Virus record (IMG/VR): IMGVR_UViG_3300010430_000130
Span: 1 to 43,586 of that record
Direction: 5' to 3' (one strand)
Length of the DNA: 43,586 nucleotides
Origin: a virus
A program made the position numbers and the translations under genes. Below are positions 1 through 43,586 of the stretch, piece after piece; positions within the stretch are counted from its first letter, which is position 1; each line of letters starts with the position of its first letter. The notes under the pieces are model-generated. The model searched no databases. It was not told the origin of the DNA and saw only the letters and a list, made by a program, of their open reading frames with translations.

Positions 1-290
1 GCGACCCCTATCAGAGTGGAGCGGGTGGAGTGTTGCAGCCAGCGGGACATAGTGAAAAGCTGATCGTCCGTCAGCGTCTCCATTGCTTCGTGCATGGCGT
101 TGAGGTCGTTGAGGTAGTCGGGGCAGTCCTTGACCGAGTGCGGCCATATGGCTTGCCCTTCGACTACCACTTTCAACGGGTCGGACATATCAATCACGCT
201 CCATCCACAAGCTCTTGCAATGGCGATTCGTTGTTCTTCAGGCGTCATGTCGCCGTCTACGTCGGTTCCTCTTGGTATTTGTTTGCTCAT
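1..290 (-). CDS. Phage hypothetical protein, ACGW family (3' end outside window)
   Basis: The reading frame is open from the ATG at 290 to the left edge, so the C-terminus is missing. The N-terminus reads MTPEEQRIAIARACGW after a 14-residue lead, and residues around 60-75 read YLNDLNAMHEAMETL. This pairing of an EQR..IA.ACGW start with a DLNAMHEA block is common in small phage proteins of unknown function. Two relatives lie in this window: a truncated one at 680-793 and a divergent one at 20871-21296. The leader is CA-rich (CCAACACAAACAACAC) with no Shine-Dalgarno site. No catalytic motif is visible. I am confident that it is a gene; its role is unknown. Confidence 0.8.
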   Translation of the reverse strand, partial: MSKQIPRGTDVDGDMTPEEQRIAIARACGWSVIDMSDPLKVVVEGQAIWPHSVKDCPDYLNDLNAMHEAMETLTDDQLFTMSRWLQHSTRSTLIGV

Positions 291-312
291 AATGTGTTGT
301 TTGTGTTGGAAA

Positions 313-381
313 TTAGGCGGTTACAAGGTTGTGGACTGCGATCCAGAACGCGATGAGGATGACTATTAGGAGGGGTTTCAT
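313..381 (-). CDS. 22-residue single-pass membrane peptide
   Basis: The frame encodes MKPLLIVILIAFWIAVHNLV plus two residues, almost entirely one hydrophobic segment. Its ATG overlaps the TGA of the upstream gene (378-683) as ATGA, the coupling used throughout this phage, and a purine stretch (GAGGGGGAA) lies just upstream. It is too short for most gene callers. It could be an inner-membrane micropeptide; a lysis or superinfection role would be a guess. The main doubt is that such short frames can arise by chance. Confidence 0.5.
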   Translation of the reverse strand: MKPLLIVILIAFWIAVHNLVTA

Positions 382-683
382 TTAGATTCCCCCTCTGCCT
401 TACTGATTGCCTCCCTCGCAGCCTTTAAGGCAAGGTATGCATCTGATCCCCAGGTCTCATAAATGCAGTCTTTAAGGCACTTGAGAGCTTCCAGCATCTC
501 GGGAGCGGCTGCGATGAGGCGTGCGTCTGATGCGGTTCTTTCCTGGTAGTCCTTACAGTCATCATTTGTACGGGCTAAGTGAACAACTACCCCCATTCCT
601 GTCCCGTTAAAGGAAATCTCCCACGAATGCCTTGTGTGCTTAATGGCCTCCCAAGGCCCCGGCGTGTGTTTTGGTTCCCTCAT
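378..683 (-). CDS. Phage hypothetical protein, HTPGPW type
   Basis: A 101-residue protein. The N-terminus contains HTPGPW (residues 6-11) and the middle contains DARLIAAAPEMLEAL (about 53-67). Both blocks mark a very common family of small accessory phage proteins with no assigned activity. It starts at an ATG that overlaps the stop of the upstream 37-residue gene (680-793) as ATGA, and its own stop overlaps the next gene the same way, so it sits in a translationally coupled early-type cluster. Identity as a real gene is strong; function is unknown. Confidence 0.85.
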   Translation of the reverse strand: MREPKHTPGPWEAIKHTRHSWEISFNGTGMGVVVHLARTNDDCKDYQERTASDARLIAAAPEMLEALKCLKDCIYETWGSDAYLALKAAREAISKAEGESK

Positions 684-793
684 GATGACAGTGCGGTGAC
701 GGTTGCGAGGGTCAGTGCCTCCATGCCTGTGACTTGTCGGTGACCTTTTCCGCAGGCTTCAGAAATGGCGACTTGTTGATCTTCAGGACTCAT
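680..793 (-). CDS. Short ACG-family protein, probably truncated
   Basis: This 37-residue frame starts MSPEDQQVAISEACG, clearly matching the MTPEEQRIAIARACG start of the gene at 1-290, but it diverges right after ACG and ends 22 residues later. The tail (GKGHRQVTGMEAL and onward) lacks the Trp and the DLNAMHEA block of the family. It starts four bases after the stop of the 161-residue gene upstream, and its TGA overlaps the next ATG as ATGA. It looks like the remnant of a duplicated gene kept open for coupling, or a genuine mini-version of the N-terminal module. Confidence 0.55.
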   Translation of the reverse strand: MSPEDQQVAISEACGKGHRQVTGMEALTLATVTALSS

Positions 794-796
794 GGT

Positions 797-1282
797 TTAG
801 AGATTCTGGAGTTCCTTGAGGAATGGATCGAGCTGATCCTTGGTCAACTCCGCGATGTTCCCGATGTCGTAGTCCTCGAAGAGAACCGCCCACTTGGCTT
901 TGAGACCGGCGATGTCCTTGGAGTTACCACTCTTCTTGCGGTAGGCCGCGCGGATCGCGGTGAGGTCGGTAGGTTCGGGGGCGGACTTCTTGTCAGAAGG
1001 CTTCTCCTCCTCGGCGGGTTCCTCCGGTTCTTTTTTGGAGGACTTCTTGGAGCCGAAGCTCATGGAGAAATCCGCTTCCTCTTCCTCAGGTTCCTCCTTG
1101 GGTTCCTCCTTGGGTTCCTCCTTGGGTTCCTCAGCGACGGGTTCCTTACCCTTCCCAAGGTACTCCGTGAGTAGATCAGGTACGGATGGGAACTCGGCTT
1201 CCCTACAAGGCTCCCCCGATTGGTAGATTTTTACGAGGGATTCTAGGGCGTCTGCTATTCTCTCTAATTGTGTTTCAATCAT
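797..1282 (-). CDS. Acidic E/P/K-repeat protein
   Basis: A 161-residue protein in three parts. A short N-terminal helix (IETQLERIADALESLVKIY) is followed by a low-complexity linker at about 50-105 with repeated EEPKEEPKEEP and a KKSSKK patch. A conserved-looking C-terminal helical domain (about 105-161) begins near DLTAIRAAYRKKSG. The DNA under the linker is a tandem repeat of GGTTCCTCCTT-type units, so its length probably varies by slippage. The leader before the ATG is CAA-rich (CAACAAACAAAAACAAC) without a Shine-Dalgarno site. It lies directly downstream of the primase-helicase. Function unknown; a replication accessory protein is possible by position only. Confidence 0.85.
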   Translation of the reverse strand: MIETQLERIADALESLVKIYQSGEPCREAEFPSVPDLLTEYLGKGKEPVAEEPKEEPKEEPKEEPEEEEADFSMSFGSKKSSKKEPEEPAEEEKPSDKKSAPEPTDLTAIRAAYRKKSGNSKDIAGLKAKWAVLFEDYDIGNIAELTKDQLDPFLKELQNL

Positions 1283-1316
1283 GTTTTTGTCTCTGTTGTT
1301 TTTGTTTGTTGTGGCG

Positions 1317-1349
1317 CAGGGATATTGATCCCTGAAAATGTTGTGTCAA
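1317..1349 (-). promoter_or_regulatory. Putative promoter with operator-like palindrome
   Basis: On the minus strand, a TTGACA hexamer (1349-1344) is followed about 17 bases later by a weak -10-like AATATC. That stretch lies inside a perfect inverted repeat, CAGGGAT-CAAT-ATCCCTG (1317-1334). A dyad overlapping the -10 is the usual place for a repressor operator. It sits upstream of the acidic protein gene, in the only real gap between it and the primase gene. The -10 match is poor, so this could also be just an RNA hairpin. Confidence 0.35.
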
Positions 1350-1362
1350 CTTTTTATGGTAA

Positions 1363-3927
1363 TTATTTTACGAGGTCTCTAACTCTCGATGCGAGAAGGA
1401 GTTCCGCGGGTTCGTCCGCTCCATCGAGGTAGTTCCCCCGGTGGGTCCAGATCTTTGTGGAGGTTCCATCAACGTCGAAGGACGCACCCTCCTGGTACTC
1501 CTCGTATCCGAGAACTTTCAGGAAGTGGTTGATGCTGTGATTCCGGAAAGCGTCCTCTTGCGTCATGCTCTCGAGTCTTCCGTAGTGGATCACGTCGGAG
1601 GAGATCAATGGTTCGCTGTCCATTGCCAAGAGTATTTCGATCCGGTTCTGAAGCCTGTTCTTCCCAGCCTGCACAACTCCCCTACGATAGTGGGTGCTTG
1701 GTGCCGGTCCGTTCACTGGGAACGAGTCAGACACTTTCTTGTTCTTCATCCAGTGGCGAAGTCCTCCGGCGAGGTTCTTCGGTCCCTTGAACAACCGCTC
1801 GACTCTCTTGTAGTGACCACTGTCCACAACCGCGCGGATCTGTTCCTTGGTCTGGAGAGCGGACTCGATGATGAGGTACCGACGGTCATCGTCCTTCATG
1901 TGGAACGCATCGAAGTAGTTCGAGAACGCCAGCGCGTTGCCGTAGTTCGGGTGGGTGAACGCCGACACGTGCCGCTTGTTGATCGGGAGGATGTCGTCCG
2001 AGATGAACTGCTTGAGGTTGTTGGCAACGACTTCCCGGCTTTGGCCAGGAGTGTGGACTTCCTCAAGGATGCTGAACTGGGCTCCGACCATCCAGTCGTT
2101 CCACTGAGAGGTGAGCATGGCGGCGGATACGACTTTGAGATTCGGCTCTCCAATGACCGCCGCGATGATGGCTTTGAGGATACCTTTGCCCGCGCCCTGC
2201 CCGGACTGGATGACTGTCATCCACCGGATCTTCTGACCCGGATTCTGGACAGACCAGCAGATGTAATCAATAAGGACCTCCCGGTACTCGCGCTCTTCGA
2301 TGAGCAGTTCCATGTGGGCCAGGAACAACAGACCGGCCTCCTCTGAAGTGGTGTCGTCCTCGACCGGTGTCGTGCTGATCCGGTACTCGTTGAGGAACTT
2401 CCTCCCCTCATACTCGATGTACGGCTCCATGCCTTCGTGCCTCGGGTCGTAGATTGAACCATCGACCTTAGGGATCTTGACGACGTTGAGAGCTTGGTGG
2501 ACGGGTAAGATGGACGGGCGTCCCGTCTTCGCCAGTTCACTCTCGAGGTCTGTCGGCATCAAGTTCTCACTGAACGTGTTGTTGAACGCCTCCGGGACGA
2601 GCTTCGACCCGGTCGCTGCGTTGCAGAACTTGTTCTCGGTGGTGATGTAGCACCACGGGGACATCCAAGTCGGGGGTTCCGATCCCTGCTTCTCTGCCTT
2701 CTTGACGAACTTCTCGTCAGAGAGCTGTTTCGTCACGACGGCTTTGGACAGAGAGACCCCGGAGAGTTTCTTCGCCCTCGACCGGAGTGTCTCCATCAGA
2801 CGCTCCTCGACGAGGCGGTTCGCGAAAGGTAGCTCCGAGATCCGACGGCACCCAGTCTCGAGGAGTTCGTCCTCATCTTCACAGGCTTTGATCCATTCGA
2901 GGATGCTCTTCTTGGTGGACTCGGCGATCTTGCGAGAGTCCCATCCGGAATCAACCGCCAGACGGAACAGGCTACCAATCTTGATGGGGCTCTTCCCCTT
3001 GGGGTCTGGGCGGAAACTCTTCCACTTGCCGTAGGTCTCCTTCTCGCCCCCGTACTTGGCTCCGAGAGAACTCCATTCGTCGAAGATTAAGTAGGCCGCT
3101 TTGGAATCCGCCTCGGTGCGGAACTGGTGACGAAGGGCGCAGGCGATGTGGGTCCACTGCTCGTAGCCCACGTCGGGGGAGATGGCGAACAGAGGTTCGC
3201 GGATGTCCTCGACCTGGACTCCTCCCATGGGCCAATCCTCAAGTCCGGTGATGCTGTCACCTTTGTGGGCGTACCGGCGATCCTCGTCGCTTGAGGTCTC
3301 CTCATCTACCACGTCCTCAAAGTCGTCGGGGTCCAGGGCCTCGCCATTGGTGCGCCTCCCGATCAAGGCCACGTAGTCCTCGTCCAAGTACTTGACGGGG
3401 CGGTACTGGGGTTGAGAGATGACCGTGGACTCACGGACTCCCTTGAACGAGCGGGACATCCCCAACAGATCCACCACGTGGCGGACACATTTCCCGTGGG
3501 TGTTGAGTGGTGAGGACTTGACATCCACGATGATCTTCAGCCGGGGCTTGGCATCGGTGTGACTGGCTGTCGTGTAGGCCACGAAGTTGTACGGCGAGAG
3601 TGCGTCTCCTATGGTCTCCGGAAATTGGAAGAAAGATTCTGCGTCTTTCGGGTCGTCGATGTCGAGGATGGCGAGGACCACGAACTCAGCGTTGTCGTCG
3701 CACCGATGGGTCTCCCCCTCCTTGAATGTGCAGGCAGTGACGTAGGGTCCGTCCTTCTCCTTCTTCCTGGTGGTGTCGGGGAGATTCCCGAAGTCCTCCC
3801 GGGTGTGTCTCATGGGGACGGGAACGGAGAAGTAGTTGTCAACGAGGTCCTTGAACCCCACGGCGTCGAGTTTTCGGATTGGTCCACCTACAACAGTGTG
3901 CGATCCGTAGTATCTGTTTTTCATCAA
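1363..3927 (-). CDS. Replicative primase-helicase (AEP primase + PriCT + SF3-like ATPase)
   Basis: An 854-residue multidomain replication protein. The three motifs of archaeo-eukaryotic primases are visible in order: hDhD as LDID (D89, D91), sxH as ASH (H123), and a third acidic strand KIIVD (D135). A PriCT-like segment follows at about 255-330 (EQWTHIACALRHQF ... YGKWKSFRP). The C-terminal half has a P-loop GQGAGKG (576-582), then ILEE (Walker B-like) and a long ATPase region of the kind found in DUF5906/SF3 phage helicases. It should make primers and unwind the fork. Its ATG overlaps the stop of the small HTH gene upstream as ATGA. The domain order is standard for phages and plasmids with primase-helicase fusions; the exact subfamily is inferred by eye. 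Confidence 0.9.
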   Translation of the reverse strand: MMKNRYYGSHTVVGGPIRKLDAVGFKDLVDNYFSVPVPMRHTREDFGNLPDTTRKKEKDGPYVTACTFKEGETHRCDDNAEFVVLAILDIDDPKDAESFFQFPETIGDALSPYNFVAYTTASHTDAKPRLKIIVDVKSSPLNTHGKCVRHVVDLLGMSRSFKGVRESTVISQPQYRPVKYLDEDYVALIGRRTNGEALDPDDFEDVVDEETSSDEDRRYAHKGDSITGLEDWPMGGVQVEDIREPLFAISPDVGYEQWTHIACALRHQFRTEADSKAAYLIFDEWSSLGAKYGGEKETYGKWKSFRPDPKGKSPIKIGSLFRLAVDSGWDSRKIAESTKKSILEWIKACEDEDELLETGCRRISELPFANRLVEERLMETLRSRAKKLSGVSLSKAVVTKQLSDEKFVKKAEKQGSEPPTWMSPWCYITTENKFCNAATGSKLVPEAFNNTFSENLMPTDLESELAKTGRPSILPVHQALNVVKIPKVDGSIYDPRHEGMEPYIEYEGRKFLNEYRISTTPVEDDTTSEEAGLLFLAHMELLIEEREYREVLIDYICWSVQNPGQKIRWMTVIQSGQGAGKGILKAIIAAVIGEPNLKVVSAAMLTSQWNDWMVGAQFSILEEVHTPGQSREVVANNLKQFISDDILPINKRHVSAFTHPNYGNALAFSNYFDAFHMKDDDRRYLIIESALQTKEQIRAVVDSGHYKRVERLFKGPKNLAGGLRHWMKNKKVSDSFPVNGPAPSTHYRRGVVQAGKNRLQNRIEILLAMDSEPLISSDVIHYGRLESMTQEDAFRNHSINHFLKVLGYEEYQEGASFDVDGTSTKIWTHRGNYLDGADEPAELLLASRVRDLVK

Positions 3928-4103
3928 GGGTTCTTTTTCTTGGTCAGGAGTTCATACACAGCTTGGGCATCATCGGCATCGAGAGTCTTGGTCTCTCGCT
4001 TGAACCATCTACGGAAAGCGTAGTAGTTCACACCTGACTCGGTGGTAATGCTGGAGAGCTTCATTCCAGATTCCTCCACCAGTTTTCTTAGTTTTGCTTT
4101 CAT
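3924..4103 (-). CDS. Small helix-turn-helix protein
   Basis: A 59-residue basic protein from the ATG at 4103. A longer frame exists upstream, but it would run into the divergent region, and the MKAKLRKLVEESG start fits a normal N-terminus. The segment LSSITTESGVNYYAFRRWFK resembles a Cro/XRE-type helix-turn-helix (helix 2, turn with SGV, recognition helix), with a short C-terminal helix. The stop overlaps the primase ATG as ATGA, so it is co-translated with replication. It could repress the divergent junction upstream or act as an origin-binding accessory. The HTH call is from pattern only. Confidence 0.75.
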   Translation of the reverse strand: MKAKLRKLVEESGMKLSSITTESGVNYYAFRRWFKRETKTLDADDAQAVYELLTKKKNP

Positions 4104-4135
4104 GTCGCGGGGGCAAAGAAACACCCTAACCGCGA

Positions 4136-4145
4136 TTGAGGTCAA
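4136..4145. promoter_or_regulatory. Possible divergent promoter/operator
   Basis: The sequence TTGAGGTCAA lies between the HTH/primase operon (minus) and the HNH-like gene (plus). It offers a -35-like TTGA in each direction (TTGAGG plus, TTGACC minus) with AT-rich sequence to the right (AAATTTACAAATATG). No convincing -10 was found for either, so this is a location hint rather than a mapped promoter. Confidence 0.25.
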
Positions 4146-4209
4146 CCCCCAAATTTACAAATATGCAAAAAAGTTTGACGACGGGTTTCTGCTCCACTAC
4201 TCCTTGCCC

Positions 4210-4698
4210 ATGGCCGACCACTCAGCAGAAGGAATCTTCGCCCTCAAGAAAACCCCCGGCTTAGGGAAGTGCCCCGTCAAGGGATGCCGCAACCCGTCGG
4301 GGAAGAAGAAGGCGAGCCTTTGTGACAAGCACTATCAGTACCGGTGGCGGATGAAGACCCCCAAGCGTTCTGCCTACTCGACGCTCCGCGACCACGCCGT
4401 CGGCAGGGGGATCAAGTTCACAATCTCATACGACTATTTCCTCGGGGTCACCGATGCGTTCGGTTACTGGGAGTTCGAGGTGACGGAACTCAAAGAGCAA
4501 CCGAGCATCGACCGGCGCGACCCGACCAAGGGGTACGAGCCGGGGAACCTGGTGGTACTAACGATCTCAGAGAACTCGATCAAAGGAAACCGGGAGAGGT
4601 TCCTCCCTGCTAACGTGCAGCACTACCTCGAGAAGAAGCGAAAGAGGATGCAGGGAGACCCCATCCCGGAGGAAGACCCGGACAGGAATCCTTTCTAG
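4210..4698 (+). CDS. HNH/AP2-like zinc-finger protein
   Basis: A 162-residue protein from the ATG at 4210 (upstream in-frame sequence runs into the opposing gene). Near the N-terminus is a zinc-finger-like block: CPVKGC, then a basic stretch, then CDKH. The C-terminal half has SIDRRDPTKGYEPGN followed by LT and an N..KGN pattern, the arrangement seen in many phage HNH-type and AP2-associated proteins. The His expected before the D of a strict HNH motif is Ser here, so nuclease activity is uncertain. Its TAG shares the CTAG palindrome with the stop of the convergent gene at 4695. It is a free-standing gene next to the terminase genes; HNH proteins often accompany terminases. Confidence 0.7.
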   Translation: MADHSAEGIFALKKTPGLGKCPVKGCRNPSGKKKASLCDKHYQYRWRMKTPKRSAYSTLRDHAVGRGIKFTISYDYFLGVTDAFGYWEFEVTELKEQPSIDRRDPTKGYEPGNLVVLTISENSIKGNRERFLPANVQHYLEKKRKRMQGDPIPEEDPDRNPF

Positions 4699-5381
4699 GA
4701 TGAGGAGATGACCTCGGCCTCCCGGACTTTCTTCTCCTTCTTCTTCGTGGGGACCTTCCCGTTGAGTACTCGGAGGTCTGCCGCTTCGGCACCCGCCTTC
4801 TCGGAGTCCATGCCCAAGGACTGACGGAGCAGACCAACGCAGGTCTTGATGTCGTTCCACGATGCGAGCGGTGGGGGTTCGTCGATCAAGGTCCGGAGCT
4901 GCATAAGCATCACCCCCGAGGTAATCAGTTTCACTTGCTCCTCTGGGGAGGTGGCCTTTGCCAGTTGCGCCTTGAGACTGCCGACGTGTTGCTCGATAGC
5001 CTTCTCGTATGCGTCCGGGTCAGCGAGTTCGGAGAAGCTCAACAGGCTCTTCTTCTTTTCCTCCGCCGATGGCCCGAACTTCTTCCGGTTCCGGAGGTCT
5101 TTATCCAACCGAGTCTCCCCCTCCCGCAGAGGCAGGTCCCGGATTGAATTGGCCCACGCCTCCATCTTCGCGTTGAACCCTACCTCAGAGAGCTTCGATC
5201 CACTCTTGACCCCGCTCTCCTTTGCCCAGCGTTGGATGGTGCTGATCGAGACCCTATGTCTGTCTCTGATCTTGCGGTACGGTTGTCCGTCGGATAGGAG
5301 ACGGAGGATGGCTCTTCGGGTACTGCTTGCGTATGCGGCTGTCTTCACTCGGTACTTGATAGCACAGCCTCCGCCCCCCAC
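4695..5381 (-). CDS. Putative small terminase subunit (HTH protein)
   Basis: A 228-residue protein. The N-terminal part (about 20-58) has a clear helix-turn-helix: RRAILRLLSDGQPYRKIRDR, then VSISTIQRWAKESGV. Helical, charged sequence fills the rest, and the C-terminus is K/E-rich (KKKEKKVREAE). Size, N-terminal HTH and position beside the large terminase gene fit a small terminase subunit that recognises packaging sites. The odd point is orientation: it is divergent from the large subunit, separated by only 43 bases. The start used is a GTG giving MGGGGC; an in-frame GTG 33 bases downstream is an alternative. It could instead be a transcriptional regulator. Confidence 0.65.
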   Translation of the reverse strand: MGGGGCAIKYRVKTAAYASSTRRAILRLLSDGQPYRKIRDRHRVSISTIQRWAKESGVKSGSKLSEVGFNAKMEAWANSIRDLPLREGETRLDKDLRNRKKFGPSAEEKKKSLLSFSELADPDAYEKAIEQHVGSLKAQLAKATSPEEQVKLITSGVMLMQLRTLIDEPPPLASWNDIKTCVGLLRQSLGMDSEKAGAEAADLRVLNGKVPTKKKEKKVREAEVISSS

Positions 5382-5424
5382 TCAAGGCTTGATTGGAGGA
5401 CCCATCTTGGGTTAAGTATCCCAT

Positions 5425-7296
5425 GTGGCAAGGCAAACAGAGAGTTACACAGTCAACCAACTGAAAGAAATTCGGCACGCGGAGTTCTACCCAAGGAAAG
5501 ATTCCATTGGTGGGTGGATAGTCGGGGACTTGAAGATCCCCGTGTGCAACGACATCACCGCTCTGCTCTTCGCGTTCCGCCACTCGGAGTTTTCCGAGGA
5601 GAAGGAGTACCTGTTCTGGGAGATCGCGGATCGTTTGTGGAACAAGGGTCCTGAAGAGAGCGACCACATGATGCGGAAAAACAAGTGGTCCTGGAAGATG
5701 ATCCACGAGGCTTGCCGGAACAAGTACCTCTCCATCGGGGGTGCCGGTTCCTCCGGGAAATCCTACGTGATCGCCGGATGGTGCTTGGTCAACTGGCTGT
5801 GCGCCCCCGAGGACACGATGGTCCTGTTCACTTCGACCGACCTCGGCGGTGCCAAGAAGCGGATCTGGGGTGCCGCCATGAAACTCCTCCAAGCTGTGCC
5901 GTGGGCACCCGCCAAGTACCGCGAGTCTATCGGGGTGGTGGCGTACACCGACGGCAACAAGATCTCGGACACCGCAGGTATCCAGCTCATCGCCTCCGAC
6001 AAAGGCACTGCCAAGCTGGGCAAGATGATCGGTATCAAAGCGGCCCGGGTTTTCCTTTGCGCGGATGAGCTGACCGACATCTCCCCCAACGTCCAGTCTG
6101 CCGCGGTGGGTAACCTTTCCAAGAACCCCACCTTTCAGATGATCGGTCTCGGTAACCCCAGCAGCAGACTCGATCCGTTCGGCATCTTCAGTATGCCCAA
6201 GGAAGGGTGGGAGTCGGTGGATGTACTGGTGGATTACGAGTGGACGACCCGGCTGAACGGGAAGTACGTCCGTATCAGCAGTGAAGACTCTCCCAACATC
6301 GACCAAACTCCCAACGCGGAATATCCGGTCGGGGGCTACTACCCCTACCTACCAACTGAGGGCAGCTTGGCGGAGGCACTGGAGAACATGGGTACCTCCC
6401 CAGAGGAGGCCCGTAAGAGTCGGGAGTGGTTGCGATTCAACGCCGCTGTCTTCTTCGACCAGGACGAGGAGGACAACGTCTACTCAGAGAACGAGATCAT
6501 CCGATCCGGTGCGATGCTCCGGCTGGGTGACGACAAGGAGATCCACAAAAAGATTCACATCGCGAGCTGTGACCCCTCGTTCTCACAAGGCGGGGACAAC
6601 ACCGTCCTGACATTCATGGATGTGGGGTACGATCAGTACGCCCAGAACTGCCTCAAGTACAAGGAACACATCTACCTCTACGAAGATGTCACCAACGTCG
6701 AGGAGCCACGGAACCTCCAGATCGCGAAGAAGATCAAGAAGGAGTGCGAGAAGCGCGGGGTGAAACCCGAGGACTTCGGGATAGATGCGTCCGGTGCCGG
6801 TGGTGGACTGGCGGACATGATCGCCTTGGTCTGGAGTCCGCTGATCTTGCGAGTCCAGTTCGGTGGTGCCGCGAGCGACCGGAAGTTGAAGCATGACACT
6901 TCGACCACTGCCAAGGATCGCTATGGGAACCGGGCGTCTGAACTCTTCTTCGCCGGGAAGCACTACTTGATGGGGCGGCAGCTATCGGGAATCCCCGAGG
7001 TCGTGGTCGGGCAGATGTGCGGTCGGCGGTATGATATGACCAAGGGGACCAAGGGGATGGTGCTCCATGTCGAGAGCAAACGACTCTACAAAGCCAGGGT
7101 AGGGAAGAGTCCGGATGAGTTGGACTCCTACTTGGTGGGCATCGAACTCGCGCGAGAGCGGCACCTGTTCATGCCACTCAACCCACCTCTCAAGAAGATG
7201 AATCAGGAGAAGCTGGACTACTGGTTGTCGAACCGCCGCAGTCTCGACACCTACGCCGCAGACCGAGTGGGGTTCGTTGGGAATCTCGGGGCTTGA
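5425..7296 (+). CDS. terL: Terminase large subunit (TerL)
   Basis: A 623-residue DNA-packaging motor ATPase and nuclease. Walker A is GGAGSSGKS (105-113) and Walker B is VFLCADE (209-215, D214 E215). The nuclease domain follows with acidic residues placed as in RNase H-fold terminases: D383 in IASCDPSF, D454 in FGIDASGAG and D567 in LDSYLVG. The enzyme would couple ATP hydrolysis to translocation of the genome into the prohead and cut the concatemer. The only in-frame start after the upstream TAA is GTG at 5425; an ATG at 5423 is out of frame. There is no Shine-Dalgarno site. It is followed closely by two virion-like genes. Confidence 0.95.
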   Translation: MARQTESYTVNQLKEIRHAEFYPRKDSIGGWIVGDLKIPVCNDITALLFAFRHSEFSEEKEYLFWEIADRLWNKGPEESDHMMRKNKWSWKMIHEACRNKYLSIGGAGSSGKSYVIAGWCLVNWLCAPEDTMVLFTSTDLGGAKKRIWGAAMKLLQAVPWAPAKYRESIGVVAYTDGNKISDTAGIQLIASDKGTAKLGKMIGIKAARVFLCADELTDISPNVQSAAVGNLSKNPTFQMIGLGNPSSRLDPFGIFSMPKEGWESVDVLVDYEWTTRLNGKYVRISSEDSPNIDQTPNAEYPVGGYYPYLPTEGSLAEALENMGTSPEEARKSREWLRFNAAVFFDQDEEDNVYSENEIIRSGAMLRLGDDKEIHKKIHIASCDPSFSQGGDNTVLTFMDVGYDQYAQNCLKYKEHIYLYEDVTNVEEPRNLQIAKKIKKECEKRGVKPEDFGIDASGAGGGLADMIALVWSPLILRVQFGGAASDRKLKHDTSTTAKDRYGNRASELFFAGKHYLMGRQLSGIPEVVVGQMCGRRYDMTKGTKGMVLHVESKRLYKARVGKSPDELDSYLVGIELARERHLFMPLNPPLKKMNQEKLDYWLSNRRSLDTYAADRVGFVGNLGA

Positions 7297-7328
7297 TTTG
7301 TCACTGATCGGGGGCTACGATCCGCGCC

Positions 7329-8705
7329 ATGGCTGGAGCACTCCGAAGAGAACCAAGACGACTAGGCTCCCGCTCGGGGGATCTGAAGAGAGCGGCACGT
7401 TCCATCAAGCGTGGCGGGGGTGACCCAACACGAGTCCTAGAGCAGGCAGCATTGGCCAAAGTCGGCGAGCGGGGCATCCGTTCGGCGGACGAGAACACCG
7501 CCATCCGGGACTTCCGGAACCGCAGTCGGGCTGGACAACTGGAGCAACAACGTCGGGGCCTGGTCGGTAAAGAACGGGAGGATGTTGAGGATGCTGAGGG
7601 TGAAGCTCCTCCTGCAATTGGAGGGGGCAACCGAGCCCTCAACCAAGGAGCTGCGGATAGGCGGGCAGACGCCACGCCAGAAGATCTTGTCAGCGGGGGT
7701 TCGGATAGTAACTCTACCTTTTTCGCGGAACCTGCGGAGAGAAAGCTGAGTTCCCCTGCCCGACGTGGTCTGAACAACTTCTCCGAAAGAGCTTTGGCAG
7801 TTGGGAAGGAGGAGTCCTCCGCCAGCTCCCGCCCTGTCATGTCCAAGATCAATGGTAGGGAAGGGAGTGGGGTCTTGGCATCCATGCGTAAGGAGTCCGA
7901 ACCCCGGAAGTTTGGGTCGGACATCGCCAAGCGGAACATGGACCCAGAGACCGGAGGTTCCTTCGAGAACGCACTCGCCGACTACCGGAGTCGGGAGCAG
8001 ACCGACGACATGGAGAGGGGACAACGGGACCGAGAAGGTGCCCTGTCCTCCGACGATGTGACTCCCGAAGCCGGACCGAAACAGGACTGGGTCGGCAGGT
8101 CGCGTGAGCGACTCGCCCCAACGAGTCTCGGCGAACGCAGCGACGAGGTGGAGGTAGCAACCATGGGTGACACTTTCGAGGACATAAGTTTCCGCACCAA
8201 GGAACGCTCCACAGCAGGAGCTGAAGCGGGGTCGAACCGGCAGTTGTCCAGTGGTATGGCGAGACCTTCGTTGGACAACCCTCGTGTGAATGCCCCGACC
8301 CCACAGATCGACATGGACACCGAGTTCGGTGATGAAACTCCTAAGTCTTTCTTCGAGACCGGCCTCGCCGCCTCCCAAGAAGAGAACGCTACCAACGCAC
8401 TTCGCATGAGTAGGCATCAAGCCAGGGTCCGCGCAGACCAGGCCCAAATGGACAAGGGTCTCGCAGAAGCCGCCGGTAAAGTGGGGGACGCCGTGACGGC
8501 AATCCCTTCTCTACTCCGCTCCCGCCGGGACGCCTTCACGGATACCTTCGCCCGTGAGCAAGGGAAGGACTTGAAGGCCCCGCTCCGATCCCTCGCCCTC
8601 GCGGCGACGAGACCCCGGGCGAGCACACCACTCGAAAAACAAAAGCTCGCGAAGAAGAAGAAGACAGCCTTCGATCTCGACCGGGCAATGAACCTCTCAA
8701 AATAA
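7329..8705 (+). CDS. Arg/Ser/Gly-rich, mostly disordered protein; probable virion protein
   Basis: A 458-residue hydrophilic protein with few hydrophobic segments and many R, S, G, E and D residues. It reads as intrinsically disordered from end to end, with short helical stretches near the C-terminus (NALRMSRHQARVRADQAQMD, about 357-376) and a basic tail KLAKKKKT. No enzyme motif is visible. It lies 33 bases after the large terminase and 8 bases before a coiled-coil protein, and the block ends at a terminator. Similar disordered proteins in this position are often internal virion or head-completion proteins, but that is an inference from context only. Confidence 0.8.
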   Translation: MAGALRREPRRLGSRSGDLKRAARSIKRGGGDPTRVLEQAALAKVGERGIRSADENTAIRDFRNRSRAGQLEQQRRGLVGKEREDVEDAEGEAPPAIGGGNRALNQGAADRRADATPEDLVSGGSDSNSTFFAEPAERKLSSPARRGLNNFSERALAVGKEESSASSRPVMSKINGREGSGVLASMRKESEPRKFGSDIAKRNMDPETGGSFENALADYRSREQTDDMERGQRDREGALSSDDVTPEAGPKQDWVGRSRERLAPTSLGERSDEVEVATMGDTFEDISFRTKERSTAGAEAGSNRQLSSGMARPSLDNPRVNAPTPQIDMDTEFGDETPKSFFETGLAASQEENATNALRMSRHQARVRADQAQMDKGLAEAAGKVGDAVTAIPSLLRSRRDAFTDTFAREQGKDLKAPLRSLALAATRPRASTPLEKQKLAKKKKTAFDLDRAMNLSK

Positions 8706-8712
8706 CCTGACC

Positions 8713-9642
8713 ATGCCAGCAAAAGAATTTTCCTTCGAGCAGGACATTGCTCCCCATGCCTCCAATTTCTTCCGGGAGATCGGGCGCGACCGGAACCTGT
8801 CCACCTCCGCAAGACAGCAGCTCCAAGGGGATATGCTCGGGGGCGTCACGGAGATCGAGACCCAACGACTCAAGCTCCAGGGAGAGCGTGACCTTGGGCG
8901 CATGAGGAAGCTCCGGATCGCAGAGGGGGTCAGTGCCATGGAGGACGCCCGCGCACGCCGCATCCGGGAGGAGAACTCCCGCAGTGATGCACTCTCCTTG
9001 AAGAATCAACTCCAGGAACTCAACGCCTCTGATCTCACGGATGAGGAGAAGCGCGACCAACTTACCGGCCTCGAGATCACTCACTCGGGCAACCCCGACC
9101 TGTCTGTCGGCAGGCTCCTCGGAACCTACCGCTCCAGTCTCCCCAGGAGGGAGGCGTTCACCGCCACCCAGAAGGCCCATTTCGCAGCCAGTGGGGTTAG
9201 CGCAGAGACGATTGCTACGGGCGATCCCGTGGCAATCGGAAAGGAGTCGCGGGCTGCCGCCGGGGTACAGGCTACCCAAGTTCAGAAACAGAAAGAGGAA
9301 GCCATCCTCGCCAAGGACGCCCGGGCAGCTCGCAAACACCTCCTCACTGGGGAGATGGAGATGGCACCGGTGGTGATCCATACAGAAGGGCAACCTTCCT
9401 ACGTGGACAAGGATTCCGAACCCATCTGGATGACCGACGCCAGCACCATCTTCGCTGAAGAGGTTGTGAAGAATCTCGGAACAGAGGAAGAGAAGGCTCA
9501 GTTCAAGAGACTCAAGAACTCCCCCAGCGACTTCGCGAGGATGCGCCTCATAAACCGGATTCAGAACCGCGGTCTCGCTGGTTCTGTGTTCGGGGACCCT
9601 TCCGCCGAGCGTGCCCGAAGGCTCCTCGAAGGTGGCGAGTAA
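8713..9642 (+). CDS. Charged coiled-coil protein; probable virion protein
   Basis: A 309-residue protein dominated by charged helices. The segments at about 40-115 (TEIETQRLKLQGERDL, EDARARRIREENSR, LSLKNQLQELN) have heptad-like spacing consistent with coiled coil. A shorter region at 190-215 (QVQKQKEEAILAKDARAARK) is similar. No catalytic motif was recognised. It is the last gene of the terL block; a stem-loop terminator follows at 9704. It may be an internal or head-tail connection protein, judged only by neighbourhood and architecture. The start ATG has a C/A-rich leader (AATAACCTGACC) rather than a ribosome-binding site. Confidence 0.8.
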   Translation: MPAKEFSFEQDIAPHASNFFREIGRDRNLSTSARQQLQGDMLGGVTEIETQRLKLQGERDLGRMRKLRIAEGVSAMEDARARRIREENSRSDALSLKNQLQELNASDLTDEEKRDQLTGLEITHSGNPDLSVGRLLGTYRSSLPRREAFTATQKAHFAASGVSAETIATGDPVAIGKESRAAAGVQATQVQKQKEEAILAKDARAARKHLLTGEMEMAPVVIHTEGQPSYVDKDSEPIWMTDASTIFAEEVVKNLGTEEEKAQFKRLKNSPSDFARMRLINRIQNRGLAGSVFGDPSAERARRLLEGGE

Positions 9643-9703
9643 TCAATCGCTTGACACCCCGCGGATTACGTGTAGAAAGGACTCGCCATTGTTTTAGGCA
9701 TCT

Positions 9704-9752
9704 GGTCCCGGTGGAGGTTTTTCATGTTTCCCTCCCCGGGACCTTTCTCTTT
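9704..9752 (+). terminator. Stem-loop terminator between convergent operons
   Basis: GGTCCCGG (9704) pairs with CCGGGACC (ending 9743), extended by GGAG/CTCC past a bulged T, and is followed by TTTCTCTTT. It ends the plus-strand terL block; on the minus strand no T-tract follows, so it acts mainly in one direction. Confidence 0.75.
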
Positions 9753-9761
9753 ATCAGAGGC

Positions 9762-12700
9762 TCAGTCCAACCTCTGGTACCTCGCGTACTTCCGTGTCTC
9801 CTTGACCAGTGTGGCATGGGTGTCGGGGTTCTCTTTGCGGAGCGTCAGCATCCTCTCCGCAGGGAAGGTCGGTCTGTCCGTGACTCCCCGGATCGCTTTG
9901 AGGCTACGGTCTTTGGACATGCCGCTGTCTGTCATCAGAGGAATCTGCTGCGGGGTGGTGAGACCCAGGCTGTTGTACGCCTTGTGAATCCGATTGGCCT
10001 TTGACCACACCTTCACCCGAGCGGCGACCCCCGCCTTGACGAGCTTCGCTACATCGCCATCCGAGATCCCCCTTGGGGACATGATAGGTGCGGTGATCTG
10101 CCACAGCTCCCGGTTCTCTTTGGCGATGTTCCTGTAGGCGCGAGCCGCGAGGTCTTCGAGTCGGTGGACCCGGACCTTAGTCGGCAGTGCCATCCCGAGG
10201 ACAACTCCGAGCGGGGTTTCGAGGAACCCATCCTCGTCGCTCGGTGGTCTGTGGACAGCCTGACCGGCCTGAAGAAGTTTCTTCCCGAGAGCTGGGGTGT
10301 ACGCTCCGAGGAGGAGATGCTTGGACGCCTTCATAATCTTGGTCGGGAAGTCATCGACCTCCAACCAGATCGGCAGGCCGCGCGACTCGTCGAGGTTCCT
10401 GGAGACATCCAACATGGCACCTGCCGCGATGTTCTCTCCGAGGAACTCCTGAGACACGAACCGTCCGGCGATCTCTGGGATCTTGGTCACGTCTCCAGAC
10501 ATGAGGGTCTGGGTCAGAACGTCGAGCGGGAAGGAGAACAGGTTGGTGTAGGTCAGGTCGAGTGTCCGGAGCTTACCGTTCTCCTTGTCCATGAAGTACC
10601 AGAACGAGGTGTTCTTGGCGTACTCCGGCATGGCGGCACGGATCGCTTCGTCCTCCTCTTTGTCGATCCCCATCATGGTCTGGAGGATGATCGGCATGGC
10701 GACTGTCAACCCACCGTGGACGAGACCGGCAGAAGCGAGACGCCTCATACCGTGGTTCCGGAGCACGTCGTTCTTCTCCGCCCTCCCTCTGTTGAAGTCC
10801 TCGCGCCCGAGCTTGTAGGTGTTGACGATGGTCCGGAACATCTCCGTCTTGAACCGGATGAAGGGGGCGATCAACGCGGCGGCGGAGATCTCCGAGAATC
10901 CTTTGACTCCCTGTGAGGTCTCCGACTTGGAGCTGGTCACCATCTTCACCCGGCGAGCTGCTTCCTGCTTTGCTTCCAGCTCCGTATCGTAGATCTTGGC
11001 CCGCTTCAGCGCATCGAGTTCGGCCTCGAAGATCGCGGTGTTCACCCAGGTCTCGGTGATCTCTGCCGTTGCCTCAAGGCCACCCATGAACTTACCCCAT
11101 CCGTCACGACCACTCTTGAGGGCGGTCAACAACTTCGGAGTCACCTCCACACCCTTGCCCTTGATCCATTCGAGGGCGGCGTTCGGGTTCTCTTTGTATC
11201 TGGCGAAGAGGTCGTTGAGGTAGCTGACGTGGACACCGTCGCCAAGGACACGCAGGGCGGTAAGCTCTTCGATGTACTCCTCGGTCTCTTGGTCTACCTC
11301 GGACCCTATGGCGGAAGCGTAAGCAGCTTTCCAGGATTTCACCCCATTCTTGCTGAAGGGGTTCACCCCTTGGGCGAGGCCGACGAGAGTGGTTCCGATT
11401 ACGTTCCGGGTGTAGAACCCGGGGTTGCCGAGAGTCACGATCCCGAGAGAGGTCCCTGCCAGTCCGAGCATGGTGGAGTTGAGCTGATTGAAAGCCTTCC
11501 CCGCCGTGCTGTCCTGCATCTTCTTGGAGTTGTTGAAGGCTGCGTCCCATGCTTCCTTGTTCTCGGGGGAGGTGAAGTATCCATCGAGAGGGGCGTATGC
11601 TTGCGCGAGTGCCCCGGTCCCAACAACGGAGACCCACTTGGAGTACTTGTTGTTGGCTTTCTTCTGGGCCTCGGTGATGATCGTTCCCATCTCGAGACCG
11701 GCCTTCTTGGTGGCAGCGAGTTGCATCTGCGAGAAGAGGATACCCGACACGGATGCCAGTGTCTTGTTGGCGTTGAACCAAGGGTCCTCGATGGTCTCAA
11801 GGACGTTCTCAATCGCAGGCGGGAGGTTCATCTGGTGCAGGAATCGCTCGGTCTCCGTCTTGATACCTGAGTTTGACCCGGACATGTAACTCCCCTCGTG
11901 ACCCTTGACGAAGTCTTGGAACATCGTGGTCGCAGAGTCGTTCGTCGTGTCGAGTTCGGAGACCACATCCCTGAGGTTCGCATCTGGGGTGTGCTCGTGC
12001 TCCGGCAGCTTCTTGAGTTTCTCTATCTCGATGTCGATGATCTTCTCCTTGAAGAATGCGGTCAGCTCATCACGCGGGATCTCGTAGGTCGAGTCCTTCG
12101 CATCGAGCAACATCGCCGCCATCGCTGGGTCCTGGTGGAACCGGTACGAGCGGACGAGGTAGACTCCATTCTGCCTGTCGATGGTGGCTGAGAGGGATGG
12201 GCGATCCTCCTTGTACCACTGGGAGAGTCTCTCGGAGAACTCATCCGTGGTGTCCCTCATCCGAGTGACCCAGTCATAGGTCAAGGGCTTGGTGGCTTCG
12301 AGGATCTCAAGCGCGCTCGACTGGATGTTGCGGCGTCTCTCTGCCTCTTGGAACATCGAAGCACTCTTGGTGTCTTGCTCCCACTGCGCGACCTCATTGA
12401 TAGCGGCCTCCCGCTTCCTAGTGAACTCGGCATGGACCAGCTTGTACGTGTCGTTGGCTTTCTTCTTCGCGGAGTTCCGCTTCCGAAGGGTGTCCTTGTT
12501 CTCGGCTACCCGGATCTCTTCCTCGAGAACCTCCGCGGCATCGGCGATCTTAGTCAAACCAATCGCGTTGGCAGTCTCCATGCGGGTGTCGAACTCCGCT
12601 TGGATGGAGTGCTCCGCGCTTGGGGTGAGGAGGGGGGCGGAGTTACCGAGGGCTTGGTTGACCATGTCGATCTCCGGCTTCTCCTTCTTCATGGCCTTGT

Positions 12701-13001
12701 CGTAGAGCTTGTTGAGCTTCTTGAGCTTCTTCTCGATGACCGTCTTGAAGGCTTTGATGTCCGCCTTGATCGCGGAGATCGGACTCCGGAGGTCATCCCT
12801 CTGGGTGAACATGCGACCGAACCAGTTGGCGCGGTTCTGGTCGAGGTTCTCCTGGGCGATCACCCGGAGTTCATCCTCTGGGGTGTTCTTGTGCTCCGGC
12901 AACTTCCCGAGTTTGGCAATCTCAGCGTCAACCTCAACCTTACCCGAGTGAGTCTTCTCACCGTGGCGGATGTCTGCGAAAACGCTGTGCTTGAAGATCA
13001 C
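9762..13001 (-). CDS. Large virion/polyvalent protein, 1079 aa
   Basis: A 1079-residue protein coupled by ATGA to the 2519-residue gene upstream. The N-terminal third is highly charged and helical. It contains an internal repeat: EIAKLGKLPEHKNTPEDELR (27-46) returns as EIEKLKKLPEHEHTPDANLR near 325-345. The middle has Ala/Gly-rich hydrophobic segments (TMLGLAGTSLGIVTLGNPGF, then TRNVIGTTLVGLAQG). The C-terminal third carries amphipathic stretches such as AAALIAPFIRFKTEMFRTIV and SAGLVHGGLTVAMPIILQTM. This layout matches the C-terminal parts of large phage polyvalent or internal virion proteins that are injected with DNA and interact with membranes. No catalytic site was found. The call rests on size, composition and partner gene. 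Confidence 0.75.
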   Translation of the reverse strand: MIFKHSVFADIRHGEKTHSGKVEVDAEIAKLGKLPEHKNTPEDELRVIAQENLDQNRANWFGRMFTQRDDLRSPISAIKADIKAFKTVIEKKLKKLNKLYDKAMKKEKPEIDMVNQALGNSAPLLTPSAEHSIQAEFDTRMETANAIGLTKIADAAEVLEEEIRVAENKDTLRKRNSAKKKANDTYKLVHAEFTRKREAAINEVAQWEQDTKSASMFQEAERRRNIQSSALEILEATKPLTYDWVTRMRDTTDEFSERLSQWYKEDRPSLSATIDRQNGVYLVRSYRFHQDPAMAAMLLDAKDSTYEIPRDELTAFFKEKIIDIEIEKLKKLPEHEHTPDANLRDVVSELDTTNDSATTMFQDFVKGHEGSYMSGSNSGIKTETERFLHQMNLPPAIENVLETIEDPWFNANKTLASVSGILFSQMQLAATKKAGLEMGTIITEAQKKANNKYSKWVSVVGTGALAQAYAPLDGYFTSPENKEAWDAAFNNSKKMQDSTAGKAFNQLNSTMLGLAGTSLGIVTLGNPGFYTRNVIGTTLVGLAQGVNPFSKNGVKSWKAAYASAIGSEVDQETEEYIEELTALRVLGDGVHVSYLNDLFARYKENPNAALEWIKGKGVEVTPKLLTALKSGRDGWGKFMGGLEATAEITETWVNTAIFEAELDALKRAKIYDTELEAKQEAARRVKMVTSSKSETSQGVKGFSEISAAALIAPFIRFKTEMFRTIVNTYKLGREDFNRGRAEKNDVLRNHGMRRLASAGLVHGGLTVAMPIILQTMMGIDKEEDEAIRAAMPEYAKNTSFWYFMDKENGKLRTLDLTYTNLFSFPLDVLTQTLMSGDVTKIPEIAGRFVSQEFLGENIAAGAMLDVSRNLDESRGLPIWLEVDDFPTKIMKASKHLLLGAYTPALGKKLLQAGQAVHRPPSDEDGFLETPLGVVLGMALPTKVRVHRLEDLAARAYRNIAKENRELWQITAPIMSPRGISDGDVAKLVKAGVAARVKVWSKANRIHKAYNSLGLTTPQQIPLMTDSGMSKDRSLKAIRGVTDRPTFPAERMLTLRKENPDTHATLVKETRKYARYQRLD

Positions 13002-16000
13002 CTCCCATCGTCATCGAAGACGAGCTTGAAGGCGGTCCCTGCTTGGCGGACAGGCTTGGGTTTGCCTATGTCCTTCCACTCAGCTTCGTCAAACGCTAGC
13101 CCTCCATCTGGTCGTGCTGCTCCTGCCTCCTCTGGACGGCTAGGTCCTCGAGAACTGGCAGTCCCTGCAACTTCATCGCTGCTTCCCTGAGCTGGGAATC
13201 GTATGTTTCCTGGGTCAAGCCGTTCGGCGGCATCCTGGTAGTCTGCTTTCTCTCCCCTTGATGAGGTCGCACCGAACCTTGTGTAAAGATCTTTTTCATG
13301 GAACCAAAGGATCGCTTGCAAGTCTGCATTGGTCAAATCTATTCCACTATTTCTCAACTCTTTCTGGGTGGCTGCGAAGACCTCCCTCATCCAGACCCTG
13401 TGATGGGAGCTGTCCGGGGTGTCGGCTCCACCATCGAGAGTCTCGATGAACGCCTTGGCGGAGAGGTTCACGAGAGTCCGCTCCTCCTTGAGGAAGCCAC
13501 GGGCGGAGTACCCGTTCTTGGTTTGCTTGGCCCAGTCGTAGAGGACGGAGAGTCTGCTTCGGACATCGTTGGCGGAGGTCGCCCATCCCGAGTTCTTCTT
13601 GGTGTGGGCAAGGAGTTCTCCGATCTGCTTAACAACATCCTTGGGGACTCCCAAAGTTGGGTCCTCCACAAGCATCCGGAGCTTGGTGAGTAGTGCCTTC
13701 TCGGGGTTGAATGCCCCGAGGTCTCCACTCAGGCGAGCCATGGTCCGGCTGAACCACAGGTCCATGGTGACCGAGTCATACTGACCGTTGATGTTGGCGA
13801 AGAACGAACCGATCTTCGGTCCGAGGAAGGTGGCCTCGACGACCTCCTGCTCAGGGACTTCCTCGGAAGTTGTGACCCCATACTTCTTCTTCATCTGCTT
13901 GTAGGTGGTCTTCGAGAGCATGTCGTCCCGAGTCTTCTCCCATCCGTTATCGTTGAGAAGTTTGTTGAGCTTCTTGAAGGACTTGCGGACCGCCGCACCT
14001 CGCTCGTTGCGCTGGATATGGTAGTCCTCTGGGAGGGCACCATCTACTTTTGTGATGGCGTAGGCGTTGGCTGCGTCCTGCATGTTGGAGAATACATCCT
14101 GTCCGTTGGAGGTGATCGCGAGGATCGCGGAGAAGGTGAACCGTGCTTCCTCGGAAGTGCGAAGCTCAGGGAAAGTGTTCTCGATGGACTCGAACATCCC
14201 GGAGATCTTACCGCGGTACCAATCCTTTCCAGACCCATCCTTGGTCAGTGACCGGGCGGTCTCGTAGGCAAGGCTCTTGGCGAGGCCGCGGATGCTGCGG
14301 GTGTTGTCGAAGTTGTGCCACCCCATCTTGCGACCACGGTGGCGGGCCTTCCAGAGACCTGTGAGGAACTCGGAGAACTTGACTCTCCCCACCTTGGCGG
14401 TGCCCCTCTTGTTGAGGTTGGCGAGGATGAGATCGTTGCCTGCCTGCACGACACGCAACGTGGTGGGGTCGAGGTCCCCGAGGTCGCCACGATTGAGCAG
14501 TGGCTCACCGGCCAAGTCGATCAAAGAGCTGGTGTCCCCGGCTGGGCGAGGGTTATTGCGGAGGTACTCGGAGGCTTCCGCAAGCCCGGGGTCGGCGTCC
14601 GGCGGGATCTGCTTGAGGGTCGGGAAGACCATGGCCTGCGTGGCGTCCGGGTTGTTAGGATCGAAGTCCTTGACCGTGGAGCGGGTGCCATCGCGGAGGG
14701 TAGCGTGCATCGCCGCAAGCCTGTCCACTTGAACCGCGGTGGTGGTGTCGAACCTCTTCTGGAGACTGTTCCACATGGACTTGGCCGCTGCCTCCAGGTA
14801 GGAGAGGGTGCTCTTCTTGATCTCAGGGTTGGCGCGGAACTGGGCGAGACGTTCCTTGGACACGTTGCCGGTGACCGTGTTGTCGAGCAGATCGCGGAGG
14901 GGTTGCTCGTTCTCAGGGGAAGTGGTTGGGGTTTCTGCGGCAGTGCCAATCTGTTCGAGAGCGGACTCCGGAAGCAGTGCATATTTCTGAGTGGCGAACG
15001 GGCGGTCAACTGGGTTCACGAAACCAGGTTGTCCCTTCTTGATCGGGACCCCGTCACGGAGGAATGAGTCTGAGTAGTTCACCCATGAGTTTTGCCCACG
15101 TGTCTCGGTGGTGATGGCGCGGCGGGCGAGTGGGTCTTTGATCGTCTCAAGGTGCGCTCTCCATGCGGACTCCTCACCGATTGGTCCGAACGAGGAACCG
15201 AATGCGGCGTGTGCGATGTAGTCGTGGACTCCACGGAAGACATCATTCACCAGCATCGGACGACCGTTGAGGTCAACCAGTCCGGTGTCCTGGAGCATGG
15301 GGTGGGTACCATCCTCGAAGACGGCTGCGTTGTCCCCGAAGGTCTTCGCATCCGTCCCTTGAACCTGGAGGACTCCCGACTTCACCGCATCAACCATCTC
15401 AGAGGAGCTGTTGTACGGGGAGTCATCAACCACCTCGAAGGTGATACCTGCGTCCTGAATCGCTGAGTACTGTTCGAGAACCTCCTTGGCCAGGTTGGCG
15501 TAGGCTTGTGGGACTTCTGGGTCTGCACTCCCATCTTCCGGGAGGGCTTCGTACATCTTCGCGATCTGGTTCTGGAGATCCACTTGGTCCCGGGTCGCTG
15601 GACGCTGTTCAATATCCTTGGCCACGACGACCTTCCCCTTGGGGAGGAGGGCCTTGTATGTTTCGTACGCCTCCGGTGCGTGGTCTCGGGAAGGGGTGTT
15701 CTCAGGGGAGCCAGCACCCAACGCATCCTGGTGAGCCACGTCTCGGTTGACCAGGGCGTGTGCCTCATCCTCGGCCACCCACTTGTCGGCGAGTTCGACC
15801 TCGCGATGGAAGTCCTCGGCGTCGATGGTGTTCGTGTATCCCTCAGGGGTGATGCTCTGGAGGTAGGAATCGACGGAAGCTGGGGTCTCGAAGTCTGCCT
15901 CAGTGGCGACGACGGGGGCGTCCTCGATCTGCTTGAAGCGGATGTCGGGGGTCTCTTGGTTGAACCTCTCGGAGAGGGGGATCACGTTGCCGTCAGCATC

Positions 16001-19000
16001 ATAGGTGGCGGGGTCGGTGTCCGGCCACATGGAGTGCTTCGTGAAAGTGGGTTGCCCAATCTGGTCAAGCAATCCGATTAGCAGGTTGGCTTCCTTGTTG
16101 GCAGCATCCTTGACTTCTGTGCGATCACCAAAAAAGTTAGCTAATTCGGCGCGGACAGTTAGGTCCTCCACACTATCCTCGGTAACTTCTTGCACCGGCA
16201 TCTCACTGAGCATACTGGCGAGTTTGAAGATTTCCGACTTCTCGTCACCGAGGTTGCGGAGTTCTTTCTCCATGCGGGCATCTGGTTTAGTCTTCTGGAT
16301 AGCAACGGTTGCTTTGTTGAAGAGCATCTTTTCCGCATCAGTCATGTCGGCTGAACGTGCCAGCTCGGCACCCTGCGGGGAAGCCACGGAAAAGAAGAGG
16401 TCAGGGTCAGACTCCAATTCTGGGTAAGACGTTTCCCTGGTATTGAAGGGGTCGAGCTTCTCTAACAGTGCGGACAGTCTCTTCCACATGGGGAGTGCTC
16501 TATCGACCTGTGACCTGACATTGGTGTCAACCATCCGTTGTTGAGTCTCCACGTCCCCACTCTCGACCGCTTCCATGTAGGCAGCGTCTTGATCGGTGAT
16601 GGACTTCAGTGTCCCGTCCGTATCGCCGGTATCCACAGGACCCCACTGTCCGTCCTGCGACTCCATCAGGGAGATCATGTCTCCCATGACCTTGCTCAGT
16701 TCGTCCTTCTTGCCTACCTTGCCACCACGGACGAGTCCCACCAAGGTGTCGATGACAACCTGGAGCCAGTTCTTGTCACCCTCTTGGGTGAGGCGACTGA
16801 CCTCTTCTTGGAACGCCTTGTCCGTGAACATGTGGGTGATGAACTCGTCGGTGTTGGAGAGTGCGGTGGCGAACTTGGGGTCCGCGAGGGCGACCATGTT
16901 CTCCCGGATGCGGTCGAGCTTATTGACCAGGCCCGCCTGCTCCTTGTTCGGGTTGGACACAGACTCTTGGGTGGCCGCATGGAGAAGCTCGTGGAGCACG
17001 GTGTCCACGACTCCCGCATCATCGCCCCACCGTGGGTTGACGAGCACTTGGCCGGAGGACTTCAGGAACGCACCGGCAAAGGAGTTTCCTCCCATGTCCA
17101 CCGTGGTCATCGTCGTGCCATCCACCATGGTGGGGAAGCGGAGAAGGAGATCCGCGATCCCCTTGTGGAGGTCAGACCCGGACTTCGAGACTGACTCAAG
17201 GAAGGGGCGGGTGCCTTTGGCGAAGTTGTGGCTCTTCAAGATCCCTTTGTTCGCCTTGTGGATCTCCCGGCTCTTCGGGGTGTTGAAGCTCACGGCTCCG
17301 CCACCTGCTGCCAGGACGATGTCGGCGAACTGGTCGAGGGTCTTCGCTTTACCGAGGGCCTTGGTGAGCTTGGCCACCTTGGCCTTGCCTGCCTTGGTGC
17401 TGGCGGGCAGTGTGTCGATGGCAGTCTGGGCAGCGGCCTTGGCTTGCTGACCTGTGGTGAGTCGTGGACCCGCCGGAGTGCCGTGCATCATGGCAACGAC
17501 GACTGGCTCCTCGCGGGCGGCGTCGATGAAGAAGGCCGCATTGGCATCGGACATGCCGGTCACGTCAATCCCTTTGGCGGTGAGGTACTTGTCAATCGTT
17601 GCGCGGTTCTTGCGAACATGTTGACCTCGCTCTGCCATCGGGGCTGCGAGCACGGGGGCCAAGGACTTGGCCTCCTCTGGGGTGAGTGGGTCAGTGTCCT
17701 TCGGCTCGTAGAAGATGTCCTCTACGGGAAGGGGGTTCTCATCTGTACCGAGGTCCAGCTCCATCTGACCATCCACAGGGGTAGGACCTGTGTCTGGTTG
17801 TCCTTCAGGTAGCGTGTCCGTCGGCGTCCCTTGTAAGGGGAGATTTGGTTGTGAGGTTTGTGGGCCCGGGGTCTCGGCGGCGGGTGCCGGGAGACCTTCT
17901 GGGAGAACTTCGTTGCCCTCGACATCGAGGATCGGACTCTCGATGGCAGGAGCCTCGGTCCGGGGTACTTGGACACCGGTCTCCGGGTCGATCTGGAAGT
18001 CTCCGTCTACGGTAGGGATGCTTTGCGGAGTGCCAGGAACTCCATCTCCAGCTCCAGCCATTCCTGGGTCGCCTGCTTGCGGGATACCCCCTGCGCCAAC
18101 CGGCCCTTCAGGAAGGATTTCCGGGGTGGCGGGATTTTGAGGGGCTTGCTGTGGGAGTCCAAAGGCGAACCTTCGGAGGACTGCTGCGGTTTCTGGGCTG
18201 GTGTCATTGAGTCGTGTCGCGGTGTCGAGGGCCATCTCCATGCGGGCCTTCAGCTCTACGCTGCCGCTCGGTTTGGCTCCTGCAAAAGTCTCCTTGGTGA
18301 GGACAACACCGGAGCCCATGGCTGCACCTAGCAGACCGGCGTACCCAGCCTCCTTGACGGCGTCCATGATGTTGATCTCTTCGCCGGTCGCGATCTTCTC
18401 GTTGAAGTACTGACCCATCTGGTCGAGTGCTTCCTCCGCACCTTCTTCCAGACCGGGCTTGCCTATGGTCTTGAAGAACGAGGTGGCCGACTTCTTGTAG
18501 ACCGAGGCGAGCATGGATGTGGCACTCGCCATGTCGATGCCTTCTTTGACGGAGGGAGCCAGCTTGCCCCAGTCCGCCTTCATTCTGTTGTAGACCCCAC
18601 CGAGCTGGCGGCGGGTCATCCCGGAGTAGATCCGCTCCATACCTGCCTTACCGAGGAAGGAGAATCCACCCACCAGGGAGGTCGTAATCATACCGGAGAC
18701 CATGGAGGTCTTGAGAGATTTGTCGCGGAGTTCTTCTTGTGAGAACTTCGGTGTGCCGTCGGGGTTGGTCTGCGCTTCGAGGGTCGAGTAGATCGAGGCG
18801 TAGGTGGAGCCTGCACTGCGGGCGAAGGCGGTGCTCAAGTAACTCGATGTCACTGCGGTCTTGGTGAACCGCTTGGAGAGGTCCTGCCCCACCTTGGTCA
18901 GGATCTGCTCGACCCCAACCCCCTCGATGGCCTGCCTCTTGGCGTAGCCGGAGAGAAGTCCTTTGGCCTCGACGGAGAGGGACTCGCGGATCATGCCCTT

Positions 19001-20557
19001 GATGCCTGCGCGGAGAGAGGTCTTCGCGGCCACGGCTCCTGCTCCCAGTGCGCCGGTTGTTAGGGTGATGCCTACATCGGCGACGACGGGGGCGACGAGC
19101 TTCATGGCATCGTAGCCAAAGCCAAGGTTCTGTCCGAACACTTGAGCCTGTGCTCTGCGGGCAGCGTCTCGCTTCTGAAGTTGGATCAGGCCATCCCGCG
19201 CGGCCTCGTTGCCGAACATGGCAGCAACCCCCATGACCAGACCTGGACCGGCATCGACGACGGAGTCAATCGCACCGCCCGCCATGTCGCGGAACTTCGA
19301 GTGGTTGTCGGGGTTGGACATCCACTCGTCGAGGATCTCGGCATCGGTGGCACCGGCACTCTTCTTGCTCTCGAAGAAGTTGAGGAAGCTGACCTTGTCA
19401 CCTGGCTTGGTGATCGTGTCGGTGATCCCGGAGATAGCTCCAGTGAATCCCTTGCCTGGTTTCTCGGCCTCGATGATCGTGTTGAATACTCCCGGCGCGT
19501 AGGCAGACAGCTTGGCCTCCCGGTTGTCGATGAGCATCTGCTTCTGGGACTCGGGGATGATCTTGGACTCGCGGACGGTCTTGTCGAAGACATCCTTCTT
19601 GAGCATCACACCCATGGGGATGTGGGCTTCTCCACCGGAGAGGATCTTGACGTTGGAGTCGAGGTCCTCCGTGTTGGTCTCTGGGGAAGCGAGGGTGGTG
19701 AGGAAGTCGCGAGTGAACTTCTCCCGCTCCTCCGGGGTGTACTCACTGGCGAACCCCTTGGCGGAGATGGCGAGGTTGATCTTGTCCACTGCCCACGGGT
19801 TGATCTCGAACCCTTTGTCGAGTGCCATCTGGGAGTTGGCGACGACCTTCGAGACTCCATCATCACTGCCTACCAGGTCTCCAATGAACTGGAAGAACTC
19901 CTGCTTCCGATCAAGCTCCGCCTCGGGGACGGTGTAGCCCTCAGGGACAGAGAGCTTGCGACGTACCGCAGAGATGAGTCCTGCATCCAACTCTGGGTTG
20001 GCAGCGAAGTGCATGGCGAGGGCTTTGTCATCCCCGGCGAGAGCGATGAGGGATGGCGAGAGTTCGAGACGTTCGTGGAACTCCCCGTCCACCTCGTCCC
20101 GGAGGACTGCGAATGGTAGGTCCCCGCTGTTGAGGGCCTTACGCTTGGCACGGTTCTCGTCTTCCGAGGATACCAAGGAGCTGTAGAGGGCTTGATCTGT
20201 TTCCAGCTTGGCCTCGTAGGCTTCTGGGTCCTCGTAGCTGTTGCGAACCTTGTCGCTCTTCATCGCGTGCAAGGTGCGAGCGGCATCCGACACGTCCGAG
20301 TTCTCTGCCCACCGGGCTACGAGTTCCTCGCCTCCCTTTTGCTTGCTCTCGAAGAAGCCAGCGACCGGGTCTTCACCCAGATCCACTCCCGCATCCACTG
20401 CCTTCTGGATGAGGAGTCCGTCGATGTTCCCGACTACCTCGTCATCCCACTGGTTGGTAGCCAGTAGCTCCCGCTTGGCGTAATCTGAGTACCCCCGATA
20501 CGGTTGAAGTTTGTCGTCAGATGGATTCTCGGCAGCGAAGTCTTTGAATGATTTCAT
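12998..20557 (-). CDS. Giant polyvalent virion protein with HExxH metallopeptidase motif, 2519 aa
   Basis: The largest gene here. I chose the ATG at 20557 (MKSFKDFAAENPSD); a GTG at 20584, two bases after the previous stop, would add nine unlikely residues. Residues 1-430 are charged and helical. Several Ala/Gly-rich hydrophobic segments lie at about 435-510 and 740-755 (GYAGLLGAAMGSGVVL). A Pro/Gly-rich linker spans about 795-955. A zincin signature HELLH (1189-1193) sits in VVDTVLHELLHAATQE. A conserved-looking block around HDYIAH (1778-1783), with RAITTETRGQNSW after it, and a C-terminal block QAILWFHEKDLYTRFG recall modules of phage polyvalent proteins. It is probably packaged in the head and ejected into the cell, where the peptidase may act on host proteins or on itself. 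It is translationally coupled to the 1079-residue gene. Confidence 0.8.
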   Translation of the reverse strand: MKSFKDFAAENPSDDKLQPYRGYSDYAKRELLATNQWDDEVVGNIDGLLIQKAVDAGVDLGEDPVAGFFESKQKGGEELVARWAENSDVSDAARTLHAMKSDKVRNSYEDPEAYEAKLETDQALYSSLVSSEDENRAKRKALNSGDLPFAVLRDEVDGEFHERLELSPSLIALAGDDKALAMHFAANPELDAGLISAVRRKLSVPEGYTVPEAELDRKQEFFQFIGDLVGSDDGVSKVVANSQMALDKGFEINPWAVDKINLAISAKGFASEYTPEEREKFTRDFLTTLASPETNTEDLDSNVKILSGGEAHIPMGVMLKKDVFDKTVRESKIIPESQKQMLIDNREAKLSAYAPGVFNTIIEAEKPGKGFTGAISGITDTITKPGDKVSFLNFFESKKSAGATDAEILDEWMSNPDNHSKFRDMAGGAIDSVVDAGPGLVMGVAAMFGNEAARDGLIQLQKRDAARRAQAQVFGQNLGFGYDAMKLVAPVVADVGITLTTGALGAGAVAAKTSLRAGIKGMIRESLSVEAKGLLSGYAKRQAIEGVGVEQILTKVGQDLSKRFTKTAVTSSYLSTAFARSAGSTYASIYSTLEAQTNPDGTPKFSQEELRDKSLKTSMVSGMITTSLVGGFSFLGKAGMERIYSGMTRRQLGGVYNRMKADWGKLAPSVKEGIDMASATSMLASVYKKSATSFFKTIGKPGLEEGAEEALDQMGQYFNEKIATGEEINIMDAVKEAGYAGLLGAAMGSGVVLTKETFAGAKPSGSVELKARMEMALDTATRLNDTSPETAAVLRRFAFGLPQQAPQNPATPEILPEGPVGAGGIPQAGDPGMAGAGDGVPGTPQSIPTVDGDFQIDPETGVQVPRTEAPAIESPILDVEGNEVLPEGLPAPAAETPGPQTSQPNLPLQGTPTDTLPEGQPDTGPTPVDGQMELDLGTDENPLPVEDIFYEPKDTDPLTPEEAKSLAPVLAAPMAERGQHVRKNRATIDKYLTAKGIDVTGMSDANAAFFIDAAREEPVVVAMMHGTPAGPRLTTGQQAKAAAQTAIDTLPASTKAGKAKVAKLTKALGKAKTLDQFADIVLAAGGGAVSFNTPKSREIHKANKGILKSHNFAKGTRPFLESVSKSGSDLHKGIADLLLRFPTMVDGTTMTTVDMGGNSFAGAFLKSSGQVLVNPRWGDDAGVVDTVLHELLHAATQESVSNPNKEQAGLVNKLDRIRENMVALADPKFATALSNTDEFITHMFTDKAFQEEVSRLTQEGDKNWLQVVIDTLVGLVRGGKVGKKDELSKVMGDMISLMESQDGQWGPVDTGDTDGTLKSITDQDAAYMEAVESGDVETQQRMVDTNVRSQVDRALPMWKRLSALLEKLDPFNTRETSYPELESDPDLFFSVASPQGAELARSADMTDAEKMLFNKATVAIQKTKPDARMEKELRNLGDEKSEIFKLASMLSEMPVQEVTEDSVEDLTVRAELANFFGDRTEVKDAANKEANLLIGLLDQIGQPTFTKHSMWPDTDPATYDADGNVIPLSERFNQETPDIRFKQIEDAPVVATEADFETPASVDSYLQSITPEGYTNTIDAEDFHREVELADKWVAEDEAHALVNRDVAHQDALGAGSPENTPSRDHAPEAYETYKALLPKGKVVVAKDIEQRPATRDQVDLQNQIAKMYEALPEDGSADPEVPQAYANLAKEVLEQYSAIQDAGITFEVVDDSPYNSSSEMVDAVKSGVLQVQGTDAKTFGDNAAVFEDGTHPMLQDTGLVDLNGRPMLVNDVFRGVHDYIAHAAFGSSFGPIGEESAWRAHLETIKDPLARRAITTETRGQNSWVNYSDSFLRDGVPIKKGQPGFVNPVDRPFATQKYALLPESALEQIGTAAETPTTSPENEQPLRDLLDNTVTGNVSKERLAQFRANPEIKKSTLSYLEAAAKSMWNSLQKRFDTTTAVQVDRLAAMHATLRDGTRSTVKDFDPNNPDATQAMVFPTLKQIPPDADPGLAEASEYLRNNPRPAGDTSSLIDLAGEPLLNRGDLGDLDPTTLRVVQAGNDLILANLNKRGTAKVGRVKFSEFLTGLWKARHRGRKMGWHNFDNTRSIRGLAKSLAYETARSLTKDGSGKDWYRGKISGMFESIENTFPELRTSEEARFTFSAILAITSNGQDVFSNMQDAANAYAITKVDGALPEDYHIQRNERGAAVRKSFKKLNKLLNDNGWEKTRDDMLSKTTYKQMKKKYGVTTSEEVPEQEVVEATFLGPKIGSFFANINGQYDSVTMDLWFSRTMARLSGDLGAFNPEKALLTKLRMLVEDPTLGVPKDVVKQIGELLAHTKKNSGWATSANDVRSRLSVLYDWAKQTKNGYSARGFLKEERTLVNLSAKAFIETLDGGADTPDSSHHRVWMREVFAATQKELRNSGIDLTNADLQAILWFHEKDLYTRFGATSSRGEKADYQDAAERLDPGNIRFPAQGSSDEVAGTASSRGPSRPEEAGAARPDGGLAFDEAEWKDIGKPKPVRQAGTAFKLVFDDDGR

Positions 20558-20586
20558 TTCGGGGTTCCGGCAAAGCGGACCCACTT

Positions 20587-20874
20587 CTACACACCGACGG
20601 AGGGAGGCGCAAGTCTGGATTCCTGGTCGGGCACCTCGTTCTCGCGGTGGAGGTTTTCATCGAAGAGGATTTCACGCTTACCTGTTGCTATCACCAGCAC
20701 CTTGCAAGCCCTCTCCCCCCACGTTCGCAATACCTCCACTTCGCCGTGTTTGTCGTGGAATCGACGCTCACCTGAAAACGGGCGAGAACCAGCCGAAGCA
20801 CCAGACCCCTCCGTTTCAGGTTCATAATCGGGGCAGGATCGCCCGCCGTCGCAATGGTGACATCTACAGCTCAT
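20587..20874 (-). CDS. Small Cys-motif protein
   Basis: A 95-residue protein starting at an ATG that overlaps the TGA of the upstream gene as ATGA; a longer in-frame version would overlap that gene by 67 bases and is less likely. The N-terminus reads MSCRCHHCDGGRSCP, a dense Cys/His cluster that could bind one zinc. The rest is hydrophilic, with a predicted strand region EVLRTWGERACKVLVIATGK. It lies immediately before the giant virion gene. Function unknown. Confidence 0.65.
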   Translation of the reverse strand: MSCRCHHCDGGRSCPDYEPETEGSGASAGSRPFSGERRFHDKHGEVEVLRTWGERACKVLVIATGKREILFDENLHRENEVPDQESRLAPPSVGV

Positions 20875-21296
20875 GGTTCTTTTCGGGGTGGGATTTCTTG
20901 GGCGTTCATGGTTGATAGCGGAATCTTCTTCGGCCATTTACCTATGGCACGGACCAAGGCTTCACACCGCTCTTCTTCGGAGGCGTTAAGTAGGTCGATG
21001 TCGCTCACTATCGGCGTCCCTGAGTTGTTCTTAGGACATCGCCTGCTTACGACCATTCGGAGGGCATTGATCCATTTCACCCTCAGCTCAAGATTGTCCG
21101 TGTCGTGAAGTCCGAGTGCAATCTCTGCCTCCCTAAGATCCTTGAAGCTGCGGGGGTAGTCGGGTGCGAATCGGCCTTGTTGACCGGACGGAGAAGTCCA
21201 CCGCTTAATGTACAAGTGGTGCCTGTATTCATCAGGCCCACCAAACATCCATCCACATGCCTCAAGGATGGTGCTTCGCTGTTTTTGAGTGTTCAT
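20871..21296 (-). CDS. ACGW-family phage protein
   Basis: A 141-residue protein. The N-terminus MNTQKQRSTILEACGW matches the N-terminal motif of the genes at 1-290 and 680-793 (EQR..I..ACGW). A second conserved-looking stretch, SFKDLREAEIALGL, sits where the family has YLNDLNAMHEA. A Trp/His-rich segment (GGPDEYRHHLYIKRW) follows the N-terminal motif, and the C-terminus has RCEALVRAIGKW. No catalytic residues are evident. Finding related proteins on two distant operons suggests duplication within this genome. The leader is ACC/AAC-rich with no Shine-Dalgarno site. Confidence 0.8.
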   Translation of the reverse strand: MNTQKQRSTILEACGWMFGGPDEYRHHLYIKRWTSPSGQQGRFAPDYPRSFKDLREAEIALGLHDTDNLELRVKWINALRMVVSRRCPKNNSGTPIVSDIDLLNASEEERCEALVRAIGKWPKKIPLSTMNAQEIPPRKEP

Positions 21297-21308
21297 GTTT
21301 CGTGGTTG

Positions 21309-21668
21309 CTAGCGGATTTTCTTCAGGAAAGCGTCCCGGACCTCCTCGGCTTCTTCCCGGGTCTTGCCGGTCCCGACCTGCTTGTTGCCGATGCGAACGA
21401 AGAAGGGATCTCGCTCGTACACGTATAGCCCTGGCTTGAGTTTGGTGGGTACGTTCTTCTTGCGTGGCCGGATCGTGGCTCCCACTTCCTCCTGCATCTT
21501 CCGGAAGAAGTCCTGTGCCTCCTGCTTGGCACCGCGCGGGGTCCGGGAGGATAGCATTCGCCTGCGTTCGGAGCCGTTGACCCAGAACCTCACTCGGAAC
21601 CCGTCGCCTGCCTTGCTGTAACCTCGACCGCGTGTTGGATCGGGGATTTCGATTGTTTGTGTGCTCAT
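21309..21668 (-). CDS. Basic protein with two AP2/arm-like segments
   Basis: A 119-residue basic protein. The first half (GRGYSKAGDGFRVRFWVNGS followed by ERRRMLSSRTPRGAKQEAQD) and the second half (GLYVYERDPFFVRIGNKQVG followed by TGKTREEAEEVRDAFLKK) have the same layout: a short beta-rich unit ending in a helix that starts with an EEA/EAQ-type motif. That layout recalls AP2-like or integrase-arm DNA-binding folds, and suggests an internal duplication. No tyrosine-recombinase catalytic domain is attached, so it is not an integrase. It might bind DNA as a regulator. Resemblance is weak; treat the fold as a hypothesis. Confidence 0.65.
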   Translation of the reverse strand: MSTQTIEIPDPTRGRGYSKAGDGFRVRFWVNGSERRRMLSSRTPRGAKQEAQDFFRKMQEEVGATIRPRKKNVPTKLKPGLYVYERDPFFVRIGNKQVGTGKTREEAEEVRDAFLKKIR

Positions 21669-21685
21669 AGAGTTGTTGTTAGAAG

Positions 21686-22591
21686 TTACGCCATATCGTC
21701 GGAGTCGAACGCGCGGTCAATCGCCTTGCGGAGGAATGCTTCGTACCCCTGGTCTCCGACCTCCCCCTCCCGGATCATGCGGATGAGGAGGCCGAAGTAG
21801 GCCACGTCCACACCGATGAGTTGTTCCTCAAGGGTGTCCGCATCTTCAAGGTCCAGCTTGCTGATCTGGAACATGATCTTGAGCATCTCGCCCGCACCAA
21901 TCTTCCATCCCCGGAGCACGAACTTCTTCATGCGGATGATCGAGGTCAGCGGATACAGCGAGCCTTGATACTGGAGTTGCTTGGTGAGCAGGCTCTCCAG
22001 TGCCGGTTGGTTCAGCACCAGTCCATCCTTGGTCGTGTAGTAGTTGGTGGCGTGGACGAAGTCGAAGTTCTTGTGGATCTCCTCCTGGGTGCCGCTGAAG
22101 CGGGTGACGATCTGGAGGTCGTCGGTCAGGGAGATCGCGTTCTGGGAGATGAAGGCAACCTGGTACGGGTAGGGCTCCCCGTCGGCACCCTTGATGAGGT
22201 CGCCTTTGTGCCCCCACGCACCCACGTCCATCTTGATCTGCTCCGGCTTCAGTGTGCGGAGCTTCACGTACTCCTCGGACTTGTAGTACTCATCTACATC
22301 CTCAAGTGTGAACTTCTTCCCGTCTATCCACTCGGTGAGGTATTCATCCTTGCGCCTACCATCGAGGACTCCCCCTGGGTTGTAGTACTCGCACAGGTCT
22401 CGGAGGACATCCTGATCCATGATGTACACGTCGAAGTCGTTCACGTCCTCCTGCAAGAGTAGAGATGCGATGCACCCGCCCGACACCAGGAGATTGTCCT
22501 CGACCCGCTTGCGGAGTTCTTTATTCGCGATAGCGGACAACCACGTGTCCATCTTCTTCTTAATTACCTTGCGTGCTGTTTTTGTTTGCAT
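21686..22591 (-). CDS. Nucleotidyltransferase-fold protein
   Basis: A 301-residue protein. Near the N-terminus is the minimal Pol-beta nucleotidyltransferase signature: GG at 38-39 (LLVSGGCIASLL) followed 12 residues later by DFD at 52-54 (VNDFDVYI), i.e. the two metal-binding acids. The remainder is helical and contains a strand-rich middle (YPYQVAFISQNAISLTDDLQ). Such enzymes transfer NMPs to RNA, proteins or small molecules; phage versions of this type are widespread, and their substrates are unknown. The leader is a textbook CAA-rich stretch (TCTAACAACAACAAAACAAC). It is followed by a Cys-rich mini-gene. I see the fold motif but cannot assign a substrate. Confidence 0.75.
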   Translation of the reverse strand: MQTKTARKVIKKKMDTWLSAIANKELRKRVEDNLLVSGGCIASLLLQEDVNDFDVYIMDQDVLRDLCEYYNPGGVLDGRRKDEYLTEWIDGKKFTLEDVDEYYKSEEYVKLRTLKPEQIKMDVGAWGHKGDLIKGADGEPYPYQVAFISQNAISLTDDLQIVTRFSGTQEEIHKNFDFVHATNYYTTKDGLVLNQPALESLLTKQLQYQGSLYPLTSIIRMKKFVLRGWKIGAGEMLKIMFQISKLDLEDADTLEEQLIGVDVAYFGLLIRMIREGEVGDQGYEAFLRKAIDRAFDSDDMA

Positions 22592-22615
22592 GTTGTTTTG
22601 TTGTTGTTAGATTGT

Positions 22616-22777
22616 TCAGTTCCAGTCGATGGACTCGTCGCTCCAGACCGTGCAGTCAACGCAGTGCTGTCCACAGCACGTGCCTTCGGTCTGCCCTCGT
22701 TCACCGCAGTCGGTCAACTTGTAGGGCAGCTTGGTCTCGGTGGCCGGAGCCTCAGGAGTGGGGAGTGGTGGTGTCAT
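22616..22777 (-). CDS. Small Cys-rich protein
   Basis: A 53-residue protein from the ATG at 22777 (MTPPLPTPEAPATETK). A GTG at 22897 would give 93 residues, but that extension reads like non-coding sequence and would run into the stem-loop at 22894-22976. The C-terminal half holds five cysteines and a His (DCGERG, then CCGQHCVDC), which could bind zinc or form a redox site. No match to a known family. Start uncertain. Confidence 0.55.
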   Translation of the reverse strand: MTPPLPTPEAPATETKLPYKLTDCGERGQTEGTCCGQHCVDCTVWSDESIDWN

Positions 22778-22893
22778 GGGGCTATCGTTGAAAGTGGTAC
22801 AGGTGGACTGGGTATCTCCCAATCTCTTATCCTCTCGTCCGCCAGGAGTTGATTCAATATCTCTGAACGAGACCTGCTTTGTGTAGTGTCTTA

Positions 22894-22995
22894 CCACTTC
22901 CCAACCCCTCGGAGGTCGTTCCCGGTCTTGTTTGACATCGCGAGCGGGCTGTCCGCTCCGAGAGGCTGGGAAGTGGTGACTCGTAACGTGAGTCA
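22894..22995 (-). other. Long imperfect stem-loop plus second hairpin
   Basis: CCACTTCCCA (22894-22903) pairs with TGGGAAGTGG (22967-22976). Inside it CTCGGAG (22908-22914) pairs with CTCCGAG (22956-22962), leaving a small internal loop and a 41-base apical loop. Directly next to it TGACTC-GTAACGT-GAGTCA (22977-22995) forms another hairpin. They lie in the 228-base gap between the genes at 23006 and 22777, on the transcribed minus strand. They could be a processed RNA, a leader structure or an attenuator; there is no T-tract of the intrinsic-terminator kind. Confidence 0.6.
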
Positions 22996-23005
22996 GTCGG
23001 TGGGG

Positions 23006-23326
23006 TTACTTCGCGACCTTCTTCGGAGCACGTTTGGCCTTAGTCGGTGCCTTAGTCGGTGCCTTCGGTGTGTCGTTCAGGACGATGGGTTCCTCGGCGA
23101 CGGGTTCCCCGAACTCGGCGGTCACGAGAGCCTCGACCTGGGCTGCGCTCTTGCCTCGGACACTTTTCAGGAACTTGTCCCTGTCAGTGCCGTCGAGGAT
23201 GCGAGTGCGACCTGCGAGTCGGGCGTACAAGTTGCCGTCGTTCGGGTTGTCCTGGTAGCTTGGCTTGCGGTCGAGTGGTGGTGTGTCCTCGTGGTTCTGT
23301 CGGTTGATGATGTCAATGGAGTGCAT
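23006..23326 (-). CDS. Small protein with Lys/Ala/Pro-rich histone-like tail
   Basis: A 106-residue protein. Residues 45-75 (TDRDKFLKSVRGKSAAQVEA and onward) look like a small helical domain. The C-terminus is a tail of KAPTKAPTKAKRAPKKVAK, rich in Lys, Ala and Pro like the tails of H1-type nucleoid proteins. Such a tail can bind DNA non-specifically. The tail DNA holds a short tandem repeat (GTCGGTGCCTTA twice). The leader is ACCAACTACCAAT, again without a Shine-Dalgarno site. A nucleoid or DNA-compaction role is possible but not shown. Confidence 0.75.
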   Translation of the reverse strand: MHSIDIINRQNHEDTPPLDRKPSYQDNPNDGNLYARLAGRTRILDGTDRDKFLKSVRGKSAAQVEALVTAEFGEPVAEEPIVLNDTPKAPTKAPTKAKRAPKKVAK

Positions 23327-23451
23327 ATTGGTAGTTGGTAAAGGGTTCCGGACTCTCCCGGTGGTCTCGCTATCTTCCGGTCTCCCGGCACAAGGTGCTC
23401 GCGTTTAACACCTTCCTTTTCCTTACGAATTACCTGATGGATCATTGTCCA

Positions 23452-23462
23452 AATACTGTATT
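23452..23462. other. Palindrome in an AT-rich gap
   Basis: AATACTGTATT is a perfect 11-base palindrome within the 229-base gap 23327-23555 upstream of the gene at 23006-23326. Its surroundings are AT-rich (CAAATACTGTATTTTACATT), unlike the neighbouring genes. A regulatory site is plausible, but no clear -35/-10 pair was found. Confidence 0.3.
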
Positions 23463-23555
23463 TTACATTTTCATTGTGTTGGTCGCCGACTAGCGGTCTT
23501 GTGGGAGGGATACTGGAGTCCGTGGATTCCTTTATCAAGTTTTTTCTTATCTTTT

Positions 23556-23669
23556 TTACACGAGGCAGAGGAGGACGCTCAACGCGAAGACTCCGAAGGC
23601 CAGAACCAGGATGGCTGCGGTGGCTGACCTGGCGGGCGTGTCCCGGACGGGTTCCAGTTGGTGGTTCAT
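23556..23669 (-). CDS. 37-residue single-pass membrane protein
   Basis: The frame starts at an ATG that overlaps the TGA of the 333-residue gene as ATGA. It encodes a short charged N-terminus (MNHQLEPVRDTPARS) and then one hydrophobic helix (ATAAILVLAFGVFALSVLLC). This is the layout of a small type I or tail-anchored phage membrane protein; a holin-like or membrane-modulating role is possible but unproven. The strict ATGA coupling supports its reality. Confidence 0.6.
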   Translation of the reverse strand: MNHQLEPVRDTPARSATAAILVLAFGVFALSVLLCLV

Positions 23670-24667
23670 TTCGTCACCCCCCGTCCGTAGAAGTTGATCG
23701 CGCGGCAGATGTTGTTGAAGATCGACGCCTTACTGGTCTCCGGGAACACGCTGGAGATGAAATGGTCTATCCCTCCAGCTTTGAGCACGAGGTCACAGTG
23801 TTTCTGTGCTCCCACGGTGGTGGGGGAGACCCACCTGGCTTGGATGATGTGGCCTGATTCGAGTTGATACTGGATGCCGGGGGCTTTCAGACGCTTGCAC
23901 TTGAAGTACGCCAGACCGTTGGCGATATTCGACTCGATCTCGATGGCTCGCTTCGATCTGTCCGTCCGCTTGTCCTCTTTCGGTGGCTCTACGAACTTCC
24001 CGTGTGGGTCGTTCCGTGTCTCCGGGTTCCCAAAGACTCCTGGAGCGAACTGCTGGAGCTTCGCGATGTTCTCGGGGGTGATGTCCACCACCGGGTCATC
24101 CGAAACCGTGGTGGATTTCTTCGCGATGTACTTCTTCACGGCTTCCCGGATGCGTCTTTCTATCGCGGTGGAGCTGGTTACGGCGTACACCCGAGCGGCG
24201 ACCACGCTGCCTCCGCACGGAGAATGTAGGTGGAGCCTACAGTAGACAGAACCCCCCCCATTCCCCCATTCCCGAGTGAAGAAGAAGCCTACGTCCAGTC
24301 CGTCTGCTTGGTGTACTCGTGCGATAGCCTTGCTGATGAGTGCGTCAATCTCCTTACCCGCAACGGTGTCCTTGTGAGGGAGCACGAAGATGGGGGCTGA
24401 GATGTCCTCCGTGTCACCTGATCTCGTGGTGGTGGGTTCGATGGGGATGTGAACCCAACGACGCTCGTCGAGCTGGTACGACTGGAGCTTCCCTAGCAGG
24501 TCGGGGTGCAAGGCTCCCCGGTGCGTGGTTCTGAACCCCTCGGACTCATCGAGACAGAAAGCGTTGAGGGCTCGGTAGACTTTCACCTTCCCTGTCCTGA
24601 GTCGAATTTTTGTCGGACTCTCCAGAGATCCAATGATCTTGGTTTCGATTATTTTTTGTTTGCTCAT
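23666..24667 (-). CDS. Hypothetical protein, 333 aa
   Basis: The start is taken at the ATG at 24667 (MSKQKIIETKIIG); the frame stays open further upstream only because it reads through stem-loop element 1. The protein has a beta-rich N-terminal half with GFRTTHRGALHPDLLGKLQS, a Gly/His-rich stretch GNGGGSVYCRLHLHSPCGG near 150-170, and helical segments in the C-terminal half. I do not recognise a family. Its stop overlaps the small membrane gene (ATGA). It is the last gene preceded by the repeated stem-loop element, so it shares whatever regulation that element provides. Confidence 0.8.
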   Translation of the reverse strand: MSKQKIIETKIIGSLESPTKIRLRTGKVKVYRALNAFCLDESEGFRTTHRGALHPDLLGKLQSYQLDERRWVHIPIEPTTTRSGDTEDISAPIFVLPHKDTVAGKEIDALISKAIARVHQADGLDVGFFFTREWGNGGGSVYCRLHLHSPCGGSVVAARVYAVTSSTAIERRIREAVKKYIAKKSTTVSDDPVVDITPENIAKLQQFAPGVFGNPETRNDPHGKFVEPPKEDKRTDRSKRAIEIESNIANGLAYFKCKRLKAPGIQYQLESGHIIQARWVSPTTVGAQKHCDLVLKAGGIDHFISSVFPETSKASIFNNICRAINFYGRGVTK

Positions 24668-24679
24668 ATTGTTTATTGG

Positions 24680-24737
24680 TTGCACCTGGAAACCCCGTGG
24701 CCGGACTAGCGGCTCACGGGGTGATGGGGTTGGGCTT
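24680..24737 (-). repeat. Start-associated stem-loop element, copy 1
   Basis: On the minus strand: C-rich arm, then CCCCGTGAGCC, a short loop, GGCCACGGGG (stem 24693-24721) and the conserved tail TTTCCAGGTGCAA. It ends 12 bases before the ATG at 24667. The tail has one change (C to A) compared with the other copies. Confidence 0.9.
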
Positions 24738-24740
24738 GTC

Positions 24741-24926
24741 TCACCGGTTGGTGATAAGCAGGCCAATGGTCTTGGCGTTGTTGCCCTCGTGGTCTCGCTG
24801 CTCCCGTATCAGTCTCGGGAGGCTGAACGGGTTGGTCAGCCATGCCTGGAGGCGTTGGCGGGCGTGGAGTCTTCTCAGGTTCCTCAGTGCGAGCTTGCGG
24901 TGTTGGATCTCAGTTTTGTTTTTCAT
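24741..24926 (-). CDS. Small basic protein
   Basis: A 61-residue, Arg/Leu-rich protein (KLALRNLRRLHARQRLQAWL). The N-terminal two-thirds would form one or two amphipathic basic helices that could bind nucleic acid. It starts eight bases after the stop of the upstream 56-residue gene, so no stem-loop element precedes it, while element 1 follows its stop. No family recognised. Confidence 0.65.
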   Translation of the reverse strand: MKNKTEIQHRKLALRNLRRLHARQRLQAWLTNPFSLPRLIREQRDHEGNNAKTIGLLITNR

Positions 24927-24933
24927 GGTTTCG

Positions 24934-25104
24934 TTAGATTTTCGGCTTCTTCAGGTCTACTATCTTTTTGACGTTAGAGTCGCGCTTTAGGACGGCTCGG
25001 GCTTTCTTGATACTGACCGCCCGGACTTCCTGCTCGATGGTCTGTCCGTTGGTCAAGTAGACCGTGGCGATCCAGGTGTGGACTATCGTGGTGTTGATGC
25101 TCAC
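24934..25104 (-). CDS. Small protein, GTG start
   Basis: A 56-residue protein starting at a GTG whose last bases overlap the TGA of the 279-residue gene (GTGA). The sequence begins MSINTTIVHTWIATVYLTNG and is beta-rich, with a Lys-rich C-terminus (VKKIVDLKKPKI). The layout (short strands, then a helix KKARAVLKR) is that of a small single-domain protein; function unknown. Easily missed because of the GTG start. Confidence 0.65.
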   Translation of the reverse strand: MSINTTIVHTWIATVYLTNGQTIEQEVRAVSIKKARAVLKRDSNVKKIVDLKKPKI

Positions 25105-25940
25105 TTCTGCGTTGCTCGGGAGATGGTTGCGTCGATGAGGGCGATCTGTTCTCTCACAATCTCATGGAAATCTCGCTCGTTGGGGATGATCTCAAGGCAC
25201 AGCGCGAGGAACCGCAGGTCGCTGCGGAGTTGATCCAGGAGTGCCGGGGCGGCACTCCGGAGGCGTAGCCACTGTCGGGCAGTCTCGATCTGTAGGGTTC
25301 CTGAGCGGTGGAACGCTTCCAACCGCTCTTCCGCCGCATTCGCCTCCGTCAACTCCTTCTGCCGCTGTTCCCTCTTCCACTTGGCGTAGGTCTCCTTCTG
25401 CTCCTTGACTAGCTGGACGAGGCGATAGTAGTAATCGTTGATCGCCCGCACCACGTAGGCGGGGATTTGGTAGCCCTCCTCCCCGCTCTGGGGGTTGCCT
25501 TGTTGACGGCGTTCGCAGTGGTTGATCTCTTCTTGCGTGCCGAAGTGGTGGGCAAGGAGCGCGAGGTTTTCGGAGTGGGCGTTGCCCGCTTCGTTGGCTT
25601 TGTAGCGGGCAAGAACTACTACCGGAAACCCCGGGGTCTGTGGAGTCTTGGCGTGCGCGGCTCGCTTGATCTGGTTGTGGATCTCGTTCCACCGGTCGGC
25701 GGCGAGCGTGGCGGGGGTCTTCTCGATGTTCCACAGTGTCCCGTCCGCGTTGCGGATGACCCGGTGAGTCGTTGGGATTTCCCATCTTCCGGCGACCAAG
25801 AATCCCTTTAGCACGACGATGGTTTCTAGGGAGTAGTATCCGACGGTGATTTCCTGAACCAGGGCACCGCTCCGGACGAGTTGATTGTGATAAGCGGAGG
25901 ATAGGTTCCCCGGGTTGTTGCTGTTTGCTTGTGTATTCAT
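25101..25940 (-). CDS. Hypothetical protein, 279 aa
   Basis: The N-terminal third is beta-rich (ITVGYYSLETIVVLKGFLVA). It contains TPGFPVVVLARYKANEAGNA and then a long charged helical region (about 165-225: VRAINDYYYRLVQLVKEQKE, AKWKREQRQKELTEANAAEE) with coiled-coil character. The C-terminus is helical, with LRSDLRFLALCLEI. No catalytic signature was recognised. Element 2 abuts its ATG directly, with no gap. It heads a small coupled unit with the GTG-start gene downstream. Confidence 0.8.
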   Translation of the reverse strand: MNTQANSNNPGNLSSAYHNQLVRSGALVQEITVGYYSLETIVVLKGFLVAGRWEIPTTHRVIRNADGTLWNIEKTPATLAADRWNEIHNQIKRAAHAKTPQTPGFPVVVLARYKANEAGNAHSENLALLAHHFGTQEEINHCERRQQGNPQSGEEGYQIPAYVVRAINDYYYRLVQLVKEQKETYAKWKREQRQKELTEANAAEERLEAFHRSGTLQIETARQWLRLRSAAPALLDQLRSDLRFLALCLEIIPNERDFHEIVREQIALIDATISRATQK

Positions 25941-26000
25941 TGCACCCGGAAACCCCGTGGCCTTGTCAGGGGCTCACAGGGTGATGGGGTTGGGCTGGGC
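25941..26000 (-). repeat. Start-associated stem-loop element, copy 2
   Basis: Same architecture, stem 25953-25981. Here the 5' arm is CCCTGTG instead of CCCCGTG, which changes a C-G pair to U-G and keeps the stem. The tail TTTCCGGGTGCA joins the ATG at 25940 without a spacer. Confidence 0.9.
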
Positions 26001-26004
26001 TGGT

Positions 26005-26271
26005 TCAATGCACGGGGAGATACTTCGCGAGGGTGGCCACATCTCCAGGCCACACCAGGACGACGTCCTTGGGTTCATATACCAGCTCCCCATAAGCGTC
26101 CTCCAATGATCCGTTGGGCAAGAACTGCGCCCCGTGTTCGAGGTTGTGATGGCACTGTCCTAACTGGGCAGCTCGGGTCGCCCCGTGCGGGGTCTCTGCG
26201 GTGCGGAGCGTGGTGCTGGACTTCTCGTATTCTCCGTTCCGAATGTTGATTGTTACGATGTAATGTTTCAT
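26005..26271 (-). CDS. Hypothetical protein, 88 aa
   Basis: The start is the ATG at 26271 (MKHYIVTINIRNGEYEKSST); the open frame above it is only the translated stem-loop element. The N-terminal strands (HYIVTINIRNGEYE) followed by a helix with HGATRAAQLGQCHH and an acidic C-terminal half (ELVYEPKDVVLVWPGDVATL) suggest a small alpha/beta domain. Similar short N-termini occur in other phage proteins of unknown function. It is preceded by element 3. Confidence 0.75.
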   Translation of the reverse strand: MKHYIVTINIRNGEYEKSSTTLRTAETPHGATRAAQLGQCHHNLEHGAQFLPNGSLEDAYGELVYEPKDVVLVWPGDVATLAKYLPVH

Positions 26272-26283
26272 ATTTTTGTTTGG

Positions 26284-26344
26284 TTGCACCCGGAAACCCC
26301 GTGGCCGGGTTAGTGGCTCACGGGGTGATGTGGGGAGACTGGGC
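26284..26344 (-). repeat. Start-associated stem-loop element, copy 3
   Basis: Stem 26297-26325, tail TTTCCGGGTGCAACC, 12 bases before the ATG at 26271. Its C-rich arm is the most diverged (CCCAGTCTCCCCACATCA), while stem and tail are intact. Confidence 0.9.
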
Positions 26345-26360
26345 TCGTTTGATCTACCTG

Positions 26361-26552
26361 TCAAACTTTTCTTTGATAAATCTTTTTATGGTATCCGGAA
26401 CCGTTGCATCTCCTGCATTTCCTCGTCTTATGCCATCCATTCCCCGCGCACTTCTGGCAGTGCAGGGGCTCTGGGTCTGGCTCGTTGGTGAGTCGGAACG
26501 GTGCGGTGATGGCGGGCGGGAAGAACTTGCTTGTCGGGGTGTCGGGTTTCAT
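26361..26552 (-). CDS. Mini zinc-finger protein, DnaJ-like CxxCxGxG motifs
   Basis: A 63-residue protein whose ATG overlaps the stop of the upstream gene as ATGA; a longer in-frame version is not needed. The C-terminal half reads CQKCAGNGW ... CRRCNGSGY, two CxxCxGxG repeats as in the DnaJ/HSP40 cysteine-rich domain, which would bind one zinc. The N-terminal half is Pro-rich and hydrophilic. No J-domain is present. It could be a protein-binding or redox zinc module. It forms a coupled pair with another CxxC protein (26549-26791). Confidence 0.75.
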   Translation of the reverse strand: MKPDTPTSKFFPPAITAPFRLTNEPDPEPLHCQKCAGNGWHKTRKCRRCNGSGYHKKIYQRKV

Positions 26553-26791
26553 GTCGTCTGCTTGGTTGCGAGGTATTGTAGTTTGAACTGAGCTTTTCGC
26601 TTCGCGGCATTGGCTCGGTATCGTCTCTGGGAGCGTTGCCGTGTGCATGTGACGCACTCGCTTCTGCCCTCATACTTGTCACCCGGCTCGCCGCACAGGC
26701 TGCAATCGGGCTCTTTCTCAGCTTCCGTGGGTGTGGGTTTCCAGTAGTCTTGGGAGGCGCGTTGCGCTTGTGTCTCTGTCGATGTTTTCAT
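26549..26791 (-). CDS. Small zinc-finger protein, two CxxC
   Basis: An 80-residue protein. The central part has CSLCGEPGDKYEGRSECVTC, a four-Cys knuckle in the spacing of small zinc ribbons and of HNH-associated fingers, then a strongly basic helix (TRQRSQRRYRANAAKRKAQF). A nucleic-acid-binding role is likely from the finger plus basic tail. Element 4 runs right up to its ATG. It is coupled to the DnaJ-type finger gene downstream. Confidence 0.75.
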   Translation of the reverse strand: MKTSTETQAQRASQDYWKPTPTEAEKEPDCSLCGEPGDKYEGRSECVTCTRQRSQRRYRANAAKRKAQFKLQYLATKQTT

Positions 26792-26850
26792 TGCACCCGG
26801 AAACCCCGTGGCCGGTTGAGGGGCTCACGGGGTGGGGGTTGGGCTTGCTT
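26792..26850 (-). repeat. Start-associated stem-loop element, copy 4
   Basis: Stem 26804-26832 with C-rich arm CCCAACCCCCA. The tail TTTCCGGGTGCA abuts the ATG at 26791 directly. Confidence 0.9.
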
Positions 26851-26853
26851 GAG

Positions 26854-27192
26854 TTACTTCAGACCATACCGGCGTGCCTTGCTTGCCAGGTGGGCGCGGA
26901 GTTCTGGCAATCCTTTCCCCGACCAGGCGGCATTGCGGGTAGCCGTGCCACAGCTCGTGTCCCAGATGTCATTGCTCCCGTGGCGGAGGTTCACCCGGTG
27001 CCCCGAATCGTGCCGGTAGTGGTGAATAAAGTAGTGCCGCCCCGTCAACTCGGTTCCGTGTGGATCGACTACGGGGGTGGTGTGGGTGTATTGATAGGCG
27101 CGTTTCGCTACCAGGCGGTTGAAGGCTTCCCATCCGTCCGGGGATGGTATGTTTCCTGAGTATGTCGATGAGGGGTTCTTGATTGCGATCAT
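26854..27192 (-). CDS. Hypothetical protein, 112 aa
   Basis: A 112-residue protein rich in His, Tyr and Trp (GRHYFIHHYRHDSGHRVNLR) in the middle. It may fold as a small alpha/beta domain with a C-terminal helix (LPELRAHLASKARRYGLK). No catalytic triad or metal motif can be assigned from the sequence, although the His cluster HYFIHHYRHDSGH is unusual. Preceded by element 5, with an unusually long 26-base G-poor spacer to the ATG. Confidence 0.75.
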   Translation of the reverse strand: MIAIKNPSSTYSGNIPSPDGWEAFNRLVAKRAYQYTHTTPVVDPHGTELTGRHYFIHHYRHDSGHRVNLRHGSNDIWDTSCGTATRNAAWSGKGLPELRAHLASKARRYGLK

Positions 27193-27218
27193 GGTTTCTG
27201 GTGGTTTGATTTATTGGT

Positions 27219-27276
27219 TGCACCCGGAAACCCCGTGGCCGGACTAGCGGCTCACGGGGTGGGGGTTGGGTTTGTT
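27219..27276 (-). repeat. Start-associated stem-loop element, copy 5
   Basis: Stem 27231-27259. The longest spacer of the set (26 bases, AACCAATAAATC-type) separates the tail from the ATG at 27192. Confidence 0.9.
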
Positions 27277-27280
27277 TGAG

Positions 27281-27847
27281 TTACTTGTCCCAGATCTCCG
27301 CCACGACGGCGGGCGGAACGCCTGATAGACTCCTCGGGATCTCGTAGCTGAAGGGGACACCTACCAGGTTTCCCCCTTTGGTGGTGACTTCAAAATCGTC
27401 GCCCTCGCTTATCCCGGATAGCGTGTGACCGGAGACGGCGACCTCATATGCCGCCCCGTCGCGTGCCACCAGGATGACTCCTGTCAGGCCGAAACTGTTT
27501 GACGTGCTGGAGATGGCCGCGACTCGGAAAATCCGAGTGATCGGGATCGTCTTGAGCTTATAGCTTTCGAGCAGATCCCGCCGGACGTATCTCTCTGTGA
27601 TGAAGCAGTGAACCCACGTGTCGGGGTTCCCTACGCAACCGCTTGCCAGCTCCGTGTCCCAGCCGTTTAGTTTGGCGAAGTCGGCGGCGGCGGCGGCGTG
27701 CCGGTGATACGTCGGCGCGTTGTAGTCGTGCCGGTTGTCGATGGCGTCCACGCTCCAGATCTTGGCGGGCACTCCTTCGGCGGATACTTTGATTCGGGCG
27801 GGTTTGGTTTCGGTGAAACTCAAGTACTTTGTTTTGATTGCTTTCAT
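27281..27847 (-). CDS. Hypothetical protein, 188 aa
   Basis: A 188-residue protein. The N-terminal half has KIWSVDAIDNRHDYNAPTYH followed by RHAAAAADFAKLNGWDTELA, and the C-terminal half is beta-rich (GLTGVILVARDGAAYEVAVS and onward). The final stretch (SLSGVPPAVVAEIWDK) looks like a terminal helix. No family recognised. It lies between elements 6 and 5, both on its own strand. Confidence 0.75.
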   Translation of the reverse strand: MKAIKTKYLSFTETKPARIKVSAEGVPAKIWSVDAIDNRHDYNAPTYHRHAAAAADFAKLNGWDTELASGCVGNPDTWVHCFITERYVRRDLLESYKLKTIPITRIFRVAAISSTSNSFGLTGVILVARDGAAYEVAVSGHTLSGISEGDDFEVTTKGGNLVGVPFSYEIPRSLSGVPPAVVAEIWDK

Positions 27848-27860
27848 GGTTGTTTATTGG

Positions 27861-27918
27861 TTGCACCCGGAAACCCCGTGGCCGGTTTAGCGGCTCACGG
27901 GGTGGGGGTTGGGTTTGT
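27861..27918 (-). repeat. Start-associated stem-loop element, copy 6
   Basis: Stem 27874-27902, C-rich arm CCCAACCCCCA, 13-base spacer AACCAATAAACAACC to the ATG at 27847. Confidence 0.9.
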
Positions 27919-27923
27919 TTGGA

Positions 27924-28178
27924 TCACTCCCCATAATAAGGTTTGTTATCTCGGCAGTATTGATCTAAGTCGCCATATCTTTCCACCGTGTCAAAATCCT
28001 CTCCGATTTCCTCAAGATATACCCCGTAGGAACCGGCCACATATTCCGCATCCTCCAGAGTCCCCGCCCGGTCAACTCGTGAGCAATGCCTCCCATGGAT
28101 GAAAGCTATCAATCCTCTTTCTCCATAGGGGCACCGGTCTGCTAGCTCTTCAATTTGTGTCTTCTTTTTCGTTGTCAT
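27924..28178 (-). CDS. Small acidic protein, 84 aa
   Basis: An acidic, Tyr-rich protein (ELADRCPYGERGLIAFIHGR, then YVAGSYGVYLEEIGEDFDTV) ending DLDQYCRDNKPYYGE. Three cysteines are spaced widely and do not form an obvious metal site. An acidic mini-protein with this tail could mimic nucleic acid, as some anti-restriction proteins do, but nothing here proves that. Preceded by element 7. Confidence 0.65.
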   Translation of the reverse strand: MTTKKKTQIEELADRCPYGERGLIAFIHGRHCSRVDRAGTLEDAEYVAGSYGVYLEEIGEDFDTVERYGDLDQYCRDNKPYYGE

Positions 28179-28195
28179 TGGTTTGGTTTGGTTGG

Positions 28196-28254
28196 TTGCA
28201 CCCGGAAACCCCGTGGCCGGTTGAAGGGCTCACGGGGTGGGGGTTGGGCTTGCT
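28196..28254 (-). repeat. Start-associated stem-loop element, copy 7
   Basis: Stem 28209-28237, tail TTTCCGGGTGCAACC, a 17-base C/A-rich spacer to the ATG at 28178. Confidence 0.9.
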
Positions 28255-28258
28255 TGGA

Positions 28259-28900
28259 TCAGATTAGGGAATATCCCGCCTCGCGCAAATCTGAGGTGAA
28301 ATCGTAAAGGCGTTGGAGGTTCCCACAGATTTCCACATCGAAAAACGGGCTTCCGTCGGCGTGCGTTTTGACTCCATCGTGGAAGTTCACAACGTGGCGG
28401 GCTTTTCCGATGGCGGGCGTCACGCGGTACCGCTTCCCTAGATCGGGCTTAGGCGCGGGCGCGGGCACGAGTCCGAAAACCTCCACCTGTTTCCCCTCGG
28501 CTTGCACCCTGTCGCGTATCTTGCCATGCAGGGCGATGGGATCGGGGGCTGAGATGCACTCCTGGAGCCCGCCGGATGGTACCCGCGCCTCCCATATCCC
28601 CGCGGAGTCTTTCTCCTTCGGGGCTCCTGTCCCGGTCTCGTAGAGTCTCCAGCTTTCGACTCCATAGGCGCGGCGGAGAGTTTCGCGGATAGCTCCCACA
28701 TCTCCCCACCCGGCGACCAGTAAGGGAATGATTATGTCCCGGGTTTCTGGCGTCTCTGTGAAATGTCTCGCCGTCTCGTAGAAGTAGCATTCCTTTTCGA
28801 TGAAGGCCGTGGATCTCTCCTCCGCGGAGTGAAGGACGAGCCCGCGCGGGCTCACGTGCGCCGATGATTCTCGGCTTGTTTCTGTTTGGTGGTTGCTCAT
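28259..28900 (-). CDS. Hypothetical protein, 213 aa
   Basis: The start is the ATG at 28900 (MSNHQTETSRESSAHVS); the upstream open frame translates the stem-loop. The middle part (about 45-110) has a helical stretch ETRDIIIPLLVAGWGDVGAI and a charged loop. The C-terminal third is strand-rich (VVNFHDGVKTHADGSPFFDV) and ends in a helix (LYDFTSDLREAGYSLI). I recognise no family and no active site. Its base composition is close to that of its neighbours, so no sign of recent transfer. Preceded by element 8. Confidence 0.75.
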   Translation of the reverse strand: MSNHQTETSRESSAHVSPRGLVLHSAEERSTAFIEKECYFYETARHFTETPETRDIIIPLLVAGWGDVGAIRETLRRAYGVESWRLYETGTGAPKEKDSAGIWEARVPSGGLQECISAPDPIALHGKIRDRVQAEGKQVEVFGLVPAPAPKPDLGKRYRVTPAIGKARHVVNFHDGVKTHADGSPFFDVEICGNLQRLYDFTSDLREAGYSLI

Positions 28901-28913
28901 ATTGTTGTAGTGG

Positions 28914-28971
28914 TTGCACCCGGAAACCCCGTGGCCGGTTGACGGGCTCACGGGGTGGCGGGCGGGGCTTG
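28914..28971 (-). repeat. Start-associated stem-loop element, copy 8
   Basis: Stem 28927-28955, spacer 13 bases (AACCACTACAACAAT) to the ATG at 28900. The C-rich arm differs (GCCCCGCCCGCCA). Confidence 0.9.
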
Positions 28972-28981
28972 TTTGCGGGGC

Positions 28982-29353
28982 TTATGAGAGGCGGACGCCT
29001 TCACGCTGGGCGCGGCGCGTTCCAAAGAATCGCGAGTCATCAAAAGACGTATAGGGACGGGCACCGGCAAAGCCCTCTTGATATTCGTCTGCGTCACCGG
29101 CGCGGTAGCTTATGCAATCCTGGCCAAGTAGATCAGACGCCTTGGCCAATGTGGCGAGGGTGATGCTTTCCAGCGGTGCCTTGATTACGAGTACCCATTC
29201 AAATCCATCATCACAGATGGACTTGGCGACGTAGGTCTCAAGGGTTTCAATCCCTAATCCGTGAAGCAGATTGATTACCCGGATTGCGGGGATGGTGGAC
29301 TTGTCGGGACGGCTTAGGCCAATGTTGGCGATGATTTGTTTTTCGTTTTTCAT
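28982..29353 (-). CDS. Hypothetical protein, 123 aa
   Basis: The start is the ATG at 29353 (MKNEKQIIANIGLSRPDKST). Residues 20-70 alternate hydrophobic strands and helices (PAIRVINLLHGLGIETLETY; GFEWVLVIKAPLESITLATL), consistent with a small alpha/beta fold of the ACT or ferredoxin-like kind. The C-terminus is charged and ends REGVRLS. Function not recognised. Preceded by element 9 (23-base spacer). Confidence 0.75.
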   Translation of the reverse strand: MKNEKQIIANIGLSRPDKSTIPAIRVINLLHGLGIETLETYVAKSICDDGFEWVLVIKAPLESITLATLAKASDLLGQDCISYRAGDADEYQEGFAGARPYTSFDDSRFFGTRRAQREGVRLS

Positions 29354-29376
29354 GTTTGTATTGGTTGGTTGCTTGG

Positions 29377-29436
29377 TTGCACCCGGAAACCCCGTGGCCG
29401 GTTTGAACGGCTCACAGGGTGGGGGCTGGGGCTTGC
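29377..29436 (-). repeat. Start-associated stem-loop element, copy 9
   Basis: Stem 29390-29419. Its loop is one base longer than the others, and CCCTGTG again replaces CCCCGTG, keeping the stem by a U-G pair. It is the first copy met by transcription from the right. Confidence 0.9.
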
Positions 29437-29441
29437 TTGGT

Positions 29442-29783
29442 TCAATGAACCCGGCGAGGGTGTGGCTGGGCAAGCCGGGCTCTCAATGCGTCCAGTCTCT
29501 TGTTGTATCTATCCTCCTTTTCATCTTTCAGATTCTCCGCAATGACGGAATCAATCGCGGCTTGGTAGCTGTCCGCATGAAACTCGTGCTTGGATAGATC
29601 TAGATCCGCTTGTTCAATGTCCACCCCGGTCTCTGCTTCGATGAAAGCCCGGATTGCGTTTTCGATGTGGAACGCTGCACCTGCAAAGAGTTCACTGTGA
29701 AGCGGGGAATCTTCGAGATCCACCCGTGACCGGCTGAGGGTTTCGAGGGTCTGGCGGGCGGATGGGCTTAGTTGCGTTTTCAT
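29442..29783 (-). CDS. Hypothetical protein, 113 aa; first gene of the minus operon
   Basis: The ATG at 29783 is followed by MKTQLSPSARQTLETLSRSR. The protein is helical throughout, with an acidic middle (AIRAFIEAETGVDIEQADLD) and a basic C-terminus (RYNKRLDALRARLAQPH). It is the first gene of the minus operon next to the divergent intergenic region. It lacks the standard element but has its own short hairpin (29811-29829) and a CAA-rich leader (AACAACCAACCAACAACC) in the same position. Function unknown. Confidence 0.75.
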   Translation of the reverse strand: MKTQLSPSARQTLETLSRSRVDLEDSPLHSELFAGAAFHIENAIRAFIEAETGVDIEQADLDLSKHEFHADSYQAAIDSVIAENLKDEKEDRYNKRLDALRARLAQPHPRRVH

Positions 29784-29810
29784 GGTTGTTGGTTGGTTGT
29801 TCGCCGGAGT

Positions 29811-29829
29811 TTCTGGCGACGGGGAGAGA
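29811..29829 (-). other. Leader hairpin of the first operon gene
   Basis: TCGCC-AGAAACTCC-GGCGA on the minus strand, followed by AACAACCAACC and the ATG at 29783. It occupies the place that the repeated element has before downstream genes, but the sequence is different. Confidence 0.45.
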
Positions 29830-29944
29830 TTACGCTGGGAAGATGAATCTTTCCAAGCTTTTTCTGAACTATTCTTTTCCATGGATACCCGAAACCATAC
29901 GGGACAAGGGATTGCGGGGGCATTTATTTTTGTGGATGGGAGAC

Positions 29945-30276
29945 CGGAGACCATCTAACAGGGGCTAGGGAGACCGGCGAGACCGTCGACCGGCGAGACC
30001 GTCGACCGGCGAGACCGTCGACCGGCGAGACCGGGAGACCGGGAGACCGGGAGACCGGGAGACCGGGAGACCGGGAGACCGGGAGACCGTCGACCCTGCA
30101 ATCCGTCCATAGTATAGGGAGCCGTTCTTGCGGTGTTCAGACGAGTAAGGGATTCAGGGATTCAGGGAGTCACCTCAGCTTGGCACTAACGCAAGCTGGA
30201 GGCGTTAGGGCTCAGGCCCGCCCGGTGATCCATAATCCCGCCAATCAACTACCCATCGGAGACCCTCTAACAGGGG
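29945..30276. repeat. Direct repeat pair CGGAGACC(A/C)TCTAACAGGGG
   Basis: The 20-base sequence at 29945-29964 recurs at 30257-30276 with a single difference (A versus C). The second copy can form a CCCT/AGGG mini-hairpin. The pair brackets the GAGACCGG array and the spacer that follows it. Confidence 0.6.
29970..30096. repeat. Tandem repeat array, 16-mer and 8-mer units
   Basis: Three exact copies of GAGACCGTCGACCGGC (29979-30026) run into seven exact copies of GAGACCGG (30027-30082), then GAGACCGTCGACC. The 8-mer looks like a shortened version of the 16-mer, so the array probably grew by slippage or unequal exchange. It has no coding frame worth keeping. Confidence 0.9.
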
Positions 30277-30749
30277 ATAAGTCACTGGTAACCAAGGAGT
30301 TAAGCATCCACTTCGTATTATGTCTATTGTAACAAGTAGAGACCCGCAATCCCTTACGCCATAAGGGTTGCAGCCTGGAGCGGCGGACGTGACGACGGCG
30401 GAAACAGGGGGGAAGGAGTCGATCAGGCCAGGAGACAGGGGACACGCCACCCCCCTCGACCCGGTTTTTATGCAGCGTTCCGACCATAGTATGGGGGGAC
30501 TCCGAAAATTTCCTGAAAAACGGTCCATGACCACGTAGACATTGGATTGCAGCTTCCCCCTGTCCATGACCACAGGACCAGCCCTGGACCCCCGGACTCG
30601 GTGAAGTGGGGGATGTTGGGTCAGGGGGAGCCGGGAGTGGGGAGGGGTGGATCTGTGGGTCAGCAATACCAGAGTGATCTGAGATGAGTACCTATGTACG
30701 GAATCACGTACGGGATCTCGACTACGGTGTCAGGGGTGGCCCAATCTGG

Positions 30750-30962
30750 AACCGATTCTGAGAGCGTTTCAGATTTCCGGGGTGATTTGGCGAAACGCTC
30801 TCAGAAATGCAGTTCCACCTGTCCACGTTTTTTAGGGCCCGAAATGGGTGATTTTAGTATTTACGAAAAATTTGAGCTAGGATTTAGCGTTTCAGATTTC
30901 CGAGATCTGAAACCAATTTTTTCAGCGTTTCGCGCGAAACCGATTCTGAGAGCGTTTCAGAT
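30750..30962. repeat. Iteron-like repeat cluster with palindromes
   Basis: A 25-base unit beginning AACCGATTCTGAGAGCGTTT occurs exactly at 30750-30774 and 30938-30962. A partial copy AGCGTTTCAGATTTCCG lies at 30886-30902 (also inside copy 1), and an inverted copy CGAAACGCTCTCAGAA at 30791-30806. There are also a 14-base perfect palindrome GTTTCGCGCGAAAC (30927-30940) and an inverted repeat TTTCAGAT/ATCTGAAA (30890-30912). Such clusters usually bind an initiator or regulator. Confidence 0.75.
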
Positions 30963-31260
30963 CCATTTTTCCGGGTTTTCGTCTTTCTTAACTAACTAAT
31001 CCCCTGACCACATCATTTTCGAGCAAACCGGATCAAGGACCTCGAATCTGTTAGGGTCCCCCTGTGGCCCTTATTTTGTATACCTTTTTTCCTTTTTATA
31101 TTATTTAGAACTTTTCTTAACTAAGTAATTATACTACCTCACCAAATCTACCGCTGGGAGAACCTGAAAAAAAAAGCACTAAAATGAAAAAAATACGGTC
31201 CTACAGCAGAAGCAGTTTTTGTCAGGAAGGGGGATTACTTAGGTCAATACCAATAAAAAC

Positions 31261-31288
31261 TTGACAGGGTTTCGGGACCCGGTATTGT
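31261..31288 (+). promoter_or_regulatory. Putative promoter giving a leaderless mRNA
   Basis: TTGACA (31261-31266), a 16-base spacer and TATTGT (31283-31288), a 4 of 6 match to TATAAT. The expected start point is about 7 bases further, that is at or next to the ATG at 31296. No Shine-Dalgarno site is present. If real, the first gene of the plus operon is translated from a leaderless message. Confidence 0.5.
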
Positions 31289-31295
31289 GGCCTCC

Positions 31296-32063
31296 ATGAC
31301 CAAAACAAGTGAAACGAATGGAACTGCGATTTCCCCAACACCCGGCCCAAAGGACTCAGGGGTACATCTGGAACTGCGCTGTGAGCCCTCCCCAACTCCC
31401 GAAACCGACAACACGAAGAAGTTCGAGGGATCGCCCCTCGCCCGCAAGAAGCGAGCCCCAATGACCCAGGCCACCAAGAACAAGATCGCCGCTGCCCGGA
31501 CTGGTAAGCGGATGAGTCAGGCCACCAGAGACAAGATCGCAGCCGCGGCAACGGTCAAGTGGGCGAGCCGTACGAAAGAGCAGATCGCCCTCATCTCCGC
31601 CAACATCCGCACGGGTCACCGACCCCCGGGATGGGTGATGCCACTCGTTGCCGTGAGGTCGCCAACCGGCCCGTCTTTCGAGCACCTGCCGAAGTATCCA
31701 CATGAACCGGTCGCGTTCCCAAGAACCGGCCCCCGGCATGGGAAGGTGACGATCACCATCGAGCCGGAGTATTATGACGACCTGATTGGACGAGTGGTCC
31801 GCCTAATGCCCTTCGCCGCGTTGGATGACCCCTGGCCCGACAACATCGAGCAATGGCTGACGTTCGAGTTCACGGACGAGTTGGTGATCTGTCACGGGTA
31901 CCGGGTCCTCCGGCATCCCAAAAGCAGTGCGGATTACCTGGAAGGCACTTCCAACGTCGATGGCACCGTGTACCGGATCTACGGCCAGGACCTCGTCGTC
32001 GAGTGTTCGGACGGTCGGAGCCAAACGCTGTGGGTGGCGCGGATCTCCCGGGACGGGCACTAA
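31296..32063 (+). CDS. NUMOD3-like DNA-binding protein
   Basis: A 255-residue protein from the ATG at 31296 (MTKTSETNGTAISPTPGPK); a GTG nine bases earlier is an alternative. Residues about 55-90 carry two NUMOD3-like repeats (MTQATKNKIAAARTGKRMSQ, ATRDKIAAAATVKW), the helical DNA-binding motif often found in homing endonucleases. No GIY-YIG or HNH domain follows. The C-terminal half is beta-rich with a strand-heavy EPEYYDDLIGRVVRLMPF region and GTVYRIYGQDLVVEC. It starts the rightward operon next to the repeat-rich region, so it could be the DNA-binding regulator or initiator of that region. This is inference from motif and position. Confidence 0.75.
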   Translation: MTKTSETNGTAISPTPGPKDSGVHLELRCEPSPTPETDNTKKFEGSPLARKKRAPMTQATKNKIAAARTGKRMSQATRDKIAAAATVKWASRTKEQIALISANIRTGHRPPGWVMPLVAVRSPTGPSFEHLPKYPHEPVAFPRTGPRHGKVTITIEPEYYDDLIGRVVRLMPFAALDDPWPDNIEQWLTFEFTDELVICHGYRVLRHPKSSADYLEGTSNVDGTVYRIYGQDLVVECSDGRSQTLWVARISRDGH

Positions 32064-32118
32064 AATAAATTCAGAAAAAGATTGCCGGGGGACCCGGGAT
32101 CACCGATACCAAGGAGAC

Positions 32119-32460
32119 ATGAGTAACGAAAAACAACTAGAGGATACGAAGGAAGCGCGAGTGGAGAGAACCGCCAACACCCTCGACGCCATCTTTCGTG
32201 GGGAAGATGTAACCCCTCCCACTAAAGCAGAAGAGGCTGAGATGACGGATCACGTCGCGGAGTTAATCAAAAAAGAAGCTCTCATCTACAAGAAAGACCT
32301 CGCCACAAGTCCTTGGGTGGGTATTGCCAAAACCAAAGTCGATCCCCTTTGCTTTCAACCCATCGGAGAAAAGGTCACCGATCCCGACGACGACTTCAAC
32401 GAGCCACTCCCGGAGCGCACTTGCAACCTGGACGACGAGAGCTGCGAATCTTGCAGTTGA
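32119..32460 (+). CDS. Small acidic protein with Cys-rich tail
   Basis: A 113-residue protein from the ATG at 32119. The charged helical N-terminus (EKQLEDTKEARVERTANTLD) is followed by an acidic C-terminus ending CNLDDESCESCS, four residues short of forming a standard knuckle. This is one of the few genes here with a good Shine-Dalgarno sequence, AAGGAG, although only two bases from the ATG. The frame is open far upstream, but that part reads as the shadow of the previous gene. Function unknown. Confidence 0.7.
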   Translation: MSNEKQLEDTKEARVERTANTLDAIFRGEDVTPPTKAEEAEMTDHVAELIKKEALIYKKDLATSPWVGIAKTKVDPLCFQPIGEKVTDPDDDFNEPLPERTCNLDDESCESCS

Positions 32461-32473
32461 ACCCCACGGAACC

Positions 32474-32767
32474 ATGAGTAAGCGAAACACACCGACCCTC
32501 GAGGATCTGATCTCCAAGGCGACCCTCAGCGAGAAGCTGCTGATCGAAGCAGTCCTCACTGCACAAGGAGAGAGCCCGGACACCCTCGACGCAAAGAAGA
32601 AGCTCCTGGAATGGGAATCGAAGAGGCTTGACTACGCCCTCGTATGGTTCGGGGATCTTATGAGGAGAACCATGATGGAGCACCCGGGGGGAACCCAGGG
32701 CCTCAAACAGGGCCTCGACCGCGCCATGGAAGGGTACATCAAAAGGAACCCAAAACCACGACCATGA
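32474..32767 (+). CDS. Small helical protein, 97 aa
   Basis: An ATG-start protein dominated by helices (SEKLLIEAVLTAQGESPDTL, LLEWESKRLDYALVWFGDLM) with a basic C-terminus (GYIKRNPKPRP). No known motif. Its TGA overlaps the ATG of the following small membrane gene as ATGA, and it starts 13 bases after the previous stop. It belongs to a five-gene block that ends at 34024. Function unknown. Confidence 0.75.
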   Translation: MSKRNTPTLEDLISKATLSEKLLIEAVLTAQGESPDTLDAKKKLLEWESKRLDYALVWFGDLMRRTMMEHPGGTQGLKQGLDRAMEGYIKRNPKPRP

Positions 32768-32889
32768 TCCTCACTGAGCCAGTCACCGTCTCCCTACCGA
32801 TCTACGGATGGGTGGGAGCACTGATCGCCCTGGTGGTGGTGTCTGTATTTGGTGGCCTTTTCCTGATAACGTACCTAGCACACAAATGA
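32764..32889 (+). CDS. 41-residue single-pass membrane protein
   Basis: Coupled to the previous gene by ATGA. The body is one hydrophobic helix (GWVGALIALVVVSVFGGLFL) with a short N-terminus (MILTEPVTVSLPIY) and a positively charged end (YLAHK). Together with the next small gene it forms a membrane pair. This pattern fits small phage holin or holin-partner genes, but no endolysin is seen nearby. Confidence 0.65.
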   Translation: MILTEPVTVSLPIYGWVGALIALVVVSVFGGLFLITYLAHK

Positions 32890-33053
32890 AAATCCCACTA
32901 CAACGCCTCGTCACCTTCCTCAACATCCCCCGCTCCACCAGGATGCTCCTCGGGTGTGGGGTGATCCCCATCGCCATGATCCTGCTGAAGAGCGGATACG
33001 ATCTCAGTGCACTGATCTGGGCTGTGGCCGGAGGTGCCCTGGTCTTCCTTTAA
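32886..33053 (+). CDS. 55-residue two-helix membrane protein
   Basis: Coupled to the 41-residue gene by ATGA. It contains two hydrophobic segments, GCGVIPIAMILLKSG (about 23-37) and ALIWAVAGGALVFL at the C-terminus, separated by a short polar loop. Two membrane helices is common for class II holins. A role as a holin or antiholin partner of the preceding gene is possible by architecture; not proven. Confidence 0.65.
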   Translation: MKIPLQRLVTFLNIPRSTRMLLGCGVIPIAMILLKSGYDLSALIWAVAGGALVFL

Positions 33054-33062
33054 CCCACACGA

Positions 33063-33494
33063 ATGGACATCAGGAACCTCACCCGTTGGTGGTTCGCCCC
33101 AAGAAGGCGGATAGCCCAACTGCGGATCGACCTCCGGAAAGTCCGGGAATACAACCTCTTGCTCGCAACCGAAAACCACAAACTAGAAACTGAAATGAAC
33201 ATCGAGATCGACGACCACAAGATTGCCCTACTGGTCAATGCAATCACAGCGGAGCTGAAGCCCTTCACGAAAACCCAGAGTCTCCGAGCACGGGTCTCCG
33301 GGATTGTGCTGGAGCACCTGAAGCCCAAAGCCGGAACCTCTTGCGGTAGATCAGCAAATTCCGCCATGGCACGGTTCGAGGACTCCATGGCAGAGGTAGA
33401 TCAGTGGTTGTATGACGAGATGGAGAAGTGGCACCGGGACAAATGCCAGGATGTGTACAGCGAACTGGCGAGCAAGGAGACCCCACACGAATGA
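33063..33494 (+). CDS. Coiled-coil protein; holds left inverted repeat
   Basis: A 143-residue protein. After a short N-terminal segment with tryptophans (NLTRWWFAPRRRIAQLRID), residues 15-50 form a coiled-coil-like stretch (LRKVREYNLLLATENHKLET). The C-terminal half is helical, with LYDEMEKWHRDKCQDVYSEL. The DNA for residues 88-100 (KAGTSCGRSANS) is the left arm of the 38-bp inverted repeat, so this coding segment is shared in inverted form with the 3' end of the next gene. Its stop overlaps that gene's ATG. Function unknown. Confidence 0.75.
   Translation: MDIRNLTRWWFAPRRRIAQLRIDLRKVREYNLLLATENHKLETEMNIEIDDHKIALLVNAITAELKPFTKTQSLRARVSGIVLEHLKPKAGTSCGRSANSAMARFEDSMAEVDQWLYDEMEKWHRDKCQDVYSELASKETPHE
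33326..33363 (+). repeat. 38-bp inverted repeat, left arm
   Basis: Begins CAAAGCCGGAACCTCTTGCG and lies within the gene at 33063. Its exact reverse complement is at 34012-34049; I compared the arms base by base and found no mismatch. The two enclose 648 bases, a multiple of three. Confidence 0.95.
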
Positions 33495-34024
33495 AAACAC
33501 TCCACGACAAACACATCGACCTGCTGGACAGCGTGAACTATGCGCTCACCCAGAAACACCACGACGACGCCCGTCTCGCGCTCCGCTACTGGAGGCAGGG
33601 GGTGGAAGACGCTGGACTCAAGTTGGACCTGTGTGCCGCAGACTGGCACTACATAGATAAAGGTATCGAGAGAGACATGACAGCCGGGGTCTTCTTGGAT
33701 TGGAAGCCGGAGCAGACCCCACCCGTCAGCTTCATCGAACCTGAGAACCTGCCGCCCGACATCGCCGAGTTCCGTGAAAAGACAGACGCAGCAGTCAACA
33801 AGGCGGCGAAGCAGGCACTCGCTCACTTCAATGAAGCCGCCAGTGACGCACTCAAGAAGCACTGCGGTAAACTGCCAAGTGCCCCCGAACTCATGGATCA
33901 CGCGAAAGCCAAAGTATCGCCGGACGGCACCCGAGTCCTGACGTGGGACGGAGAGGTGATCCTCACGATCCTGCCCCCAGTAGTCACCCAGGACCCCTTC
34001 CCCGGACAATCCGGAATTTGCTGA
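33491..34024 (+). CDS. Hypothetical protein, 177 aa
   Basis: An ATGA-coupled gene. It has an N-terminal helical part (IDLLDSVNYALTQKHHDDAR, then LALRYWRQGVEDAGL), an acidic linker (about 70-95), and an Ala/Lys helical region (AAVNKAAKQALAHFNEAASD). It ends with a beta-rich tail (RVLTWDGEVILTILPPVV). The last codons and stop are inside the right arm of the 38-bp inverted repeat. It has no recognised family. It is the last gene of the first rightward block and converges on the minus-strand pair at 34052-34656. Confidence 0.75.
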   Translation: MKTLHDKHIDLLDSVNYALTQKHHDDARLALRYWRQGVEDAGLKLDLCAADWHYIDKGIERDMTAGVFLDWKPEQTPPVSFIEPENLPPDIAEFREKTDAAVNKAAKQALAHFNEAASDALKKHCGKLPSAPELMDHAKAKVSPDGTRVLTWDGEVILTILPPVVTQDPFPGQSGIC

Positions 34025-34049
34025 TCTACCGCAAGAGGTTCCGGCTTTG
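34012..34049 (-). repeat. 38-bp inverted repeat, right arm
   Basis: Starts CGGAATTTGCTGATCTACCG and is the exact reverse complement of 33326-33363. It covers the TGA of the gene at 33491-34024 and ends two bases before the stop of the convergent gene at 34052. Confidence 0.95.
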
Positions 34050-34051
34050 AC

Positions 34052-34261
34052 CTACCCGTATCCGATGAATGTCATCTCACCGATTTCCGTGTGGAGGTAC
34101 TCGAAGATGGAGCCACCCCCACGAGAGTCCGTCACCTCACGAGATCCAGACACAGACACCTCGGACATATCGGCGAGGACTTGAAGGATCGCCCCGAGAG
34201 GTAGCTCCTGCATGTCCGCTACGAGACCGTCCTGTGGCCCGTCTGTGAAGTGGAAGATCAT
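34052..34261 (-). CDS. Small acidic protein, 69 aa
   Basis: A 69-residue protein (MIFHFTDGPQDGLVADMQEL), with an acidic N-terminal half and a strand-rich C-terminus (GGGSIFEYLHTEIGEMTFIG). Its start overlaps the stop of the 132-residue gene upstream (34258-34261) as ATGA. It forms a two-gene minus-strand island among plus-strand genes. No family recognised. Confidence 0.65.
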   Translation of the reverse strand: MIFHFTDGPQDGLVADMQELPLGAILQVLADMSEVSVSGSREVTDSRGGGSIFEYLHTEIGEMTFIGYG

Positions 34262-34656
34262 CCTTCGAGGTTGAGACCTGCGAGGAAGGCCACCCGAAGC
34301 CGGTCTTCCAGCTCTCCGTAGAGACGGGCGTGGTCCTTGGGGAGGCGAGTGTCCATGGCATCGAGACCAGCCGGACTGGCGCAGAACTCGCGGAAGGACT
34401 CCTCGATGAAGGAGAGTCCAACATCCTTGGCAACCGCGGCCTGCTCGTTGAGCGTGTCATCGGGTGGAGTCTCGATGACCGGAGTCTCGACGACCGGAGT
34501 CTCGACGACCGGAGTCTCGACGACCGGAGCTTCGACGACGACTCCCGGAGGACCGGGATAGACTGTGACAACGCCGGGAGTCGGGGACTCGCAAGCGGAT
34601 GAGGTTGGTTTTTTAGCTGACGGGATTATTTTCAGTGGACGTTTGTTTCTTGCCAT
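34258..34656 (-). CDS. Protein with VVETP tandem repeats
   Basis: A 132-residue protein. A Lys/Ser-rich N-terminus precedes a tandem stretch PVVETPVVETPVVETPVIET at about 45-64. Each five-residue unit is encoded by a 15-base repeat (GGAGTCTCGACGACC), so the length is likely to change by slippage. The C-terminal half (FIEESFREFCASPAGLDAMD) is helical. The leader toward the divergent plus gene contains one copy of the 24-bp element at 34697-34720. Function unknown. Confidence 0.7.
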   Translation of the reverse strand: MARNKRPLKIIPSAKKPTSSACESPTPGVVTVYPGPPGVVVEAPVVETPVVETPVVETPVIETPPDDTLNEQAAVAKDVGLSFIEESFREFCASPAGLDAMDTRLPKDHARLYGELEDRLRVAFLAGLNLEG

Positions 34657-34696
34657 GCACGGACGATAGGCACAAGGAACGCGGAGGCGAGAAAAT

Positions 34697-34720
34697 AATT
34701 ACGAATTATCTCGACGACTC
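34697..34720 (+). repeat. 24-bp start-linked repeat, copy 1
   Basis: Begins AATTACGAATTATCTCGACG and ends ACTC; the identical 24 bases occur at 35604-35627. Here the full dyad ATAATT-ACG-AATTAT is present. It ends 27 bases before the ATG at 34748, and the sequence just before that ATG (GTACCTCGACATGA) also resembles copy 2's. It may be a phage promoter or operator. Confidence 0.85.
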
Positions 34721-34747
34721 TGCGGAGCGGGGGGAAGGTACCTCGAC

Positions 34748-35029
34748 ATGAACAAACCCATTGGTCCCCTGAACCAGCCACTCGGAAGCCCAACATTGAA
34801 CTCGCTCGCCGCTCCCGACATGGTGAACGAGCCGCCCCATTATAAGGCCCATGCCAGCGGGGTAGAATGTATCACGATCACGGAGCACATGGGGTTCAAC
34901 CTCGGTAATGCTGTGAAATACATCTGGAGAGCTGACGAAAAGGGCAAGGCAATCCAGGATCTCAAGAAAGCCCGGTGGTATATCGACCGAGAAATCACCC
35001 GTCGCCTAGCTAAAGATCAGACGCCATGA
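34748..35029 (+). CDS. DUF3310-family protein
   Basis: A 93-residue protein. The middle reads VNEPPHYKAHASGVECITIT, then MGFNLGNAVKYIWRADEKGK and LKKARWYIDREI, the conserved order of DUF3310 (PPHY, EC-I, F-GNA-KY-WRA, K, DLKKA-WY). T7 gp1.7, reported as a nucleotide kinase, is to my memory a relative, so a nucleotide-metabolism role is possible. A 23-residue hydrophilic N-terminus precedes the domain. It is the first gene after the 24-bp repeat and is coupled by ATGA to the next gene. Confidence 0.85.
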   Translation: MNKPIGPLNQPLGSPTLNSLAAPDMVNEPPHYKAHASGVECITITEHMGFNLGNAVKYIWRADEKGKAIQDLKKARWYIDREITRRLAKDQTP

Positions 35030-35256
35030 ATAAGAAATCATCCGCTTGTTCGCGGTTGGTCGATACCCTGAGAGCGGAGGCAAAGGGGAACGATCTGAGC
35101 GAGGACGACCAAGGAAATCTACGGGTGTTGGCGGAAACTAAGGATGGTAAATTTTATAAGCTCGGACACGTATCCGCCGACTTGGTTTACCAATCTCCCA
35201 GGGTTGCCAAGGCAGCAATCGAGCGCATCAAATTTCACAAAACTTTAAAGATATGA
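35026..35256 (+). CDS. Small protein, 76 aa
   Basis: An ATGA-coupled gene. The protein (MNKKSSACSRLVDTLRAEAK) is helical and basic at both ends, with a short beta stretch in the middle (LRVLAETKDGKFYKLGHVSA). No family recognised. The gene between its two overlaps is compact and in the same frame as neither neighbour. Confidence 0.75.
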   Translation: MNKKSSACSRLVDTLRAEAKGNDLSEDDQGNLRVLAETKDGKFYKLGHVSADLVYQSPRVAKAAIERIKFHKTLKI

Positions 35257-35564
35257 CAACAGAAAAAACATGGATGGAAGAGGCTCGTCAGATCGCCGCG
35301 CAATGCTGGCGTGACGAGGAAACGCAAGATCGTGAAATGGATGTCGTCCTCGCGGAAGCGGTGGCGAAGCGGATCGCGGCCTGGATGGAGACTGCCGCGC
35401 AGAGCCAACGCAACACGGACTACTATCGTGGTCTGTTGGAGCGATGTGGGAAAGCGATTGGCGACCGTGCCTACACTCAGGACGACGGGGGCAGGAGCGA
35501 GGATGTTCTTTGCGCCAAGATCCCCGAGATCGTGGAAACCGATTACGTCAACGGAGGGGGTTAA
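35253..35564 (+). CDS. Small phage protein, 103 aa
   Basis: An ATGA-coupled protein (MTTEKTWMEEARQIAAQCWR) with an all-helical, acidic body and two Cys (C18 and C65). It resembles many short accessory proteins of podoviruses and siphoviruses in composition (ETAAQSQRNTDYYRGLLERC, then GKAIG). A fragment that copies the end of the DUF3310 gene follows immediately. No activity can be assigned. Confidence 0.75.
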   Translation: MTTEKTWMEEARQIAAQCWRDEETQDREMDVVLAEAVAKRIAAWMETAAQSQRNTDYYRGLLERCGKAIGDRAYTQDDGGRSEDVLCAKIPEIVETDYVNGGG

Positions 35565-35604
35565 GAACAAGGAGATCACCCGTCGCCTGATGCTTGAAAA
35601 ATAA
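35562..35604 (+). pseudogene. Fragment copying the DUF3310 C-terminus
   Basis: Right after the stop of the 103-residue gene, a separate frame reads KNKEITRRLMLEK then TAA. The DUF3310 gene ends REITRRLAKDQTP, and 14 bases (ATCACCCGTCGCCT) are identical (34994-35007 and 35575-35588). It leads directly into copy 2 of the 24-bp repeat, so gene end and repeat seem to have been duplicated as one segment. Confidence 0.55.
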
Positions 35605-35627
35605 ATTACGAATTATCTCGACGACTC
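35604..35627 (+). repeat. 24-bp start-linked repeat, copy 2
   Basis: Identical to 34697-34720. It ends 28 bases before the ATG at 35656, which is also preceded by GTACCCGACATGA, matching the GTACCTCGACATGA of copy 1. Both copies read in the direction of the downstream gene. Confidence 0.85.
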
Positions 35628-35655
35628 AGATCCCCCGCAATATCAAGTACCCGAC

Positions 35656-36120
35656 ATGAGTAACAAACCAATCCCGTTCCAACCTGACCACATCGAAGGG
35701 TCGAACTTAAAGTGCCAGTTCCCGCTCCTCACCATTGGCGAGGACAGTTGCATGACTACGCCGATCAAGACCGCGGTGATCCTGATGTACCGCACGGGCA
35801 CCGGACCATGGATGCCCCTCTCGCCGACCATCTACTTGAACCCGGAGGGGATGATCCCGACGGACATCCTCCGCGCGGTACCCGAGGATGACATCTCCGA
35901 GGTCATCGCCCACGACATTGCCACCGGGGAGGCGACCACATTGGCCCTCGCCGAGGGGGAGACCCCAGGTCCGGGGTTCGCGAAGTTCCCAGGAGAGGGG
36001 GAGTTCTCCCAGCAAGAACTTCTCGAGGACCTGAAGGAGGCCGCTGACTGGATCGACGACACCAGCACCGAGTGTGGGCAGAACAAGGCGGCAGAAATCC
36101 GAGCCAAATACTTCGAGTGA
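35656..36120 (+). CDS. Hypothetical protein, 154 aa
   Basis: A 154-residue acidic protein. The central part (TAVILMYRTGTGPWMPLSPT) is beta-rich, and the rest is helical with an acidic C-terminus (EFSQQELLEDLKEAADWIDD). No known motif. It follows copy 2 of the 24-bp repeat and is coupled to the next gene by GTGA. Its leader has no Shine-Dalgarno site. Function unknown. Confidence 0.75.
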   Translation: MSNKPIPFQPDHIEGSNLKCQFPLLTIGEDSCMTTPIKTAVILMYRTGTGPWMPLSPTIYLNPEGMIPTDILRAVPEDDISEVIAHDIATGEATTLALAEGETPGPGFAKFPGEGEFSQQELLEDLKEAADWIDDTSTECGQNKAAEIRAKYFE

Positions 36121-36290
36121 GTAGCTACAAGAGGTACTCAAAGCCCCACGGGGGCACCGACACCCACTATGTCCCGGTGGTGTTGAGTGAGAAAGCCCGG
36201 GACAACTTCGACAAGATCTTCGGCAAGAAGGACTTCGTAGCCAAGAAACTCGCCGCACCAAAACAGTCACATGTACAAACACCGAAATAG
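36117..36290 (+). CDS. Small basic protein, GTG start
   Basis: The GTG at 36117 overlaps the TGA of the previous gene (GTGA), which I prefer over a longer frame. The 57-residue product reads MSSYKRYSKPHGGTDTHYVP, then VVLSEKARDNFDKIFGKKDF with a Lys-rich tail. It overlaps the next gene by 20 bases. No family recognised. Confidence 0.65.
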   Translation: MSSYKRYSKPHGGTDTHYVPVVLSEKARDNFDKIFGKKDFVAKKLAAPKQSHVQTPK

Positions 36291-36540
36291 CAACCCAGCG
36301 AAATCCCTGAGTAAGGGAGCCCTCCACGAGACATCTCCACAAGCACTCGCCCCATCGGGGCAGCGGAAGTTGATGGACACCGTGGACATCGTGTCAACGA
36401 GACTCCCAGGCAAATGGCTCCGGGTCTTCCCGGCCACAGCAAAGGAGATCTTCTTCATCCAGGCAGTCGAGCACCAGCAAGACAAGTTCGCTCCGGCCCA
36501 AGGAGCGGGGATCTTGGTGAGACCGGAGGTACTGGCATGA
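36271..36540 (+). CDS. Small protein, 89 aa
   Basis: Starts at an ATG 20 bases inside the previous gene. The protein (MYKHRNSNPAKSLSKGALHE) has a Ser/Ala-rich, basic N-terminus and a central segment IVSTRLPGKWLRVFPATAKE, then GAGILVRPEVLA. No motif recognised. Coupled to the next gene by ATGA. The 20-base overlap is larger than the usual one-base ATGA, which leaves some doubt about its exact start. Confidence 0.65.
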   Translation: MYKHRNSNPAKSLSKGALHETSPQALAPSGQRKLMDTVDIVSTRLPGKWLRVFPATAKEIFFIQAVEHQQDKFAPAQGAGILVRPEVLA

Positions 36541-36722
36541 TCGCGATCAAAATACCCGACGATATAGCTTTCGGATTCCTTGTCACGGTGGTGATCGTCG
36601 CCTTCTTCCTGGCAGTGGGGAAAGGCCGTGACTCACAGGAACAGACCTTACGAGTTCGCTACCAGGAGGAGACGAAACAAGCGGAGGCCCAACAACGCCA
36701 CACCGAGGAGGAAGGGGAATGA
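36537..36722 (+). CDS. Small membrane protein with coiled tail
   Basis: An ATGA-coupled 61-residue protein with an N-terminal membrane helix (AFGFLVTVVIVAFFLAVGKG, about 11-30) and a charged helical tail (VRYQEETKQAEAQQRHTEEE). This order, anchor then coiled tail, is that of small i-spanin-like or other phage inner-membrane proteins. No lysis partner is recognised, so the role is open. Confidence 0.6.
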   Translation: MIAIKIPDDIAFGFLVTVVIVAFFLAVGKGRDSQEQTLRVRYQEETKQAEAQQRHTEEEGE

Positions 36723-36886
36723 ACGAAAAGCCCCCATCCCCTCCTTTATTGTGTCGCCTCATCGGGCACCGCTGGCTAAAGCAACTCACCGATGAGAAGA
36801 CAGATCCTGGATTCCGCAGGGTCACCACCTACAACATCCAATTTTGCTTGAGGTGCGGTGTCCCAAACCCATCATTTGAGAAATAA
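36719..36886 (+). CDS. Zinc-ribbon-like small protein (DUF1660 type)
   Basis: An ATGA-coupled 55-residue protein. The N-terminus reads LLCRLIGHRW and the C-terminus FCLRCGVPNPSFEK; the C-x-L-IGH-W block plus a terminal CxxCG is the layout of DUF1660-like phage proteins, which pair two Cys-containing turns to bind zinc. The middle is basic and hydrophilic. Exact family membership is from pattern only. Confidence 0.65.
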   Translation: MNEKPPSPPLLCRLIGHRWLKQLTDEKTDPGFRRVTTYNIQFCLRCGVPNPSFEK

Positions 36887-36893
36887 CAATACC

Positions 36894-37067
36894 ATGCACA
36901 TCAGAATCAAGAGAAACAAAAACGGCAAGTACTTCTGGACCCTGGTCTCCAGGAACGGCAGGACACTCGCCACCTCGGAGTCCTACTCATCCAAGCAAGC
37001 GTGCCAGAGCACCGTGGCCACGGTGTCCAAACACTCGGGGGAAATCCCCATCAAATACTGCGACTGA
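36894..37067 (+). CDS. DUF1508 / UPF0339-like small protein
   Basis: A 57-residue protein (MHIRIKRNKNGKYFWTLVSR, then NGRTLATSESYSSKQACQST). The order (strand with W, NGR, A-TSE-Y-SK, C, helix) matches the DUF1508 domain (UPF0339, YegP-like), usually found as tandem repeats in bacteria; here there is a single copy. Function unknown. It is the last small gene before the portal and starts with an AACAATACC leader. Confidence 0.8.
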   Translation: MHIRIKRNKNGKYFWTLVSRNGRTLATSESYSSKQACQSTVATVSKHSGEIPIKYCD

Positions 37068-37111
37068 GCATCTCAGTTGACTGAACTCGGAAATCCCTAT
37101 ACAAGAACCAC

Positions 37112-39364
37112 ATGGAATCTCAAGGACTCGAAGCCCTGGAAGCCACCCAACTCGGCGGGTTGCCCCAAGAAGAATCGGAGAAGAACACGAGTCGCCTCAC
37201 CACGGCTACTACGTTGCGCTCCCTCTACACCAATGCAGTTCTTGCGGATCTGGGCTCGGCGAACACCCGGGCCCAGATCCAGGGCATGATCGACGGTCGC
37301 CCACCTTTCGATCAAGCGAAGCTCAATGCGAGTGGTCAGGGTTCCCGAGCCAACGCCAACTTCCTAATGGGGCAAGACCTCGTCGCGAAGTCCAACTCCG
37401 GCTATCAGGACATCATCACCTCCCCGAAGATCTTGATGACGGTAGCCACCGAGTGGGGTGAGCCATCGGAGAGATCGGACCACAATGCGATCATCCAGGA
37501 GGAACTGACCCGCACGATTCGGAAGTGGAACGGGTTCATCCCACGCTCCCTCCGGCTCATCGACCTGTTTAACACCCATGGTGTGGGGGTCAACTACTTC
37601 CCGGACACCAAAGATTTCCGCTTCGATGTCTGTGGACTGGGGGACTTCCAGATCCCCCGGCAGACGGAAGCCAATGAAGAGAGCATCCTGTATGCAATCG
37701 CACGGAAGGACACCACAATCGTCGAGCTGCATGAGAAGATCCGCAACGAGAAGGTCGCGACTGCCGCCGGGTGGAACGTCCCTGCTGTTCTGGCGGCGAT
37801 GAAGCGGGCCACCACCTCCACGGACACCACGGATCACACCAATCCGGAGGCTTTGCAGGATCAGATCAAGAACAACGACACCCTTTCCTCCGAGAAATTC
37901 GCCCACGTACCCCTCCTGAGAGGTTGGGTCCGGGAGTTCGACGGGTCGGTTTCCTACTTCCTGGCAGAGAAAGACGGAGATGGGGACTTCCTTTTCAAGG
38001 AAGAGTCCCGATATGGCAACGACGAACAAGCGTTCACCCTCTTCTGCTATGGAGTGGGGAATGGCAAGTACCACGGAATCCGCGGTCTCGGCCACATGAT
38101 CTTCGCCCTCGTCCAGATCCACAACCGCCTCATGTGCCAGAAGGCAGACGGGGTGATGCTCGACGAGTCCGTTCTCCTGCAAGCCAGCTCTTCGGAAGCC
38201 CACCAACGGGCGACACTGAACTACTTGGGGCCGTTCTCCCTTATGGATCAAGGCTTTGAGGTCGTGGATCGCAAGGTCAGTGGCACGTCGGAGCGCACAC
38301 TCCCCTTCTTGAACGAAGTCAAGGGCCTCATGGGGCAGGTCTCGAGCCGGTTCGTAGAGAGTTCCAATGGAGGGACTTACACGAACGAGGCGGACACCCT
38401 CGCCCAACTCGAGTCTCAAGGAGATTCGGGTCCCATCGACCTGTTCTACGTGGCATTCGACCGAGTTATCCGTCAGATGTGCAAGCGCATCATCGGTGGA
38501 TCTGCCAGCGACTCCGACCCATTGGTCAAGGAGTTCCACAAAAGGTGCAACAAGGCGGGCATCACCAAGGAGATCTTCGAGTCCATCGACCACGACAGCA
38601 CTTACGCCTATCGCGCCCTGGGTGCAGGGTCCCCGGCGGCACGCTCCCTGTCCTTCCAGAAACTTCTCAAGATCCTCCCGCAGCTCGACGAGATCGGGCG
38701 CAAGAATCTCATCTATCGCTTCGTGGAGAACCTCGTCGGCTATCAGAACGCCGGGGAATTTGCCTCGAAGTCAGAACTCCCAAGGCAAAACGGAGAAGCG
38801 GCCCTCGCCGGACTGGAGAACATCCTGCTCCTGCAAGGGAATCCCGTCCCGGTACTCGCGTACCAGATGCACGGAGCGCACGCCGAGATCCATCTCCCAG
38901 AGATCCAGAGGGTTCTCGACGGAGTGGAGACCGGCGAGGTCGATCCGATGGAGGCACTGCCAGGGTTGCAAGCGGCACTCGAGCACATCGGGAAGCACGG
39001 CGAGCAGCTCGGCCAGGACCCTTCCCAGTCAGTTCTCTATGGCGAAGTCCAAGAGATCCTCAACAACCTCAACCAGATTGTCACCAACATGGGCCGCAAG
39101 ATCAAGGCGGCACAGAGGCAGGAGGCAGAGGCAGGCGGAGGAGCACAAGATCAAGAAGGCCCAAGCCCAGAGGAACAGTCGGCCCAGATCAAAGTGGATC
39201 TGGAGCGGTTCAAGTACGACATGGCGAAAGCGAAAGGAGAGCTTGACCTTGCTATCACAAAGGCCAAGGCTGACCAGAACCTAGCACTGACCGACATGAA
39301 AGAGGCAGACGCCCTCACCAAGAAACTCCTCAACCCGAGGAGTGACTACTCAGAAAGACGATGA
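37112..39364 (+). CDS. Portal protein
   Basis: A 750-residue protein at the start of the head module, directly followed by a small gene, a scaffold and the major capsid protein. The sequence shows the portal layout: a helical N-terminus (TTATTLRSLYTNAVLADLGS), an alpha/beta core with CGLGDFQIPRQTEANEESIL, and a helix-rich C-terminal third. It ends in a coiled, Glu/Lys-rich tail (AQRQEAEAGGGAQDQEGPSP, then RFKYDMAKAKGELDLAITKA). The portal forms the ring for DNA entry and the head-tail connector. Size and gene order support this; I saw no database match. The last codons overlap the next ATG (ATGA). Confidence 0.85.
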   Translation: MESQGLEALEATQLGGLPQEESEKNTSRLTTATTLRSLYTNAVLADLGSANTRAQIQGMIDGRPPFDQAKLNASGQGSRANANFLMGQDLVAKSNSGYQDIITSPKILMTVATEWGEPSERSDHNAIIQEELTRTIRKWNGFIPRSLRLIDLFNTHGVGVNYFPDTKDFRFDVCGLGDFQIPRQTEANEESILYAIARKDTTIVELHEKIRNEKVATAAGWNVPAVLAAMKRATTSTDTTDHTNPEALQDQIKNNDTLSSEKFAHVPLLRGWVREFDGSVSYFLAEKDGDGDFLFKEESRYGNDEQAFTLFCYGVGNGKYHGIRGLGHMIFALVQIHNRLMCQKADGVMLDESVLLQASSSEAHQRATLNYLGPFSLMDQGFEVVDRKVSGTSERTLPFLNEVKGLMGQVSSRFVESSNGGTYTNEADTLAQLESQGDSGPIDLFYVAFDRVIRQMCKRIIGGSASDSDPLVKEFHKRCNKAGITKEIFESIDHDSTYAYRALGAGSPAARSLSFQKLLKILPQLDEIGRKNLIYRFVENLVGYQNAGEFASKSELPRQNGEAALAGLENILLLQGNPVPVLAYQMHGAHAEIHLPEIQRVLDGVETGEVDPMEALPGLQAALEHIGKHGEQLGQDPSQSVLYGEVQEILNNLNQIVTNMGRKIKAAQRQEAEAGGGAQDQEGPSPEEQSAQIKVDLERFKYDMAKAKGELDLAITKAKADQNLALTDMKEADALTKKLLNPRSDYSERR

Positions 39365-39702
39365 TTAAGAACTTTTTTAAACTGACACCACCCCAAGCCG
39401 ACCCCCGTCCCACCCTCAACGACTGGCTTTCCCACGATGGGAACCGCCAGAGACTTGCCCAGATCCTCGCAGATCCGGTGTTCCGAGCAGCTATGGCCTT
39501 CGTAGAGGAGGACTTCCGGGTCAAGCTGGGCGATCTCTGCGGGCCAAAGGCTTTGCTGGCAGAGGAGGTCGTACGCAAAGCGGCGATGCACGCCGCGATC
39601 CCAGAAGCAAAAGACGCTCTCAAGAAAATTGTGCTCCGACCAATGGACTCCACCACTGGAGACCCCGAACCGTGGGCGCATATTACACCAGACAACAAAT
39701 AA
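39361..39702 (+). CDS. Small head-module protein, 113 aa
   Basis: An ATGA-coupled protein between portal and scaffold. It reads MIKNFFKLTPPQADPRPTLN, with a helical middle (QRLAQILADPVFRAAMAFVE) and a conserved-looking LLAEEVVRKAAMHAAIPEAK. Phages commonly carry a small protein of unknown role between portal and scaffold, but no specific function can be assigned. Confidence 0.75.
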   Translation: MIKNFFKLTPPQADPRPTLNDWLSHDGNRQRLAQILADPVFRAAMAFVEEDFRVKLGDLCGPKALLAEEVVRKAAMHAAIPEAKDALKKIVLRPMDSTTGDPEPWAHITPDNK

Positions 39703-39708
39703 TACACA

Positions 39709-40944
39709 ATGGCACTCGAACCAGTAGGAACAGTAACCGCGCCCACCATTTCAGGTGACGCATTCGTCGATGCGATGACCCCAAAGGGAGACGCTCCGGC
39801 AGAACCCGCAGTGGTGGAACCGGTAGCCCCGGAACCAGCAGCCCAGGAACCCGCCAAGGTGGAACCCGCCAAGGTGGAACCGGTGGCCCCGGAACCCAAG
39901 AAGGAGGAACCGGCGAAGACCGGCGACCCTTTCGACGAACTCGGGGGCGATGCAGAGCCAGTCAAGAAGGACATCCCGACCGACGAGAAGACCGATGAGG
40001 AGAAGGCAGCGGAGGCCAAGGCCGAAGAAGACGCCAAAGCCCAAGAGGTCGAGGACGGGAAGAAGCCCAAGGACAAGGCCGGTGTTCGCATCGAAGAGCT
40101 GAAGACCGAGATCAAGGATGTCTGGAAGGCGAAAGTCGCTGAACGAGACGGAGAGATTGCATCCAGAGACGCTGAGATCGAGGCCCTGAAAGGCTCGAAT
40201 CAGGAAGTCGAGGAGCTTCGGAAGTTCAAAGAGGACTACCAGAACGAGATGTCCGTCGTCAAGTTGGAGAAGACCGACGCCTTCAAGGCAGCGATCTCGG
40301 ACCCACTGGACAAGATCGAGACGAAAGCCATGGAGATCGCCAAGGAATCGGGGATCGACCCATCCCAACTACTCAAGGCGTTCACCGCCTCGGAGAGTTC
40401 CGAGCGCAAGAGCATCCTCAAGGAGGCACTCAGCGGCCTCGGGGTGAGTGACGAGGACGCCTACGAACTCCGCAAGATGATCTCCGACACCCAGACGATC
40501 TTCGAGAAGCGGGATGAACTGTTTGAGAACTCAGACAAGGCCCTCGCCGAACTCGCTGCCCGCAAGGGGAAGGAGGACGAGCGAGCCGCCGCCACCCGCC
40601 GCGAGGAGTGGGGAGACAACACCGAGCTGGCTTCCAAGAGGATTGCCGACAAGATCCCCATGATCCGCGACATCGTCGAAGGAGTCACCGGATCGGTCAA
40701 AGACATTGACCTCGACACCCTCGACCCAGTGAACCGCTCCTACTACGCAGTCACCGGAGCAGCCTTCCCGAAGGTTGTGAAGAAGCTCACCGAACTCCAG
40801 GAGGAGAACGACAGTCTGCTCGATGAGATCTCAGCCTTCAAGAAGGCATCGCCGAACTTCAAGGGAGGAGCCTCCCCCACAGAGAAAACGAAACCGAAAG
40901 ACTTCGGGGCAGCGATGCTTCAAGGACTCGGTCACGCTGGATAA
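39709..40944 (+). CDS. Scaffolding protein
   Basis: A 411-residue protein directly before the capsid gene. The N-terminal quarter is disordered and Pro/Glu/Ala-rich, with repeats such as EPAKVEPAKVEP. Residues about 95-190 form a highly charged coiled coil (KAQEVEDGKKPKDKAGVRIE, GEIASRDAEIEALKGSNQEV, ELRKFKEDYQNEMS). The C-terminal helical part ends KKASPNFKGGASPTEKTKPK, with a basic Lys-rich end that would bind capsid. Size, composition and location are those of a classical phage scaffold, which guides procapsid assembly and is removed before packaging. Followed by a strong terminator. Confidence 0.85.
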   Translation: MALEPVGTVTAPTISGDAFVDAMTPKGDAPAEPAVVEPVAPEPAAQEPAKVEPAKVEPVAPEPKKEEPAKTGDPFDELGGDAEPVKKDIPTDEKTDEEKAAEAKAEEDAKAQEVEDGKKPKDKAGVRIEELKTEIKDVWKAKVAERDGEIASRDAEIEALKGSNQEVEELRKFKEDYQNEMSVVKLEKTDAFKAAISDPLDKIETKAMEIAKESGIDPSQLLKAFTASESSERKSILKEALSGLGVSDEDAYELRKMISDTQTIFEKRDELFENSDKALAELAARKGKEDERAAATRREEWGDNTELASKRIADKIPMIRDIVEGVTGSVKDIDLDTLDPVNRSYYAVTGAAFPKVVKKLTELQEENDSLLDEISAFKKASPNFKGGASPTEKTKPKDFGAAMLQGLGHAG

Positions 40945-40962
40945 CCAGAAAAACCCAAACAG

Positions 40963-40998
40963 CCCGGTGTCGTTCTACGGCACCGGGTTTTTCTTTTT
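40963..40998 (+). terminator. Strong intrinsic terminator after the scaffold gene
   Basis: CCCGGTGTCG and CGGCACCGGG (40963-40972, 40978-40987) form a ten-pair stem (one U-G) with a five-base loop TTCTA, followed by TTTTTCTTTTT. It separates scaffold and capsid transcription, at least in part. Confidence 0.85.
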
Positions 40999-41046
40999 GA
41001 CATCCTAACGGATTCCTGCTTATCTCACAGGCGTACTTAGTGGTAC

Positions 41047-41124
41047 CCCTGCTCGCGGTAGATGCGTTCCAGCCACGAAGTTCCCCGGAATACGGCTTTC
41101 CCTGCTCGCGGTAGATGCGTTCCA
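41047..41124. repeat. 25-bp direct repeats in the capsid leader
   Basis: A 25-base sequence beginning CCCTGCTCGCGGTAGATGCG occurs exactly at 41047-41071 and 41100-41124, offset by 53 bases (not a multiple of three, so not a coding repeat). TTCCCCGGAA also occurs twice (about 41081 and 41179). The 320-base gap 40945-41267 holds only the terminator, these repeats and no gene. Confidence 0.8.
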
Positions 41125-41267
41125 ACCGTCCGGTGAATAGGAAATTTTTTCCGACCTTTGCGTCGTACCTCCGGCCATTTCCCCGGAACGGTCCTCACCG
41201 GCCACCCCGAACTCGCGCACTTGCGGTTTGGTAACCCTGTATCAACACACATCTACCCCAATACTAA

Positions 41268-42575
41268 ATGAGCACTTATGCACTCGCCGACGGAACTACC
41301 AACGTCGATACCCAACTCGCCCAGAACGCCTACACCATTGGTGATTCGATCTATGCGAAAACCCTGAATAGTTCCAAGTGGAACGCCCTCACACCCAAGA
41401 CTGCGCTGCCGACCAACATGGGCGACCAGCTCACAGCTCTTGTGTACAACGCCTCTCTCCCGACCACCACAGCCAACGGCTCGACGGTCGGTGTGAACTG
41501 GACCGCAATCGGTGCTGACCCACTCGGTGCGAACTCCCTCAACGCCTCCACTTCGGAGCAGGTGATTGCCGGAGCCGCAGGTGAGACCATCGGCACGGAC
41601 GATCCAATGTCGTACGCCAAGTGGACCAAGAAACTCCTCGCCTACGGACTGGAGATCACTCGCATCAAGTCGCCTTGGCTTGACGTGAATGACTTCCGCA
41701 CCGCAGCCGGTGTTGTCCGTCAGACCTCCGCCCTGATGAAGGCCCTGAAAGGGACCGTTCAGTGGGCATGGGAACGCCGATACCAGAGCCAGTTTGAGAA
41801 GACCGCAGGTAACCTGGTTCCTTGCTTGGCGACTGGCACTCCTATCCTGAGCACAGTGGATGGCGACGGTGACAGTACCGCGGACGACACGTTCTTCGGT
41901 GAGACGCTGACCGACGGACTTGACCTCGTCACTTCCGGAGCAAGCAACTCAGACGTTACCCCTACCGCCAACATCTCGAATGCGATCCTCGACAAGGTTT
42001 ACACCCGTCTCCAGATCGTCACTTCGATTGATGACGCATGGGGCATCGACAACGGTTCGCCGATCTACTGCCTGGTCATCTCCAACGATGCCTCCCTCGT
42101 CGTCAGACGTGAGTCCGGTATCCGCGACGATGTCCGTGAGTCCACCCTCGTTGACAGCCTCATCAAGCCACTCGGCATCAATGAGTCCTTCAGGGGTTAC
42201 TACCACCTCAAGCAGCCGGACATGCCACGGTTCACGATCAGTGCGGGTGCCCTCACTCGGATCGAACCGCTCGATGCTCAAGGTCAGTATGTTGCTGCCT
42301 ACGACACCGCTCCGTTCGAGGCCGCTTACGTGGTCCACAAGGAAGTTCTGGAATCCCAGGTTCCTGCGTCGAACGTCTCCGCCCCTGGTGTGAAATTCGA
42401 TCCGGTCTCCTACATGGGTGACTGGGATTGGGTCAACAACAAGGACAACACGGTCAACATCCTTGGTGACAAGGGCTTCTATGTTGGCTCCCTCGCCTCG
42501 GCCATCAAGCCGAAGAACTACGAGTACGGCTACGTGATTCTCTTCAAGAGAGACTCCACCACTCCTGCTGCCTAA
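41268..42575 (+). CDS. Major capsid protein
   Basis: A 435-residue protein following the scaffold. It begins MSTYALADGTTNVDTQLAQN and contains the mixed beta/alpha composition of a capsid protein: Ser/Thr/Asn-rich strands, an N-terminal arm, a helix with RQTSALMKALKGTVQWAWER (about 149-168) and beta-rich segments such as AAYDTAPFEAAYVVHKEV (about 344-361). Neutral overall charge and abundant Gly/Ala/Thr fit an HK97-type shell protein; the portal-scaffold-capsid order supports it. I did not find the family signature of a specific subfamily. Its ATG has the A-rich leader ACACATCTACCCCAATACTA and no Shine-Dalgarno site. Confidence 0.85.
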   Translation: MSTYALADGTTNVDTQLAQNAYTIGDSIYAKTLNSSKWNALTPKTALPTNMGDQLTALVYNASLPTTTANGSTVGVNWTAIGADPLGANSLNASTSEQVIAGAAGETIGTDDPMSYAKWTKKLLAYGLEITRIKSPWLDVNDFRTAAGVVRQTSALMKALKGTVQWAWERRYQSQFEKTAGNLVPCLATGTPILSTVDGDGDSTADDTFFGETLTDGLDLVTSGASNSDVTPTANISNAILDKVYTRLQIVTSIDDAWGIDNGSPIYCLVISNDASLVVRRESGIRDDVRESTLVDSLIKPLGINESFRGYYHLKQPDMPRFTISAGALTRIEPLDAQGQYVAAYDTAPFEAAYVVHKEVLESQVPASNVSAPGVKFDPVSYMGDWDWVNNKDNTVNILGDKGFYVGSLASAIKPKNYEYGYVILFKRDSTTPAA

Positions 42576-42587
42576 CAACAACTTCCA

Positions 42588-42614
42588 CCACTCAGGGTTC
42601 GACCCCCTGAGTGG
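42588..42614 (+). terminator. Stem-loop after the capsid gene
   Basis: CCACTCAGGG pairs perfectly with CCCTGAGTGG over a 7-base loop (42588-42614). The tail TTACGG is not a strong U-tract, so it may act as an RNA stabiliser or weak terminator. Confidence 0.6.
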
Positions 42615-42653
42615 TTACGGTATCACTCGGGAACTAAAAACCCCTACTACGAC

Positions 42654-42698
42654 AGCCCACCGGCCCTCCGATAAAAAGGAGGTAACCGGTGGGCTTTC
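42654..42698 (+). terminator. Nested stem-loop terminator
   Basis: AGCCCACCGG (42654-42663) pairs with CCGGTGGGCT (42686-42695). Inside, CCTCC pairs with GGAGG, which would sequester that SD-like sequence. TTTCT follows. Together with 42588-42614 it fills the 202-base gap before the next gene. Confidence 0.7.
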
Positions 42699-42777
42699 TG
42701 CGTAAAGAAACCATCGTTGACCAAACCCCGAAAATCAGCCACACTGCCGACCGAGAGAAACCTCAACCCACCACCCC

Positions 42778-43047
42778 ATGCCCAATATCTACGACGAACA
42801 ATCTTTCGGTGCAGCCGGGAGCATAACACTCACCGCTGCCCAAGGGTCAACCGCCATCGACGCCGCATGGATCAGGTGCATCGGAGCCACGGTGTTCACC
42901 ACCCTCACCGATGGCCTAGAAGCCTCGGGCGGAGCAGCCTCGACCTCGTTGACCTACACGGATGGGACCACCCTTTATGGGAAGTTCTCCACGATCAACG
43001 TCGCCTCCGGGGCAGCTCGTTGCTACCTCTCCTCCCCACTCAGGTAA
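42778..43047 (+). CDS. Small Thr/Ser/Ala-rich structural protein
   Basis: An 89-residue protein (MPNIYDEQSFGAAGSITLTA) rich in Thr, Ser, Ala and Gly and short on charged residues. The composition is that of a small beta-rich virion protein such as a head decoration or fibre accessory. It lies directly after the capsid gene. The start ATG has a CCACCACCCC leader. Role inferred from position and composition only. Confidence 0.7.
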   Translation: MPNIYDEQSFGAAGSITLTAAQGSTAIDAAWIRCIGATVFTTLTDGLEASGGAASTSLTYTDGTTLYGKFSTINVASGAARCYLSSPLR

Positions 43048-43124
43048 GCAGGGGTCTCCACCACATGCTGCCTTGCAAAGAGGAGGCGTAGGTGCTCTAA
43101 TCCACGTGACGAATCCCCACACCC

Positions 43125-43586
43125 ATGGCATCCATCTCCAACACCGCAATAGCGAAGACCGTCCTAGAGTTGATGTCCCTTTCGGATAGCCTCACCCCGC
43201 AGGCCCAGACACTCCTGAGAGGGTTGGTAGGGGCCGCTCCCGTCGCTGAGGCTAAGTCAGGGAGCTTCACGGCAGTTGCCAACTTCCAGTACACCCTACT
43301 GGCTACAGGGACGGTCACAGACCCAGCTACCGCAGCGGAGGGGGATGCCTACACAGTGTTCGTCAGTGCCGGGACAGGGACCATCGGGGGAACTGCTTAC
43401 CCCGCAGAGGCGATAATCATCCGTTCATACGAATCCGCCGCTTGGAAGAATACAGTTGTTGGTGGAGCCGATGGAGCCGATGGCGAACCGGGAACGATTA
43501 CAGTTTCCGACACAGCGCCAGTTTCACCAGAGGATGGTGCGCTATGGCTAGACAGCACACAAACAAAGCTGTACGTTTATTATAAC
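43125..43586 (+). CDS. Fibre-like or head structural protein, right end outside window
   Basis: The frame runs open from the ATG at 43125 to the right edge (154 codons so far). An N-terminal helical part (SNTAIAKTVLELMSLSDSLT, TPQAQTLLRGLVGAAPVAEA) is followed by a beta-rich region (GSFTAVANFQYTLLATGTVT) and a Gly-rich, collagen-like stretch VVGGADGADGEPGTITVSDT. Collagen-like GxD/GxP runs are common in tail fibres and spikes, and the beta-rich region fits a virion protein. The final residues read ALWLDSTQTKLYVYYN. The type of structural protein is a guess until the C-terminus is seen. Confidence 0.7.
   Translation, partial: MASISNTAIAKTVLELMSLSDSLTPQAQTLLRGLVGAAPVAEAKSGSFTAVANFQYTLLATGTVTDPATAAEGDAYTVFVSAGTGTIGGTAYPAEAIIIRSYESAAWKNTVVGGADGADGEPGTITVSDTAPVSPEDGALWLDSTQTKLYVYYN

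Follow-up and report, generated by a model that had tools for sequence, protein, structure and literature searches.

Why does a phage place the same hairpin-forming repeat nine times between the genes of one operon? The window analysed here, i.e., the whole 43,586-base viral record, raises this question at 24.67-29.44 kb, where nine near-identical elements of about 62-75 nt all lie on the transcribed minus strand. An earlier note on this DNA had placed nine copies before nine minus-strand starts (24667, 25940, 26271, 26791, 27192, 27847, 28178, 28900, and 29353); all of these are present, and every copy is oriented in the sense of transcription, as had been proposed. The note had also stated that the elements fill almost the whole intergenic space and occur nowhere else in the window. 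The former can be put more strictly, as each of the nine occupies its entire gap from the upstream stop codon to the next start (gap sizes 62-89 nt). The latter holds as well: copy 1, used as a blastn query against the whole record, matches exactly the nine copies, and a covariance model scores them at 77-91 bits and everything else in the window at 17 bits or less; because the model was built from the same nine copies, their own scores arise by construction, and the informative part is the absence of matches elsewhere. The position and orientation of the following copies are in this sense demonstrated.

24668-24740, minus strand, copy 1: stem ACCCCGTGaGCCG/CGGCCACGGGGT; tail variant TTTCCAGGTGCA; 13 nt to the ATG at 24667
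25941-26004, minus strand, copy 2: C-to-T change in the stem (G.U in RNA); tail directly against the ATG at 25940
26272-26360, minus strand, copy 3: longer 5' arm; unused TAG at the position of the other copies' stop codon; 13 nt to the ATG at 26271
26792-26853, minus strand, copy 4: tail directly against the ATG at 26791
27193-27280, minus strand, copy 5: 26 nt to the ATG at 27192
27848-27923, minus strand, copy 6: 14 nt to the ATG at 27847
28179-28258, minus strand, copy 7: 18 nt to the ATG at 28178
28901-28981, minus strand, copy 8: divergent 5' arm, CGCCCG/CGGGTG pairing kept; 14 nt to the ATG at 28900
29354-29441, minus strand, copy 9: C-to-T change in the stem, outer G.U pair, 9-nt loop; 24 nt to the ATG at 29353

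The genes around these copies are arranged as follows.

24741-29783, minus strand: leftward genes with element-bearing junctions
29442-29783, 28982-29353, 28259-28900, 27924-28178, 27281-27847, 26854-27192, and 26005-26271, minus strand: leftward genes
26549-26791, minus strand: leftward gene, accompanied by another small ORF that ends at 26361
25101-25940, minus strand: leftward gene, with small ORFs to 24741
23666-24667, minus strand: 333-aa gene following the last element; no match to any family

Comparison of the main array ORFs with Pfam and PHROGs assigned no function. Element-free junctions in the same stretch (around 26551, 25105, and 24926) are short or overlapping, and neither the first gene (29783) nor the genes below 23.6 kb carry the element. 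Judging by its presence or absence at each junction, the element thus splits the promoter-proximal part of the leftward operon into modules that hold one to three genes each.

Read 5' to 3' on the transcript, an element begins with the stop codon of the upstream gene and continues with, usually, nnCAARCAARCCC, a C-rich arm, the inner stem strand ACCCCGTG, a bulged A, GCC, and the loop, after which come GGC, CACGGGGT, TTCC, GGGTGCA, a spacer of 0-26 nt, and the ATG. The inner stem has 8 bp (ACCCCGTG/CACGGGGT) and is followed by the conserved bulged A, beyond which there are 3 bp (GCC/GGC; 4 bp in copies 1, 5, 6, and 9) and a loop of 8 nt (9 nt in copy 9). RNAfold predicts this inner hairpin in all nine copies (z-scores -1.8 to -4.2) and, in most of them, a short outer helix between the C-rich arm and GGGT(GC) (ACCC/GGGT), which has one broken pair in copies 1 and 3 and comes to within 1 nt of the AUG in copies 2 and 4. 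In the consensus structure, 15 pairs are formed and 98.5% of cells are paired. No pair shows a two-sided compensatory change among these nine copies of one genome, and the fall in pairing to 27-54% when partners are slid by one to three columns is expected of any inverted repeat and is no proof of function.

Several details of the earlier description need amendment at this level. The tail is not invariant, as TTTCCGGGTGCA reads TTTCCAGGTGCA in copy 1; in copies 2 and 4, the last A of TGCAA doubles as the A of the ATG. The spacer does span 0 to 26 bases, but it is G-poor rather than G-free, since copies 5 and 9 each contain one G. A competing AACCCC/GGGGTT pairing, which the note had suggested, is possible in only six of the nine copies and is not conserved, because AACCCC is missing from copies 3, 8, and 9. 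The stem change in copies 2 and 9 retains pairing (G.U), as claimed, but it is a one-sided C-to-U change without any change in the partner.

The stem and tail are under selection. Only 2 of 34 columns vary in the stem, bulged A, and tail, compared with 7 of 8 in the loop (Fisher p = 1e-5); since recent duplicates would vary evenly, changes that spare the stem, bulge, and tail but not the loop indicate selection on the element beyond recent copying. The strand on which pairing is kept may also be informative. Among the eight base-pair cells with a variant, six keep their pairing on the transcribed strand by forming G.U, whereas seven would mismatch on the complementary strand; with cells that are few and non-independent, this asymmetry may be taken as modest evidence on the question of RNA versus DNA.

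The claim that the elements lie just upstream of start codons is true but incomplete, as they are anchored more tightly to the upstream stop. In copies 1 to 9, the distance from stop codon to hairpin is 18, 22, 34, 20, 20, 20, 20, 25, and 21 nt (sd 4.7), versus 13, 0, 13, 0, 26, 14, 18, 14, and 24 nt from the tail end to the ATG (sd 8.5). Because of this spacing, and because most copies have their stop codon in register with the repeat, the element is tied to the end of the upstream gene at least as much as to the downstream start. A hairpin that begins 18-34 nt past the stop (20 nt in four copies) would be left free by a terminating ribosome. No Shine-Dalgarno (SD) core (GGAG, GAGG, or AGGA) occurs in any of the nine gaps, an SD-like core is missing from positions -18 to -4 at all 21 leftward starts examined, and the spacers resemble the ordinary leaders of this phage. 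Given this absence of SD sequences in the gaps and at the leftward starts, the phage probably initiates translation without SD from G-poor leaders.

The phage appears isolated in sequence space, judged against collections from which its very nearest records may be missing. Among phages, neither the region (megablast) nor the terminase and the gene at 28982-29353 (tblastn) had a match, the primase gave only matches of about 27% identity or less, and searches of viral contigs with the terminase, the primase, and the genes at 25101-25940 and 23666-24667 revealed no relative. The gene at 21686-22591 is common to five viral contigs (48-53% identity), with no other tested window protein at those loci. 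The element itself was absent from IMG/VR in a 23-mer scan (a 16-mer scan gave five single matches) and from 84,980 prokaryote genomes in a 21-mer scan, and a distant blastn search returned chance matches only. For the gene at 27281-27847, there are two weak homologues, one in viral contig L016 and one in Pseudoalteromonas phage H101 (PH101; E = 0.06). The former (112 aa, 35% over 92 residues) stands alone, flanked by two CTAACTGCCG...CGGTTAGAT hairpins, which look like integron attC sites; the 58-kb record of this contig has six GTTAGATC, all in the same direction and confined to a stretch of 1.8 kb. An attC array has been reported in phage H101 (PMC9892861). The possibility that the H101 homologue lies inside it was considered and rejected, as the sequence shows no convincing attC pair beside the gene. 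The window's element is absent at both homologues and so is a property of this phage and not of the gene.

Searches for known signals were likewise negative. Rfam gave no match at gathering score in the window, and the terminator scan found no intrinsic terminator on the minus strand, where only TTT follows the hairpin. No sigma-70-like -35/-10 pair lies inside any conserved element. One chance-level sigma-70-like match (24675-24648) overlaps the spacer and start of the gene at 24667. A 2,528-aa protein prompted the idea of hairpin promoters for an N4-type virion RNA polymerase; this was rejected, as the protein has weak, function-less Pfam and PHROG matches and none to a polymerase.

Certain phage systems are nonetheless comparable. 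The RNase III sites of the T7 early genes are irregular hairpins of about 60 nt with an asymmetric internal loop, located between cistrons of one transcript; their sequence varies, and their helices are longer than those of the nine elements. The latter resemble them as irregular intercistronic hairpins. In T4-type phages, PeSL (promoter-early stem-loop) cassettes combine an early promoter with terminator-like stem-loops and have been proposed as a shuffling aid. The likeness lies in a repeated intergenic stem-loop between small function-less genes; unlike PeSL, the nine elements match neither an early promoter nor a terminator-like stem-loop.

Start-associated repeats of the SAS/ESAS kind (PMC3203893, PMC11373665, PMC12699233), to which the earlier note had compared the elements, are alike in kind, but membership of the elements among them is not supported. 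The SAS of cluster K mycobacteriophages measures 13 bp, includes an SD, and sits 3-9 nt from the start (Pope et al. 2011, PMC3203893). ESAS combines an inverted repeat with promoters of the SigA type (PMC11373665); its variants give no support to pairing in RNA, and DNA binding is the explanation favoured by Pope et al. (PMC3203893). Like both, the nine elements come in many copies per phage, all facing the same way and located in widened gaps ahead of non-structural genes; like ESAS, they have an inverted repeat with a variable spacer, which is present upstream of the start in all nine. Unlike SAS/ESAS, they have no SD and no promoter-like hexamers, their distance to the start is variable and that to the stop tighter, and their pairing tolerates G.U on the transcript strand. 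The 13-bp SAS GGGATAGGAGCCC, with up to two mismatches, has three matches in the window (1.65 expected), none of them at an element. A 26-bp start-associated repeat occurs eight times in one arm of Citrobacter phage Mordin, in front of hypothetical genes (PMC4611695); this repeat is shorter than the present elements and has a GGAG core, and a hairpin was not reported for it.

At which level might the element act? It could be a DNA site, i.e., an operator or promoter through which a phage or host regulator controls a separate start for every module. The near identity of the copies and their inverted repeats would suit a DNA-binding protein, and such a role has been proposed for cluster K ESAS (PMC11373665, PMC3203893). 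However, this appears rather unlikely here: sigma-70-like hexamers are found in none of the nine elements, although an exotic sigma factor or phage polymerase might still use them; conservation stops at the tail, which touches the ATG in copies 2 and 4, so that no conserved downstream -10 is possible; and there is no copy in the opposite orientation and none before the first gene. Alternatively, a repressor or activator might close or open the initiation regions of all nine modules together. The element does sit before the ATG, with an outer helix that, in copies 2 and 4, stops 1 nt short of the AUG, and its hairpin recalls the coat-protein operator of RNA phages, which likewise has a bulged A. 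Such translational control at the downstream start, raised by the earlier note as a translation switch, is nonetheless improbable, weakened as it is by the tighter anchoring to the upstream stop, by ATG distances that range from 0 to 26 nt, and by the lack of SD.

The genes might instead be exchangeable cassettes, the element being an attC-like folded single-strand site served by a recombinase. Sites of the attC type, including those of phage-borne arrays (PMC9892861), have the same stop-to-start placement, single orientation, and function-less genes, and fold into an imperfect palindrome with a bulge, an internal loop, and a variable tip. The in-register stop codons, the mostly single function-less gene per unit, the extrahelical base, the L016 homologue between its attC-like hairpins, and the functional attC arrays of virulent phages (PMC9892861) are consistent with this reading. 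However, the integron R' box GTTRRRY is absent from the 3' side of all nine copies on the coding strand, the R'' box RYYYAAC is present on the 5' side of only six, and the surroundings of the H101 homologue lack a convincing attC pair. Moreover, pairing-preserving variants favour the coding strand, whereas attC works as the bottom strand, and neither an integrase nor any other tyrosine recombinase was found in the record (attC arrays without an integrase exist). The attC-like reading is accordingly unlikely. It is more doubtful that these are non-integron cassette sites, i.e., R'-less, stop-carrying hairpins with an extrahelical base, used by a novel recombinase or by single-strand annealing, which would make the operon exchangeable. 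There is also only a slim chance that the repeat is a homologous-recombination hotspot and nothing else, homogenised by recombination and shuffling modules through a RecT-like annealing protein, with no regulation. This would be in keeping with nine near-identical 60-nt tracts between function-less genes, a weak RecT-like match at 797-1282 (E = 0.002), and character combinations among copies that are widely incompatible with a single tree (four-gamete test). However, pure homology would not leave the loop free of constraint, and the incompatibilities are unclustered by distance (PHI-like p = 0.82) and so do not demonstrate exchange between copies.

Tentatively preferred here is an RNA-level reading, in which the element would serve as a punctuation hairpin between cistrons and bring about their processing or insulation. 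This reading is ranked first, before the DNA operator or promoter and, in third place, the cassette recombination site, because orientation, gap-filling, ribosome-free stop spacing, and transcript-strand pairing fit it, as does the absence of a sigma-70-like promoter, terminator, or SD. Folding in vivo, a reader protein, and cutting or insulation are inferred. Each copy would fold within the polycistronic leftward transcript, past the footprint of the ribosome terminating the upstream gene, into a bipartite form with an outer helix of 4-6 bp, an asymmetric internal loop, and the 8-bp inner helix, followed by the conserved bulged A, 3-4 more pairs, and the free loop. The invariant stem, bulge, and tail could then be read by a host or phage RNA-binding protein or endoribonuclease; the invariant stem sequence suggests a sequence-specific reader over a purely structural nuclease. 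Cistrons would thereby be processed or insulated, each module gaining a structured 3' end and the next one starting with a G-poor, unstructured leader suited to SD-independent initiation. The repeats may additionally provide homology for module exchange. Against RNA punctuation, it should be noted that the nine copies hold no two-sided compensatory change, that the stems are more alike in sequence than a signal read by structure alone (an RNase III site, for example) would require, that the variant-pair asymmetry derives from few non-independent changes, and that the outer helix is short, with a broken pair in copies 1 and 3.

Phages are already known to contain repeated start-associated elements, a kind of sequence that still lacks an explanation; together with intercistronic ones, such elements have been found in a few unrelated phages since 2011, with no settled function. 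What is new here is a hairpin-centred, stop-anchored variant. Its anatomy is clean, with a constrained stem, bulge, and tail, a free loop, stop anchoring, no SD, and no sigma-70-like promoter, and as a result RNA processing, DNA regulation, and cassette recombination become separable by simple experiments. If the element acts at the RNA level, this phage would punctuate an operon with one repeated hairpin; if it acts at the DNA level, it may represent a new cassette site.

None of the 21 leftward starts in the window, between 683 and 29783, has a Shine-Dalgarno core upstream, and their leaders are rich in A and C and poor in G, hinting that the host of this virus initiates translation without such a sequence. 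Other features of the window and of L016, a 58-kb viral contig, are as follows.

Window 26361-26791: two small proteins in one module, with zinc-ribbon-like CxxC pairs, read from sequence
Window 29963-30095, leftward operon leader: tandem array of 16-bp units, GAGACCGTCGACCGGC and GGTCTCCC
Window 34466-34540: tandem array of a 15-bp unit, GGAGTCTCGACGACC, between rightward genes
Window 34697-34717 and 35604-35624, + strand: a second start-associated repeat, AATTACGAATTATCTCGACGA, two copies
L016 (IMGVR_UViG_3300036830_000166) 9912-10391: pair of attC-like hairpins with a gene homologue

The two copies of AATTACGAATTATCTCGACGA, which match exactly, each lie approx. 30 nt upstream of an ATG (34748 and 35656); the repeat is AT-rich and partly palindromic, and is possibly a promoter or operator. 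Both tandem arrays might represent replication iterons or regulator sites. Within the leftward module, the CxxC pairs (CSLCGEP...CVTC; CQKCAGNGWHKTRKCRRCNGSG) suggest possible nucleic-acid binders.

In L016, the homologue of window gene 27281-27847 is flanked by two attC-like hairpins (GCCTAAC...GTTAGAT and GACTAAC...GTTAGAT). Six copies of GTTAGATC, all in the same orientation, occur within a 1.8-kb stretch of this contig, and no tyrosine recombinase was found in its record.

Some phage relatives of window gene 21686-22591 are annotated as tRNA nucleotidyltransferase and others are not; the relative in Tenacibaculum phage Larrie shares 52% identity. Because this gene is common to viral contigs that are unrelated in other respects, it appears to be horizontally mobile.
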